This document shows positions 1-64,000 of a stretch of DNA of 64,000 nucleotides, one piece after another. A program made the position numbers and the translations under genes. The notes below the pieces were generated by a model, which worked only from the letters and a program-made list of their open reading frames with translations, was not told where the DNA came from and made no database searches. How positions within the stretch are numbered: the first letter of the stretch is position 1; every line of letters starts with the position of its first letter. Source of the stretch: Fimbriiglobus ruber (lineage in GTDB: Bacteria; Planctomycetota; Planctomycetia; Gemmatales; Gemmataceae); contig NZ_NIDE01000007.1 in the NCBI RefSeq assembly GCF_002197845.1, forward strand, positions 62,001 to 126,000. Reading direction: 5' to 3'.

Positions 1-3000
1 GCCCCGAACCGCTCGAAGACCGCCTCACCCCGGCGCTCGCCCTCGACCCGACGTTCGGCACCGGCGGTGTCCAATCGGTCGGCACCGGGCCGGCGTCGGC
101 CGTGTACGCCGTTACGACCGCCCCGAGCGGGACGATCTACACTGCCGTGACGACCCCGTCCGAATTTGACATTGTGGCCACCAACCCGGACGGGACGCCG
201 GACACGGCGTTCGCGACCGGCGGGGCCGTGAACGTGGAGACGCTCTTTCCCCAGCCGCCGTTTGACGCCACGGTGGCAAACATCTACGCCCAACCCGACG
301 GCAAGCTATTGGTGCTGGAAAACTACGTGGGGCCCGGCGGGTTCGTTCTGGTCCGTTTGAACGCGGACGGGTCGGTCGACACCACGTTCGGGACGGGCGG
401 GGAAGTCGTGTCGGCCCAGGTCGCTCCGACGAACATCACGGGGGAGTCCCTGACCATCCAGCCCGACGGGAAGTTGCTCGTCGTCGGTTATCCGTCATTC
501 GCCAACGACCAAACCGGCTTTTCCGTCGTCCGGATGAATCCGGACGGCTCGCCGGACACGACGTTCAACCAGACCGGGTACCAGTTCATCCCGGCCCGAG
601 TTCGTCCAGCCCGTTTGCGTCGACCCAGGAAGGAGCGCGGGCGGTGGCCGTCCGGCCGAACGGGCAGATCCTGGTGGTTGGCGACCTTTGGCCCGCGGGA
701 CCGGCGCCCGCGCTTCCGGACGGGGCGAACTTGGCTGTCGCCCAGCTCAACCCGGACGGGTCGGTCGACACCACGTTCGGGACCGACGGGCTAACGATCA
801 CGCCGTTCGTCGCCTACGAGAGCGGGCTCGGCGAGCAGGCGACCCTGCTGGCCGACGGGCGGTTGGAAGTGTTCCTGCCGGGGTCGACGGCGGACCTGGT
901 CCGGTTCACCCCGACCGGCGGCCTCGATACGACCCTGAACGGGACCGGGGAGGCGACACTCTCCCTACTTCCCGGCGCCGGTGCGTACCAAGCCACCGCG
1001 GCGGTCGCCCTCTCCGACGGTTCGTTCGCGGTCGCCGGCGTTGCACCGGACGGCCGGGCGCGGTTGGCGTTCTTCACCCAGGACGGCCAACTCGAACTCG
1101 GGAGCCTGGCCGACGGAGCCGGGTCTACCGAATTCCAGCTCGCACCCGGTGACGTATTGGATTCCGTCTTCGCGGTCGCCGTAACTCCCGACGGAGGAAT
1201 CCTGGTAGCCGGGGCGGCCGGGTCCGACACGAATAACACGAGCTACCAGGCGGCCCTCGCCGCGTTCGCGACCGCCCCGCCGACGGTAATGCTCCCACTC
1301 GCCCTCGACCCGACGTTCGGCACCGGCGGCCTCCAACCCCTCAACGCGGGGCTGTTCGTGGAAGGCATCTCGGCCGCCCCGGACGGGCGCGTGTACACGG
1401 CCGCGGAGACGTCGACCGGATACTACATCGAGGCCACCAACCCGGACGGGACGCCGGACACCGGATTCGGCACCGGCGGGGCGGTGAACGTTGAGTCGCT
1501 CATCCCGCCCGCGGCCCTCGGGATCACGAACCACTTTTATCTGTACAACGTGTACGCCTTGCCGGACGGCGGCTTGCTGGTCCTGGGCGGCGACCTGCCC
1601 TTCTTCGGGAGTGAGGTCGAAGTCCTGAAGCTGACCCGGAGCGGCGCCCTCGATACGAGTTTCGGGACCGGCGGGATCGCTCAATTCGCCAGTTCGACCA
1701 CGCACATGGGGACCGCTCGCGGGTTGACCGTGGACGCCGCGGGTAAGATCCTGATCGTGGGCCAGCCGGACTTTACGAATGCGGTTCTCCCCCAAGATCC
1801 CGGATTCTCGGTCCTTCGTCTGAACCCGGACGGGTCGCTCGACACCACGTTTAACGGGACCGGGACCCAATTCATCCCGGCCGTCAATCCGGCACCCTAC
1901 AACGGTACGCTCTTTTTGGCGTCATTGGAGGGGGCCACATCGGTCGCCGTCCGGCCGAACGGCCAGATCCTGGTCATCGGCAACCTCCTGCCCGCGGACG
2001 CCACGGCGCCGCCAAACAGCGCCGCCACCTATCCGGACCTGGCGGTCGCCCAGCTCAACCCGGACGGATCCCTCGACACGACGTTCGGCACCAACGGTGT
2101 GGTACTCTCGTCCACCGTCATCGGCGGGATCGGCGACGAACAGGCATTTCTGCTCCCGGACGGGCGGTTGAACGTCACCACACCCGCGTTCAATTCGTCG
2201 GCGGGCGTCCTGGTCCGGTTTACCGCCGCCGGGGCCCTCGACACGACCCTGAACGGGACCGGGTCGGCCCCGATCGTCGGGCCGACCGCCGCCCCCATCA
2301 ACGGGGACAGCGACTTCGTGGCCGCCGGGGTGGTCCCGGACCCGGACGGGCGGGTGGTGGTCGAGGTGTACGACCAAAACGGTTCCCCCGTACCCGATGC
2401 GTTCGCGTCCGGGGAAAGTGCGACCCTGTTCGCGTTCGCGGCGTCGGACCCCGAGAACGGGGTGAACGCGATCACCGTGACACCGGACGGGCGGGTGATC
2501 GTGGCCGGGATTGCCAAGGCCAGCGCGACCGACGGGAGCGGGCAGCCGACTCTGGCCGCGTTCGCCACCGCTCCCCTGGTCGTCCCTCCGACCCCGCCGC
2601 CGGTCGCCCCCCCGCCGGTCACGCTCCCGCTGGCGCTCGACCCGACGTTCGGAACGGGCGGTGTCCAATCGGTCGGTACCGGGTCGATGGTGTTCGGTGT
2701 TGCGACCGCCTCGAACGGGACGCTGTATACCGCGGAGAGTACGTCGTCCGGGGAGCGCATCGTTGCGACCAACCCGGACGGGTCTTCGGACACCGGGTTC
2801 GGGACCGGCGGCACCGTGGACGTGGAATCGCTGTTCCCCCCGCCCCCCGGCGGGCTTCTGAATACGGTCGTCTTGGCGAACATTTATGCCGAGTCCGACG
2901 GCAAGCTGTTGGTGCTGGAAAATATCCCCTCGCCTGGCGACGCGTTCCAGCTCGTTCGCTTGAACGCAGACGGGTCGCTTGACGCGACGTTCGGGGCCGG

Positions 3001-5798
3001 CGGGCGGGTCGTCTCGTCTCTGTACACGCCGGTTTTCGTCACGGCCTCGTCGCTGACGATCCAACCCGACGGGAAGGTGCTGGTCGTTGGGACCCCGTCG
3101 TTGTCGTCGGGCATCAATTCTCAGGCAGGCTTCTCCATCGTTCGCTTGAACCCGGACGGGTCGCCGGACGCGACGTTCAACCAGACTGGGTATCAGTTCG
3201 TCCCGGCCGTCAGTTCGTTCAGCCCCCTAGCGCAGACCGACGAAGGGGCGCAAACAGCAGTCGTACGGCCGAACGGCCAAATCCTGGTGATCGGCAGCCT
3301 CTGGCCCGCGGGGCCGGCCCCCACGAACCCGGTTCCGGATGGGGCAAACCTAGCAGTAGTCCAACTCAACTCGGACGGGTCGGTCGACACCACCTTCGGG
3401 ACCGGCGGGCTCACGGTGACACCGTTCGTTGCCAACGGGAGTGGGGCCGGCGAGCAGGCGACCTTGCTGGCGGACGGGCGGTTGGAAGTCTTCCTTCCGG
3501 GGTTGACGTCGTCACTCGTCCGGTTGACACCGGACGGAAACCTGGACACCACCCTGGGCGGGAACGGCTCGGTCGCGATCGGGCAAAATACCGACTTCGG
3601 GCTGAGCCTCCAGCCGTACTTTTCTGGCAGTGATCTGATCGTCGCAGGCGTGGACGCGAACAACCAGGTCGATGTCTCGGTCTACGACCAGAACGGAGTG
3701 CCTGTGCCGGACGCGTTTGCCGCTGGCGGAAGTTCGACCACGTTCTCGTTCGCGCCATCGGACCCCGTGAACTGGGTGGATACCATCACCGTGACGCCGG
3801 ACGGGCGATTGATAGTCGCCGGGGTTGCCAGGGCCAACGCGACGGACGCGAACGGCCAGCTGACCCTCGCCGCATTCGCGACGTCCCCGCCGATCGCCCC
3901 CCCATTCCCCCGGTACCGGTCGTCCCCCCCATTCCTCCAGTACCGGTCGCGCCACCGTCGGTCCCGTTTACCGTCGATCCGTCCGGGACCGGTAGCGTCG
4001 TCCAGGCGAATCTCCCTTCGGGCTATACTTCCAGCCAACCCGGCTTGATGGTCGTCCAACCCGACGGGAAGATCGTCACCGTCGACGCACTCGCTTCTTC
4101 GAGCGAGAGCGGCATCGAAGTCGTCCGCTATCTCGCCGACGGGACGTTGGATACGAGCTTCGGTACGAACGGCGTGGTCGTCTATCCGACCGCCGGAACG
4201 ACGACGGTCGTAACGGGGGTAGCCCTGACGCCGGACGGGAAGATCGTGGTCGTGGGTTACCGTTCCGGGCAATCCGACTCGTTTGTCCTCCGACTGAACC
4301 CGGACGGCTCATTCGACAGCACGTTCGGCACGGGCGGCGTCGTTCACCTCGCGAGCGGTACGGTCGGCCAACCGGGCACCGGGGTCGCCGTCCTCGCGGA
4401 CGGGAGTATCGCCCTGGCCGGTATCGTTTCCAACACCCCTTCGCCCACCTCATCGAACCCCTCCGTGTTCCTGGAAACGCTCGGCCCGGACGGAACACAG
4501 GACGTGGTCACGACCGAAGCTCCACCGGCAGATCAACCCGCGGGGGCGGGGGAGTTCCAGGTACTCGTCCGCCCGGACGGGACGTTCGACGAGATCGCCA
4601 CGGTTGGTGGGACGGGCATCCACGCGCTCGTGTACCAGTACACACTGGCCGGCGCCCTGGACCCGACGTTCGGAACCAACGGAGTCGCAACCGTTCCTTT
4701 GCCCTCCGGATCCGTCACGGGCGCACTTTGGGGGCAGCTCCTGCCGGACGGCGGCATGTTGATCACCTCGTACGGTTCCGGGGCGGACGGCAACGTGGAG
4801 TCTGATCTCATTCGCTTGACGCCGAGCGGGACGGTCGACACGTCGTTTAACGGGACCGGGACGCTGGAAATTCCCGACGCGTACATCCGGGGCACCGGCG
4901 ACCTGTCCGACGGCCGCATCCTGGCACTGGTCCAGCTCACGACCGGCGTGTATCAGCTCGATCTCGTGACCGCGGCCGGGGCACTCGACTCGTCGTTCGG
5001 CTCCGGCGGCCAACTCACGCTCACCGGGTTGTCGCCCACCGGCTTCAGTCCGTCGAACGGTGCGGACGTGGTCGCGGCCACGTCGGCCGGGATCGCGATT
5101 CTCGGCGTGATCCAGCCGTCGGGCGGATCGCCGAACGCGGCCGTGGCGTTAGTCGAGCCGGGCCCGACGCCGATTGTGGTCGTAGCACCGCCTCCGTCCG
5201 TCCCCTCAGGCGTGCCGCCGGTCGTCGTGACGCCCCCGGTCACCCCACCGACCGTGCCGCCAGCCAAACCGCCGGAGGTCACGGTCCCGACCGGCCAAGA
5301 GGTCGTCCTGGCGGACGTCAACGGGGACGGGGTGAACGACATCATCACCACCGGCACCGACGGGACCACCCTGGAAGTCATCGATGGTGCGACCGGTGCC
5401 GATCTCGTCGCCCCGTTCTCCCCGTTCGGGCAAGGGTTCACTGGCACCCTGTCGGTCGTCGCCGCCGATTTGTCCGGGACCGGCAAGGCGGACGTGATCG
5501 TCACCGCCGGGTACGGCGGGGCCGCCCGCGTCATCGTGTACGACGGGGCCACGCTGGCGGCCACGGGCACGACGCCCCTGTTCACCTTCTTCGGCATCCC
5601 CGACCCGGCCTTCCGGGGCGGAGCCCACCTGGCGATCGGGGACGTGAACGGGGACGGGGTGCCCGACGTGATCGTGTCGGCCGGGTCGGGGGCGGGCCGC
5701 GAGTCACCATCTGGGACGGGGCTTCGATCCTGGCCGGCCACCCGGTCGTCATCGAGGACTTCTTCGCGTTCGAGCCGTCGGTCCGGAACGGGGTCTTC

Positions 5799-7175
5799 GG
5801 GCGGCCGGAACAATTACTTCACCCTTGTCCCTACAATCACTTGCATGGCTTGTTGCGTCAGCTGGAGACCACATCATGCACCCTACCCCGCTTCACCAAT
5901 GTCGATGTCCTGATTGCCTCCAGGCGACAGACCATCCCAACAAGGAGGTCCACCGACAACTCAACTTGCTCCTCAGTCGGCTCAACGAGCAACAGCGACG
6001 CTGGCTGGCGGCCTGGGAAGCCCAGCGCATCGGCCACGGCGGTGACCGCCTGGTATCCTCCATCACAGGCCTCCACGTCCAGACCATTCGCCGGGGACGC
6101 CAAGAGTTAGGGTCGGCTTTTGCCAACCTCCCGCCGGGACGGGTCCGCCGCCCTGGAGCGGGCCGCCCGCCCTTGGAAAAAAAGATCCGGTCCTGGAGCG
6201 AGACCTGGTAGCCCTGCTGGTCGATGACACCGGCGGCGACCCGATGACGAAACAGCGGTGGGTGCGTCTGAGCCTGAAGCGACTGGGCCAACTGCTGGCC
6301 CAACGAGGCCATGCCATCGACCCCAAGACCGTCCGGCGTTTGCTCCACAAACTCAAGTACTCGTTGAAGGCGAATCGGAAACGGTTTACCGGCCCACCGC
6401 ACCCCGATCGGGATCGTCAGTTCCGCTACATCGCCCACCAGAAGCGGCGGTTCCTGAAAGCGGGCAGGCCGGTCATCAGCGTGGATACCAAGAAAAAAGA
6501 GTTGATCGGCAACTTCCAGCAGGATGGGCAGACCTGGTGCCACGAGGCGGACGAGGTCAACGCTTATGACTTCCTCAGTGACGCCGAGGGCCGGGCCACC
6601 CCGTATGGCATCTACCTGGTACAACACGACCGCGGTTACGTGTACGTGGGCGAATCGGCCGACACGCCGGAGTTTGCGGTCGATGCGATTGTCTCGTGGT
6701 GGAAGAGCCACGGTCGCCGTCGTTTCCCGGACGCTACCAAACTCCTGATCCTGGCGGACTCGGGTGGCAGTAATGGCTGTCGGCCTCGGATGTGGAAGCG
6801 TCAGTTGCAGGAACGGCTGGCTGACGCCTTCAACCTGGAGGTGACGGTGTGCCACTACCCCCGCGGTGGCTCCAAGTGGAACCCGATTGAGCATCGGCTG
6901 TTCAGCTTTATCAGCATCAACTGGGCCGGCAAGCCCTTGCGTTCGTGGTTGATCTTGTTGGGCTATATTCAGGACACGAGAACCGAAACAGGCTTGCAGG
7001 TGAAAGCCGTGTTGTTGCGGGGAAACTATGAGAGGGGCCTGAAGGTCACGGATCACGAGATGAGGAAGTTGCGCTTGCGACGGCATAAGACCTGTCCGAG
7101 TTGGAACTATACCATCCGGCCACGCCAAGGAGTTTCGGGTGCGGCCAAAGGGTGAAGTAATTGTTCCGGTCGCCC
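5799..7175 (+). mobile_element. ISAzo13-family insertion sequence, 1377 bp, TTC target duplication
   Basis: The ends are near-perfect inverted repeats of 28 bp, 5799-5826 and 7148-7175, starting GGGCG and differing at one position. TTC flanks both sides (5796-5798 and 7176-7178). Removing the element plus one TTC joins the host coding sequence in frame, which fixes the boundaries. It holds one transposase made from two overlapping frames. A second element of the same general type sits at 42758-44064 and also has a 3-bp duplication. Confidence 0.9.
5876..7155 (+). CDS. ISAzo13-family transposase (Rhodopirellula-type DDE), made by -1 frameshift
   Basis: The first frame runs from ATG 5876 (GGAGA eight bases upstream) to 6211. 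The second frame continues to 7155. The join is a canonical A AAA AAG slippery heptamer in the A7 run at 6177-6183, read in zero frame as gaa-aaa-aag. Slipping by -1 gives P-L-E-K-K-D-P-V-L-E-R-D-L, which matches the usual continuation of this family before the GDPM motif at 6241. The DDE domain shows VISVDTKKKELIGNF, LLILADSGGSN and the SKWNPIEHRLFSFI block typical of Pfam DDE_Tnp_ISAZ013. The frameshift is inferred from sequence. The element looks intact and possibly active. Confidence 0.85.
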
Positions 7176-7639
7176 TTCGTGTCGGTGGGCGATTTCATGG
7201 GCGCGGGCGGGGTCTCACTCGCGTTCGGGGCCGGCCCGGACGGGGCGCCGCGGGTGCGCGTGTTTGATGCCGCCCAGTTGATGGCCGCCGGGCCGTTCAC
7301 GACCCTCGATCAGATCGCCGCGGCGGCCCAACTGGCCAACTTCTACGCCGGCGGCCTGGACCAGCGAACCGGCGCCCAGGTCGCGATTATCCCCGCGACG
7401 TCGACCGCCCCGGCCGAGTTGGCCACCCGGACCGGCGCGGAAGGCGCGGCCCCGGTGAACATGTACTCGGCGGCGACCCTCGCCACGGGCTTACTCCCGA
7501 CCCCCGACCAGACGCTCGACGCGACCACCGCAGCCGCGACCCTCAACGGCGTGTTCGTCGGGTAGCGGGCGGCGGGTCACGGCGGGAGGCCCGGGCTATA
7601 TTGGAGGGGTACCCGTCGCTTGACCCGGGAGAACGACCC

Positions 7640-8629
7640 GTGCGGCCCCTCTTCATCGGGCGACTTCTGTCGCCCTTCGCTTTTGCCATCTTGTTAATCG
7701 CGGGCTGTCGCCCAGCCGGCGTGGCACCCGCGGCGCCGGCGCCCACGGCAACCGGGCGGGCGGCGCCGGCGCCCGCCGGCAATTCATTTCCCCCCGAACT
7801 CGTGTCGTTCACCCAGCAAGGCGACGGCCCGGTTTTCTCCGCGGCCGAGCCCGGGCACTGGGACGTGAAAATCCGCGAGCGCGGCTGGATCCTTCGCGAA
7901 GACAACATCTACAAGCTGTGGTACACCGGCTACGACGGCACCGCCACCGGCCGGCGCATGCTCGGGTACGCGACCTCGCCGGACGGCGTCCGTTGGACCC
8001 GCCACCCGGGCAACCCGCTCGTTCCCGACCACTGGGTCGAGGACGTGATGGTCGTCAAGGACGGGAGCCGGTATGTCATGTTCGCCGAGGGCGAAAACGA
8101 CCTTGCCCAGCTCCTGACTTCGCCCGACGGGATCAAGTGGGACCGGGTCGGCCGGCTCGACGTACGACAGGCGGACGGCCGCCCGATCCCGGACGGCCCC
8201 TACGGAACGCCGACGGCCTTCCGCGACGGCAGCCGCTGGCTGCTCTTCTACGAGCGCGAGGACAAAGGCGTCTGGCTCGCCGCTTCGGACGACCTCAAAG
8301 TCTGGCGAAACGTCCGCGACGAGCCGGTCCTCTCCCCCGGCCCGGGAGACTACGACCGCGACATGATCGCCCTCAACCAGGTGATCAAGCACGGCGGCCG
8401 GTACTACGCCTACTACCACGGCTGCGCGACGACCGGCCCGGACGCCCGCAAGTGGTCGGTGGGGGTGGCCGTGTCCGACGACTTCCTCCACTGGGAGAAG
8501 TACCCCGGCAACCCGCTTCTGCCCGTCGCGGAGAACAAGTCGAGCGGGATTCTGGTCGACACGGGCGAAGGCTTCCGACTCTACACCGTGCACCCGGCGG
8601 TGTACTTGCATACTCCGCGCGGCAGGTGA
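7640..8629 (+). CDS. Lipoprotein with glycosidase-like five-bladed beta-propeller (GH43/GH130-like)
   Basis: The chosen start is GTG 7640, with GGGAGA about seven bases upstream. It gives a clean lipoprotein signal peptide (RPLFIGRLLSPFAFAILLIAGC), so the mature protein is probably lipid-anchored outside the inner membrane. An Ala/Pro-rich linker follows. The body has repeated motifs of the glycoside hydrolase 43/32/130 propeller type: YKLWYTGYDG, GYATSPDGVRWTRHPGNPL, FRDGSRWLLFYERE, YYAYYHGC, HWEKYPGNPLL. Proteins like this usually bind or cleave sugars, but the substrate cannot be read and catalytic acidic residues were not assigned. It begins 75 bases after the broken surface-protein gene and converges with the next gene 10 bases downstream. 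Confidence 0.7.
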   Translation: MRPLFIGRLLSPFAFAILLIAGCRPAGVAPAAPAPTATGRAAPAPAGNSFPPELVSFTQQGDGPVFSAAEPGHWDVKIRERGWILREDNIYKLWYTGYDGTATGRRMLGYATSPDGVRWTRHPGNPLVPDHWVEDVMVVKDGSRYVMFAEGENDLAQLLTSPDGIKWDRVGRLDVRQADGRPIPDGPYGTPTAFRDGSRWLLFYEREDKGVWLAASDDLKVWRNVRDEPVLSPGPGDYDRDMIALNQVIKHGGRYYAYYHGCATTGPDARKWSVGVAVSDDFLHWEKYPGNPLLPVAENKSSGILVDTGEGFRLYTVHPAVYLHTPRGR

Positions 8630-8639
8630 TCTGCAGGCG

Positions 8640-9062
8640 TCATCCGGCTGGTCGTTGCGCGGGTAGCCAGCCGATTCCCCCGCACTCACCGCATATTACC
8701 TTGCCCGACGTGACCAAAGGGTGTTGGTGACAAGGACAATCTACCGCCCCCGGTTCACGTTCTGGCAATACCGCCCGCAATTCAGGATACCGCCGGACGC
8801 CTTCGACCAACGCCGATACGATCCACGTCCGGTCTACAACGGGGCGCACGCCAACGTAGTCTCCTTCGGTATTCCAAGACACGATTTCGCCATCTGGACG
8901 GATGCCGATGATGTCTGCCCAACCGAGGTACAGAGGTAGTGCGCCGAACTCCGCTACAGACTGAGACAGCCAACGGATTCGTTCGTCGGACTCCACTGGG
9001 AAGCCCACGATACGAGCCTTGATGATGGCCGAAACATCCTCGGAAACGATCACCCGATTCAT
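8640..9062 (-). CDS. Conserved-looking hypothetical protein with C-terminal zinc-ribbon motif
   Basis: This is a 140-residue protein starting at ATG 9062 with a strong GGGGAGGA site nine bases upstream. The N-terminal two thirds (RVIVSEDVSAIIKARIVGFP, LGWADIIGIRPDGEIVSWN) resembles no family I can name. The C-terminus has C-P-C-H-x4 and C-G-E-C-G-G-I-G-W, a likely structural zinc site similar to DnaJ-like or small zinc-ribbon tails. It lies tail to tail with the lipoprotein gene. Function unknown. Confidence 0.6.
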   Translation of the reverse strand: MNRVIVSEDVSAIIKARIVGFPVESDERIRWLSQSVAEFGALPLYLGWADIIGIRPDGEIVSWNTEGDYVGVRPVVDRTWIVSALVEGVRRYPELRAVLPEREPGAVDCPCHQHPLVTSGKVICGECGGIGWLPAQRPAG

Positions 9063-9295
9063 TTCTGTGCTTCCTCCCCAGTTGAGGATAACACGCCGGG
9101 ATTGATCTTATCCTCTGCAATTCACGGGCGGGTGATGCAGAAATGTCACTTCGTAAACTCCTTTGGTCTAACGGGTTAACCCACTCACTTTCCCACGCCT
9201 CTACGTCTCGGGCAAGTTTTTCGCAAATCCGGAAGTTGCGGACGGCCGCCGTGGTACTATCTGGATGATCCGCCGACCGAATGGGGGGTACACCC

Positions 9296-12200
9296 ATGCC
9301 GGACCTACGGTCTGTGGTCCGCGATCTGGTCCCCGGGACGTGGCCTGGGGGACCGGACGCCGACACGGACGCGGCTCTCCTGGCGCGATTTCTGGACGGG
9401 CGAGACGACGAAGCGTTCGAGGCCCTGGTCCGTCGGCATGGGCCGATGGTAGCCGGGGTTTGTCGGCGCTCGCTGCACAACCCCGCCGACGCGGCCGACG
9501 CATTCCAGGCCGTCTTCCTCGTGCTCCTCAACAAGGCCGCCACCGTCCGCCGGACCGGGTCGCTGGGCAGCTGGCTGTACGGCGTCGCCTGTCGGGTCGC
9601 GTGGAAGATGCGGGCCGCCGCCGCCCGCCGGGCTCGCCATGAAAGGACACACGCCGAAATGACTCGTGCGCTCGAACAAGATACCTCTCCCTATCCGGGC
9701 AACGAGACCGACGCCCTCGTGCCGGTTCTCGATGCCGAGCTGAGCCGCCTCCCGGAAAAATACCGGGCGGTACTCGTCCTCTGCTTCCTGGAAGGTAAGA
9801 CGCATACCGAAGCCGCCCGCGCCCTGGGTTGGCCGCCGGGGTCGGTCGCCAAGCGGGTCACCCGCGGGCTGGACCTCCTCCGTGCCCGGCTGGTGAGTCG
9901 GGGCATCGCCCCGGCCGCCGCCGCGGGAATGCTCGGGACGGCAACCGAGGGGATGTCTCGCGAGGCCGTGGCGGCTGTGCGCGAGGCAGCCGGCCTTTGT
10001 CTCGCGGGGCGGCCGCTCTCGGGCGCCGTCTCGACCCGCGCGTTCGCCACTTACCGGGCGGTGATGCGCGACTTGCTCGTCGGTCAGGTCATGGGGTTCG
10101 CCACGGTCGCGGTTCTTGTCGGCGTCCTTGCGGTCGGCGCCGTCACCCTTCTGGCCCCGGCCCGGGCCGCGCCGCCGGTCCCTGCCGCGGCAGCCCCCGA
10201 ACCCGGCGAGGCTCCGTCCGTCGACGAGGACGGCGACCCGCTTCCCGACGGGGCCGTCCACCGGTTCGGGACGCTCCGCTTGCGGCACGGGGCGACGATC
10301 ACCAGCATCGCATATTCCGCGAACGGCCGCTTCATCGTCTCCGGGAGCTGGGACAACATCGTCCGCGTGTGGGACGCGTCGAACGGGAAATCGCTCCGCG
10401 ACATCCACCCGCAGGACGGGTGGATTCTGTCCGTCGCCGTGACCGCGGACGGCCGGCGGGTCGCGGCCGGCGGAGACCAGCGGAGCAAGAAGGTTCGGAT
10501 CCTCGACGTCGGGTCCGGGAACACCCTCGCCACGCTGGAAGGGCACGAAGCCGCGGTCCGGGCCGTCGCGTTCTCCCCGGACGGGAAGCAGGTCGTCAGT
10601 CTCTCGGAGGACGGGACGGCCCGCGTCTGGGACCCGGACGGCGGGACGGAGCTGGTCAAGGTCACGGTCGGTAACAAGCGGCCGGGGTTCTTTCAATACG
10701 CCGGCGTGACGTTCGCCCCGGGCGGCAAGACGTTCGTGACGGCTTACGGCGGCGCGGCCGTCGGCGAGTGGGACGTCGAAACCGGAAAATCGGTCCGGAC
10801 CTACGAGCGCGAGGGGTGTCGCTTTCACTCGGTCGGGTACGCGCCGGACGGCAAGCACGTTGTCGCGGGCGACGCGAACGGGCAGGTCTGCGTCTGGGCG
10901 GCCGGCACGGGGGTGTTCGAGCACCAGGTCCGGGGCCAGGACGCCACGGCACACAGCGTCGCGTTCGCCCCGGATAGCAAGACGTTCGCGGCCGGGTACG
11001 GCGTGTTGATCGAACCGCAGCGGTATTGGAGCAGCGGCGAGGTGACGCTCTGGGACACGAAATCCGGCAGCCTCGTGCGGCGGTTCACCGACCACGCGGG
11101 CCCCGTAACGTCGATCGCGTTCGCCCCGAACGGAGGCGCCCTGGCGGCCGCCAGCCAGAACGGGATTCTCGTCTGGAACCCGGCCGACGGCACCCCACTG
11201 CTCCGCTCGGCCGGCCACCAGTCGAACGTCCACGGCGTCGGCTTCGTCGCCGCCGACCGGGCCGTCACGTGCGGGGCCGACCGGGTGGTCCGGTTGTGGA
11301 ACGTCGGGTCGGGCAAGCTCGTGAAGGAGATCGGGGACGGACAGGCGTGTGCGTATGCCCTGGCCACAGTCCCCGACCGGGGGCTCTTCGTCTGGGGCGG
11401 GTTGGACGGGGCGGTTCATCTTGGTACGGCCGACGGGGCGGAGGTCCGCAAGTTCACCGGGGCTGAAGGGACCACCACCACGGTTGCACTGGCGGCCGAC
11501 GGGCGGACCGTCGCAGCCGGCGGGGTCGACAAGATCGTCCGCCTCTGGGACGCCGAGACGGGAAAATTGCTGCGGACGTTGGACGGCTCGACCACCTGGA
11601 TCAGGAGCGTTGGGTTCTCGCCGGACGGGAAGCTGATGGCGGCCGGCGGGACGGACGGGAAGGTCCGCGTCTGGGCCGCGGCGACCGGCAAGCTCGTCCG
11701 CAACCTCCACGGTCATAGTTCGGACGTTTTCAACGTCGTCTTCTCGCCGGACGGGCGAACGCTCGCCACCGCCGGCCGGGACGACACGGTCCGGCTCTGG
11801 GAGGTGTCGTCCGGCCAACCCCGCTGGGAGTTCAACAACCCGACCACCGCGCGGGCGGCGGTCACCTTCTCCCCGGACGGCCGGACGCTCGTGACCTCGT
11901 CCGGCGGACAGAACCGTGGTGTCCGGCTTTGGGATCTGACGAGTGGGCGGGAACTTTGCAAGGTCTGGGGACACCGAGGGTACGTGACGGCCGTCGCGTT
12001 CTCGCCGGACGGCAAGCGGGTGATGACCGCCAGCGACGACTCGTGTTCGCTGGTCTGGGACGTGGCGGCGTTGAAGGCGACCGCACCACCCGCCCCGAGC
12101 AACGAAGTCGTGGAGGCGGCCGCGGCGGCGGCGTGGGCCGACCTGCTCGGTCCGAACGCGGCCCGGGCGTTCCGCGCCCGCGAGGTACTCGTGGCGTCGC

Positions 12201-12607
12201 CCAAGTTCAGTGTCGGCAAGGCCAAAGAGGTGTTGCACGCCGTCAGCGGGGCGGACGCCAATAAAGTGAAGGAATTAATCGCCAAGCTGGACGACGACCG
12301 GTTCGACGTGCGGGAGGCGGCGACGGCCGCACTGGAAAAGCTCGGGGAGGTGGCGGAGGCCCAACTCCGGGAAGCCGTCGAGAAGGCCCCGTCGGCCGAG
12401 GTGGAACTTCGGGCGACCCGGATTCTGAAGAAGAGCGACACGCCGGACTCGCCCGAGCGGACCCGTCAGGCACGGGCGATGGAACTTCTGGAATTGATCG
12501 GCGACGCCGACGCGCGAACGGTCCTCCGCGACCTCGCGAAAGGTGCCCCGCAAGCGACCATCACCCGCGAGGCGGCGGCCGCGCTGCGGCGTTTGGGGGA
12601 ACGGTAG
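9296..12607 (+). CDS. ECF sigma factor fused to membrane segment, WD40 propellers and HEAT-like tail
   Basis: This protein of about 1103 residues starts at ATG 9296, preceded by a GGGGGG site; an upstream in-frame ATG at 9281 overlaps that site. Residues about 20-195 are a sigma-70 ECF core: region 2 (ARFLDGRDDEAFEALVRRH, DAADAFQAVFLVL) and region 4 (LPEKYRAVLVLCFLEGKTHTEAARALG). A hydrophobic segment near residues 263-287 should anchor it in the membrane. Residues about 325-920 carry many WD40 repeats (SPDGK/R...VRVWDA). The tail is helical and HEAT-like (DDDRFDVREAATAALEKLG). This architecture matches the Gemmata-specific ECF01-Gob type, where a WD40 sensor is thought to control the sigma part. 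How sigma is released from the membrane is not visible. It is intact, unlike several large genes nearby. Confidence 0.85.
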   Translation: MPDLRSVVRDLVPGTWPGGPDADTDAALLARFLDGRDDEAFEALVRRHGPMVAGVCRRSLHNPADAADAFQAVFLVLLNKAATVRRTGSLGSWLYGVACRVAWKMRAAAARRARHERTHAEMTRALEQDTSPYPGNETDALVPVLDAELSRLPEKYRAVLVLCFLEGKTHTEAARALGWPPGSVAKRVTRGLDLLRARLVSRGIAPAAAAGMLGTATEGMSREAVAAVREAAGLCLAGRPLSGAVSTRAFATYRAVMRDLLVGQVMGFATVAVLVGVLAVGAVTLLAPARAAPPVPAAAAPEPGEAPSVDEDGDPLPDGAVHRFGTLRLRHGATITSIAYSANGRFIVSGSWDNIVRVWDASNGKSLRDIHPQDGWILSVAVTADGRRVAAGGDQRSKKVRILDVGSGNTLATLEGHEAAVRAVAFSPDGKQVVSLSEDGTARVWDPDGGTELVKVTVGNKRPGFFQYAGVTFAPGGKTFVTAYGGAAVGEWDVETGKSVRTYEREGCRFHSVGYAPDGKHVVAGDANGQVCVWAAGTGVFEHQVRGQDATAHSVAFAPDSKTFAAGYGVLIEPQRYWSSGEVTLWDTKSGSLVRRFTDHAGPVTSIAFAPNGGALAAASQNGILVWNPADGTPLLRSAGHQSNVHGVGFVAADRAVTCGADRVVRLWNVGSGKLVKEIGDGQACAYALATVPDRGLFVWGGLDGAVHLGTADGAEVRKFTGAEGTTTTVALAADGRTVAAGGVDKIVRLWDAETGKLLRTLDGSTTWIRSVGFSPDGKLMAAGGTDGKVRVWAAATGKLVRNLHGHSSDVFNVVFSPDGRTLATAGRDDTVRLWEVSSGQPRWEFNNPTTARAAVTFSPDGRTLVTSSGGQNRGVRLWDLTSGRELCKVWGHRGYVTAVAFSPDGKRVMTASDDSCSLVWDVAALKATAPPAPSNEVVEAAAAAAWADLLGPNAARAFRAREVLVASPKFSVGKAKEVLHAVSGADANKVKELIAKLDDDRFDVREAATAALEKLGEVAEAQLREAVEKAPSAEVELRATRILKKSDTPDSPERTRQARAMELLELIGDADARTVLRDLAKGAPQATITREAAAALRRLGER

Positions 12608-12741
12608 GAGGTCGTGGCCCGGAAAAGCCGGGACGCTTCCACGGTCTGAAAAATGTGACCCTTTGTTCAATGCGACTGGTGTGCGGGAAGAGCGATGTAT
12701 CTTTACGCCGGAGGAGTTAGACAATACAGCCCAGAGTCGCG

Positions 12742-12825
12742 TTTCGCGCACTCTGGGAGGAAGAGACGGCGACCCACCTCGATGTGGCCATCGCCCGAAC
12801 GAATCGTCCCCCAGAGTGCGCGAAA
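12742..12825. repeat. Perfect 16-bp inverted repeat around a 52-nt loop
   Basis: TTTCGCGCACTCTGGG at 12742-12757 is repeated inverted at 12810-12825. It lies between the sigma/WD40 gene and the transposase remnant. It may be an old IS end or a folded RNA element. Confidence 0.6.
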
Positions 12826-13120
12826 CTGGCACGGCTTGTTGAACGCCTCGACACTCGGGTGGTCGGCCGGTTCGCCCTGGAGGAGTATCACCGCGGGCTC
12901 AAACAGGCGACGAACGTCGAGTGGTGCCAGTGCCTCAAGGCGGTGGCTCAGCGGGGCCACATCGGGTTGGCCGTGCGACGTTCGTGGTGGTCGAGCAGTG
13001 GTGCTTCCGGGCCGGTGTGAGCTGGCTGTCGGCCAAGTGGCAGATCATCCGGGAAGCCATCCGGGCTTACCGAGTGTGCCCGGTTTACCGGATGCCGCAA
13101 CTGGCCGAGTATATTATAGG
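12826..13120 (+). pseudogene. C-terminal remnant of a DDE transposase (IS701-like)
   Basis: Reading frame 1 gives LEEYHRGLKQATNVEWCQC...KAVAQRGHIGLAVRR, and a one-base shift near 12976 continues with FVVVEQWCFRAGVSWLSAKWQIIREAIRAYRVCP. This is the conserved C-terminal part of a DDE transposase resembling the IS701 group. No N-terminal half, DDE triad or clear terminal repeats remain. It is a dead fragment. Confidence 0.65.
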
Positions 13121-13204
13121 CAATTTTTGTCATACAAACGTCTTGCGTAACTCCTAAGATTATCGAGAAGTGACCGAAGATACCCGCCACCAAACCTTGC
13201 CGGC

Positions 13205-13260
13205 TAACCTGCGGTTACGAGCGTTGGCTCCCACCCATCTTGGGGCCAATCGCAGGTTTT
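13205..13260 (+). terminator. Hairpin followed by T-run, terminator-like
   Basis: AACCTGCG...TTGGCTCC pairs with GGGGCCAATCGCAGGTT, with an internal bulge, and TTTT follows at the 3' side. It would act on plus-strand transcripts coming from the transposase remnant. It is not oriented to end the minus-strand tRNA. Confidence 0.45.
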
Positions 13261-13334
13261 CCCTTGCTATTGCCGGAAGTTCAATCCGCCCCTTCGACAG
13301 ACAGTTCCTGATATTTCCACTATCGCGATCGGAG

Positions 13335-13407
13335 TGGGGCCTCCGGGATTCGAACCCGGAACCAAGCGATTATGAGTCGCCTGCTCTGACCGTTGAGCTA
13401 AGGCCCC
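13335..13407 (-). tRNA. tRNA-Ile (CAU anticodon, lysidine type, ileX-like)
   Basis: A complete cloverleaf can be drawn: acceptor GGGGCCT/AGGCCCC, D-arm GCTC...GAGC, anticodon stem GGCGA/TCGCT with loop CTCATAA, and T-arm CCGGG TTCGAAT CCCGG. CCA is not encoded. The anticodon is CAT, which could be methionine, but the anticodon arm and its flanks closely match E. coli ileX. So it is most likely the AUA-reading isoleucine tRNA that needs TilS modification. Confidence 0.85.
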
Positions 13408-13817
13408 ATAGTAGGATCATTCTACCGAACCACCCGCTTTGCCGCGACCATCGTTCCGGTCATCCTGGACGACGCGATTTTAGCTCGTGGTAGGTTTTTG
13501 GTAAGTCGTCCATTTCGTATTGCCATAATTACGTCGATTTCCGTTCCGATTGCCCTCCATTTTCCCATTGTATTCCAATAACCAAGAAATGAGAACTGCC
13601 CCTTATCAAGACATTGTATCGGATTCGTCAGTGTCTGCACTTTCCGCGAATTCGTCACAGTTAGGCCACCAGGGCCGACTCTGAGCCGACTGAACCCGTG
13701 TCCGTCGTCCCATTCGGCTTTATTCCGCCCCGCGCGCGCACGGCCGCCGGTCGTGAGCTAAACTTCGGGCAATAGCGAAACGGTGTTAACCGGCGGACAC
13801 AACCCCGGAGGGCGCCC
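13408..13817. other. Intergenic, no gene recognised
   Basis: About 410 bases between the tRNA and the ABC ATPase. The base composition is less GC-rich than the surroundings. A 78-codon minus-strand reading lacks any family signature. The tRNA promoter and, at the right edge, the ABC operon promoter should lie here. Confidence 0.5.
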
Positions 13818-14576
13818 GTGACGGCGGCCGCGACGTTCGAAAAGGTCGAAAAAGTCTACAAAACGGGGCCGTTCGGCCGCGCCGGGGTGCCGGCCGTCCG
13901 CGGCGTCACCCTGTCCGTCCCCGCGGGTTCCGTGTTCGGCTTGCTCGGCCCGAACCGGGCCGGGAAGACCACCCTGGTCAAATTGCTGCTCTCCCTCGCC
14001 TGGCCGACTTCGGGAACCGTGACCCGGCTCGGCGGGCCGACGTCCGCCCGCGCGAGCCTCGGCCGGGTCGGGTACATGCACGAAAATCACGCGTTCCCGC
14101 GTTACCTGTCCGCGTCCGAAGTGCTGCGGTTTTACGGCGGTCTGACGGGCGTCCCGTCCGCCGACCTCGGGACGCGCGCGAACCACTTGCTGGAGCGGGT
14201 CGGCCTGGCCGACCGCGGCCGCGAGCCGATCACCCGGTTCAGCAAGGGCATGGTCCAGCGGCTCGGCCTCGCCCAGGCACTGATGAACGACCCGGACCTG
14301 CTCGTCCTCGACGAACCGACCGAGGGGCTCGACCTGGCCGGCCGGCAACTCCTCCGCGACGTGGTCGGGGAATTCCGCCAGGCCGGGAAGACGGTGCTCG
14401 TTGTGACCCACGTGCTGAACGAAGTGGAAGAAATCTGCGACGAGCTGGCCGTATTGGTCGCGGGCAAGTTGGCGTACCGCGGCCGGCTGGCCGACCTGCT
14501 CGCGACCGGCTCCGGGGAAAAGAAGCCACTCGAACACGCACTTCGCGGTCTGTACCAAAAGGGGGCCGCGGAATGA
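13818..14576 (+). CDS. ABC transporter ATP-binding protein
   Basis: This 252-residue nucleotide-binding domain of the NatA/CcmA exporter type starts at GTG 13818. Visible motifs are Walker A GPNRAGKTT, signature FSKGMVQRLGLAQAL, Walker B LLVLDEPTEGLD and H-loop VVTHVL. The Walker A has Arg where the consensus GxxGxGKT has its second Gly (codon CGG instead of GGG), which would be expected to weaken ATP binding unless it is a base error. Its stop overlaps the permease start (ATGA at 14573-14576), so the two are translationally coupled. The substrate is unknown. Confidence 0.85.
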   Translation: MTAAATFEKVEKVYKTGPFGRAGVPAVRGVTLSVPAGSVFGLLGPNRAGKTTLVKLLLSLAWPTSGTVTRLGGPTSARASLGRVGYMHENHAFPRYLSASEVLRFYGGLTGVPSADLGTRANHLLERVGLADRGREPITRFSKGMVQRLGLAQALMNDPDLLVLDEPTEGLDLAGRQLLRDVVGEFRQAGKTVLVVTHVLNEVEEICDELAVLVAGKLAYRGRLADLLATGSGEKKPLEHALRGLYQKGAAE

Positions 14577-15676
14577 ACCTGCCCGACGCGATCCGGACCG
14601 CCCGGTGGATGGTCCGGGACACCGCCCGCCAGTCCCTGCACACCAAGCTGTTCTGGGTCATGCTGGCCGTTACCGCCGTGACCACGGTCTTCTGCCTGAG
14701 CGTCGACGTGACCGGCGACGTGAAGCCGACCGTGCTCGACTACGAAGTCCCGGCGATCCTCCCCGCCGACCAGCTGTACACGATCGGGCTGAACCATCTG
14801 AAACTGGATAAGGCGGTTCCTGATCCGCTCCCCGCGGAGGGCACGCCGGCGGCCGCCACCCTGCGAGAAAAGGCGATTGCGCGGGGGAAAGAAGAAGCGA
14901 AGAAGGACGGCGTGCGGCTCATCTCCGGCGAAATGACGCTCGGCTTCGGGGCCTTCAAGGCGCCGGTCGGCCGGGACCGCGAGGACTCGGTCCGCATGCT
15001 CGAACTGTGGCTGGTGGCCGTCGCCGCCGACACGGTCGGGGTGCTGCTCGCGCTGCTCTGGACGGCCGGCTTCCTGCCCACGTTCCTGGAGCCCCAGTCG
15101 GCGACCGTGCTGCTGGCGAAGCCGGCCCCGCGGTGGGCGATCCTGTTCGGGAAGTATATCGGGGTGGTGCTGTTCGTCGGGTTGCAGGCGACGGTCTTCG
15201 TCGGCTGCACGTGGTTGGCGCTGGGCGTGAAAACGGGCGTGTGGTACGGCGGATACTGGCTCGCGGTCCCGCTCCTGGTCGTCAACTTCGGCATCTTTTA
15301 CGCCGTCTCCGCGTTCCTCGCCGTGTGGACTCGGAGTACGGTCGCCAGCGCGTTCGGGACGCTCCTCTTCTGGATTCTCTGCTGGGTCGTGAACTACACG
15401 CACATGCGGATGGCGGTCCAGCCGCTGGAGGGGATGACGCCCCTGTCCCAGTTCTTCCTCGACGCGGCGTACTGGTTCCTCCCGAAGCCGCTCGACATGG
15501 GCGGAATCTTTTACGACGCGATGCGGGCCGAGGGGTTCGTGAGCAAGGTGGAAGAACTCCGGGCGGTCCAGGAAGCCGGCAAGTTTCACCCGGAACTGTC
15601 CGTGCTGGCGTCGTCCGTGTTTACCGTCGTGACGCTCGGCCTCGCCGCATACGAGTTTGAAATGACGGAGTACTGA
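14573..15676 (+). CDS. ABC-2 type permease component
   Basis: The protein has 367 residues and overlaps the ATPase gene by four bases. One membrane segment near residues 25-45 is followed by an outer loop of about 100 residues. Five or so further segments follow (VAADTVGVLLALLWTAGFL, YIGVVLFVGLQATVFVGC, WLAVPLLVVNFGIFYAVSAFLAVW, ASAFGTLLFWILCWVVNY, and a last one near the C-terminus). This is the layout of ABC-2 exporters in planctomycetes. It pairs with the ATPase to form an export or gliding-type transporter of unknown substrate. It converges with the FHA kinase, 19 bases apart. Confidence 0.8.
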   Translation: MNLPDAIRTARWMVRDTARQSLHTKLFWVMLAVTAVTTVFCLSVDVTGDVKPTVLDYEVPAILPADQLYTIGLNHLKLDKAVPDPLPAEGTPAAATLREKAIARGKEEAKKDGVRLISGEMTLGFGAFKAPVGRDREDSVRMLELWLVAVAADTVGVLLALLWTAGFLPTFLEPQSATVLLAKPAPRWAILFGKYIGVVLFVGLQATVFVGCTWLALGVKTGVWYGGYWLAVPLLVVNFGIFYAVSAFLAVWTRSTVASAFGTLLFWILCWVVNYTHMRMAVQPLEGMTPLSQFFLDAAYWFLPKPLDMGGIFYDAMRAEGFVSKVEELRAVQEAGKFHPELSVLASSVFTVVTLGLAAYEFEMTEY

Positions 15677-15695
15677 CCACGATCGCCGGGTTCGG

Positions 15696-17525
15696 TCACG
15701 CCACTTCCTCGATCGCCCGTTTCAGCGCGGCGGCCGACTGGAACGGCATCTCCGGCTCCTCCCGCAGCGCGTGGTCGATGACTTTCGCCAGGCCCGGCGG
15801 GAGCTTGGGGTTCCGCTTCAGGATTGGCACCGGGTCGTCTTCGAGGACCACGAGCCACGGATCACGGCCGTCCGGGAAGTTCCGCGGCAGGTGCCCGGTC
15901 AGCATGTAGTACAGCGACGCGGCGACGGCCCACACGTCCACCTCCGGGCCGGCCGACTTGAACCCGATCACCTGCTTGCGGCACATGAACTCCCACGTCC
16001 CGGCCACGTCGCCGGTCCGGGTGCCGCCGCTCAGACCGGCCTCGTCGAACCCTTTCGCCAGCCCGTAGTCTCCGACCTTCACCACCCGCCCGCTGCCCCA
16101 CCCGGTCAGGAACAGGTTGGCCGGCTTCACGTCCCGGTGGACCAACCCGCGGCCGACCGCGAACCCGCCGTCGGGCTGCCGGACGAACGGGATCTCGGCG
16201 GTGTGGGCGTAGTGCAACCCGTCCAGCGCCTGGAGGGCGATCTCGACCGCCTCGTCGACCGGCAGCGTCCCGCCGCGGTGAGCCATGAGGTGGTCGACGC
16301 TGCCGCCGTCGCAATACTCCAGGACAAGAAAGAACGCCCCCTTCGCGTACCCGTGGTCGTGAACGCGGACGACGTTCCGATGGCTCAGGGCCAGGGTGTT
16401 CCGAACCTCCCGCTGGAACAGGGCCACCGCCCGCTCGTCGGCCGCCACTTTGGGGAGCATCAGCTTGACGGCGGCCGGCTCGCCGGTCGCCCGGTGACGG
16501 GCGAGGAACACCGCCCCCATGCCGCCGTGCCCGAGTTCCTCCCGCAGTTCGTACGCCCCGACCGCCCGCGGTGCGGCCGACGGGCTCTGCGCGCAAGTCT
16601 CCGCGATCACGCCGTCGATCATCGCGCGAACGTTCCCCCGGCACTCGCCACAAACGAACATCCCCGGCCGATTCGCTCCTGGTTCCGTCACTAACTTCTT
16701 GCACCACGCGCAATCCCGGACGGCCGGCACCGGCGCGGACACCCCGACGGTAAACGCGACCGGCCCGGGATCGCCGAGGTGGACGGTGGCCCCGTCTGAC
16801 AGATCGTGTTCCGGCGACTCGTAGCCCGGCGCCGGCGCGGTCCCGTCCGGCCGCTTGCCGATCAGATGCCCGTTTACGTAAGTCCCGTTCCGGCTCCCGA
16901 GATCGCGGATGCGGACATCCGGCGGGTTTACTTCGACGATGCTGTGCCGGCGGGAAATCACCTGATACTGTTTGTCCTGGGGAATCTTGGGGTCGCACCC
17001 GTCCGCGCGACCGAACAGGAGGACGGCCGGCCCAGTGTAAATGACCTCCTGCCCGGCCATCGGCCCGGCGGTGTGCCGGATGCTCACGCGGGGCACGCCA
17101 GCCAGGTTCACCGGCGCCGGAAAGAATTCCCGCGAGAGGATCGGGACGAGATCCACGGAGCGGGTGAGGCGAAAACCCGGAGGAACGCTCCGGCCCTTCT
17201 CGTCGCCGGACCGCGCGAATTGCTTGCGGGCGAGGTCAGGAATCCCTTCGAGCAAGGCGGTCACCCGCTGCTTCACGGCCGGCGGTTGACCCGCGGCGAC
17301 CTGCTGGACGACGACCTCGACCTGCTTGCGGAACTCATCGCCGGCCATGCGGACGATGGCTTCGAGTTCCGCCTTGCGGTCCTGTTCGGACTTCGCCTCC
17401 GCCCACTCTTCCCAGACCCACTCCGCGAATCCGATGACGGCATCGCCGAGCGGCAACCCCGCGAGGTTACCCACCCCCCGAACAGCAATCCTGCCGACGC
17501 AAAGAAGCAGGGCGAGCGGTCGCAT
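15696..17525 (-). CDS. FHA-domain Ser/Thr protein kinase
   Basis: This 609-residue protein starts at ATG 17525, with GAGGA seven bases upstream. Residues 1-25 are hydrophobic (signal or anchor), followed by a helical region. An FHA domain lies at about 150-250 (GRADGCD, ISRRHSIVE, LGSRNGTYVNG). A C-x2-C...C-x2-C zinc ribbon lies at about 272-296. A Hanks-type kinase fills about 325-600: glycine loop LGHGGMGAVFLA, VHRDVKPANLF, DYGLAK in place of DFG, and GTWEF. FHA domains bind phosphothreonine, so the kinase may read its own or a partner's phosphorylation. It lies 71 bases downstream of the TPR kinase on the same strand and may share its transcript. Confidence 0.88.
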   Translation of the reverse strand: MRPLALLLCVGRIAVRGVGNLAGLPLGDAVIGFAEWVWEEWAEAKSEQDRKAELEAIVRMAGDEFRKQVEVVVQQVAAGQPPAVKQRVTALLEGIPDLARKQFARSGDEKGRSVPPGFRLTRSVDLVPILSREFFPAPVNLAGVPRVSIRHTAGPMAGQEVIYTGPAVLLFGRADGCDPKIPQDKQYQVISRRHSIVEVNPPDVRIRDLGSRNGTYVNGHLIGKRPDGTAPAPGYESPEHDLSDGATVHLGDPGPVAFTVGVSAPVPAVRDCAWCKKLVTEPGANRPGMFVCGECRGNVRAMIDGVIAETCAQSPSAAPRAVGAYELREELGHGGMGAVFLARHRATGEPAAVKLMLPKVAADERAVALFQREVRNTLALSHRNVVRVHDHGYAKGAFFLVLEYCDGGSVDHLMAHRGGTLPVDEAVEIALQALDGLHYAHTAEIPFVRQPDGGFAVGRGLVHRDVKPANLFLTGWGSGRVVKVGDYGLAKGFDEAGLSGGTRTGDVAGTWEFMCRKQVIGFKSAGPEVDVWAVAASLYYMLTGHLPRNFPDGRDPWLVVLEDDPVPILKRNPKLPPGLAKVIDHALREEPEMPFQSAAALKRAIEEVA

Positions 17526-17596
17526 GGATGATCCTCGATCGCCGAATCCAGTTGGAAATGCGGGTCTTGTGAAACGTGACGCTCGTCCCAAGGCTG

Positions 17597-20397
17597 TCAC
17601 AGAATGTCTTTCAGAGCGGAATTCGCCCAGTCCAGCACTTTTTGGAGTTCCGCAAGCTGAGTCCGTTGGATTTCCTTGCCGAGGACGACCATCGCATCGC
17701 GCGCTTCAGTCTGGGCTGCGGCTTTCTCGCCGAGTTGGAGAAGCGTCTCGGCTCGATAGAGACGCATTGCCGCCAAGTCACCGGCCAGTTCGGTCCGGCC
17801 ATCCCGGTCGACTAACCGGCGGAGAATTCCGATCGCCTCGTCGTACGTGACCACCGCGCCCCGTACGTCCCCCAGGGACCGGAGCGCGATCCCCTCGCTC
17901 GCGACGGCCTTGGCTAGGTCGTTGGCCAGGTCGGTCCGCCCGTTCCGATCGACCAGCCGGCGGAAGATGGCGACCGCCTCGTCGTACGCGGCCACCGCAC
18001 CCCGCACGTCGCCCAAGGATCGAAGCGCGTTCCCCTTGTTCATGACGGCTTTGGCCAGGTCGCTGGCCAGTTCGGTCCGCCGGTCCCGCTCGACCAGCCG
18101 GCGGAGGATGGCGATCGCCTCGTCGTACGCGGCCATCGCACCCTGCACGTCCTCCAGGGCCCGGAGCGCGTTCCCCTTGTTCACGACGGCATGGGCCAGG
18201 TCGCTAGCCAATTCGTGCCGACCGTCCCGCTCGACCAACCGGCGTCGGATGGCGACCGCCTCGTCGTACGCGGCTGCCGCACCCCGCACGTCCCCCAAGG
18301 CGCCGAGCGCGTTTCCCTTGTGCGCGACGGCTGCGGCCAGGACATTGGCCAGATCGTGCCGGCCGTCCCGTCCGACCAGCCGGCGGAGGACGGCGACCGC
18401 CTCGTCGTACGCGGCCACTGCGCCCCGTACGTCCCCCAGGGCGCCGAGCTCGGTCCCCTTGTTCACGACGGCTGCGGCCAGGTCGCTGGCCAGGTCGGTC
18501 CGCCCGTCCCGTTCGACAAGTCGGCGGAGGATGGCGAGCGCCTCGTCGCACGCGGCCCCGCACCCCGCACGTCCCCTATCGCCCGGAGCGCGACCCCCTT
18601 GTTCGCGACGGCCTGGGCCAGGTCGTAGGCCAGGTCGGTCCGCCCGTCTCGGTCGACCAGCCGGCGGTAGGTCCCGATCGCCTCGTCGTACGCGGCCAAC
18701 GCATCCCGCACGTCCTCCAGGGCCCGGGGTGCGTTCCCCTTGTTCACGACGGCCGCGGCCAGGTCGTTGGCCAGGTCGGTCCGCCCGTCCCGGTCGACCA
18801 ACCGGCGGAGGATGACAACCGTCTCGTCGCACGCGACCACCGCACCCCGTACGTCTCCCAGGGCGCCGAGCGCGGTCCCCTTGTGCGCGACAACTGCGGC
18901 CAGGTCTTTGGCCAGGTCGGTCCGCCCGTCCCGGTCGACCAACCGGCGGAAAATTGTAATCGCTTCGTCGTACGCGACCACCGCAACCCGCACGTCCCCC
19001 AGGGCCTGGAGTGCGACCCCCTTTTGCGCGACGGCCTGGGCCAGGTCTTTGGCCAGGTCGGTCCGCCCGTCCCGTTCGACTAACCGGCGGAAAATTGTAA
19101 TCGCTTCGTCGTACGCGGCCACCGCGCCCCACACGTCGTCGGCTGCCCGGAGGATCCGAGCTTTGTTAAAGGCAATCCGCGCGGCCGGTTCGAGAAGATC
19201 GTCACGACCGCCCGCGATGATTTGGATGTAAATCCTCTGAACCGCATCCATCACCGCAAGATCCGACGTCACCTGGGAGCGCCGAGAGCGACCGCTGGAC
19301 GGGACGAGTGAATCGGCTTCCGCCGGGTTCCGACCGGCATCGTAAAGCGCCCTGACCAACCACTTGCGCGGATCGATCCACGAGGCTCCGTCTCGATCCC
19401 GGCGATCGTACCGACCCGCTGAACTACCGAGTTTGGTAGCGTCCAGGAGCGATCGAGGATACGGCCCGCCCGTCGCCGAGTAAAACGCGAAAAGAAGCAT
19501 TTCGATCACTGCTTTAAGCGTGGGGCGCTCCGCGGGATCAACATGGAAACAGTGTCTTAGACCCTCGGCGAGTTGTTGTGGCATCCGGGGCAACCGACTG
19601 TTCACCGGACCGGAGGTGAGGTAGCTCTCCAGAACCCGAACTGCGATCGTGCCCGACCGGCACGACGGCACCTTGCCGACGAACAGGTCGAGTACAGAGA
19701 CGGCCCAACTCCACACGTCAGTCGGATATGACAGTGGTTGACCGGCGGCCTGCTCCGGCGAGGCGTAAGCCGGGGTCATCCCGCCGGCGCTAACCAAAAT
19801 GTTTTCGTTCGCAGACGCCTTCTCGCCAACTGCCGACCGACACCTGGCCAGCCCGAAATCCGTCAGCATCAATTGCCCGTCGGTGGTCATTAGCACGTTC
19901 TGCGGCTTGACATCACGGTGAACGATCCCAGCCTCGTGGGCGATGTATAACCCCCACGCGAACTGGAGGGCGGCATCCAACATGCCTTCCAGCCGGGTGA
20001 GCTGGCCGCGCTCGATGCGATCGGCCAGGGTGCCGCCGTCCACGTAGTCTGTGAAGATGACGATTTCGTCCCCGACCGTGCGAAAGAACCGGAACGGGGC
20101 CAGGAAGGGGTGGTCCGGGATGTCCTGCCAGGTGACCAGTTCGGCGAAGAACTGCTGACGCCGTTTGTCGCCTTGCACGAGCGCCCGCTTGACCGCGAAC
20201 CGCTCACTGCTCGTGCGGCTTTGCACCAGATAGACGATGCCAATTCCGCCTTGCCCCAGCATCCGCTCGACGACGAACTCGTTGAGGATGACGGTGTCCT
20301 TGGTCCAGATGGACGACTCGGCGGGCGTATTCGGCAACAGCACTGGCAGCACCCGATCAAGGGATTCGTTGGAGAGTACGGCTCGGAATCGGCCCAT
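17597..20397 (-). pseudogene. Ser/Thr kinase with TPR-like tandem repeats, one frameshift
   Basis: The likely start is ATG 20397; the open frame extends further upstream across the divergent gene, and the ribosome site is weak, so the start is uncertain. A Hanks kinase covers roughly residues 35-310: LGQGGIGIVYLV, VHRDVKPQNVLM, DFGLAR, YASPEQAAGQ. From about 19130 down to about 17700 the protein consists of some ten 47-residue TPR-like repeats (KGNALRALGDVRGAVAAYDEAI...RRLVDRDGRTDLA). One base is missing near 18557: the first part continues in one frame to there and the second part to the stop at 17597 in another. The break falls inside a repeat, so restoring one base gives a continuous protein. 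Divergent to the ECF sigma gene at 20580. Confidence 0.8.
17700..19130 (-). repeat. Tandem array of about ten 141-bp coding repeats
   Basis: Each 141-bp unit encodes a 47-residue TPR-like repeat of the kinase. DNA identity between units is high, for example the recurring CCAGCCGGCGGA and GACGGCC...GGCCAGGTCG words, suggesting recent amplification or gene conversion. Such arrays are prone to copy-number change and to assembly error. Confidence 0.8.
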
Positions 20398-20579
20398 TGT
20401 CTCGCGGTTCCGATCCGCGGTCCAGCTGTCGATTCTTCCGTCTCTGTCCCTCTGTTCGCGCTTCCGGCGCACAGTGGGGGTGAGATTTCTGGAATTTCCC
20501 TCATCCCGCTCCGTTGAGACCGAATCACCCGGATGATAGGGTGGCCGGTGCCGCCTGTTTCCGTCCCAAGGGTCGCCCG

Positions 20580-21311
20580 ATGTCGCTCGCCGCATCCGCC
20601 CGATTCCCGACCACCGCCTGGAGTTGCGTCCGGCAGGCCCAGGATCCGACCCACCCGCGGTACGTCGCGGCCGTTAACCAGCTAATCGCCACCTACTGGC
20701 GGCCCGTCTTCTACTACCTCCGGGCCAAGGGGCACCCCGCGCCGGACGCGGAAGACCTGACCCAGCAGTTCTTCACCCGGTTCCTCGCGAAAGGTTGGCT
20801 CGATCGGGTCGACCCGGGTCGCGGCCGATTTCGGGCGTTTCTCAAGACCCTCGTGGGCCGGTTCGCCATCACCCGAATCGAGCGAGCCCGGCGGCAGGAA
20901 CAGTTCGAGCGGCAGTTCGTCGCGGTCTCCAACCTCGTGCGCGACGAAGACCGAGACTACGAACCGGCGGCGGGCGAGTCGCCGGACGAGGCGTTCGACC
21001 GGCAGTGGCGGGCGGAGACGTTGGCCACGGTCCGGCGGAACCTGCAAACGCACTACGAGTCCGCGACCGACCCGGACGCCCGGCAGCGGTTCGCGATCTT
21101 TGCCGCCTACCACCTCGCCGACGCTGGGAAGGGGCAGCCGACGCGACCGGAGTTGGCCGAGCGATTCGGTGTGAGCCTGGAAGTGGTCGCGTACGCGTTG
21201 CGGGAAGTGAAAGCCCGGTACGAACGGCTCCTTCGGCAGGAGGTTCGCGATCAGGTCGGCTCGGAAGAAGAAATTGAAGCCGACCTTCGGGCGCTACTCG
21301 AGCCCGAGTGA
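20580..21311 (+). CDS. ECF RNA polymerase sigma factor, kinase-associated type
   Basis: This 243-residue protein starts at ATG 20580. Region 2 shows TTAWSCV, QLIATYWRPVFYYLRAKGHPAPDAEDLTQQFFTRFLAKGWL and GRGRFRAFLKTL, the block typical of planctomycete ECF factors encoded next to Ser/Thr kinases. Region 4 is the helix-turn-helix RPELAERFGVSLEVVAYALREVKARYERLL. It is transcribed away from the TPR kinase, with 182 bases between the two starts, so the two probably form a regulatory pair. No anti-sigma gene is adjacent. Confidence 0.85.
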   Translation: MSLAASARFPTTAWSCVRQAQDPTHPRYVAAVNQLIATYWRPVFYYLRAKGHPAPDAEDLTQQFFTRFLAKGWLDRVDPGRGRFRAFLKTLVGRFAITRIERARRQEQFERQFVAVSNLVRDEDRDYEPAAGESPDEAFDRQWRAETLATVRRNLQTHYESATDPDARQRFAIFAAYHLADAGKGQPTRPELAERFGVSLEVVAYALREVKARYERLLRQEVRDQVGSEEEIEADLRALLEPE

Positions 21312-21324
21312 TGGTTGCGGGGAG

Positions 21325-21528
21325 AGCATCCGCATCCGGACATCGACCCGCAAGTCGCTGGTGCGGTTCTTCTTCGTGGCCGTGGCCCTGATCCTGAGGA
21401 ACATCTGGGTGTGGTCGCACTTGATGATCCTCGCCGATCGCCCCGGACAGGCCGCGACCGCAGGTCTAGCCGCCTGTGATTCCTGGAATTCCTGGACTGG
21501 CTCACCCAACCGGTCCCACTCCCACTAA
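21325..21528 (+). pseudogene. C-terminal remnant of an IS4-type transposase
   Basis: The reading IRIRTSTRKSLVRFFFVAVALILRNIWVW resembles the C-terminal end of planctomycete DDE transposases, where R-I-x-T-S-T-R and ILRN-x-WVW are conserved. Nothing upstream belongs to it; the sigma gene ends 13 bases before. It is a fragment left by an old insertion. Confidence 0.55.
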
Positions 21529-21650
21529 CTCTCCCAGAAATCAGATGATACGATTGGGAATTACTGACTTTCGGCCAACTGATCCAGGACGGACCATAGC
21601 TGCTGAAGCCCGCGCTAACCGCAGCGACAGCTATTCCGCCTCGGTCGCGT

Positions 21651-22421
21651 TCACTCCTTTCCGAGTAGGAGGTCCACCACCCAGCACCCCCTCACGTGCG
21701 GTCCCGGCCCCCGGCAGTGGCTCAGTACCTGATCGTGACAACAGCCGGCGTCTTCGAGGGCGTCGGCCAGGATGGGCATTGCAGAGAAGTCGTGGCTGTC
21801 GTACATCTGCCGGGCGAGGGCAATGCCCGTCGACGTGAGCCACGCGGGATCGAAGATAACGGGGCGGAACGGGTTCCCGAAAATGTCGCGGGCCAGTATT
21901 GTTCGGTCGTCTGGGGTGCTCCATTGCGATGTCGTCTTGCCGAAAATATCTCGTAAAATCTCAACATCGCTGTCGGGAGAACAGAGTTCTTTAATTGGTC
22001 TGGGGAAACGCAATTTTGCAATTAGAGTCGTCACGAATTTGCCAAGCCGCTGCCCAATGGGCGGAGGAGATTCGGGAATTTCCAACACATCTGTTCGCTG
22101 CTCTGCAACAGTGTTAGAGACAAGGATCGAGTGGTAAAACCCGTCTGTTGGAGAATCCGATGAATGATACTTCAAAAAGTGTCCGATGATTTCATCTGTC
22201 CGTAGAAATGACGACCGGCGTTCATTTTCGTCGGCCTCTCCGTCCGCGAATCGCTCGGCCACGCTCACGATTTCAAAGAGTTCCGGCACGACGCTCAGTT
22301 TTATTCGTGGCCGACAATATCCGCATGCCAATAGCCTGCACTTTCGGTCGGACCCATAGTAACGAAGGAATTCGTAGATAGAGTCGGATTTCTTGCAGGT
22401 AAGCCATTCCCTTTCATTCAT
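21651..22421 (-). CDS. Gemmata-type 256-residue protein, function unknown
   Basis: Starts at ATG 22421 with GGGGAAG upstream. The N-terminus (REWLTCKKSDSIYEFLRYY...SDRKCRLLACGYCR) and C-terminus (DIFGNPFRPVIFDPAWLTSTGIALARQMYD, then PILADALEDAGC and HCRGPGPHVRGCWVVDLLLG) match a large paralogous family that I recognise from Gemmata genomes. The middle is diverged and less GC-rich. The family often sits near repeat-companion proteins; no biochemical role is known to me. It is divergent from the GmhB-like gene. Confidence 0.65.
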   Translation of the reverse strand: MNEREWLTCKKSDSIYEFLRYYGSDRKCRLLACGYCRPRIKLSVVPELFEIVSVAERFADGEADENERRSSFLRTDEIIGHFLKYHSSDSPTDGFYHSILVSNTVAEQRTDVLEIPESPPPIGQRLGKFVTTLIAKLRFPRPIKELCSPDSDVEILRDIFGKTTSQWSTPDDRTILARDIFGNPFRPVIFDPAWLTSTGIALARQMYDSHDFSAMPILADALEDAGCCHDQVLSHCRGPGPHVRGCWVVDLLLGKE

Positions 22422-22602
22422 TGGCTTCCCCTTGTGCGATGCGTGATCTGAGTCGCATCAACCATTCTGGGCGGCCGTTTACTCAGAAGCAACAGTGTCC
22501 GAATAAAGACAGTGAGCCGTCCTTCCTCGGTTGACTACAACCAACCGAAGCGAAGCAATCGGGTTCGTTTGCGGCTGTCGTCTCCTTCAAAGGTTTCCTC
22601 TC

Positions 22603-23199
22603 GTGCCCCCCACCGCCGTCTTCCTCGACCGTGATGGAACGATCATCGAAGACGTGAACTACCTCGCCCGGCCGGAACAGGTGCGGCTCATCCCCGGGGC
22701 GGCCGACGCGGTGCGGCGGCTCAACGCCCGCGGCGTGCCGGTCGTGGTCGTGACCAACCAGGCCGGCGTCGCGCGGGGGATGTTCCCGGAGGAGCGCGTC
22801 GGAGAAGTTCACGCACACTTGTCGAAGTTGCTGGCCGAACACGGGGCGATGATCAATGGCTACTACTACTGCCCGCACCACGCGACCGAGGGCGTCGGGG
22901 CGTACCGGATCGAGTGCGCGTGCCGGAAGCCGGCGCCGGGGATGCTGCTCGCCGCGGCGCGCGACTTAAACATCGACCTTACGCGGGCGTGGATGGTCGG
23001 CGACAAGGTAGACGACGCGCGAGCTGGGGCCGCGGCGGGGTGTCGGACCATTCTCGTGCGGACGGGGCACGGGAAGAATCTGCCCGAGACTCTGTCAGCC
23101 GCGGAGTGGCGGCTCGCCGCGGTGGTACCTGATCTGGCGGCAGCGGTCGATCTCATTCTCGCGGCCGGCGATTCCCCGTCAGTTACTTCCGTTTCTTGA
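22603..23199 (+). CDS. gmhB: D-glycero-D-manno-heptose 1,7-bisphosphate phosphatase family (HAD)
   Basis: The chosen start is GTG 22603, with AAAGG about ten bases before; a TTG-initiated extension to 22531 adds residues unlike the family. HAD motif I is FLDRDGT, motif II VVVTNQAG, motif III KPAPGM and motif IV GDKVDD. The zinc loop characteristic of GmhB is visible as C-P-H-H ... C-A-C-R-K-P. The enzyme removes the 1-phosphate in ADP-heptose synthesis for lipopolysaccharide, or acts in a related GDP-heptose route. Related HAD phosphatases share the fold, so the substrate is inferred. Its 3' end overlaps the convergent permease gene by 17 bases. Confidence 0.8.
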   Translation: MPPTAVFLDRDGTIIEDVNYLARPEQVRLIPGAADAVRRLNARGVPVVVVTNQAGVARGMFPEERVGEVHAHLSKLLAEHGAMINGYYYCPHHATEGVGAYRIECACRKPAPGMLLAAARDLNIDLTRAWMVGDKVDDARAGAAAGCRTILVRTGHGKNLPETLSAAEWRLAAVVPDLAAAVDLILAAGDSPSVTSVS

Positions 23200-24520
23200 T
23201 CCGGTCGACCAGCACCGCGCCGACGATGATCGCCCCGAGAACGACGCTTTGGGTGTCGCTCTCGACGTTCATCATGTTCATCCCGTTCTGAATCACCGCA
23301 ATCACGAACGCCCCGATCAGCGTGTCGACGACTTTGCCCGCGCCGCCGGAAAGACTCGTGCCGCCGAGGACGACGGCGGCGATCGCGTACAACTCGTAGC
23401 CTTCGCCGTAGGTCGGCGAGCCGCTCTTGAGGCGGGAGGCCAGGATTACGCCGCCCAACCCCGCCAGCGCGCCGCTGATCGCGTACACGAGGACGGTCAC
23501 GCCCGCCACGCGGACGCCCGCGAGTCGGGCCGCCTCCGGGTTGCCGCCGACGGCGTAGACGTACCGGCCGAAGGTGGTCCGCGTCATCACCACGTACATG
23601 ACGACATATAGTGCGGCCATCAGCACGACCGCGTTCGGGATGCCGGCGAGGTCCGCACCGATGCCGAGGCGGACGAACGAATCGGGCACCTGGTAGATCG
23701 ACTGCCGCTCGGACAGGATCGACGCGACACCGCGGGCCATGAGCATGGTCCCGAGCGTCATGATGAAGGGGGGCACGGAGAACTGCGTGATGATAAAGCC
23801 CGTCATCGTCCCGACGATGCCGCAGAGCGCGACGGCCGCCAGGCAACTCGCGATCATGCCGGGAGCGGCCGCCTGTTCGGCGCCGGCGTATTTGCGGATC
23901 AGGAAGGTGGCTGTTACCGCGGAGAGTGCGATCAGGCTGCCCACGGAGAGGTCGATGCCGGCCGTGATGATGACCAGCGTCATGCCCGCGGCGATGATCG
24001 CGAAGACGGCGATCTGGTTGGCGATGTTGAACAGGTTCGCGGACTTCAGGAAGTTCGGCCACCGGTAGCTCGGCAATGTTTCCAGCTTCGGCGCCCCGAT
24101 ACCGGGCACCTTCTCACCCAGGTTGTCCCACAAGAGCCAGTGACTCGCGGCCCGGTTGGTGGCGATCACGTCCGGCTTGGCTCCCTCGCCCGCCGCTTTG
24201 CGCAGGGCCGTCCGCACCTCGTGCGGTTGCCCGACCGTCTTCACCACGACGGTCGCGCCGGCTTTCCGCAGGTCGGCGTCGAGCGCGTCCGCGAACGCCG
24301 CGTCGTCCCGCCCGGTCCCGGCGACGACAGCCACCTTGACGCCGGCACCGTAGCCCCGCACCACGCGCCCGGCCAGCTCCTCGCCGCCGGCCGGTCCGTC
24401 GACGTACTGCTCGGCCACCGTCGCCGCACTGAAGAAGGCGCACAGCGCGGCGAGGACCAGCAGGATGCTGTACTCGGAAGCCCACTTTCCTATCCGCGCC
24501 CGCCCGGTCGTACCGCTCAT
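23183..24520 (-). CDS. Ribose-type ABC importer permease with an inserted extracytoplasmic domain
   Basis: The protein has 445 residues against roughly 320 for a typical RbsC. The first membrane segment (YSILLVLAALCAFFSAAT) is followed by about 115 inserted residues and then by the normal RbsC core: AIIAAGMTLVIITAGIDLSVGSLIALS, MTLGTMLMARGVA, TFGRYVYAVGGNPEAARLAGV and LGGTSLSGG. The insert contains VKVAVVAGTGRDDAAFADALDADLRKAGATVVV, which reads like one alpha/beta unit of a periplasmic binding-protein fold. It would face outside. Four bases separate it from the ATPase gene; the three importer genes form one operon. Confidence 0.85.
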   Translation of the reverse strand: MSGTTGRARIGKWASEYSILLVLAALCAFFSAATVAEQYVDGPAGGEELAGRVVRGYGAGVKVAVVAGTGRDDAAFADALDADLRKAGATVVVKTVGQPHEVRTALRKAAGEGAKPDVIATNRAASHWLLWDNLGEKVPGIGAPKLETLPSYRWPNFLKSANLFNIANQIAVFAIIAAGMTLVIITAGIDLSVGSLIALSAVTATFLIRKYAGAEQAAAPGMIASCLAAVALCGIVGTMTGFIITQFSVPPFIMTLGTMLMARGVASILSERQSIYQVPDSFVRLGIGADLAGIPNAVVLMAALYVVMYVVMTRTTFGRYVYAVGGNPEAARLAGVRVAGVTVLVYAISGALAGLGGVILASRLKSGSPTYGEGYELYAIAAVVLGGTSLSGGAGKVVDTLIGAFVIAVIQNGMNMMNVESDTQSVVLGAIIVGAVLVDRIKKRK

Positions 24521-24524
24521 CGGA

Positions 24525-26018
24525 TCATCCCACCGCTAATTCGAGAAGCTGTTCCTGCGTGGCCATTGCCACGTCCGTGATTTCGCCGGTCACGCGGCCC
24601 TCGTGCATGACGAGGACGCGGTCGCAGAGGCCGAGGATCTCGGGCAGTTCGGAGCTAATCATCAGCACCGCCTTGCCCCGGCCCGCCAGGTCGTTGATGA
24701 GTTGGTAAATCTCGTACTTCGCGCCCACGTCGATGCCGCGGGTCGGCTCGTCGAAGATGACGACTTCGCAGTCCCGTTGGAGCCACTTGGCGAGGACGAC
24801 CTTTTGCTGGTTGCCGCCGGACAGCGTCCCGGCCGGCTGGGTCGCCCGCGTGACGTTGATCCGGACCGCCTCGGCCGCCTTGCGGAACGCCTCGTGTTCG
24901 CGCCGGCGGTTCACGAAGCCGAACGTGGACCAGAGGCCGAGGTTCGGCAGCGCGAAGTTGTCGCGGATCGAGTGGGCGAGGATGAGCCCCTGGCCCTTGC
25001 GGTCTTCCGTGAGCAGGGCGATCCCGGCCCGGATGGCGTCCCGCGGGGCGGAGATCGACAGCGGCTTGCCGTCGAGTTCGATCGTGCCGGCGTCCCGGCG
25101 GTCGGCGCCAAAGATGAGCCGGGCGGTTTCGGTCCGGCCGGCGCCGATCAGGCCCGTCAGTCCCAGAACCTCGCCCCGGCGGACCTCGAACGACACGTCG
25201 CGAACCGCATCGCCGCGGCTCAGGCCGCGGACGATCAGACGCGGGGGGCCGACGTTCGGCGTGCGCTTCGGAAACTCCTGATCGAGCTTGCGGCCGACCA
25301 TCATCTCGATCAACTCGGGCCGGCTCACGTCTCGCGTTGGTTTGGTGGCGACGTGGCCGCCGTCGCGGAGGACCATGACGCGGTCGGCGATGGCGAAGAT
25401 CTCGTCGAGCCGGTGGCCGATGTAAATGATGCCGATGCCTTGCTGCTGAAGTTCGCGGATGACGGTGAAGAGATGATCGGCTTCCGTCCGCGTGAGGGCC
25501 GCGGTCGGCTCGTCCATGACCAGGATTCGCGCGTCGAGGGCCAGCGCCTTGGCGATTTCCACGACCTGCTGCTGGGCGATGGTCAAATCGCGGCAGGGGG
25601 TGGCAGGGTCGATGTCCACGCCGAGCCGGCGAAACAGCCCGGCCGCCCGGCGGTGCTCGTCGCCCTTGTTCAGCCACCCGACCCGGCTCGGCTCGCGGCC
25701 CAGGAAGATGTTGTCCGCCGCGGAGAGCGCGGGCACGAGACTGAATTCCTGGTAAATCACCGCGACGCCGGCGTTCCGAGCGGTGACCGGGTCGCCGAGG
25801 GCGACGTCTTGGCCGCCGATGCAGACCCGGCCGGCGTCCGGGACGATCGCCCCGGCGAGGACTTTGATGAGGGTACTCTTACCCGCCCCGTTCTCGCCCA
25901 TGACGGCCAGCACTTCGCCCGGGAACAGGTCGAGGGAGACGCCTCGGAGCGCGCGGACGGCCGGGTACGATTTCTCGACCCCGTGCATTTCAAGGAGCGG
26001 TTGGGCGGGTGCGGTCAT
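24525..26018 (-). CDS. Ribose-type ABC importer ATPase with two nucleotide-binding domains
   Basis: About 497 residues from ATG 26018, which begins MTAPAQPLLEMHGVEKSYPAV; the 36 codons upstream fall in A/T-rich repeat DNA and look non-coding. Domain 1 has GENGAGKST, a QQQVVEIAKAL signature region and ILVMDEPTAAL. Domain 2 has the degenerate Walker A GLIGAGRTE usual in RbsA/MglA, LSGGNQQKVVLAKWL and VVIFDEPTRGIDVGAK. It powers sugar import with the adjacent permease. The sugar cannot be deduced. No clear ribosome site precedes the start. Confidence 0.88.
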   Translation of the reverse strand: MTAPAQPLLEMHGVEKSYPAVRALRGVSLDLFPGEVLAVMGENGAGKSTLIKVLAGAIVPDAGRVCIGGQDVALGDPVTARNAGVAVIYQEFSLVPALSAADNIFLGREPSRVGWLNKGDEHRRAAGLFRRLGVDIDPATPCRDLTIAQQQVVEIAKALALDARILVMDEPTAALTRTEADHLFTVIRELQQQGIGIIYIGHRLDEIFAIADRVMVLRDGGHVATKPTRDVSRPELIEMMVGRKLDQEFPKRTPNVGPPRLIVRGLSRGDAVRDVSFEVRRGEVLGLTGLIGAGRTETARLIFGADRRDAGTIELDGKPLSISAPRDAIRAGIALLTEDRKGQGLILAHSIRDNFALPNLGLWSTFGFVNRRREHEAFRKAAEAVRINVTRATQPAGTLSGGNQQKVVLAKWLQRDCEVVIFDEPTRGIDVGAKYEIYQLINDLAGRGKAVLMISSELPEILGLCDRVLVMHEGRVTGEITDVAMATQEQLLELAVG

Positions 26019-26050
26019 AGGAGAAAAGAACCCGAGAAAACAACAACACC

Positions 26051-26207
26051 AATTGCCACAAAAAGGCACAAAAAAGCACGAAAATGAAAATTGCAGCAAA
26101 ATCCGTATCTGAGTGGCCGTTGCCACAATTCATGGTGGTAAAATCGCCTTCCGTTCATTTCTTTCTTGGCTGTTCATTTTTGTGCTTTTTGTGCCTTTTT
26201 TGGCAAT
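26051..26207. repeat. A/T-rich imperfect inverted repeat inside the importer operon
   Basis: AATTGCCACAAAAAGGCACA... at 26051-26088 is repeated inverted at 26172-26207 with few mismatches and an 83-nt loop. It lies between the binding-protein and ATPase genes. It could form a long mRNA stem that separates their expression levels, or be a mobile intergenic repeat. Confidence 0.7.
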
Positions 26208-26214
26208 TCTTCTC

Positions 26215-27168
26215 TTACGGTTTGAGTCCGTCGCGTTCGCCATCGGCCTTGCGGTACAGGGCCGTCGGGATGAGGACTTCCGGGGCGACCTCTTCGCCGT
26301 CGAAGTATTTCGCGATGACGGTCGCGGCCGTTCGGCCGATCTTGTCCGGGTACTGGATCGGGTCGGCGTAGATCTTCCCGGCGGCGATGGCCCGCTTCCC
26401 TTCGGGCTGGCCGTCGAAGCCGATGAGCTTGATGCGCTCGGCCTTGCCGGCTTTCTCCAGTGCCGCCCGCGCGCCCAAAGCCGCGGGGTCGTTGATGGCG
26501 AAGATCGCGGCCAGGTCGGCGTGGGCTTGCAGCATGTCCTCGGCCGACTTGTACCCCTGGTCCTTGGCTCCCCCACAGGGTAATTCCGAGACGATCTCGA
26601 TTTTGGCCGCGCCCGGCTTCTGGTTGTTCGCGTCGATGACTTCCTTGAACCCCTTCACGCGGAGGATGCAGGATTCCACGGCTTTTAGATCCAGCACCCC
26701 GACCTTCCCGCCGCGGCCGCCGAGGGCTTCGATCATCGCCTCGCCGGCTTGCTTGCCCCCAGCGTAGTTGTCGGTCGCGATGTGCGTGACCACCTTCGCG
26801 TCCGGAGCCAGGACGGCGATGTCGACCGTGAAAACGGGAATACCGGCCGCGTTCGCCGCGCGGATGGCCGGGCCGATGGATTTGGAGTCGCAGGGGCTGA
26901 GGACGATCGCGTCCACGTTGCGGGCAACGAAGTCGTTGAGTTGCTTGTCTTGCCGGGCGACGTCGTTCTCGCCGCTTACGACGATCACGTCGAATCCGTG
27001 TTTGACCGCCTCTTCCCGAAGGTTATCCGCGATCTCCATAAAGAAGGGGTTCGTCTGGCTCAGAACGGACAGGCCGATGGTTCGCTTCACTGGGCTCGGC
27101 GACGACGGAATACACCCCGCGGCGGCGAACCCGGCGGCGAGGATCGCAAAAAGACGAAGGTACTTCAT
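26215..27168 (-). CDS. Periplasmic sugar-binding lipoprotein of ribose-type ABC importer
   Basis: Starts at ATG 27168, giving a lipoprotein signal (KYLRLFAILAAGFAAAGC). The body is a type I periplasmic binding protein (Peripla_BP_4): IGLSVLSQTNPFFMEIADNLREEA, DVIVVSGENDVARQ, VDAIVLSPCDS, IPVFTVDI, IATDNYAGGKQAGEAMI and AIFAINDPAALGA. It should capture a monosaccharide or related ligand and deliver it to the permease and ATPase encoded next on the strand. As first gene of the operon its promoter should lie upstream of 27168, where IS elements now begin at 27271. Confidence 0.88.
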   Translation of the reverse strand: MKYLRLFAILAAGFAAAGCIPSSPSPVKRTIGLSVLSQTNPFFMEIADNLREEAVKHGFDVIVVSGENDVARQDKQLNDFVARNVDAIVLSPCDSKSIGPAIRAANAAGIPVFTVDIAVLAPDAKVVTHIATDNYAGGKQAGEAMIEALGGRGGKVGVLDLKAVESCILRVKGFKEVIDANNQKPGAAKIEIVSELPCGGAKDQGYKSAEDMLQAHADLAAIFAINDPAALGARAALEKAGKAERIKLIGFDGQPEGKRAIAAGKIYADPIQYPDKIGRTAATVIAKYFDGEEVAPEVLIPTALYRKADGERDGLKP

Positions 27169-27270
27169 AACCGTCCGCGCGGGGAGGACACACGGCGAGT
27201 CAGCAAGGTGACGCATCTTCGCACACTTTTCCCGCCGCGCCCAACGCCAAGTTTAGAGATCCCCAATCTC

Positions 27271-28793
27271 GGGTGGGCAGCTCAAAAGGGGGCGGATTTT
27301 TTGATACTCTAACGGTGGCATTTTGGTGAGGCTGAAAATCCCCTTCCGACCCTGAGCTTCGTCATGGACACACTCACTCTGACCCCGGAACAAGAGCAAC
27401 GAGCCGACGAACTCTACCAGCGGTTCCAGGAACTCTTCCGTGATGAGGCGAAGCGGGTCGCCCGTCTGTTCGCCAGTAAGTCCGACGACCAACTTCTCGG
27501 CCAGACGGAGTTTGAACTCCGGGATCGGGTTCACGAACTGGCCGCCCGGAGTCTGCAGACCGCTCTCGACGAGCGGAAAAAAGGGGGTACCAGGGGTCAA
27601 CCATGACGTGCCCGCACTGCCACGAATCGGCCCGGTGCAAGGGATTCCAGTCCCGTCAATTGGTCAGCCTGTTCGGTCCGCTCGAGTACGCCCGGCACTA
27701 CGACTTGTGCCGGCACTGTCACCACGGCACGTCGCCCCTGGACGGGATACTGGGATTACGGGCTCACGATCTGACCCCGGCCGCCGACGACGTGGTTTGC
27801 CTGTCCGGTCTGGAGGACAGTTTCGCCACCGGGGCCGAAACGCTACTTCGGCGGTTGGCCGGTCTGCGGGTGAGTGAGTCGACGGTTCAGCGGGCGACCG
27901 AGGCCGCCGGCGAGCGGTTGGCCGAAGCCCAACATGCGGGCCAGACGTTCGGCCCGTCGACCCCGTGGGCGTGGCACAAGGATGCCGACGGGAAGACGGT
28001 GGGTTACGTGTCGGTCGACGCCACGGGCGTCGGGCAACAAGGTCCCCGCGGGGCCAAAGCCGAAGGGCGAATGGCGTACATCGGGATGATTGACAACCCG
28101 GTCCCCGAGGAACGCCCGCGGTGGGCGAATCCGACGGCGGCCAAGCGGCCGGACTGGAAGGCCCGGTACGTGTCCCAGGTGCGATCGCTCGCGGAGTTAG
28201 CCGAGCCGTTGCGGCGGCACGCGTCCCACGTGGATCTGGACGGGGCCGACCGGTGGGTTGCGTTGTCGGACGGGGGGACCGGGTTGGAGGACTTCCTGCG
28301 GGGGAATTTCCCCCGCGTCGAAGCCGTCATCCTGGACTTCTACCACGTGGCCGAATACGTCGCCAAACTGTCCCGGGTCCTGCATCCGGGGGACGCGGAT
28401 GCGGACACGCATTGGCGGGAGGCGACGTGCGAGGAACTCAAGACGTCGGGCGGCCGGGTCGTACTCGACACGCTCCGGTCGTTGGACGTCACCGGTCGCG
28501 GGGGAGCGGAGAGTGTTCGCGCGGAGGTCATGACGTACTTCACGAATCAGGCGCATCGGATGGATTACCCGCACGACTTGGCCAAGGGCTGGCAGATTGG
28601 CAGTGGTCCTGTCGAGAGCGCGTGCAAGACGGTGATCGGGGAGCGGATGAAGGGCGGGGGAATGCGCTGGGGCGAAGATGGGGCCGATGCCATGAGTCAC
28701 TTGCGGGCGCTGTTTTGTAGCTCGGATAACCAGTGGGCGGCGTTTTGGTCCAAGAATTAGACCAGCTTCTGCCCCCTTACGTGACGCTCACCC
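27271..28793 (+). mobile_element. ISKra4-family element 1, 1523 bp, 9-bp target duplication
   Basis: Imperfect terminal inverted repeats start GGGTGGGC (27271) and, reversed, GGGTGAGC (ending 28793), and both reach a shared AAGGGGGC block. CCCAATCTC flanks both ends (27262-27270 and 28794-28802). The element inserted immediately beside the left end of a second ISKra4 (28803). It sits about 100 bases upstream of the importer operon start. Confidence 0.88.
27364..28760 (+). CDS. ISKra4-family transposase, two frames joined by -1 shift
   Basis: The first frame (27364-27606, 80 residues) is a helical leader with GQTEFELRDRVHELA. The second (27603-28760) has the zinc finger CPHCHESARCKGF...CRHCHHGT, then WAWHKDADGKTVGYVSVDATGVGQQGP and ILDFYHVAEYVAKL, and GSGPVESACKTVIGERMKGGGMRW, all ISKra4 hallmarks. 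The frames overlap by four bases; a slip in the A6G5 run at 27577-27587 yields the expected GYQGS...CPHC continuation. The DDE region appears complete, so the element may be active. Confidence 0.85.
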
Positions 28794-28802
28794 CCCAATC
28801 TC

Positions 28803-30328
28803 GGGTAAGCAGCTCTAAAGTTGGTGGAAAATGTGTTCAGTTCGATTTGGGTTAGATGGTCGACCGGAAATTCCTCCGGGAGGAGCCCATTATGGCCACG
28901 CGACCCGACCTCACTTCTGAACAAGAACAGCACGCTCAAGCCTTGGCCACGCGCATGCAGGCGCGCGTCTCGGAGACCGTCCTGGAAATGGCCCGAACGC
29001 TCGTCGCCACCTCGGATGCGACTCTCTTCGGGGACACCGAGTTCGCTCTGCGGGACCAGGCCTTGGGACTCCTCGGTGTGGCCGACACCGAGCATCTGCT
29101 CGAAAAAAAAGCGGCTACCAAGGGTCGTCCATCGACTGCCCGCACTGCCGCGCGACGGCGGCGTTCCACGGGTATCGGGAACGACACGCCGAATCCCTCG
29201 GGGGGCGGATCTGTTGCCGCCGGGCCTATTACTACTGTCGCTCGTGTGGTCATGGGACGGCCCCGTGGGATCCGGCGGTGGGGTTAACCGAACGTCGCCT
29301 GACGCCGGCGGTGGAACGGCTGGCCACGCTCACCGGTGCGGTGGCCGACAGCTTCGAGAACGGGGCCGAATTGCTGGCCGAGACCTCGGGGATTCGACTC
29401 CGTGAGTCGACGGTCGAGCGAACCACGGCGGCGGCGGGGAAACGAATCGCGGCGGTGCTGTCGGGCGATCGTGGCCTGGGTAAATCGAAGCCGTGGGCGT
29501 GGCATTGCGACGCGTGGGGCCGGACCGTGGGTTACATCGCGTTGGACGCCACGGGGATTCGCCCGCAAGGCCGGGGTGGGGTGAAGGCCGATGGGCGGAT
29601 GGCCTACGTGGGCATGATTTTCAATCCGTTGCCGGATCGCGAGCGGGTGTTCGAGAAGTTGCCGAAGCCGGGCACGTCGATGACGGCGCGGTACGTGAGC
29701 GGTCTGTACCCACTGTCCGCGATCCAACCCCGACTTGCGCCGCTTGGCGACGCAAGTCGGGGTTGGATCGCGGACGTGCAGATTGCGCTGAGCGACGGCG
29801 GTGCGGGACGGGAAGATCTTCTGCGGGACCATTTCGGGCGGGTCGAGGTCGTGATCCTGGATTTCTTCCATGCCGCCGAACACCTGGGGAAATTGGCCAA
29901 GGCCTGGCATCCGCAGGACGAACCGGCCGCCCGCGAGCAAACCGCGGCGTGGTCGCGGTTGCTGCGGGACGAGGGCGGCGATGCCATGATCGCGGTGTTG
30001 GAAGAGGGGGACATCCCCTCCTCGGCGAGCGCCCGCAGCATCCGGGAGGAGGTGCGGACGTATTTCCGCAATCAGTGTCACCGGATGGATGATCCGACGT
30101 ACGAGGCCAATGGCTGGTTCATCGGTTCGGGCGCGGTGGAAAGTGCGTGCAAGACGGTGGTCGGAAGCCGCCTGAAAGGTTCCGGAATGCGTTGGAGCGA
30201 GTCGGGCGGAGACGCGGTCTGCCACGTCCGCGCCCTGTACCGCAGCGAACCAAGCCAATGGCAAGCTTTTTGGCAGCGCGATCTGGCTGCATAGTACAAA
30301 TGACTACCAACAAAAATGACGCTTACCC
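28803..30328 (+). mobile_element. ISKra4-family element 2, 1526 bp, no matching target duplication
   Basis: Ends are GGGTAAGCAGC (28803) and, reversed, GGGTAAGCGTC (ending 30328), with GTTGGT shared further in. The left flank CCCAATCTC and the right flank ACTCGGGCC do not match, so rearrangement or deletion followed its insertion. Its left end directly abuts the duplication made by element 1. Confidence 0.8.
28892..30294 (+). CDS. ISKra4-family transposase, -1 frameshift at A8
   Basis: The first frame starts at ATG 28892 (MATRPDLTSEQEQ) after GGAGG. The second frame runs to 30294. The A8 run at 29103-29110, read gaa-aaa-aaa, is a strong A AAA AAA slip site. After a -1 slip the sequence continues G-Y-Q-G-S-S-I-D-C-P-H-C and a second Cys pair (C-R-S-C-G-H), the zinc finger of the family, before LTERRLTPAVERLA. 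Downstream it has WAWHCDAWGRTVGYIALDATGI, ILDFFHAAEHL and GSGAVESACKTVVGSRLKGSGMRW. It is clearly diverged from element 1. Confidence 0.85.
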
Positions 30329-30541
30329 ACTCGGGCCGGCCGGCGGCGGCCGGTCCCGGGAGTACGAAGGCCCGGCCTCTCAGGCCCCCGCTTGGACAAA
30401 GCCGAAACCCTAGTCGGGTACTGCCAGGCTCTCACCGGGAATGCTTATGGCGGCTGAGCCCGACGATGGGCATGTCGGCGGGGAGAACGGCCCGCGTCGA
30501 GACGCCGGTCGGCCCGGCCGTTTCTCCCCTACCGTGTCACC
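30329..30541. other. Short stretch between IS elements, no gene recognised
   Basis: Very GC-rich and locally self-complementary (GGCCGGCCGGCGGCGGCC near its start). I considered an intron or retroelement remnant but see no reverse transcriptase or domain V signature. Confidence 0.4.
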
Positions 30542-30814
30542 CAGGGCTTACGCACTATGCTTCTGGAATGGCATGGATTATTTTTAGCAAATAATCTTCA
30601 TCCCAAGCGGCTTTCAAGATCTTGCTCGGCAGTGTCTCCTTCCCGGGGGGCGCGGCGGAGCAACGACACCAGCACCCGACGGATCATGGCCCGATTGGCG
30701 CCCGCGTGCCCGGCTTGCGTCAGGCTCGCATCCTCCCGGAACACCACGTCGAGAACCCAATGGAGTTGGTTCTCGATGGGCCTGTCACACGGACCTCCAA
30801 GTTACAAGTTGTGT

Positions 30815-30853
30815 GGGGTCCGGTCATCGTCACGGTGACGATGACCGGACCCC
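30815..30853. repeat. Perfect 39-nt palindrome after the recombinase gene
   Basis: Nineteen bases starting GGGGTCCGGTCATCGTCAC are followed by a single G and their exact reverse complement. It begins 10 bases beyond the recombinase stop, inside the element edge. It could be a bidirectional terminator or part of the attachment structure. Confidence 0.85.
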
Positions 30854-30862
30854 GCCAAGCCA

Positions 30863-32994
30863 TTACGCACGTGACGCAGGCACGCGCAACGTCGCCAGCC
30901 GATCCCGATTGGCCCAGACCCGCGGGCATTCCTTGAGCGCGCGCAACCGGCTCATCTCCGTGCCGCCGGCCCACACGGCCCACGGGCCGCCCCGCCCGCC
31001 GACTTGGCGGGCATGCAACCATCCCTTCTTCCGCCACCCGGGCAGCGTGTGAGGCGACACCCCCAGGTGACGCGCCCGCGCGTGCAGCCACCACGCGCCC
31101 GCGGTCAAGACCGCGCCCGCGTCCGTGCCCCGCGACATCCTCGGGCGTAAGCCCAGTTCGGCGAGCAACCGCCGCACCATCCCGGCGGTAAACGTCGCGG
31201 TCCGCTTGGGACTGCGGAACCCGGACTGGTTCCGCGCGCCGGCGATCTCGGCCGGCGTCTGGTTTTGCTCGTGCAAGGCCGCCACCCGGGCACGCAACAG
31301 GGGCCCGTCGCGCAGGTGCCGGTATCCCCGCACCGCCCGGCGGATCGTCTGCTCCCGAACCGCACCACCGGCCCACGCGATCCGCACCTCGACCCGATCG
31401 CCCCCGGGTTCCACCGCGAGTACCACCCGGGCGATCCGCCGGCGCACGATCTGTCGCCGATCCGCGGCCGTGGTGGTCGCGGCGTGCCACACCGCCGGCA
31501 CCCGCTCGGCCAGTTGCCGGATGGCCTCCCGGTCCGCGTCCCCGAGTACCCGCGGCTGGGTTCGGCGGAACCGGTCGAACTCGTCTTCCAACCGTCCCAC
31601 CTCCCGGAGCAACTGGTCCCAGCGGTGTTCCAGGGTCCGGGCCACCAGGCGGTTCTCCGGCTCACGGGCGTGGTACTGCCGGGCCGCTCGATCCGCGTCG
31701 TATTTCGCCCGCTCGATTCGCTGCTCCCAGTGGCGGGTCCGTTGCTGGCGCTGCCCCTCGATCGCGCCCGCGGCCGACAGGCCGGCCTCCAGGGCGGCCG
31801 GTTGCCGCGCGAGCAGCACCTGCTCGGCCACCCACCGCTCGACTTCCGCGGCCGAGGTCGACTGGCACACCGGCCCCGCGTAATCGGACCGGTCGGTGCG
31901 ACACACGTAGGCCGGCCCTCGACCGGCCCGCCCGTACCGGACGTACATCCGCTTGCCGCACCGCCCACACCGGCCAACAGAGCCGCCCCGGTGCGGGTCG
32001 CTCCCGGCGACTCCGACCGCGACCGGTTGGCGGCCAGGCGCTGCAGGTTAATCTGGTACGGATCCCAGCTGATGTACGCCGGGAACCGGTCCTTGAGGAA
32101 GACCAAACAGTCCTCGGGATCGAGCCCCGGTCCCCGGCCGCTCTTCGGGCGGCCGGGGACCGGACGCCGCGGGTCCGTCGGCCGGTGCCCGTAGCGATAC
32201 GCCCCGGCAGACATCGGGTGGCGCAGGACCTGGCGGATCGTCTCCCGGCACGGGCGGCGCCAGTCCAGGTGCCCGCGGTCGGGACCGGACGGCGTCCGCA
32301 CCGGCAACCGGATCTCGTGGGCGTTGAGGTACCGCAACACCGCGTGGGCCGTGCCCTGTCGGTCGAACTGGTCGAAGATCACCCGAACGACCCCGCGGGC
32401 TTGCTCGTCGGGATCGAGGACCACGGAACCATCGGGTGGCTTGAGATACCCGAGCGGCGCGGCCACGATCAGGTCCCCGCGCCGGGCCTTATTCAACTTC
32501 CCCGGGTGCATCCGCTGCTTGAGGACATGCCGTTCCGCTTCGCTCATCATCCCGTGGAGCCCGAGCAACAACCGGTCCGAATACTCGGTCGGGTCGAACA
32601 CCCCCTCCGCGTCGGCCAATAGTACGCGGAACCGGGCGCGGAGTTCCAGCAATTGGTGCCAGTCCTTGCACGACCGGGCCAATCGACTCATCTCCAGCCC
32701 CGGGATCAGGCCGATGCGGTCCCGGGCGACCTCGGCCAGCAGGCGCTGGAACCCGGGCCGACCTTCGATGGACGGACCGCTCTTACCCAGGTCGTCGTCG
32801 ATGACGGTCACCCGGTCTCGCGCCCACCCGAGGGCCACGGCCCGGCCGGCCAGCGCATACTGCCGGGCCGTGGACTCCTGGTGATCGGCGACTTGCTGGG
32901 GGGGCGATTGGCGGACGTAGACGATGGCCGCGCGGTCCGAGTGCCAGGACGGGAGTTTGGGCGACCGCGAGGGGTCAGGAGCGGTGATCATCAT
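30863..32994 (-). pseudogene. Large serine recombinase, one frameshift
   Basis: From ATG 32994: the resolvase domain has the catalytic serine in VYVRQSPPQQV, and then LEMSRLARSCKDWHQLLEL. A recombinase domain follows (VIFDQFDRQGTAHAVLRYL, IRQVLRHPMSAGAYRYG). A zinc ribbon and coiled coil come next, but one base is missing near 31975: restoring it gives C-G-R-C-G-K-R-M-Y-V-R-Y and then the second frame to the stop at 30863 (REPENRLVARTLEHRWDQLLREVGRL...). The total is about 710 residues, a normal size for large serine recombinases. If the missing base is an error, the enzyme is complete. Members of this family integrate DNA at short specific sites. Confidence 0.8.
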
Positions 32995-33165
32995 GACGCA
33001 CCTCCTGTGCGAGTGCCTCGGCGAGAACCGGGCGGGTGAGCAGGTCGGCGAGGAGTTGCTGGAGGCGGCGACGGCGGTCGGGCGGGAGTTGCCCCCAGAT
33101 CGCCGGTGGGCTCACCACGGGCGGGGCAATCGGCGGGGGGGAGCAGAGCGTTCGTTGACCGGCAT
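32975..33165 (-). pseudogene. Small upstream gene of the recombinase element, probable one-base shift
   Basis: ATG 33165 has GGAGA seven bases upstream and reads MPVNERSAPP; after a slip in the G7 run (33135-33141, plus strand) it continues PPVVSPPAIWGQLPPDRRRRLQQLLADLLTRPVLAEALAQEV and overlaps the recombinase start. The proline/arginine helix suggests a small DNA-associated accessory protein. Evidence is moderate. Confidence 0.45.
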
Positions 33166-34275
33166 GATGAGTCTCCGTGGCCGGAACGCTGATCGCACCA
33201 CGCGACCAGCGCGAGTAGGGCCTCGGTGGCGATGGTAACCGCACCGCCTGGGGGCGCACAAGTTGTCACTTCGCCGGTCTTCTGACCGGGGGTTCTCAAT
33301 CCCCCAATGTCCCCGAATCCAACCGGCCATCACCTCCGCCGTGCCCGCATGGCTACTCAGGTAGTAGTGGGTCGTGCGGGTCGTCTTCCCGTCGACCGTC
33401 CGCTCCCGATTCACCGGCACCACCGCCTTCACATCCCGCCACACGTCGGGAATCCCCTTCGGGTCATAGATCACCGTCACGTACCGCTCGTCGTGCCGCC
33501 CGTGCCCGTCCTCACAGGCGTCGTGTTGGTCATACCGCACGTCGGCGAATGCGGTCTCGCACGCCGTCGCGAACACGGTCTCGACGGCCGCCAGGAGTCC
33601 CGGTTGGTTGCCCTTCACCGTCAGCAAGTCGTCGCCCTCGCGGTCGCGAATGAGGGCCGCGTTCTCGACTTGGCACCCGGCCGCGTCGATCGTCACCAGA
33701 GCCCCCTTCCATTCCAGCACCCGGAGCAGATCGGGGATGACCGCGATCTCGTTCGACCCGTCGGGCACGGACACCTGGCCGAGGGTCACCCGGTTGGCCG
33801 TCGCCCACGCGCGGACCGTGTGCAGACACCCGGTCGCCGTCGCCTTCTTGGTCCCCCGGACGGACTTCCCATCGATCGCGGTCGGGATCCACCCGGTCGC
33901 CCGACACGCCGCGGCCATCCACGCCCCGAACCGGGCCGCGAACGCATCCGGGTCGAGAGCTTGGAACACGTTGTAGAACGTGTCATGGCTCGGGATTCCG
34001 TTCGCCAGGGGGAGGAACCGGCGGAAGAACGCCTCCTTGGTCCGCCCGTACAAGGCGATGGCCTCCCACGTCTGGGCCCCGGCCAGGACCGCACACGTGG
34101 CGATCACCAGGATATCGGCCAACTGATGCTTCGTGTTCTTCGTTTGACGGCGAGGGTCCGGAACGTCGGTGAACACGGCCGCCAGCGGCATGGTCATCGG
34201 GAAACTCCTCCATGAGTTCCGTCATGCTATCCATAACCCCTTGCAATGTCACTACTTCGTAGTGCGTGAGCCCTG

Positions 34276-34369
34276 CCCCCAGCGGCAGGCGTACGGCTAT
34301 CGCCACCACGAGTTCTTCCACCTCCGCATTTTCGCCTTACACCGCGCCAAGTACGTTCTTCTCGGATGA
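34276..34369 (+). pseudogene. Transposase C-terminal remnant (ISL3-like)
   Basis: The last codons read RQAYGYRHHEFFHLRIFALHRAKYVLLG before a stop, resembling the R-A-Y-G-F-R-D-x-E-F-F-K-L-K tail of ISL3-group transposases. The ISAs1 element cut away everything upstream. Confidence 0.45.
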
Positions 34370-35075
34370 ACCGCTTTTCTTCAATTCGTTCAAATCGAAC
34401 GCCTTCGCCCGCTTGACCAGCGCTTTCTCGAATTCAATAACCTTCTCATCCAGTCGGTGTTCCGGGGTAGAATGAGTTTCTTCTTGAAGAAGAATGGCGA
34501 AGATGATTCCTTTCAAATCGTCTCGTGTGAAGTCCGAACCCGGAGTGGTGATCGCGGCCATAACCCGCTTACGGTCCGAGAGCTTCGTGGCATCAGCTAA
34601 AATCACTTGGGTCAAATCGTCATCTTCTTTTCCCGACGCAAGCCGCTTGGTGTCCAGGTAGGCGTTAAGAATTCGGAGCTTCACCTGTCTCAACATGCGA
34701 GATGCGATATCGGTGATCCGCTTGCACGTTGCTCGTCGGCCTTGAAGACGGAGTTCGGGAGAATCGAGTTTCGCTTGCCTGCGCTTCCGCCGGACTCGAA
34801 CCGGACGAGTGCCAGCCTCGATCAACCCGGATGCTTCTTCGGTTGTCTCACTCGTGCTTTCGTCAATTTCTTCGTAGTCGCCTTCCTCTTCTGCGCTGGC
34901 TTCATCGCCAACAATCCCGTCGGGCGTCTGAACAACATCACGGTCGGACATCTGAGGTAAGGAAGCAGTTTGGTCGGTGACTACGAGAGATGTGTTCTCG
35001 GTCTCGGGGGGTCGCTGTGGGTTCGGACGAGTCAGCTATGGGGGTTGAACTTGGAGAGGATTCATTAGACGACAT
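34337..35075 (-). pseudogene. Unknown acidic/basic protein, likely one-base shift near its start
   Basis: The clear open frame begins at ATG 34951 (MSDRDVVQTPDG). Upstream, ATG 35075 with TGAGA before it opens MSSNESSPSSTPIADSSEP, and a slip in the G6 run (35006-35011, plus strand) would join the two through ETENTSLVVTDQTASLPQ. The N-terminal half is acidic and low-complexity (EEEGDYEEIDESTSETTEE). The C-terminal half is basic and helical (RRATCKRITDIASRMLRQVKLRILNAYLDTKRL, then LSDRKRVMAAI). Base use is visibly less GC-rich than most neighbours, hinting at transfer. The 3' end overlaps the ISL3-like remnant. No family recognised. Confidence 0.55.
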
Positions 35076-35709
35076 GGAAGTCTCAGGTTTTTAGAGGGGT
35101 GAAACCCAGTGAACGAGCCCGGATACGAGATAAAGGACATTGGATCATACCCCGCGGGTAGAAACAAGGGGCTGAGGCGGCCGCCGGATTTTGCGCGGGC
35201 GTGGAATTGAGACGGGAAAAGACGCCCGGCAGCAGTTGCGTGGACCGGCGAACGTGTCGCGGCGGCCGGTCCGACTACTTACCACATCACGCGGCGGCCG
35301 GAGCCGGTCGGGCCCGGCGGCGGAACCGCCCGACCAACCCGAGGCCGGCCAACCCGAGGCCGGCCAGGGCCGCGGTGCCCGGCTCGGGGGTCGTCGGCCC
35401 GATCGTCATCGGCGTCACGGTCACATCGATCCCGCCGCCGACGAACGAGTAGCCCGCCGGTTGGGGCACGGTCGGTTCGGTGTAGGCGGCGGCGCTGACG
35501 GTGTACTGGGTCGACCCGAGGGTCAGCGTTTGCGTGGCCGGGCTCGTGAACAGGTTTCCCAGCGGGTTCCCGGACGCGTTTCCGAGCAAATATTGGTTGA
35601 CGTCGAAGGAACCTTGCAGCACCCCCGCGATCGTCACCGACCCGGTCTGCCCGGTGGCACCGTCCGTGAGGTTCAGCGTAAGTGAGTAGGGGGAGTCGAA
35701 CGGGATCGT

Positions 35710-37226
35710 GGGTGTGTTCAAAGTTTGTCGGTAGGTTTTTACGCGGCCAACGTTTTGGGGGTTGCCGCCGGTCGTGTCCTCGGGTGGGTGGCCCAGAACC
35801 CGTCCCAGAACGCGGGGCCACTTTGGTAGATGGCCCGCAACGCGGCGACGGCCGCGGCCCCGTTCACCGTCCACCGCATCCCGGCTCCCTTCAACCGGGC
35901 TCCGACGACTTTACACCCGGCTTCCGTCGGTCCACTCCCGAGGTCGTACCCGGCCGCACGGTACGCCGGGTAATCGGTCCGGTGAAGGGTTCCGTCGAAG
36001 TACCCGAGGAGTAATCGCCGGGCCTCGTCGGCCGCGTCCCCCGACGGCAACGGCTGGTCCCGAATCCACGCCACGAACCCGGCCCCACCGCGGTCGTACA
36101 ACGTGCCCTTGGCCCGGTCCACCCACGACTCCCGCGTGGCCTCGTCGGCCCACACCGCCCGGGCATACGTGTGGAGGTGTTCGACCGCGTGATACCAGTC
36201 CAGGATGCACAACAACCCGTCGTCGAAATGCCGCCGTAATCCGGCTTCCAACCCGTTCCCGGCGTCCGACACCGCGATCACCCGGTCGACGCGGCCGAAC
36301 CCGCGGGCAATGGCCCGCTGACGCAACCCCGCACACACCTGGTCGAGGTTCCAATCCGTCACGTACTCGGTCCCCGTCTTGTCCGGCGTGTACACCAGCC
36401 CGATGTACAGCATCCGGCTGTCCGCCTGCGTTCCGTCCGGGTGTTGGATCGGGACGCGGAACGCATCCAACCCGAGATACCCGATCGTCGTCGTCTGGTC
36501 CGGGGCGGTGAAATCCCAGGCCGGTTGGGGCGGGGACGGGACCACCACGCTCCCCGCCCGGGTCCGGGCGATCCACTCCTGGCCGGCCCGCTCGGTCGCC
36601 CGCCAGACGGTCCCGGCCGACACCCGCCGACCGGCGAATCGGCGGAGCAAGTCGTCGGCCCCGTCGGCGAACGAGGCCAGCACTCCGGCCAAGGTGACCA
36701 ACGGCCGGAACCCCGGGCTGAGGGCGTCGGCTTGCAGCCCCAGGGTGGCGTCGGCCGGACACGTCCCGGTCTGACACGCCCGGCAGTGGTAGTACGCTCG
36801 GGACACGTCGACATCCCCGGTCAAGGTCACGATCCGGCGGGACCGCCAGGCGTGGAACCGGGCGTCCGCCCGGCACTCCGGGCACACGATGCTCGACCCC
36901 TGGTACCCCCTTTTTTCCGGGCCTCGAGCCCGGTCTGGTGGGCCGTCGTGGCCAGGTCATGGGCGGCGTCCCGGAGCCGATACTCGATGTCCCCGAACAG
37001 TTCGGTGTCCGGGCGATCGACCAACTGCTCGGCCATCCGCCGGAGAGCGTCCTCGGCCGCCGGGCGGAGTTGGGTCAGAAGAGCCTCGATACGGGCGTGG
37101 CGGTCGGGAGTCGGAGACATGGTGCCCATCCTGGTCGGAATGTCCGGCCCGGTCACGAGTTCGGGCCGCTTCCCCGAACGTACCCGACACCCATCCATTT
37201 TGCACCCACTAACTTGGAACACCCCC
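35710..37226 (-). mobile_element. ISKra4-family element 3, 1517 bp, 9-bp target duplication
   Basis: The 9-bp direct repeat CGGGATCGT lies at 35701-35709 and 37227-37235. Inverted ends GGGTGTGTTCAAAGTT and, reversed, GGGGGTGTTCCAAGTT match well. Insertion splits the PEP-CTERM gene. It shares the A6G5 slip window with element 1 but differs in its ends. Confidence 0.92.
35739..37120 (-). CDS. ISKra4-family transposase, -1 frameshift
   Basis: First frame from ATG 37120 (MSPTPDRHARIEALL; AGGATGGG upstream) with FGDIEYRLRDAAHDLATT, ending at 36827. Second frame to 35739 starts in the zinc finger CPECRADARFHAWRSRR...CRACQTGTCP. It then has WDFTAPDQTTTIGYLGLDAFRVP, ILDWYHAVEHLHTYARAVW and GSGPTEAGCKVVGARLKGAGMRW. 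A slip at A6G5 near 36910 produces GYQGSS before CPEC as expected for the family. It looks intact. Confidence 0.85.
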
Positions 37227-37523
37227 CGGGATCGTGGTGCCGATGGCGGTAGTGTTGACGTAGATCCGCGTGTCCAGATCGGCGAGCCGGACCGTTTGGG
37301 CACCCGAGAGGCCGGACGCTTTGGTCGGGTTGAAGTCGATCAGGCCTTCATTGGTGTACGCGTACTGGTCAAGAAAGTATTGTCCCGCGTCGGCGTAGAA
37401 CGGGTGGACGAGTTCGGGGCCGGGGGTGACGGTATACGACCACGATTGGAGCGGTCCCGCCGGGGCCCACCCCGCGGACGCCAAAACGACAGCCACTATT
37501 CCCAGCCAGACCGAGCGCCCCAT

Positions 37524-38032
37524 GACCCTTTCCTCCGTGTAAGTAAGTATGCCGATGAGCGAGGTCGTTCCCGGGCGTTTTTCCGGGTACAGGCATTCAT
37601 CGAATGCGTGTTCGGCCCGGGGTGGACGGAGTCCCGCCCGCGCGACAATGGGCGGGCGGAACCATGCTAACCCTCGGCGTCCTCATGACTGGCCGGCGCC
37701 AGACTTGGTGGGCGGGAGCGGACGGCTTGCCGATCGAGCCAACGCCGTTGGCTACGGGCAACAGAAGTCGGTCCGTCGCCGGGGTGTCACCCCCCCGTTA
37801 TTTCGCTGCTCCGTTACCGCGGGCCGCGACGGCAGACCGACCGAAACGGTATACCCCATCAACGGTGTGCTAGCCAAGACCAACGTGACGGCGCGAAACC
37901 GTCGCGACGGCGAAATCCAGGGACGATCGTGTCGAAGTCCGGCCGTCCGGCGGACCGCTCGGGTGCCCACACCAGCCGCGATTCCTACCTTATCACGACC
38001 GGACTCTGTCCCCGCTACACCAGCCAAACCCG
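37524..38032. other. Intergenic, no gene recognised
   Basis: 509 bases between the divergent PEP-CTERM and sugar-kinase genes. Several open frames exist but none shows a domain or ribosome site. Promoters for both genes should be here. Confidence 0.5.
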
Positions 38033-39019
38033 ATGCCCCACGACGTCATCACCTTCGGCGAAGCCATGATCCGGCTCGCCCCGCCGCACTTCCAGCGCCT
38101 GGAGCAGGCGCGGTCGCTCGACGTGGAAATCGGCGGTGCCGAGCTGAACACGGCCGCCGGCCTCGCCCGGCTCGGTCGGTCGGCCGCCTGGGTGTCGAGG
38201 TTGCCGGACAACCCACTCGGCAAGCTCGTCGCCAACCGCGCCCGCGAGGCCGGGGTCAGCGACGAGCATGTGGTTTACACGGACGACAGCCGGTGCGGGC
38301 TGTACTTCCTCGAATTCGGAGCCGCGCCGCGGGCGAGCGGCATCGTCTACGACCGGCGGGACTCGGCCGCCGCGCGGGTTAGCCCCGGGGTGTTCGACTG
38401 GCCCGCGATCTTCCGCGGGGCGCGGTGGTTCCACGTCACCGGCATCACCGCCGCCCTGAGCCCCGGGGCGGCCGACACGGTCCGCGAGGCGCTCGCCGCC
38501 GCCCACGAAGCCGGCCTACCGACGAGCATCGACCTGAACTACCGCAGCAAGCTCTGGTCGAAAGAAGACGCCGGTCGGGTGATGGGCGACCTGCTGAAAT
38601 ACTGCCGCGTCCTCGTCGCGAGCGAGGGCGACGCGGACCAACTCTTCGGCATCACCGGCACCGACTTCGCCGATGTTGCGCGGCAGTTCATCGACCGCTT
38701 CGGCGTCCGCGCCGTGGTCGGCGTCAAGCGCGAGACGCCGCTCGTGTGGCGGAATCGGTTCGGGGCCGTCGGGTATACTGAGGGGCGGTTCGTCGAGTCG
38801 CCGTGGTACGAGGTCGAGATCGTCGACCGGCTCGGCGCCGGCGACGCGCTCGCGTCCGGACTCATCCACGGCCTGCTCGACGGCGACTTCGAGAAGGGCA
38901 TCACCTACGGGGCCGCAATGGGCGCGCTCAAGCACACCATCCCCGGCGACATCCCGTGGATGACGAAAGAAGAAATCGAGGCCGTGCTGGCCGGGCACGG
39001 CCTCCGCATCCGGCGGTAA
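38033..39019 (+). CDS. PfkB-family sugar kinase, 2-keto-3-deoxygluconate kinase-like
   Basis: This 328-residue ribokinase-fold enzyme begins ITFGEAMIRLAPP, with the substrate-binding IGGAELNTAAGLARLG. The catalytic/anion-hole motif is DRLGAGDALASGLIHGL. The N-terminal FGEAMIRL and the lid match KdgK-like kinases, which phosphorylate 2-dehydro-3-deoxy-D-gluconate, but PfkB substrates are hard to assign from sequence. It has no obvious ribosome site. Six bases separate it from the next gene, so the two are co-transcribed. Confidence 0.8.
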   Translation: MPHDVITFGEAMIRLAPPHFQRLEQARSLDVEIGGAELNTAAGLARLGRSAAWVSRLPDNPLGKLVANRAREAGVSDEHVVYTDDSRCGLYFLEFGAAPRASGIVYDRRDSAAARVSPGVFDWPAIFRGARWFHVTGITAALSPGAADTVREALAAAHEAGLPTSIDLNYRSKLWSKEDAGRVMGDLLKYCRVLVASEGDADQLFGITGTDFADVARQFIDRFGVRAVVGVKRETPLVWRNRFGAVGYTEGRFVESPWYEVEIVDRLGAGDALASGLIHGLLDGDFEKGITYGAAMGALKHTIPGDIPWMTKEEIEAVLAGHGLRIRR

Positions 39020-39025
39020 CACCTC

Positions 39026-39784
39026 ATGGCGACCGATCCCACCTTCTGGCTCTCCCGCGACGAAGTCCGCGAACTCGACCGCCGGGCGATCGAGGACTAC
39101 GGCCTCGCCGGCGTCGTGCTGATGGAAAACGCCGGCCGGGGCGCCGCGGACCTGCTCATGCGCCTGAACCCGGAGCGCAAGCCGGTCACGATCCTCTGCG
39201 GCCCCGGCAACAACGGCGGCGACGGCTTCGTCATCGCCCGGCACCTGGACAACGCCGGCTGGCCCGTCCACGTGTGGCTGTTTGCCCCGTCGACAAGTGA
39301 CGCGGGCGGCTGTCATCCCAAACTCTCGCCTGACTGCGACGTGAATGACCGGATCTGGGCCAAAGGGCGAACGGTGCCGTTCGTCGACCAGGACACAAGG
39401 GAAGGACCACCCGGCTGGTCGAAGCTTTTGTCCGACGACGTACTCACGGCGGGTTGGGTGGTTGATGCCCTGTTCGGGAGCGGTTTGTCACGATCGCTGG
39501 TGGCACCTTATGCCGAAGTCGTGGACATCGTGAACCGATCCGGCGTGCCCATCCTCGCGGTCGACATCCCCTCCGGTCTCGACTGCGACACGGGCGACCC
39601 ACTCGGCCCGACGATCCGGGCGACCCACACGGCCACGTTCGTCGCACACAAGAAGGGGTTCGCGAACCCGACCAGCCGCGAATGGACCGGCGAGATTCAT
39701 GTGATCGACATCGGCGCGCCCCGTGCGCTGGTCGACGACTACCGGAAGAAGCGAGAGACCGGAAACGTGCAACAGCGTTCTTGA
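39026..39784 (+). CDS. nnrE: NAD(P)H-hydrate epimerase (YjeF N-terminal domain)
   Basis: 252 residues. Key blocks are VVLMENAGRGAADLL, ILCGPGNNGGDGFVIARHL (nucleotide-binding), WVVDALFGSGLSR and PILAVDIPSGLDCDTG. The family epimerises damaged NAD(P)HX so that a dehydratase can repair it. The usual C-terminal dehydratase domain is absent, so this is the stand-alone epimerase form; no dehydratase gene is adjacent. Follows the sugar kinase in the same operon. Confidence 0.88.
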   Translation: MATDPTFWLSRDEVRELDRRAIEDYGLAGVVLMENAGRGAADLLMRLNPERKPVTILCGPGNNGGDGFVIARHLDNAGWPVHVWLFAPSTSDAGGCHPKLSPDCDVNDRIWAKGRTVPFVDQDTREGPPGWSKLLSDDVLTAGWVVDALFGSGLSRSLVAPYAEVVDIVNRSGVPILAVDIPSGLDCDTGDPLGPTIRATHTATFVAHKKGFANPTSREWTGEIHVIDIGAPRALVDDYRKKRETGNVQQRS

Positions 39785-39833
39785 TCGCTAGACAATTACG
39801 TTTGGGGTAAATGGCGTGGCGCAGGAGGCATGA

Positions 39834-40391
39834 ATGGAACCGGAAGACCGCCCTCCACCGGACGAATTCCCGGCGACGCCACTCGTCGTACTCGCCGCCC
39901 TGGTCTTCCTGGCTGGGGCGGCTGGCATGGCGATCAGCTTCGCATTCCTGCCGTCCGACAACCATCTCGACGTAATCGCAGGTGCGGTCGGCTTCCTCGC
40001 CGGGGTGATCCTGGTAGCGGCCGGGCTGCTCTCCCTGGCTGTGCAGAGCCAATCCCCAAGTACCAGCCAGGCTGCCATCCACGCGGCCGGGTGTTTGACC
40101 GGCTTCTTGCCTCCGGCTTTCGCCGCTTTAACCTGGCCGACTCTCTACCTCATCTCGATCTTTGCCGTACTCCTCATGCCGCTGGTCCTAATCGCGTGCA
40201 TCACCTGGTCGTGGTATCAGAGCCGGAGCGTGGCCGGACACCTGGCGGCACTGACCGGGTGGCGATGGGTCCGGCTAATCCGGGCCGCCGTCTTCGTCGC
40301 GCAGTCGGCGGCCGTCCTGGGAACGTGGCCGCTGTTCGGTTACTTCCTGCGTATGCTGGAGTCGATGGGGCACAAGATCGGGTGGTCATGA
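39834..40391 (+). CDS. Small multi-pass membrane protein, function unknown
   Basis: 185 residues from ATG 39834, with AGGAGG five bases before. About five hydrophobic segments are visible (TPLVVLAALVFLAGAAGMAISFAFL, VIAGAVGFLAGVILVAAGLL, a segment around FLPPAFAALTWPTLYLISIF, LLMPLVLIACITWSWY, and AAVFVAQSAAVLGTWPLFGYFL). An acidic/proline N-terminus precedes them. No family recognised. It converges with the giant gene downstream. Confidence 0.65.
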   Translation: MEPEDRPPPDEFPATPLVVLAALVFLAGAAGMAISFAFLPSDNHLDVIAGAVGFLAGVILVAAGLLSLAVQSQSPSTSQAAIHAAGCLTGFLPPAFAALTWPTLYLISIFAVLLMPLVLIACITWSWYQSRSVAGHLAALTGWRWVRLIRAAVFVAQSAAVLGTWPLFGYFLRMLESMGHKIGWS

Positions 40392-42757
40392 GTCGGCTCT
40401 AATCCCGCTCGCGGAACGGCGGTAGCACGTCCAGCGGGGCGGGCGCCTCGGCCGGCCGCCGCAGGTCGACGACGAGCGGCTTGTTCCGGTCGTCGGCCAG
40501 CGCGTCCGCGACGGAGAGCAGTTCGATCTCCGTTTCCCCCCGGCTCGCCACGAAGTCGTCGGTCACGGGGCCGAACACGGCCGTGTACCTGATCACCTTG
40601 GGCCGGAGCCGGGCCAGGTCGGCCTTCTCGTAAAAGTACTGGTGCTCGGCGACCTTCACGTCGGCCTGCCACGACACCCGCGCCCGGAGCAACCGCCCGG
40701 TCGGGTCGTCGACGCGGACGACCAGGCACCGCAGCGGCTTGCCGGCTAAGCCGGGCGGCAGTCGGTCCGGGTCGACCGGGGTGTCGGGGACGAACGCCAC
40801 GTCTTCGAGCTTCACCCGCAGGGTTGCCCCGGAGACGCTGCGGACGCCGCCCTTTTCCATGTCGCCGCGGGACAGCTTCTCTTTCCCCCCCAGGGGCAGC
40901 GGGTCCTTGGTCATGGGCCACGCACGAAGCTTGAACTCGCGGTCGGTCAGGCCGGCTTTCAGGCGGCCGTGGTCGGCCACCACCCGCCACGACGGGGCCG
41001 GCAGACCCGGCGCGTTCCGCACGTAAACCGTCCGCGGCAGCCGCTCGTCCGTCTGGCCGTTCGGGCGGAGCAGTTCCCACCACAGGAACCGCGGCTTCTC
41101 CTGACGCAACAGCCCGTTCACACCCGGGGAAAGGACGTTCTTCCCCTCCAGGGCCGCGGTCGCCACGAGGTAGAAGTCGCCCTGCTGCCGGAACCCGTAC
41201 TCGGGGGCCGTGAGCAGCCAGTCGTCCGACTCGGTCATCCGACCGGCCGCGCGACCCCGGTCGACGGACTTGAAGTAGAGTTCCCGGCGGAAGTCGACGC
41301 CCCCGTCCGGCCTGCGGTTCATCTCGACGCACATCGCGTCCCCCGCGTCGAGCGAAATCCCCTGGCGGGTCGTGTGGTAGGCGAGGTCGTACTGGTCGGC
41401 GGCCACCGGCCCGCGCCACCAGAGCGTCCCGTCGGCCTGGAAGTCGCCGGTGCGGTTGGTCGGCATCCCGTTCGGCGGGATGTTCACCTTTTGCGTGCGG
41501 CTGACTGGCGTCTCGTTCTTGAGCAGTTGCACCTTGGGCCGCAGGGCCGCCAGCAGTTCGCGCTGGAGGTCGCCTTCGTCCTTCGCCCGGTAGACCCGCC
41601 CGCGAATCCGCGGCTCGAACTCCTCCACCGGCTGGAACATCTTGACGGCTAACTCTTCCTCGGCCTGGTCGGACCCGAAGATGACCATGTGGACCGACGC
41701 CCCCTTGGACACCTCCTTGTTCGCGAACGTCTCGACATCTTTCCGGACCAGATCCCCGATCTGCTGCTTCTGCTCGGGCGTCATGTCCCGCGGTTCCCGG
41801 ACGCGCTCGAGCTTCGGGCCGAACACCTGGAGCTGTTTGGTCGTGTCCGCGCCGTCGGTCAGGACGATGAGCGTTTTGACGCCCTCGTAGTCGGCGGGCA
41901 TGTCGCCGATGGCGCTCCGCATGGACGGCAGCAGCGGCGTCGCCCCGTCCGGCTTGATCTTCTCCAGCTTGTCGAACAGCTCCGCCAAACCGACGGCCCG
42001 CCCGTCGGCGTCGACCGGGTACAGCTTTTCGCTGTTGGCGGTCGTCAGGTCGGTGTTCTTGTGCATGAGCCGGACGGTGAGGCGCGTGCTCGGCGGCAGC
42101 TTCGGCAGCAGGTTGCGGAGCAGGTCAATGACGACCTCTTTTTTGGCTTTCTCCTTCGCCGACCCGCCCCACCCGAAGCTCATACTTCCCGAGTAATCGA
42201 GGAGGATGGCGACCGCGCCGGGGTCGAAGTCCGCACGGACGGCGATGGAGGCCCGGGGCTCCGGTTGCACGTCCGTAACCACGAGGTCGGGCTGGCCGGA
42301 CATGACGACGGTGGTGGCGTGCGCCAGGCCCAACCGCTGGCCGCGGAAGTACCCGGCGGCTCGGACGTCGGCCGTCCCGGAGCCGCGACTTTCGAGCGAC
42401 GAGACCGCGTGGGTCGTGACGCCGACCTGATACCGGGCCAGTTGCCGCAGGTCGACCGGCTGCCGCGGCAGCGGGGCGTCGACGGTCAACACTTTCGGGT
42501 TGGTCGACGCCCACAGACCGAGGCTTCGCCGACGACCGGGTAGTCGGCCGGGCCGAACGTGTAAGTGAGTTGCCGGTCCTGCTCGGTGGTCCAGAGGACG
42601 GTCCCGGAATCCGCGCCGTTGAGGCGGAGCGGGGCGTCGGTCGCCTTGATGAGTGTCCGGGCGGTGCCGGCGTCGCTGCCGGGCGGCGGGGCGTGGTCGC
42701 CGAGTCGCGCGCCGATGCCGGCGGCGTCCCGGAGATAGGTGCCGGCGATCTTCGTAA

Positions 42758-44064
42758 GGAACCCGGAAAGAAATAGATATCCCAGACTCCGAGGTTGATT
42801 GGTATATTGCTTCTCCACTCGTGGGAGGAGCAAGAACATGGAACTTACGGATGGGTTCAAAGCCACTCTCGCCGAAACGGCAAGAATGCTTCGCGGCTCG
42901 CAGCGCCGGCTGTTCATGGCGCGGACGGTTCAGTCGTTGGGAGCAGGCGGACAGCGGCGGGCCGAAACGGAGTTCGGCTGGAATCGCGTGACGATTCGTA
43001 AGGGGATGCACGAACTGCGGTCCGGTATCACCTGTTGCGACGCCCCCACGGCACGCGGCCGCGCCCGCGCCGAGGAGAAATTGCCGCGTTTGCTCGCCGA
43101 CATCCGGGACATCGCCAAAGGATTCAGTCAAACGGACCCACAGTTTCGCAATCGGCGATTGTACACGCGGTTGACGGCGGAAGAACTGCGCCGGCAACTG
43201 ATCGAACAGAAGGGATATCAGACGGCGGAACTGCCGACGCCGCGGACATTGCGCACGAAGCTCAATGACTTGGGGTTTCACCTGACCAAGGTGGCCAAGT
43301 GCAAACCCAAAAAAAGATCAAGCAGACCGACGCCATCTTCGCGAAGTTGAAAGTGGTCAATCGGTCCGCGGACGAAGCGGAAACGGTGTTGCGTTTGTCG
43401 TGGGATGCCAAGGCCGCCGTGAAAATCGGCGATTTTTCGCGTGGAGGCAAGAATCGGCTGGAGCGGAAGGGGGCGGACCACGATTTCCAACCGAAAGGGA
43501 TATTGAATCCGTCTGGGATCTTTTTGCCGCAATGGGACGACCTGCACTTGTATTTCACGGCGTCGGCGGTCACGAGTGACTTCATCGTCGATGTGTTGGA
43601 ACGGTGGTGGGGGAGCAACCGTCAGCGGTTCCCACGTGTGGATACGCTGGTGATCAACCAGGACAACGGCCCCGAGCTTCACAGTCGACGCACACAGTTT
43701 TTGAAGCGGATGGTGCAGTTTGCGCGGGACCAGGCGTTGCGGATTCGGCTGGCCTATTACCCGCCGTACCACAGCAAGTACAACGCGATCGAACATTGCT
43801 GGGGCATCTTGGAAAACCACTGGAACGGCGAACTGTTGGACGATGTGGACGCGGTTCTGGAATTTGCCCGAACCATGACGTGGAACGGCAAAAAGCCCGA
43901 AGTCGAGCTGCTGTGTGGGACCTACAGGAAAGGCATTCGTCTCTCGCCACGCCAAATGAAAGTGGTCGAGAAACACGTGACACGCGATGCCGAACTCGGA
44001 AAATGGTTCCTCGATATCGACGGACCAAGTTTGCGGCTGGGATAATTATTACTTTCCGAGTCCC
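42758..44064 (+). mobile_element. ISAzo13-like element 2, 1307 bp, TAA target duplication
   Basis: TAA lies at 42755-42757 and 44065-44067. Ends are GGAACCCGGAAAG and, reversed, GGGACTCGGAAAG, continuing into AATA...TATCCCAG on both sides. Removing the element and one TAA restores DEAGQPYLTKIAGTYL in the host gene exactly. Confidence 0.9.
42838..44045 (+). CDS. ISAzo13-like transposase, frames joined at A7
   Basis: First frame from ATG 42838 with GGAGGAG eight bases upstream: MELTDGFKATLAETARML, FGWNRVTIRKGMHEL, QKGYQTAELPTPRTLRTKLNDLGFHLTKV. Second frame: NRSADEAETVLRLSWDAKAAVKIGDFSRGG, then VDTLVINQDNGPELHSRR and HSKYNAIEHCWGILENHW. The three acidic DDE positions are plausible as GDFSRGG, NQDNG and IEHCWG. 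The A7 run 43309-43315 joins the frames by a -1 translational slip or by transcriptional slippage adding one A. The zero-frame codons here (ccc-aaa-aaa-aga) are not the canonical heptamer. Confidence 0.82.
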
Positions 44065-46893
44065 TAAGGTACGGCTGGCCGGCCTCGTCGTACCAGTGGT
44101 CGCGGGCGGCCCGCGCGGCCGCCCACTCCAGCAGCCCCTTCCACCGAGCGAGCCCGCCCACGACGGCCGGCTCCGGCACCGGGAATTGGGTGAACGGCAC
44201 GGCCAGCCGGCTGAACGCCTCGGCCGCGTCGCGGTCGGCCGACCCGGTAGCCGGATACTTGTCGAAGTCGGCCTGCCGGTGGCGGTGGGCGTACAGGATC
44301 GCCGACAGGTCGGCCGTGTCCGCGAGGAGATACCGGTCGGGCGAAATCAGATCGGTGCGCGGCTTGCCCGGGAAGCTCGGCTGCTCGCGCGCCCAGTTCC
44401 CCCAACTGCCGCCGAGCGATTCGGCCGCGGCTTTCAGTCGGCGGACCGCCTTCTGCCCGGCCGTCACTCGCGCCTCCCCGGCCGCCTCGGTTTGTGTCTC
44501 GGTCAACTTCCGCGAGATCAGCCGGCCGCGGTCAAAGAGCCGTTCGCGGTCCTCAATGCCGATGAGCGGGGGCGGCAGCAGGAGTAGGTGTTGCACCGCG
44601 AGCCAGTTGGCCTGCGTGTCCGCCCGCCAGTCGAATTGTACTTCCTTGGCGACGACCTGCCGTAACTCAGCCAGCGGCTCGGCCGCAGCCTTCGTTGCCT
44701 TGTCCAGGGCGCCGAGTTCCGCCCGCCCCGGGTCGGCAGTCGCCCGGTCGACGAGGTCCGATAGTGCGAGGGCCTTCTGCCACGCATCCAGCAGACGGTC
44801 ATTCTCCAGGTCGAGCCGAACAGCCTTGTCGGACGTGACCTCGGCTTCCGTCAGCCACCGGGTCAGGAACGGCAACTCGGCCAGCGCGTCGTCCCGCACC
44901 TGAAGGGCGGCCTGGACGCGGGCTGCCGTCTGAAGCGCCTGGTCGTAGCCCGCCTCGGCCTTGCGGAACGCCTCGGCCGCGTCTTGCGCGTACTTAGGAC
45001 CGTACACCGAGGCGGCCACGGTCCAGTCTTCGCCCTGCCGGCGGAACTCGTCAGCCTTGTCAGCGCCCGTCCGCACGAACGGCCACACCCGCTCGCTGTA
45101 AGGGTGGCCGGCCGCATCTGCGCGGACCCCGAACGCCGCCCGCTCGGCGACGACGCGAGCCTTGACGGCCGGCTCCCACGTATTCCCCAGCACGTCGGCG
45201 GTGTCCGGCTTCAGCACTTCTTTCACGAAATGCCGCAGCATCACCGGGAGGTGAACTTCGACCGGCGCCTGGGTGATCCCGCCCAGCGCGGCCCGGCCGC
45301 CGTCGGCCGCCTGATCGAGCGTGCGAGCCTGGGTCAAGGCTCGGGCGACCGGCCCCGCGGCAGCCCACGGGCGGCCGGTCGCGGTTCCCAGCGGCAGCGA
45401 GTAATTCTGCGAGTCGAGGGCCAGGCCGAGACCGCGCTCGATCTCGCCCCGCGCCGCGTCGAGCGCGATCTTGAGCTTGCCCGCGCCGACCGCGTCGGGA
45501 ACGGCGGTCGCCTGCTCGTACCGCAGGAGGAGTTCCCGGTACCGCCACCAGGCGACCGGCGTGTACACGGCCGGGTGTGGGTTCCGCTTCGCTAGTTCGG
45601 CGCACTCCGCCCATTCCGCGCGAAGGGCGTCCGGCACCTTGAGCGGGGCTGGCTGGAGGATGTCGCCGGTGGCCGGGGCGTTGGCCGGCTTGAAGAACTT
45701 CCGCTCGGAGAACCGCGCCCGCCGGGTTTCGTCCCGCGTCTACTCTTCCAGCTCCGGCAGGAGTACCGGCCGTTGCACCGACGGCCGGTTGTTCCGAGAC
45801 CACGCCTCGGTCTCCCGGCGGACGTACTGATAGAGGTCTTCGCCCGTATACGCGGACAAGCCCTCGGGCGCGGCGGCTCCAGCGAACGCCTTCATCAAGT
45901 GGTACGCGAGGGCCGTGTAGCCGAGGTCGGGCGAGTCCCAGGCCCGCTCGCCGTCGCCCGCGGCCAGGATCACGGCCAGCGTCGGCGTCTTCGCGATCCG
46001 CTCGCCGAGCTTCTCCTTCACGGCGCGGGCGAAGTCCGGGTAGACCTCGCCGAGATTCGACTCGGGAAGTCCACGGCCGGTATCGAGGACGAGGACCTTG
46101 CGCTTGCGCCGGGCTTTCTCGTCGAGTTTCGCGAGGACGGTTTCCAGTTTAACCGCCGACCGGTCGGCTTCCCGGAACGGGCTCCCCGGCTCGTCCCGGC
46201 CGGTGTAGAGGATCGGGTCGCCGTGCTGGTCGACGCCGCCGTGGAGGCCGACGTAGATCACGACCGGGTCGACGGACGAGTCCGCGGCCACGCGCTCCAG
46301 CCAGTCTTCGGAGTCGAGCCAGAACGGCTGGTCGCCGAGCGGTTGCGGGGTGTTCTCGTCCCCGCGGGCGGCCTTCGCCCAGGCGAGCAACTTCTGGCCG
46401 CTCAGCCAGCCGTAAGGGTCGTAGGGCACGTCGAGGCGGGCGACCGCCTTGTCCGGCGCGAACCCCGGGTCGGCGGCGATGGCGACCAGACCCGGCCGCT
46501 TGGCCCCGGACAGATAAAGGATGAGCCAGACGATCCCGACGACGGTGACCAGCCCGAATCCACACAGGGCGAGCAGCTGGAACAGCCGCTTGTTGCCGAC
46601 TTGCTCTTTCGGGTCGGCCGGCCGCCGCCGTATTTCCGAGTGTTCCGCGCCCCACCGCCGGGTTGGGACCGCCAGGACGGCTCGGATCTGTCGCGGGCCA
46701 TGCTGTCACTCCAACGCCCCGCCGGCCGAACCGGCGAACCGGCCCCGCGACACCCCGGGACAACGAATCCAGTCTGATGACAAGCCGACTATACAAAGTC
46801 GCCGGGGCACTCGCAATTGCCGTGCGCGGGCGGCGGGGAGAGAATGAGACTGTTAGCGAAAGAGCACCAGCGAGTCGTTTTGTCACCGGTTAT

Positions 46894-47373
46894 TCATCCC
46901 GCCGCACACGCTTCGTCGAAGAAGTGCCGGGCGGCGCGGCCGCTGACGACGCCGCGGGCGACCAGTTCCGCCGCGATCCGCTCGACCGCCCGCCAGTGGC
47001 CGTCGTCCGCGAGCAGGTTTTCGGTCTTCGCGAGCATCCGCCGCTCGTACCGTTCGAGCTGCCGCTCACTGGCCCGCTGGACAGACAACTTGCGCACGTA
47101 CCGGAGGTCGCGCCCGGCAGCCGCGCGGTCGTAGGTGCCCGTGTGCCGGGCCTCGGCCGCGAGGCCGGCGAGTGAGATGAGGATTTCGGTCTCCAGCCAG
47201 TCTTCGGACGGCCGGAACACGCCCTTGCGGAACTCGCACTGCCCGAGCCGCTCGTGGTTCGGCAGCACGCTGACCCGGTGGACCGGCCGCCCCAAAGCCA
47301 GCGCGACGACCGCGTGCCCGGCCTCGTGGTACGCGGTGGCGACGTCGTATGGTGCGAGCGCGTCCGGTTCCAT
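46894..47373 (-). CDS. Small M41-like (FtsH peptidase-type) metallopeptidase domain protein
   Basis: 159 residues from ATG 47373. It contains TAYHEAGHAVVALALG, the HExxH zinc motif of FtsH peptidases, and LISLAGLAAEARHTG, similar to the FtsH helix that supplies the third ligand. There is no AAA ATPase domain and no membrane segment, so it is a stand-alone peptidase-like protein. Substrate unknown. It precedes the giant caspase-like gene on the same strand by about 190 bases and could be co-regulated. Confidence 0.75.
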   Translation of the reverse strand: MEPDALAPYDVATAYHEAGHAVVALALGRPVHRVSVLPNHERLGQCEFRKGVFRPSEDWLETEILISLAGLAAEARHTGTYDRAAAGRDLRYVRKLSVQRASERQLERYERRMLAKTENLLADDGHWRAVERIAAELVARGVVSGRAARHFFDEACAAG

Positions 47374-48146
47374 GATGCCAGTTTATTACCTGTTCGATGC
47401 CAACGATGACCCGCTCGACGCCGTTCTTTTATTAGATTATTTCATCTCACCTAAAGTGTCGCAATGATTATCGCGTGGACAAATGAATAGTATTTTGCCG
47501 CAAGGCATTAGCGATGCCCGCCTGACCACAGGTGTGGGGTAGAAATCCGGGAACGGGTCATCCGAGGCTGATCGGAAGCCAAGCTAGTCCTGGTTTCGGG
47601 TTCGGCCCGGATCTGGCACGGCTTTTCCGGGAACGGATCAGTGCCGTGGAACTGCCGCCACCGCCACGGGATCGTCGACCCGAACAGCCGTTCGGTTCAC
47701 GTCTGAACGACCTTCTCCGGCACAACCTAATCCATGTGGCTGGGAACCATTCTCAATGGCCTCAAGAGCCACACCAGTTTCTGATGACGAAATATCGCCG
47801 TCGTCGTGTCGAAATGTCGATTTGTTGACAGACACACACGTATCTCGCGCCAGCAATCGATCAAGCAATACGGCGTCTAATGGCGAATTTGTCCCTACTC
47901 TTCCACTCGGTTCGGCTAAACCGAGGGCCGGCTCGACACACGAATTTCCTGTCTTGCTCATTTGGCACGACAACTGCAAGCTAAGCAAAAACAGTCTACT
48001 TGCTTTCTTTTATTAAAAACTAGAATTGACTCGTGTAGACGAATTGGTAGGCTTTTGTCGGGTAACTTGCCGGATGACAAGTTGTGCTGGCAGCCGCCCC
48101 AATGGAGTCACGAGTCTATCGTATTTTTACGGTATAGTGGTGATCC
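47374..48146. other. Intergenic, no gene recognised
   Basis: 773 bases. Part of it (47850-48060) is A/T-richer than the surroundings. A short sequence CCGGGAACGG recurs near 47549 and 47629. Several open frames exist without domains or ribosome sites. The promoter of the DUF1559 gene should lie at the right edge. Confidence 0.5.
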
Positions 48147-48947
48147 ATGCGACGCCACGCGTTCTCGCTCCTCGAATTGCTCGTCGTGATCGCGATTATC
48201 GCGGTCTTGGTGGGGTTACTCTTGCCGGCGGTCCAAAAAGTCCGAGCGGCGTCCGCCCGGACGGCCTGCCAGAATAACCTGAAGCAGATCGCGCTGGCGG
48301 CTAACAACTATCACTCCCAACACGCCGCGTTCCCCGCCGGCTCGTACGCCCCGGCCCAGGTGAGCGCGATTGTCCACCTGCTCCCGCAACTAGAACAAAA
48401 TAATATCTATGAAATGTTTGATCCTAAGTATTTAGTCATGACATCCAGCCAGAACCAACAAGCCCGAGTGCAGGAGGTCGCGACCTTCCTCTGTCCGGCC
48501 GATCCGTCCCCCGCCCGGCAGCCGCACCCCGACGACGGACACCCCGAGTTCCTCGGGCGATGCAACTACTTCGCGAACCTGGGAAGCAACGCGTGGTGGC
48601 AGAATAAAAATCCCGCGACGGCCGGTATGTTCCGTTTCGCCAAGAAGCCGGCCCCGGTGAAGGTCAGCGACGCGACCGACGGCACCAGCCAGACCGCCCT
48701 TTTCTCCGAAATTCGACGGAGCAAGTTGATACCCAACGATGAAGAGAACGTGTGGGCCGTGTCGTACTCCATCTGGGACGAGCAGAAGGAAGCGCACGAC
48801 CTGGCTCCGTTCCCGGAGTGCAACGCGTCGGCCGATTCTTACGAGTACCGCGGCTTACAGTATTTCCGGGGTGTCGTCTGGACGTCAATGTATACGCACA
48901 CCGTACCGGTTAACTATGCCGGGGGTGAAGTCTCTCTAACGCTGTGA
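48147..48947 (+). pseudogene. DUF1559 prepilin-like protein, C-terminus lost to an IS
   Basis: Starts at ATG 48147 with the type IV prepilin-like N-terminus RRHAFSLLELLVVIAIIAVLVGLLLPAVQKVR, followed by ACQNNLKQIALAANNYHSQH. This is the DUF1559/SBP_bac_10 family, expanded in planctomycetes and thought to be exported or pilus-like. The body is normal through SDATDGTSQTALFSE and YTHTVPVNYAGG. Then the frame enters an inserted element and stops after EVSLTL. The usual C-terminal block with H-x-G-G-V-N and CDGSVRF is missing and is not found on the far side of the element. Confidence 0.82.
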
Positions 48948-50644
48948 AATGCCGGGGTTTTTGGCCTTCGGGCCGGGAAACATGGTGCGAGTCCCTTTTC
49001 CGCCCCGCGCCTATCTCCGTTTGTGCTTGAAAAAGTGCGGCGTTCCGACTCTCGTTGGGTTTACCACGACTCCTCGAGCGAAGGAACGCCGCATGACCCT
49101 TTCTATCCCCCTGACCCTCGTTATGGCCACCTATAGGGCTCCCTCCGAATCGGACACGCCCGCCCACCTGGACCGATCCCTCGACGATCTGTGTACCGCG
49201 TCCGGGGGACAACTCCGGGCTCTCGTCGGCGCCTTCCGGTCGGAACCCGTCACCCCGGCACGGACCCTTCAGTTTGAGCACGATGTCCAGACCGCACTCC
49301 GCGAGTTGGGCCGGCACGTCGTTCCGTTCACCTACAACCAGGTCGAACCGGCGGCCATCGCCGATCAACCCCGGCACGCCCAGTTCGAGCGCGAGCGGTA
49401 CACGCGGGTCGGCTCGAAGACCCCGCAGAATGTGTGGACGGTGTTCGGCCAACTGGTCGTCCGGCGGGTCGGCGACCGACCGTCCCAGGCGGGCGAGCCG
49501 ATGCTCTTCCCGCGGGCCCACCGGCTCGGGTTGGTTCACGGGGCGAGTCCGGCATTGGCGGCCCGGGCGTGCCAGCTCCTGGCCGAGGCCGGGGCCAACC
49601 AGCAGCGGGTTCGGGACCGGTTGCGAACGGACCACGGGGTCGGTTGGGGGTCAAGAAATTGCGCCAGGTGAGTCAGGTCGTGTCGGACGAGATGGCCGAA
49701 TACCGGCACGACGCCCAGGTCGACCAACTCCTGGCCTGGCTGGCCGCGGCCGGGGCCTCGACCGGCCGCCACAAGCCGGTCGCGTGCGTCGGTCGGGACG
49801 GGATCACGCTCCGCCTGCGGATGACGCGTGGGAGTCTGTACGAGGTGGCCAGCACGGGCACGGTCAGCGTGTACGACCGCCGGGGGATCCGGCTGGGGAC
49901 CGTGTACCCGGCGTACGCGCCCGCATCCGGCCAGTCGGCGATGAGCCAGGCGTTGACGGCCGTCATCCGCGACGTGCTGACCCGGTGGGAGGGTCCGCTC
50001 CCCCGGTGGTGCGACGTGACGGATGCCGGGGACAACGAGACGGGGTACGACGACCACGTCCTCCGAGGGATGACGCACCCGCGGACCGGGGCCGCACTCG
50101 CATGGGTCCGGGTGGTCGATTACTACCACGCGAGCGAGCGGGTGTGGGCACTGGCGAACGTCGTGTTCGGCAACGCGTCGCGGGCCGTCCGTTGGGCCAA
50201 GACGATGCGGAAATGGTTCCTCCGACCGGGCGGCGGGGTGAACCGGGTGCGGCACTCGGCCACGGCATTCCGGGTGGCCCGGACGCTCACCCGGGTCCAG
50301 AAGAAGGAGTACGACCGGGCGTACGCCTACCTGCGGAACCGGATGGGTCACCTGGACGACGCGAGGTACCGACGGGTGGGAGTTCCGTTGGGCAGTGGGG
50401 TGACCGGGGCGGCGTGCAAGACGGTGTTCACTCAGCGGCTCAAGCTCAGCGGGATGCGGTGGACGAAAGAGGGGACGCAGACGATCCCGAACCTGCGAGT
50501 GATTCTCCTGAGCGGGATCTGGGGGGCCGTGTACGGGCGGGTCTTGGCTGCACGGCCGCAGCCGATCATGGGGGGTTACCGCGCTTCGGAGCCAGACGAG
50601 ATAGGAATCGCTGCGTAATCAGCACGTGAGAGAGACTTCAACCC
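48922..50644 (+). mobile_element. ISKra4-like element 4, about 1.7 kb
   Basis: Ends GGGGTGAAGTCTCTCT at 48922 and, reversed, GGGTTGAAGTCTCTCT ending at 50644 are inverted repeats. No target duplication is seen and the right flank is not the DUF1559 C-terminus, so DNA was lost or rearranged on that side. Confidence 0.75.
49093..50618 (+). CDS. ISKra4-like transposase, two frames
   Basis: The first frame runs from ATG 49093 (AAGGA upstream) to 49671: LDRSLDDLCTASGGQLRALVGAF, then LRELGRHVVPFTYNQVEP. The second continues to 50618: VKKLRQVSQVVSDEMAEYRHDAQVD, DVTDAGDNETGYDDHV, VVDYYHASERVWALA and GSGVTGAACKTVFTQRLKLSGMRW. The frames join at the G5 run near 49648, either by a programmed slip or by loss of one base. 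The C-terminal GSG...GMRW block places it near ISKra4. Compared with the A-run sites of the other elements this slip site is weak, so it may be broken. Confidence 0.7.
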
Positions 50645-50729
50645 AGCAGTTTTCGTATGGCGTCGGCTTCGGACTCGAGAGCCATCATGAACATCCACCA
50701 TCTGGTCGTGAGCGACATTGATCTAGCTG

Positions 50730-51107
50730 TTATATAATTCTGACTTTTTGATTATCTTTATATTTTACATTAATAAAACCTAATATTAGTTGAATCAGCC
50801 CGAGGAAGGTAGGCGCGAGTTTCTCATACCGGGTGGCCACTCGCCGGAACTGTTTCGTCTTCCCAGACGTTCGACCCGGTTCCGTTCGCGACCCGACCGG
50901 GTCGAACGCCCATGGGTGGACCCGGTTCTTCTTGTTCGGGATGTTCGCGAAGACCCCGCGGGCCGTGTACGCGTGCCGCTGCTGGTCCCCGTCGAACCTC
51001 TTGCCCGCGTCCAGTTCATCAATCACCGGAACGCGGTCCAGGGTCTTGTCGAGCATCGGTTCCAACCGCGGGGCATCACTCGCCTGCCCGGGGATCACTT
51101 CGACCAC
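50730..51107 (-). pseudogene. IS5-type transposase C-terminal fragment
   Basis: The reading VPVIDELDAGKRFDGDQQRHAYTARGVFANIPNKKNR, then KTKQFRRVATRYEKLAPTFLGLIQLI, matches the end of IS5-family transposases. The segment between the two blocks is shortened. The last codons are A/T-rich and run into unrelated DNA. No N-terminal part is left. Confidence 0.65.
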
Positions 51108-51113
51108 TATACT

Positions 51114-52182
51114 TTACGCGTTCAGGAGTGACACATTGTCCCACGTCTGGAAGTTGTGTGTCATCAGGGTTGCCAGTTTCTCTCGGTGTTTCGTCGGGAG
51201 ATCGGCCAAGCAACGGTCGACGGCCTCCTGGAACTTCTTGAAGTCCTGATGGTGGCGGCTGTTCAACGCTTCCTTCTTCACGAACTTCCACAGTCGCTCG
51301 ATCAGGTTCAGATTCGGGGAATACGACGGCAGGAACAACAACTCGATCCCGGGCGTCTTGGCCGCGTGCTCCACCAGCGCGCACCGCTGGTAGCGGGCGT
51401 TGTCGAGTACCAGCGTGATCGGCAATGCCCCGCCGATGGCCGCGATCTTGTGGAGTAAGGCGCACACGGAGGTGGCCGTGATGTACGTGGTGTTGATTTC
51501 CGTCACCAACTCGTGCGTGACCGCGTTCAGCGCGCCCAGCACATTGTACCTCTGCCGTCCCGACGCGGCCCGGACGTGTAACCGGACGAAGCACCACACC
51601 CACCCCAGGAACGACGCCAACACGAAGTGCGACGCGTCCACGAAGTACACCGTCCGCTTACCGTCGCGGGGCGTCCGCCAACTTCGGCTCCAGTTCCGTC
51701 TTTTAAAAAATCCGCCTGCGTGCGGGCGTGTTCGTCGACCGTTTTCTTGGGCGGCACCGGAACGGGTGCCACCTTCAAGCATTTCATCCCCAGGTCCTCT
51801 CTCAAGAACCTGCGCACCCGCGAGGTCTTTCGTCGGACACCCGTCAGGTCTTCGATCCGCCGCGCCGCTTCGTGGGCCGTGTGCGGCGGGTGCCGGCAAA
51901 ACGCGTCTTCGATCGTTCCTCGATGTGGCGTCAATGCACTGGGTTGACCCTTCCAACCGAACGACCGAATCCCATCCAGACCTTCGCCGCAGAGATCCGC
52001 AGGGTCCGCTGCACCGTCGCTCGCGAGACATTGGCCAACTCTGCGATCCGACTGTGCGACGCGTTCCGGGTCTTGAGCCAGAGAATCTCCATCCGCTCTT
52101 GGACACGCGGGTCCGGGTGCCGATAACGAGCACCCGCGATCGCTTGGACCACGGGTTCCGGAAACGAATATGTGGGGCGCAT
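51114..52182 (-). pseudogene. IS630-family transposase with several frameshifts
   Basis: The N-terminal part from ATG 52182 has an HTH (NASHSRIAELANVSRATVQRTLRI). The middle part lies in another frame below about 51940 (LTPHRGTIEDAF, HEAARRIEDLTGVRRKTSRVRRFLREDLGMKC). The C-terminal part lies in a third frame from about 51672 (DGKRTVYFVDASHFVLASFLGWVW, LVLDNARYQRC, LFLPSYSPNLNLIERLWKFVKKEALN), ending at 51114. At least three shifts are needed to join them. The catalytic Asp, Asp and Glu are still visible. Confidence 0.75.
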
Positions 52183-52335
52183 CCTGGCCCTCCCGCAGAC
52201 GGATCGGTGAAGGATCTATCCTCCACTATCCAGGCCAGGTTGCTCAAGGCCGACTTGTGTCACGGGGGCCAAAATCGCCGGCCATCGCCGGCGGGTGCCC
52301 CTGTAGGTTTTGGCGTTGGGGGTTTGGCACGGGAT

Positions 52336-52668
52336 TTATGCTGCGACCCAGAGCGTATTCCAATCGGGCGTGTCGATCAACGCGGCCAATTCTACCAGCG
52401 GGCCGACGTGGGCGACCTTCCACTTCGCCCCGGTCTGCTTCAGACACCGGTTGACGAACTGCGTGATTGACCCCTCAACCAGCCCGCTGCCAATGCTCCG
52501 CCCCCGGGCCAGCCGAGAGGCATACTCGAGTCGCGTCGCGTGCGGCAGCAGATCCGCGGCCAGACCGATCAGCGGTTCGCCCTCGGTCCCCGCCGGTAAC
52601 TCGCCGAACCGGTCCGCGATCCACGTCTCGATCCCGATCTTACCCCAATACCGTTCGTTAAGTGACAA
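52336..52668 (-). pseudogene. Transposase C-terminal fragment (family uncertain)
   Basis: The reading ERYWGKIGIETWIADRFGELP, then GRSIGSGLVEGSITQFVNRCLKQTGAKWKVAHVGPLVELAALIDTPDW, has the G-S-G-x-V-E...G-A-x-W block of ISKra4-like enzymes. Upstream it is cut by the IS66 element. Only about 110 residues remain. Confidence 0.55.
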
Positions 52669-52703
52669 CTACAGTCTGGGCAAAGGTTTTCTTCAAGGGT
52701 GGG

Positions 52704-54558
52704 GTAAGCATTCGGTAACCCCCCCGGTCGCATTGCCGGGTCGTGATCGGGCTTGCGGAAGAGCGGGATGGGTGGGTTCAATGGCGTGTGCATGGACGCA
52801 ACGCGCGCGACCGCCGTCCCCCGGGCGACCGGGCACGATTCCTCTCCGACGAGGGAATCGTGCCCGGTGTGCCCGCGCATCGCGCGCGAATTCGAGGGCG
52901 GGCGACAGGCCGCGTACTGGAAGGCTCAGCACGGTCGCGCGGTCGAACGCGAGCGGTGTGTGAGCGAGCGCATCCAGGACCTCGAAGCCCAGAACCGGTT
53001 GCGTCAGCAAACGATCTTCGGGACGTCGTCCGAGGCCACGGTCGGTGCGGACACCCCCGCCGAGGGCGGCCCCCCGGTCCGCCGCCGCTCCCCCGCCGCT
53101 CCCGGGGCCAACAGCCGGGGACACCGAGCCCGGCCAAGCGCACGCACGATCCGTTGCCGGCCGTTGACGAGGTTCGCGACCTGCGCCAGTGTGGGTGCTG
53201 TGGGCGGCCGTTCGTCACGTTCCCCGGGACCGAGGATTCGACGATCCTGGAGGTCGAGGTGAAAGCCCACCGCCAGGTGATCCGCCGTCGCCGGTCTCGG
53301 TCGGGTTGTTCGTGCCCGGGGAACGCGCCCCTCGTGACGGCCCCGCCGGCCCCCCCGGGTCATTCCTAAGAGCCGCATCGGCGTCTCGATTTGGGTCCAT
53401 CTGCTCCCCGACAAGTACGTGTTCCAGCGGCCGACGTACCGCTTGCTGGACGCCTTCCGGTTGCACGGCCTCGACCTGTCGCTCGGAACCCTGACCGACG
53501 GGTTGAAGCAATTGGAACCCCTGTTCACGCCCTTGTACGACGCCCTGGTCGGGCACTCGCAGGAGCAGACGTTCTGGCACGCCGACGAGACGCGGTGGCA
53601 GGTGTTCGTCACGGTCGAGGGGAACGCCGGTCACCGCTGGTATCTGTGGGTGTTTCCTGCGGCCGACGTGGTCGTATTCGTGCTCTCCCCGACGCGGGGC
53701 CGGGAGACCCCAGACGCGCACTTCGGGGATGACGCCGAGGGCACCCGGGTCGTCGATCGGTACTCGGCCGACAAGGCGATGGCGGCCGTCCAGAGCGGGA
53801 CCCTCGTCCTGGCGTTCTGTTGGGCCCACGTCCGCCGAGATTTCCTCCGCGTCCGGAAGGGACGCCCGGAACACACCGCGTGGGCCGACGGCTGGGTCGC
53901 CCGCATCGGCCGCCTGTATCACCGGAGCGACGAGCGACGGAACGCGACCGCCCTCCCGGCGGCCGTTCCGCGGCCCCGGACGGAGGCCGGCCAGCGGGTG
54001 CGCGACCACGTCGAGGCCATGCGGACCCAACGCGACGACGAGTTAGCCGACCCCCAGTTGCCACCCGCCCGGAGGAAAGTCCTGCAGAGCCTGGCGAGCC
54101 ACTGGGCCGGATTGACCGTGTTCCTCGACCAACCGGACGTGCCGTTGGATCACAACACGGCCGCGCGGGCGCAACGGGGGCCGGTCGTCGGTCGCAAGAA
54201 TTATTACGGGTCCGGGGCCGAGTGGAGTGGCCGACTCGCGGCCATGCTGTTCCGCCTGTTTCAGACCCTGTCCCTGGCGAATCTCAACCCGCACGCGTGG
54301 CTGACGGCGTACCTGACGGCCTGCGCGGAGGCCGGAGGGGAAGTACCCGCGGACGCCGAACGGGATCTCCCCTGGAACCTGTCGGACGAGCAGAAACGCG
54401 CGTGGTCGCAGGATCGCGAACCCCACCCGACGGACACGTCGTGACATCATCCCGGTAGGCCATCCGACCGTCGTCCTTCGAGGCTCATGCCTCCGAAGAC
54501 GGGCACGTACGCACCGAACGGACGTAAAATGTAGGAGATGGGTTTACCGAATGCTTAC
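52704..54558 (+). mobile_element. IS66-family element, 1855 bp, transposase-only
   Basis: GTAAGCATTCGGTAA at 52704 and the inverted copy ending at 54558 define the ends. Flanking octamers AGGGTGGG and AGCGTGTG agree at six of eight positions, a possible decayed duplication. There is no tnpA or tnpB, only a tnpC-type gene. Confidence 0.78.
52792..54444 (+). pseudogene. IS66-family transposase (TnpC), two frameshifts
   Basis: From ATG 52792: a leader with CPVC, coiled coil (VSERIQDLEAQNRLRQQTIFGTSSE), then shifts near 53115 and 53355. Between them the zinc finger reads CGCCGRPFVTFPGTED. After 53355 the frame reads VIPKSRIGVSIWVHLLPDKYVFQRPTYRLL, the IS66 catalytic core (TFWHADETRWQVF, VLAFCWAHVRRDFL) and LDHNTAARAQRGPVVGRKNYYGSGAEWSGRLAAML. 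The two shifts go in opposite directions. Without correction no full protein is made. Confidence 0.75.
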
Positions 54559-54599
54559 AGCGTGTGGGAGGTAAACCTAGGCACTTTCGGGAGTTCCGC

Positions 54600-55947
54600 A
54601 TGGATGCGGCCGCCATCTACCAGCGCTTCGTCGAGCAGGCTCCGGCCGCTGTCTTGATCCACGGTCTGATCCAGAGTTGCATGTCCCCGGAGTTCCTGGA
54701 TCAAACGGCCGCCCCCCACCTCCCGACATCCCCGAACCCCCGCCAACTCGCGTTCGCGGATCTGGTCGAGATCCTGTTGCCCGTCGTCTTCGGGTCGGCG
54801 ACCTCGGTTCGGCACTCCTACCGACAGGCGACCCACCTGCACGCCGTGGCGACACTCAAGTGCGTCTACGAACGGTTCGACCGGACCCCGCCGGCCGCCG
54901 TCGCCGCACTCGTCGGGGCTGTCGCCGACCGCGTCGGCCCCCTGTTCGACACCCCTCCCACCGGACCCCTCCGGTTCCGAACCCTGGATGGGAATCATTT
55001 GGCCGCGACGCAGAACCGGTTGGCCGATCTGGCCGGTCGGCCGGCTCCCCTCCCGGGTCAGGCGATCGTCCTCCGGGACCAAGCGACCGGCGTGTTCGTC
55101 CGCGCCCTGTTGCACGAGGACGGGCATGCGAACGAGCGTGCCCTGCACGCCCAACTGCTACCGGCATTCGAGCCCGGAGACGTGGTTATCGCGGACAGCT
55201 CGTTCTGCACCGAAGGGTTCCTCACGGGCGTTCGGGCCCGGGGGGCGGCGTCCGTCGTACGCCACCACGGTGGCGTCGGGCTGACCCCGCTCGGTGACCG
55301 GATCGACCACGGGGTGGTCCCGACCGGGCGGGTGTACGAGACGCGGGTGCAATACGCCCAGACGGCTCTCGTCCTCCGCCTCGTCGAGATCGAACGGTGC
55401 CAGCCGACGCGGGAGGGGATCACCGTCGTGGGGGTTCTGACCGATGTCCCGGCCGGCCCCGGACGTGGCGGCCACGTACCTGCGTCGGCGGACGATCGAG
55501 GTCGCATTCCAGGAATTGGCGGACGGGTTGCGCGGGGAGGTCGATACGCTCGCGTACCCGAAGGCCGCGTTGTTCGCGTTCGGGTTGGCGGTCGCCGTGT
55601 ACAACCTCTTGCAGGTCGTCCGGCGGGCGGCCGAGCACCGCGCGGTGGGGCCGGGCGAGCCGATTCCGGACCCGGTGTCCCCGGTCCTGTTGGGGCACGA
55701 GGTGCGTTCGTTCGCCGCGGGTGTCGCCACCGCGCTGGACGGGAACCCCGACATGCCTACGCCCGCGTGGACGGTCGAGCAGTTGCGGGCATGGATCAGG
55801 ACGTTGGCCCGCCGGCTGACCGACGGACGGTATGCGAAGAGCAAACGCGGTCATCGCAAAGCACGACCCAAGGCGCCCAAAGCCCCCAAGGGCTCACACA
55901 CCGCGACCGCCCGCGTGCTCGCACAACGACGCATCAAAAGTCAATAG
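54600..55947 (+). pseudogene. IS4-family transposase, one frameshift
   Basis: From ATG 54600 with GGGAG upstream: DLVEILLPVVFGSATSVRHSY, RFRTLDGNHLAATQNRL, PGDVVIADSSFCTEGFLTGV. A shift near 55448 moves to the second frame with DVAATYLRRRTIEVAFQELADGLRGEVDTLAYPKAALFAFGLA, the Y-(2)R-(3)E-(6)K-like block of IS4 enzymes. A basic tail ends at 55947. The element's ends could not be defined. Confidence 0.7.
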
Positions 55948-56001
55948 TGACAGCGGTAGGTCAAGCGCCGCACTCCAAATTTTTGTTTTGTCTGTTTTCT
56001 G

Positions 56002-56031
56002 ATCCGTGTTTATCCGTGTTCATCCGTGGCT
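56002..56031 (+). repeat. Three 10-bp ATCCGTG repeats
   Basis: ATCCGTGTTT, ATCCGTGTTC and ATCCGTGGCT follow one another. This sequence type recurs in intergenic DNA of several bacteria, planctomycetes included; its role is unknown. Confidence 0.7.
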
Positions 56032-56152
56032 AATGTTCTTGGTTGTCACGAAATAGTAACAAGCCCGGAACGGCGCCTGGACCACCGGGCCGCCGGTCGC
56101 AATGATCGGGGCGCCCGACCGAACTCGTGCCGTTTACGAAAGGATCTCTCCC

Positions 56153-57787
56153 GTGCGTACCGTTCGTGCCCTCGTACTCGGGCTAATCGCGGCCGCGAGC
56201 CCCGCCCTGGTCCCCGCGCCGGCCCGCGCGGACGAAACGCCCGTGAAGAGCAAGATCGTCGCCGTCGACTTGTTCAAGAACGGGCTCGTCGTCGTGAAGA
56301 GTGAAGTCGTCCTGGGCAAAGCCGGCACGTACGTCCTCGACGACGTGCCCCAGCCGGTCCACGGGACGTTCTGGGTCGAGAGCGCCGTCCCGCTCGAAGC
56401 CGTAGTCAAACTCCGGGACGTGGAAGTCCCCGCGGGCGACACGCCACCCGGCGACCTGCAGGAAGACCTCGCGGGCCGGCTCGTCACCATCCACTTCAAG
56501 GGCGACAAGCGGCCCCCCCTCACCGGGACGATGATGAAATTCAAGCCGGTGAAGGCCGCGGACGGCTTCGTCCACGGCCAACCGGGGCGGTTCGTCGTCC
56601 TTCAGACGCGGACGGGGCGGACGTACATCGAAGCCGCGGAGATCTCGTCGGTCGACGCGGAAAACGCGGGCGAGAAGGTGAAGCGGAGCCTGCCCCGCTT
56701 GCTGCTCACTCTGGGCGCGACCGATAAGGCCGAGACGAAAGTGACCGTCCGATACCTGTCCCGCGGGATGGCGTGGGCGCCGAGTTACAAGCTCGACATC
56801 TCGGACCCGAAGATGCTCTCGCTGGAACAGCACGCGGTCGTGAAGAACGAACTGACCGACCTCGCCGGCGCGGACGTCCGGCTGATTTCCGGATTCCCCA
56901 GCGTGCAGTTTTCGCACGTCCGGTCGCCGCTTTCGCCGCGGACGAGCCTCGCGGCCTTCTTCCAGGAACTCGGCGGCGGTGGCGGCCGCGACAACGATTT
57001 CACGGCCAACGCCATGTCCCAACAGGGTTTTCTCAACAACTCGGTCGGTAACTTCCGCGCAGGCGGGTTCGACCTCGCCCTGGGAGCCACGCCGACGGGT
57101 GAGGGCGTCGACCTGCACTTCCAGCCGATCGGCAAGCGGACCCTGGCGGACGGCGAAGCCCTCGCCCTGACCGTGGCCAAGGGCCAGACGCCCTACGAGC
57201 GGATCGTCGAGTGGCTGATCCCCGACACGCGGAACGAATACGGCCAGTACGCCGGCGCTCAAGGTCGCGGCAACGACCGCGGCGACGAGGCGGACGACAC
57301 CGCCTGGGACGCGCTCAAGTTTAAGAACCCGCTCCCCTTCCCGATGACGACCGGCCCGGCCACGGTGACCGCGGACGGCACGTTCAACGGCCAGCGGACG
57401 AGCTATTGGGTGAACGCGGGCGAGGAGACGGTCCTCCGCGTGAACAAGGCGCTGAGCGTTCGCACCCGGGCGACGGAAAACGAGGCATTGAAGAAGGAGA
57501 ACGGGGACGACCGCGTGTTCCTGTGGGTCGGCCCGCGGCAATACCGCAGGAGTACGGTCGAGGGCGAGGTGGCCGTCGGCAACCACCGCAAGGAGACGAT
57601 CCAGCTCGTCGTCCGCCGCCGCTTCTCCGGCGACCTGATCTCGGCCGACGGGTCGCCGAAGTCGTCCCTCCGCGAGGAAGGCGTCTTCTCCGTCAACAAG
57701 CGCAATGAACTCCTCTGGACGCTCACCCTCAAGGGCGGCGAGGAGCGCAAGCTGAAGTACACCTACACGGTGCTGGTGGCGCACTGA
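56153..57787 (+). CDS. Exported DUF4139-type protein
   Basis: The start is taken at GTG 56153, with AAAGGA ten bases before; it gives a signal peptide (RTVRALVLGLIAAASPALVPAPARA). The mature part begins VKSKIVAVDLFKNGLVVVKSE. It then has KVTVRYLSRGMAWAPSYKLDIS and a C-terminal DUF4139-like beta region (VGPRQYRRSTVEGEVAVGNHRKETIQLVVRRRFSGDL, ELLWTLTLKGGEERKLKYTYTV). About 544 residues, intact. DUF4139 proteins are of unknown function and sit in the envelope. A strong hairpin follows its stop. Confidence 0.75.
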   Translation: MRTVRALVLGLIAAASPALVPAPARADETPVKSKIVAVDLFKNGLVVVKSEVVLGKAGTYVLDDVPQPVHGTFWVESAVPLEAVVKLRDVEVPAGDTPPGDLQEDLAGRLVTIHFKGDKRPPLTGTMMKFKPVKAADGFVHGQPGRFVVLQTRTGRTYIEAAEISSVDAENAGEKVKRSLPRLLLTLGATDKAETKVTVRYLSRGMAWAPSYKLDISDPKMLSLEQHAVVKNELTDLAGADVRLISGFPSVQFSHVRSPLSPRTSLAAFFQELGGGGGRDNDFTANAMSQQGFLNNSVGNFRAGGFDLALGATPTGEGVDLHFQPIGKRTLADGEALALTVAKGQTPYERIVEWLIPDTRNEYGQYAGAQGRGNDRGDEADDTAWDALKFKNPLPFPMTTGPATVTADGTFNGQRTSYWVNAGEETVLRVNKALSVRTRATENEALKKENGDDRVFLWVGPRQYRRSTVEGEVAVGNHRKETIQLVVRRRFSGDLISADGSPKSSLREEGVFSVNKRNELLWTLTLKGGEERKLKYTYTVLVAH

Positions 57788-57801
57788 TGGCTCGACGTTG
57801 G

Positions 57802-57853
57802 AGTCCCGGCTTCAGCCGGTCGGTGTACGCCCGAACCGGCTGAAGCCGGGACT
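57802..57853. terminator. Perfect 19-bp inverted repeat between convergent genes
   Basis: AGTCCCGGCTTCAGCCGGT (57802-57820) pairs with its exact reverse complement (57835-57853) across a 14-base loop. It lies between the convergent DUF4139 and pseudouridine synthase genes and could end both transcripts. A half copy, AGTCCCGGCTTTAGCCGGT, appears near 58710, so it also behaves as a dispersed repeat. Confidence 0.75.
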
Positions 57854-57867
57854 TGTGGTTCGGATCG

Positions 57868-58656
57868 TCAGGGGGAATCTCCGGGGGCGGCCAGCGGTTC
57901 CTCCAACTGCACGCCGATGGCTTCCCAATACGCCGGCAGCGGAGCGGTGAACGTGAGGGCCTCGCGGGTGAAGGGGTGTGCGATGGTGAGCCGGCGGGCG
58001 TGGAGCGCGATGCACTTATCCCGCGGGTTGTCCCACGCCGGTCCGAACGACCGCGGCGCCCCGTACATCACGTCGCCGAAAACCGGGTGCCCGCGCCACG
58101 CGGCCTGGACCCGGAGTTGGTGCATCCGGCCGGTGTCCGGGGCCAGCTCGATCAGCGTCGCCCCGGCCGGCAGCTTCTGCAACACCTTGTACCCGAGCGT
58201 CGCCTTCTTCGCGCCGGGTTCGTCCGGCTCGGCCCGCACCACCCGCGCCTCGGCCTGGATCTTCCGCACCCAGTCTTCCCACACGCCCGCCTCCGGCGCC
58301 ACGTCGCCTTCGACCGCGGCCCAGTAGACCTTGCTCACCTTGCGGTCCTGGAACTGCGAGTGGACCCGCTGGGCCGCCTTCGTGTTCCGCGCGAACACCA
58401 CCACGCCGGACACCGGCCGGTCGAGCCGGTGCGGGATGCCGAGGTAGACGCCCGCCGGCTTGGCGTGCTTCTCCTTGATGTACGCCTTCACCATCGCCTC
58501 CAGACTCGGCACCCCGTCCGGCGCCTGCGTGAGCAGCGGCGCGGGCTTACACACCGCGATCAGGTGCGGGTCTTCGTACAGCACCTGCAGCGGTGGTAGC
58601 GGGGGCGACTCGGGCGTGGCGGTGGGCGGTGCGGGGGAATCTTCGGGTTCGCTCAC
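57868..58656 (-). CDS. RluA-family pseudouridine synthase
   Basis: 262 residues. The catalytic motif is HRLDRPVSGVVVFARN, with the conserved Asp. Other family blocks are LQVLYEDPHLIAVCKPAPLL, KVSKVYWAAVEG, IELAPDTGRMHQLRVQAAWRGHPVFGD and CIALHARRLTIAHP. The family converts uridine to pseudouridine in rRNA or tRNA. There is no S4 domain, only a proline-rich leader, so it is of the RluA/RluC-like short type; the target site cannot be deduced. Confidence 0.88.
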   Translation of the reverse strand: MSEPEDSPAPPTATPESPPLPPLQVLYEDPHLIAVCKPAPLLTQAPDGVPSLEAMVKAYIKEKHAKPAGVYLGIPHRLDRPVSGVVVFARNTKAAQRVHSQFQDRKVSKVYWAAVEGDVAPEAGVWEDWVRKIQAEARVVRAEPDEPGAKKATLGYKVLQKLPAGATLIELAPDTGRMHQLRVQAAWRGHPVFGDVMYGAPRSFGPAWDNPRDKCIALHARRLTIAHPFTREALTFTAPLPAYWEAIGVQLEEPLAAPGDSP

Positions 58657-58707
58657 GGTGTCTCCAAAATACGGGTCGGCACCAGGGATCTTCTCGGTTG
58701 GCCCGTT

Positions 58708-58728
58708 GGAGTCCCGGCTTTAGCCGGT
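58708..58728 (+). repeat. Half copy of the AGTCCCGGCTT repeat
   Basis: GAGTCCCGGCTTTAGCCGGTT in the region upstream of the pseudouridine synthase gene repeats one arm of the hairpin at 57802. The other arm is absent here. Confidence 0.6.
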
Positions 58729-58859
58729 TCTGACGTGCACCGACTCCAACGTACTCCACATCAGTCCGAGCAGGTCCCCAGTAGCCACCGACCCTTCCTG
58801 TTTACGACCACCGTTATCACTCTGACCAGGGAATCCGCGACGAGACGGCTTCCCGCCCC

Positions 58860-61800
58860 TCACCACGCGGCCACCGGCAGCGGGGAGCCGCCGAGTTGCT
58901 TCAGGCGGCCGGCCCGCTGCGCTCGGGCATCGGGGGCGAGCGGCATGATGGTCCCCTCGGGGTCGAGTTCCATCCCGGTGGCGGCCTCGACCCAGGCCCG
59001 GATGCGCTCCGGCTCACCCGCGATCGGGACCGGCGTCGCCCAGACCGAGACCCGCCCGTCCCGGGTGCCGACGACAAAGCGCCGGCCGTCCGGGGAGAAG
59101 GCCACGGGCCGGGCGCCCGGGGCGCTCGGGGCCGGCCCAAGTGCCTTGCCGGTCGCTACGTCCCACACCCGCGCCGGCTGACTGTGGTCCCCGCTGATGA
59201 GGACGCACGACCCGTCGGGGCTGACGCTGAACCGGTCGATCCCGCCCTCGGGGTGGAACCGCGTGGGCCGCGACGGGTGATCGTCCATCGACCATTCCCG
59301 CAGAAAACCGTCGACCCAACTCAGGACTCCCTTACCGCCCGGGAAAAACACGGTCGCGTGGGTGTTCCCGTCCGCCTGCCGGAGCAACCGGTGGGACTCC
59401 CAATCCCAGAGCTGGGCTCCCGCGTCGGTCCCGAGTAAGACGGTCCGGCCGTCCGCGTGCGCGCTCACGTGGAACACCGGCATGTGCAGCCGCCACGTGT
59501 CGCCCGCCTGCACCCCGGTGTCCGCCGCGTGGGCTTCCACGGTCCCGTTCAGGCAGCCCGTATACAAGATCCGGCCGTCCGGACTGAAGGCCAGGGCGAC
59601 GGCCTCGGGCCACCGGAGGAACTCGTACTTTTTCCGGCCGGTCTCCCGGTCCCAGGCCTGGACGAGGCCGTCGAACTGGGCGGTCACGTACGTCCGGCCG
59701 TCCGGGCTGTAGACGGCGTTGACGACCCCCGACGGGTGCGCCCGGACCAGGCCGGTGGCCGGGTCGCCCAGCGCTTGTTCCCGGACGGTTTTATCGGCGG
59801 ACCAGGCCAGTACGGTCCGCCCGTCGGGGTGGAACTGTAGGCCGAGAATATCCGCGCCGAAGGCGAGCGGGCGGCCCGGCCCGGTGGCGGCGGGCGTGGT
59901 CCAGAGGCGGGCCGCGGCGGACTGGTTCCCGCCGGCGCTGGCCGCCACGGCGAACCGCCCGCTCCGGCTGAACACCACCGTCTGAACCGTCCCGTCGTGC
60001 CCCAGCGACCGCCCCACCTGATACCCTGTGGCCACGAGAAAAAACCGGGCGCCGGCATCCCGCGAGCCGGTCATCAGCAGTCGGCCGTCCGGACTGAACG
60101 CCAGCGACCGAACCTGCCGGCCGTGCGGCAACGGAATGCCCAGGGCCTGTCCCGTCGCCGCGAGCCACAGACGGGCCTCGCCCCCGACCTCGGCCCGGGT
60201 GCCGGTCATCGGGTCGATCGCCTCAATTTCACCACCGGTGGCGACGAACCGGCCGTCCGGGCTGAACGCCACCGCCTTCACCTTCCCCCGGTGTTGCCAG
60301 ACCGGGCCGCGGGGCTGGCCGGTGGCCGCGTCCCAGATGCGCGCCGTCCCGTCGTCGGCCCCGGTCAGAAGGAGTTTGCCGTCCGGGCTGAACGCGAGGG
60401 CGAGGATCGGGCCGGACGCGCGGATGACCGGCCCCCGCGGCTGCCCCGTGGCGGCGTCCCAGAACCGGGCCGTCCCGTCCTCGCCGGCCGTCGCCACGAG
60501 CGTGCCGTCCGGGCTGAACGCCGCGCACAGCGCGGGGAACAGGGTGGGCTCGTGGCGGGCGGGCCGGGGGTGAGTCAGCGTGCTGCGAGGGCTACCGTCC
60601 ACGATCCGCCACAGCCGGGCGTACTCCGCACAGACGGTCAACACGGTCTGGCCGTCCGGGCTGAACGCGGCCGTCATGACGTCGCTCGGGTGAGCCCACG
60701 GCCCCGCGACCCGCCGGCCCGTCGCCGCGTCCCACAGCTGGGCGGAGCCGGTGTCCTTGAGGTCGCCGCCGGCCGTCAGATACTTGGTCCCGTCCGGGCT
60801 GAAGGCCACCGCCCAGACGGGGCCGTTGTGCGGGATCGGGTCGCCCATCGGGGCCCCGGTTCGGGCGTCCCAGAGGCGGGCCGTCGCGTCCTTGCTGCCG
60901 GTCAACACGGTCCGCTCGTCCGGGCTGATGGCGACGGCCCACACCCAGTCCTTGTGCGGGAACGTTGCCCGCCGCTCGGACAAGAACTCGCCCCAGCCGG
61001 CGAGATTGCACCGGACGGCGCGCTCCAGGGGCGCGTCCCCGAGTTGGGAGGCGAGGTCGAGCGACCGGGCCAGCCAGACCAGGCCGCGGTCGAGTTCGTT
61101 GGCCTCGCAGAGGGTGATGCCCCGGTCCAGCGCGATCCCGGCCGACAGCCGCGTGGCCTGCCGTTCCTTGTCCTGAGCCTCTCTCTTGGCCACGGCCTCG
61201 TCGGACGCCTTGCCCGCGGCCCGCTGCCACTGCCACGCGACCAGAACGAACCCGACGATGACCACGGCGACCAGGGCGGCGGACAGGCCGGCGACGGCCG
61301 GGTGCCGCTTGGCTGCCTTCCAGACCCGCTCCCAGGCCGGCGTCGGCCGGGCCAGGATCGGCTTGTGGTCCAGGAACCGTCGGAGGTCGTCGGCGAGGTG
61401 TTCGGCGGACGCGTACCGGCGGCCCGGGTCTTTCTGCAGGCACTTCATGCAGATGACGTCCAGATCCCGGGGGACGCCGGGCTGGAGCTGCCGGGGCGGG
61501 ACGGGCTCCTCGGTCCGCACCAGGATCAGGGTGTCGATCGTGGTCGGACCCTGGAGGGGGACGCGGGCGGTGAGCATTTCGTACAGCACGGCCCCGAGAC
61601 TGTAGACGTCGGACGCCGGGCCGACCGCGGCGGCCGAGCCGGCGGCTTGCTCGGGGGACATGTAGTTCGGCGTACCGAGGACGTCCCCGTCCCGGGTACT
61701 CCCGGATTCCAGGGCCATTTGCTTGGCGATCCCGAAGTCCGCGATTTTGACGACCCCGAACTCCCCGGGCCGGCTCTCCCGGGATTCGAGTAAGATGTTG

Positions 61801-62450
61801 GCCGGCTTGATGTCGCGGTGGACGATCCCCCTCGTGTGAACGAAGTGGACGGCCCGGGCGACCGCTTCGACGACGGCGGCCGCGGCCTCGGGCTGCTGCG
61901 GCTTGCCGGCCATCTTGGCCCCGAGCGAGCCGCCGGGGACGAGGTCGAGGGCCAGGAACGCCTTGCCTTCGTGTTCGACGAATTCGTGGATCTGGACGAC
62001 GCCGGGGTGCCGGAGCTGAGCCAGGGCCTCGGCCTCGACCCGCGCCCGGGCCAGTTCGCGCCCGCCCGCGACCCGGAGCTGCTTGAGCGCCACGAACCGG
62101 CCGAGCCGGGTTTGGCGGGCCTTGTACACGACCCCCATCCCGCCCTGGCCGAGGACGCCCTCGATCTCGTAGCCCGGGACGCTTGGCCAGTTCTCCGGGT
62201 CCGCCAAATTGGGCCCGCGGGGGCGGCCCCGCGTATCCAGGGAAGGCGGCAAGTACGAAATGGACGACTGGCGCCGCAGGGCGATCAGGAGGCCGTCCGC
62301 CGAATTGGCGGCCGCGTCGAACCGCTGGGCGACGGACTCGCACGTCGGGCACTCTTCGAGGTGGTCGGCCACCGCGTCGAGTTCGGCCGCCGGGAGGGTG
62401 CCGCGGTGGAACGCGAGGAGCTGGGCTTCGGACGGGCAGGTGCGGAGCAC
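58860..62450 (-). CDS. Membrane Ser/Thr kinase with N-terminal zinc-finger-like motif and WD40 repeats
   Basis: 1196 residues from GTG 62450. Residues about 5-37 (C-P-S-E...LAFHRGTLP...HLEECPTC) resemble the zinc-binding anti-sigma fold. The kinase spans about 94-365: LGQGGMGVVYKARQ, VHRDIKPANILL, DFGIAKQ, GTPNYMSPEQAAG. A membrane segment lies at about 385-407 (AALVAVVIVGFVLVAWQW). From about 483 to 1166 there are some 14 WD40 repeats (AFSPDGK...ARLWDAATG). The propellers should be outside the cytoplasm if the kinase is inside. It is intact. It faces the ECF sigma gene at 62631 across 180 bases. Confidence 0.9.
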   Translation of the reverse strand: MLRTCPSEAQLLAFHRGTLPAAELDAVADHLEECPTCESVAQRFDAAANSADGLLIALRRQSSISYLPPSLDTRGRPRGPNLADPENWPSVPGYEIEGVLGQGGMGVVYKARQTRLGRFVALKQLRVAGGRELARARVEAEALAQLRHPGVVQIHEFVEHEGKAFLALDLVPGGSLGAKMAGKPQQPEAAAAVVEAVARAVHFVHTRGIVHRDIKPANILLESRESRPGEFGVVKIADFGIAKQMALESGSTRDGDVLGTPNYMSPEQAAGSAAAVGPASDVYSLGAVLYEMLTARVPLQGPTTIDTLILVRTEEPVPPRQLQPGVPRDLDVICMKCLQKDPGRRYASAEHLADDLRRFLDHKPILARPTPAWERVWKAAKRHPAVAGLSAALVAVVIVGFVLVAWQWQRAAGKASDEAVAKREAQDKERQATRLSAGIALDRGITLCEANELDRGLVWLARSLDLASQLGDAPLERAVRCNLAGWGEFLSERRATFPHKDWVWAVAISPDERTVLTGSKDATARLWDARTGAPMGDPIPHNGPVWAVAFSPDGTKYLTAGGDLKDTGSAQLWDAATGRRVAGPWAHPSDVMTAAFSPDGQTVLTVCAEYARLWRIVDGSPRSTLTHPRPARHEPTLFPALCAAFSPDGTLVATAGEDGTARFWDAATGQPRGPVIRASGPILALAFSPDGKLLLTGADDGTARIWDAATGQPRGPVWQHRGKVKAVAFSPDGRFVATGGEIEAIDPMTGTRAEVGGEARLWLAATGQALGIPLPHGRQVRSLAFSPDGRLLMTGSRDAGARFFLVATGYQVGRSLGHDGTVQTVVFSRSGRFAVAASAGGNQSAAARLWTTPAATGPGRPLAFGADILGLQFHPDGRTVLAWSADKTVREQALGDPATGLVRAHPSGVVNAVYSPDGRTYVTAQFDGLVQAWDRETGRKKYEFLRWPEAVALAFSPDGRILYTGCLNGTVEAHAADTGVQAGDTWRLHMPVFHVSAHADGRTVLLGTDAGAQLWDWESHRLLRQADGNTHATVFFPGGKGVLSWVDGFLREWSMDDHPSRPTRFHPEGGIDRFSVSPDGSCVLISGDHSQPARVWDVATGKALGPAPSAPGARPVAFSPDGRRFVVGTRDGRVSVWATPVPIAGEPERIRAWVEAATGMELDPEGTIMPLAPDARAQRAGRLKQLGGSPLPVAAW

Positions 62451-62630
62451 GCGAGACTTCCCGAGTTCGGGTGCCGGATGCGAGCCGGCGGCGGCGCAGG
62501 ACGACTGCCGGGGCCCTCTTGCTACCCGCCCGCCGACGACCTCGCTATCTTAACCTATCGGCAGTCTGTGACACCGCTTCATTCCACCCCCGTCAAATCC
62601 CCGGGCAGAAGTCGCGCACGAGGAGGGGCC
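62451..62630. promoter_or_regulatory. Divergent promoter region between kinase and ECF genes
   Basis: 180 bases between the two starts. It contains TGTGACAC near 62567, which is the complement of a TGTCACA word that recurs downstream of the ECF gene at 63254 and 63521. No classical -35/-10 pair was recognised. Confidence 0.4.
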
Positions 62631-63218
62631 ATGAATCCGTCGGACCGACCCACCTCCGCGAGCTTGTTGGTGCGCATCCGGGACAAGGACGAGGAAGCGT
62701 GGCGCCGGCTCGTCCACCTGTACGGGCCGCTGGTCGACCGCTGGTGCGGGCACCGCGGGGTCCGCGGGCAAGACGCCGACGACGTCCGCCAGGAAGTCTT
62801 TCAGGCCGTCGCCACCGGGCTCGACGGGTTCCGCCGGGATCGGCCCGGCGACACGTTCCGCGGGTGGCTGCGCGGAATCACTCGATTCAAGCTGCTCGAC
62901 CACTTCCGCCGCCGCCAGGCTCACCCCGAAGCCCAGGGCGGGACGGACGCCCACTTGCGCCTGCAACAACAGGTCGCCGACGAGGACCTCCCGGACGACA
63001 CCGCCGACGACCTCGGCGGGCTCTACCGCCGGGCGCTGGAGCTGGTCCGCGGCGAGTTCGAGCCCCAGACCTGGGACGCCTTCTGGCGGACCGCGGTCGA
63101 GGGCCAGAGCCCGACCGACATCGCGACCCAGCTCGGGGTGACCCCGGCCGCGATCCGCAAAGCCAAATCGCGGGTCCTCCTCCGGCTCCGCCAGGAGATC
63201 GGCGACCTGATCGCGTGA
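62631..63218 (+). CDS. ECF RNA polymerase sigma factor, kinase-linked
   Basis: 195 residues from ATG 62631, preceded by AGGAGGGG. Region 2: SLLVRIRDKDEEAWRRLVHLYGPLVDRWC, QDADDVRQEVFQAVATGLDGFRRDRPGDTFRGWLRGITRFKLLDHFRR. Region 4: FWRTAVEGQSPTDIATQLGVTPAAIRKAKSRVLLRLRQEIGDL. This is the planctomycete ECF group that accompanies Ser/Thr kinases. Being divergent from the WD40 kinase with its zinc-finger N-terminus suggests the kinase controls it. Confidence 0.88.
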   Translation: MNPSDRPTSASLLVRIRDKDEEAWRRLVHLYGPLVDRWCGHRGVRGQDADDVRQEVFQAVATGLDGFRRDRPGDTFRGWLRGITRFKLLDHFRRRQAHPEAQGGTDAHLRLQQQVADEDLPDDTADDLGGLYRRALELVRGEFEPQTWDAFWRTAVEGQSPTDIATQLGVTPAAIRKAKSRVLLRLRQEIGDLIA

Positions 63219-63626
63219 GCGATTCGACTTGATCGTCGGCTCGAAAAAACGGCTGTCACACGTCCGCGATCCTATCTCTGGGGACATGCGCCCGGAAACT
63301 CGCCGATTCCACGCGGGCGCCCCCCGAAACAGGATGTGGGCGGCCTCCGGGGACACCTGCCCGGACCTTCCACCCACGTCTCGTATCCCCTTGCTGACAC
63401 CTTCCAACATCGACTGCTGATATGTAAAACCGTTGTGCACGTCGTGCATTGATGAAGAAGTCTATTTGCAATTTGCAAATCGTTGAAATAAAAGCCGCGA
63501 CACATCCCGCTTCAAAATGCTGTCACACGCCTGCGATTCCACTTGCGTGAGGACTCCCGCCGCGATCGGTCCAGTCGGGCGGATGTGGCGGAGCGTCAGT
63601 TCGATCCCCCCAAAAGGAACCCCCCC
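63219..63626. promoter_or_regulatory. Upstream region of the LEPL-motif gene with a repeated CTGTCACACG motif
   Basis: 408 bases without a gene. CTGTCACACG(T/C)C(C/T)GCGAT occurs at 63253 and 63520 in the same orientation. They differ at two positions over 18 bases. This may be an operator or ECF-type promoter element; the second copy lies about 105 bases before the ATG at 63627. Confidence 0.4.
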
Positions 63627-64000
63627 ATGTGGCTGAATCCGCTGCGCCGGCGCCTCGGTCTCCCCGCTCTGAACACGGGCTCGCTCGGGCGGGCTGCCGC
63701 CCGGCCCCGCGCCCCGCTCGGGCTCGAGCCCCTCGACGACCGGCTGACCCCGTCCGTCACCGTCACCACCATACTCGACGTGTCCTCCGTCATCCCGGGC
63801 GTGGTCTCGCTCCGCAACGCCGTCGCGATGGTCGACGCCGGCCAGGTGCCGGATAACACCATCGTCCTCCCCGCCAACGCGAACGCGTACTCGACCGCGA
63901 ACGCCGGTCCCCTGAACGTCACCCACGACCTGATCCTCCAGGGCGGGGGAGCCGGGACGACGACGATCGACGCGGGCGGCGCCAGCGGGGTGTTCCTCCT
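63627..64000 (+). CDS. LEPL-motif surface protein with CSLREA-type beta-helix start, cut by window end
   Basis: Starts at ATG 63627 with AAAAGGAA seven bases upstream and stays open to the last base. The leader MWLNPLRRRLGLP is followed by GLEPLDDRLTPS, the same planctomycete extracellular motif seen at the start of the window. Then VSLRNAVAMVDAGQVPDNTIVLPA resembles the CSLREA domain that opens many right-handed beta-helix surface proteins, and GGGAGTTTIDAGG is the first beta-helix-like turn. It is expected to be a large exported protein; only 124 codons are visible. Confidence 0.85.
   Translation, partial: MWLNPLRRRLGLPALNTGSLGRAAARPRAPLGLEPLDDRLTPSVTVTTILDVSSVIPGVVSLRNAVAMVDAGQVPDNTIVLPANANAYSTANAGPLNVTHDLILQGGGAGTTTIDAGGASGVFL

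Follow-up and report, generated by a model that had tools for sequence, protein, structure and literature searches.

The stretch of DNA analyzed here (the window) comprises 64,000 nucleotides of Fimbriiglobus ruber, assembly GCF_002197845.1, contig NZ_NIDE01000007.1, positions 62,001 to 126,000. Coordinates below are window positions, and the features of the composite described here lie on the minus strand. At 30542-34275 lies an ISAs1 insertion sequence (IS) with a large serine recombinase (LSR) element inside it, a composite delimited by terminal inverted repeats (CAGGGCTTACGCACTA / CAGGGCTCACGCACTA, at 30542 and 34275) and by its recurrence as a repeated unit. Its transposase, which matches PF13808 and PF01609, is in two parts. 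The N-terminal part (33298-34197), which, like relatives in the same genome, also matches NF033564, runs up to the codon of the predicted catalytic glutamate, and the C-terminal part (30598-30772) resumes as (E)NQLHWVLDVVFRED. As a first-pass annotation of this DNA had proposed, the gene is split at the I-E-N codons by about 2.5 kb; the insert measures 2,523 bp, and once the flanks are joined at GA the reading frame is continuous again and encodes ...HWGI[E]NQLHWVLDV.... In addition to the transposase and terminal inverted repeats, the 8- to 10-bp target duplication of ISAs1 elements is seen in other copies, and none was found at the window copy itself.

The interrupted glutamate (residue 301) falls at PF01609 position 164, a position derived from match ranges, and the same position holds the glutamate of R(3)E(6)K (the YREK Glu) in the targets of two relatives (L112 and L083), whose ranges are equal in length. 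By this correspondence, the residue hit by the insert is the predicted catalytic glutamate of the ISAs1 transposase, and the insertion place is exactly this codon, not just anywhere in ISAs1.

ISKra4-family transposase genes flank the composite (29278-30294 and 35739-36887), with NF033572 scoring just below its curated cut-off. A 204-aa open reading frame (ORF) adjoins the composite (34337-34951, minus strand) and gave no match in the NCBIfam search, and another (35287-35874, minus strand) has TPEPGTAALAGLGLAGLGLVGRFRRRA in its C-terminal part, which resembles a PEP-CTERM sorting signal.

Read in the coding direction, the insert opens with the left attP arm, followed by a small ORF that runs into the beginning of the LSR gene, the LSR gene itself, a GC-rich hairpin, and the right attP arm. 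The LSR gene (30863-32994) was placed by domain matches and by comparison with an intact relative. It reads in two frames, having lost 10 bp near 31973 that intact sister copies retain; programmed frameshifting was rejected on account of this deletion. The copy at locus L032, 99.9% identical to the window element, likewise has a broken LSR. Judged by its reading frame, the LSR gene of the window has become a pseudogene, which would leave this copy inert for LSR activity. The intact LSR (P0001, 721 aa) carries the domain set of LSR integrative elements in one protein, matching PF00239, PF07508, and PF13408 (Resolvase, Recombinase, and zinc ribbon) above cut-offs, and the window copy matches two of the three, Resolvase and Recombinase. 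Thus, the single recombinase and the small upstream gene reported earlier are both present, but the recombinase is frameshifted in the window.

The small upstream ORF (32975-33259) has no Pfam match. Its C-terminal W-x-x-L-P...R...LL stretch recurs in relatives, where it was recognized by eye ahead of the LSR gene at many loci; our guess is that its product could be a partner or directionality factor. Some more distant LSR elements (L119, L121, L096, L105, and L095-L099) have one or two extra small upstream genes, of an HPxHPLxGxxxxV type and an RRCGKxGCRCxxGxxHGPYxYxxxR type. The 39-nt palindrome noted before is indeed there (30815-30853). It lies after the LSR stop and before the right end of the element and was assessed by folding and by comparison with relatives. 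In L031, L037, L108, L112, and L101, the region from the LSR stop to the right end gives better folds than its shuffled versions do (z scores of -4.2 to -6.6), and the hairpins in several near relatives are GC-rich but of differing sequence. Folding is weaker in other loci and absent in L109, L110, L089, and L113. The hairpin is terminator-like and may act as a transcription terminator or shield.

The LSR element spans 30775-33297 (2,523 bp with one GA core counted), as fixed by the joins, by the 99.9%-identical element at L032, and by empty sites for related insertions. Flank joining places a putative GA crossover dinucleotide at its 5' end (33296-33297, positions 1 and 2 of the Glu codon) and at its 3' end (30773-30774). 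The expectation that crossover would lie at junction bases common to both ends fits, with GA at the junctions of all 17 own-genome copies readable at both ends. The GTTCTC sequence proposed as the crossover is present at both junctions and is the GA site of the Glu codon as seen on the plus strand, but the core is GA rather than six bases. We rejected a six-base core in view of the variation beyond the dinucleotide in other copies, whose right flanks read GAGAAC, GAGAAT, or GAAAAT; GA alone is certainly common to the copies.

The left arm (33248-33295) and the reverse complement of the right arm (30775-30822) match at 28 of 48 positions at zero offset, compared with a mean of 16.9 and a maximum of 23 in shuffled sequences. 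The inner inverted sequences that the first-pass annotation saw near each edge are real, though we reread them as the two arms of one symmetric attP. At L108, the arms match at 31 of 48 positions at zero offset; across loci, shuffles had means of about 17 to 18 and maxima of 23 to 24. Symmetry at zero offset was seen in L031, L037, L033, L081, L108, L109, L047, and L113; members that are distant or lie in the opposite orientation (L085, L089, L111, L112, and L116) showed little symmetry or none. When symmetry alone was used to find the ends, the true core ranked first in L033, L108, L109, L081, and L047 and second (or tied) in L031 and L037. In distant members this approach had no success, and their ends were therefore taken from reading frames. 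Symmetric arms about GA are the form expected of an LSR attP. The predicted half-sites are inverted about a 2-bp core, and integration appears precise, with no duplication beyond the core.

With the N-terminal part of the LSR as query, the host genome returned 31 matches, and 20 genome stretches with flanks were taken for comparison. These included 14 related copies with both ends readable, all in ISAs1 genes (F1), and three copies of a sister LSR, 58% identical, in IS701-type transposase genes (F2). In all 17 insertions, the junction GA is the first two bases of a Glu codon. The F1 joins rebuild HWxI[E]N, and the F2 joins rebuild RWSV[E]DCFRQAKEELG, RFAL[E]TTFRDLKQVVG, and TV[E]HLFRVAKQEVG; among the 17, a few flanks have decayed farther out. 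Near-identical recombinases keep the same edges, a check that the first-pass annotation had called for. Eight full-length F1 LSRs are intact and 100% identical over 721 aa, pointing to a recent burst. Moreover, near-identical LSRs occupy the same codon in clearly different ISAs1 subfamilies, which argues for separate entries.

Empty sites were sought with 182-nt joined flanks as queries, each searched singly. For the L039 target, 10 gap-free uninterrupted copies were found (96% identity), and for the L033 target, three (96 to 99%). The L041 target gave four gap-free copies, one of them 100% identical across all 182 nt, and the L043 target gave nine uninterrupted copies at 87 to 92%. By NCBIfam, the genome has five ISAs1 genes that are full length and uninterrupted. 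It is also worth pointing out that at L037 (left flank) and L046 the interrupted transposase halves derive from two different ISAs1 subfamilies, as if two occupied sites had recombined via their common LSR element.

The composite as a whole is repeated as well, at 99.2% identity in L032 and at about 80% in L034, L036, L038, L040, and L048, each time with different flanks. Target duplications border it at L048 (8 bp, CTCATGAG) and at L036 (10 bp, CGTGTACCCC), in the A' subfamily of ISAs1, where the composite itself is what is repeated, in at least five copies. On this comparison of flanks, the composite is a unit that also moves as one. The insert thus has two ways to travel, either integrating by itself or being carried along when ISAs1 transposes; for the latter, other ISAs1 transposases would have to act in trans.

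The homologues compared came from named genomes, related planctomycetes, and plasmids and were chosen independently of their flanks. For many distant members the flanks were assigned by eye, and family scans (Pfam/NCBIfam) later confirmed a sample of them; the target list leaves out about 10 distant loci (L061, L088, L093, L096, L102, L103, L105, L115, L122, and L123). Both ends could be read, with the frame restored at the catalytic Glu on joining, for relatives in ISAs1 (L081, L108, and L109), IS630 (L101 and L092), IS4-type (L112, L083, and L154), IS5 (L085), IS1380 (L089), and IS701 (L153) transposase genes, with the target family confirmed for nearly all. One end was read at a catalytic-Glu codon in L082, L090/L091, L107, L110, L111, L155, L156, L157, and L162. 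Other members hit the Lys of the IS3 E(6)K motif (L047 and L113; one side of L104 and L114), the Walker-A Lys of IstB (L119), a C-terminal motif of IstB (L158 and L159; one side of L160 and L161), or motif A of a group II intron reverse transcriptase (L120 and L121). Loci L158-L161 are Methylocystis and rhizobial plasmids, with the insertion in istB near the C-terminal GDxxMTxAxLDRLxHH. At L104 (2212-4998), an IS3-targeting LSR gene is itself split by about 2.8 kb containing an ISL3-type transposase fragment.

LSR genes are among the targets, at DRLLLGL|xGMMNEAE, in L118, in L100, and for the second LSR of L110. These nested loci (8316-11012 in L110, 3779-6986 in L118, and L100) are each interrupted at DRLLLGL|, so the family parasitizes itself too. 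Further targets are IS66 (L116), IS3 orfA (L117), and ISKra4 (L097 and L098); the IS66, ISKra4, IS3 orfA, and IstB C-terminal sites are conserved and are without a known catalytic role there. Exceptions are L086 and L087, seemingly at a cellular DUF1257 gene. Relatives occur in 430 plasmid records, many of them rhizobial. The proposal of a minimal mobile unit common in this lineage holds in that the element is repeated there, but the family extends beyond planctomycetes.

In a maximum-likelihood tree of 44 LSRs, single, fully supported groups were recovered for ISAs1, IS3, IS701, and LSR targets, and target labels required 18 changes compared with 31.6 in shuffles. Because tree groups match targets, specificity appears to be inherited, with several switches between IS families. 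Among the relatives, the LSR clades differ in target, each using a particular conserved motif in an enzyme of some other mobile element.

Taken together, these data make it highly probable that the insert is a minimal LSR element that integrates site specifically at the GA of the ISAs1 catalytic-Glu codon and rides on the IS. The sequence-level support for this comprises the ends, the GA core, the attP arms, the restored frames, the empty sites, the separate insertions, and the composites with duplications. The element would enter the transposase gene by GA-core serine recombination, the LSR alone presumably performing integration; insertion at the Glu codon would kill the transposase, after which the element would hitchhike on the IS. 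It could also excise as a circle.

Such excision would be central if the LSR were a reversible switch, sometimes leaving and restoring the transposase and so regulating the IS, like XisF/fdxN and skin-type elements. The GA join does restore the frame exactly, the best NCBIfam match is XisF (though far below its cut-off), and the A' subfamily is multicopy yet only interrupted, no uninterrupted A' transposase gene being present in this assembly. However, any precise site-specific integrant restores its site when excised, the LSR is oriented opposite to the host transposase in many relatives, and the window composite occurs in two places although its LSR is dead. We consider a switch unlikely. 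LSRs are common as integrases of phages and integrative elements, and the insert might by that token be a decayed prophage, ICE, or island integrase that has lost its cargo. As the first-pass annotation had surmised for a phage-free, single-enzyme element, however, no phage record matched the relatives at an E value of 1e-20, the element holds only two genes, and its length from core to core is a uniform 2.4 to 2.6 kb or so across planctomycetes, actinobacteria, and proteobacteria. The own-genome flanks, which had been flagged for possible prophages or islands, are IS genes, and decay from a larger element is highly improbable. Scarcely credible is that the LSR belongs permanently to a single unusual lineage of ISAs1 and is mobile through ISAs1 transposition only. 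This would fit the repetition of the composite with target duplications but was dropped as contradicted by the empty sites, with near-identical LSRs in several ISAs1 subfamilies and sister LSRs in IS701, IS3, IS630, IS5, and others.

We read the site-specific LSR element of the window as one of a family of minimal elements whose targets would be conserved active-site codons in the enzymes of other mobile elements, on which they would then hitchhike. That relatives in many groups attack other jumping genes suggests a widespread, hardly noticed parasite of mobile DNA. A bolder reading, which we offer tentatively as possible but somewhat short of probable, is of a multiphylum LSR superfamily specialized on active-site codons (the DDE Glu, the E(6)K Lys, IstB Walker A, and reverse-transcriptase motif A), with their own LSR kin among the targets, the elements being hyperparasites that inactivate transposases and check the expansion of ISs in their hosts; the argument is that the targets cannot mutate away without loss of function. 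The pattern may have been overlooked because the proteins are named merely "recombinase family protein" and interrupted transposases tend to drop from gene tables as pseudogenes. These are natural LSRs with a short, highly conserved coding motif as target, in multiple copies and many gene families, and their ready attP/attB pairs and empty sites could be useful for learning how LSRs read DNA. They also offer a case of layered parasitism, a recombinase element in a transposase or recombinase gene, aimed at the one codon that the host element cannot change. If general, this would naturally restrain insertion sequences and would also give the elements a way to hitchhike.

Several known systems invite comparison. 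Tn4451 (TnpX) and Tn5397 (TndX) share the GA core. Like the element described here, they have an LSR as sole recombination enzyme, make no target duplication, and use multiple targets; they differ in their cargo and larger size, whereas here active-site codons of mobile-element enzymes are targeted. Inteins and homing introns also insert at the most conserved active-site codons of host genes, but they are spliced out and host function is kept, while insertion here destroys the transposase. XisF excises a gene-interrupting element. The nearest NCBIfam models are XisF and Ccr, and both are far below cut-off: XisF (NF041201) scores 79.4 bits against a curated cut-off of 375, and SCCmec CcrA/B/C score 58.9 bits or less against cut-offs of 700 to 900, so the LSR is a member of neither. 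In contrast to XisF/fdxN and CcrA/B/C, a developmental context is known for none of the copies here.

DUF4368 marks the TndX-like multi-targeting LSR clade, occurring in 63% of members (PMC10083194), and it had no match in P0001, P0002, or L047, which gives no sign of that TndX/TnpX-like clade. The same study (Durrant et al.) found magnesium-chelatase-like and competence genes to be enriched as LSR targets (PMC10083194). IS607-family serine transposons are described as IS sized, moved by a serine recombinase, and without terminal inverted repeats (PMC4058570, PMC6188088). They differ in the inverted domain order of TnpA, a second gene, and minimal target specificity, compared with the LSR and high specificity here. 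IS607 members have a TnpA with an N-terminal DNA-binding domain, and TnpB; the LSR has 721 aa with the catalytic domain first, and no TnpB-like ORF was noted in the element. Closest in way of life is the group II intron RmInt1, whose natural home is the transposase gene of ISRm2011-2 and which is said to limit dispersal of that IS (PMC4238363). It too resides within an IS transposase gene, but it does so by RNA-based retrohoming and splicing, with no serine recombinase. Our search of open-licence papers turned up no account of serine-recombinase elements that target transposase genes. An element moved by an LSR is thus of a known kind, and its target and minimal form are apparently new.
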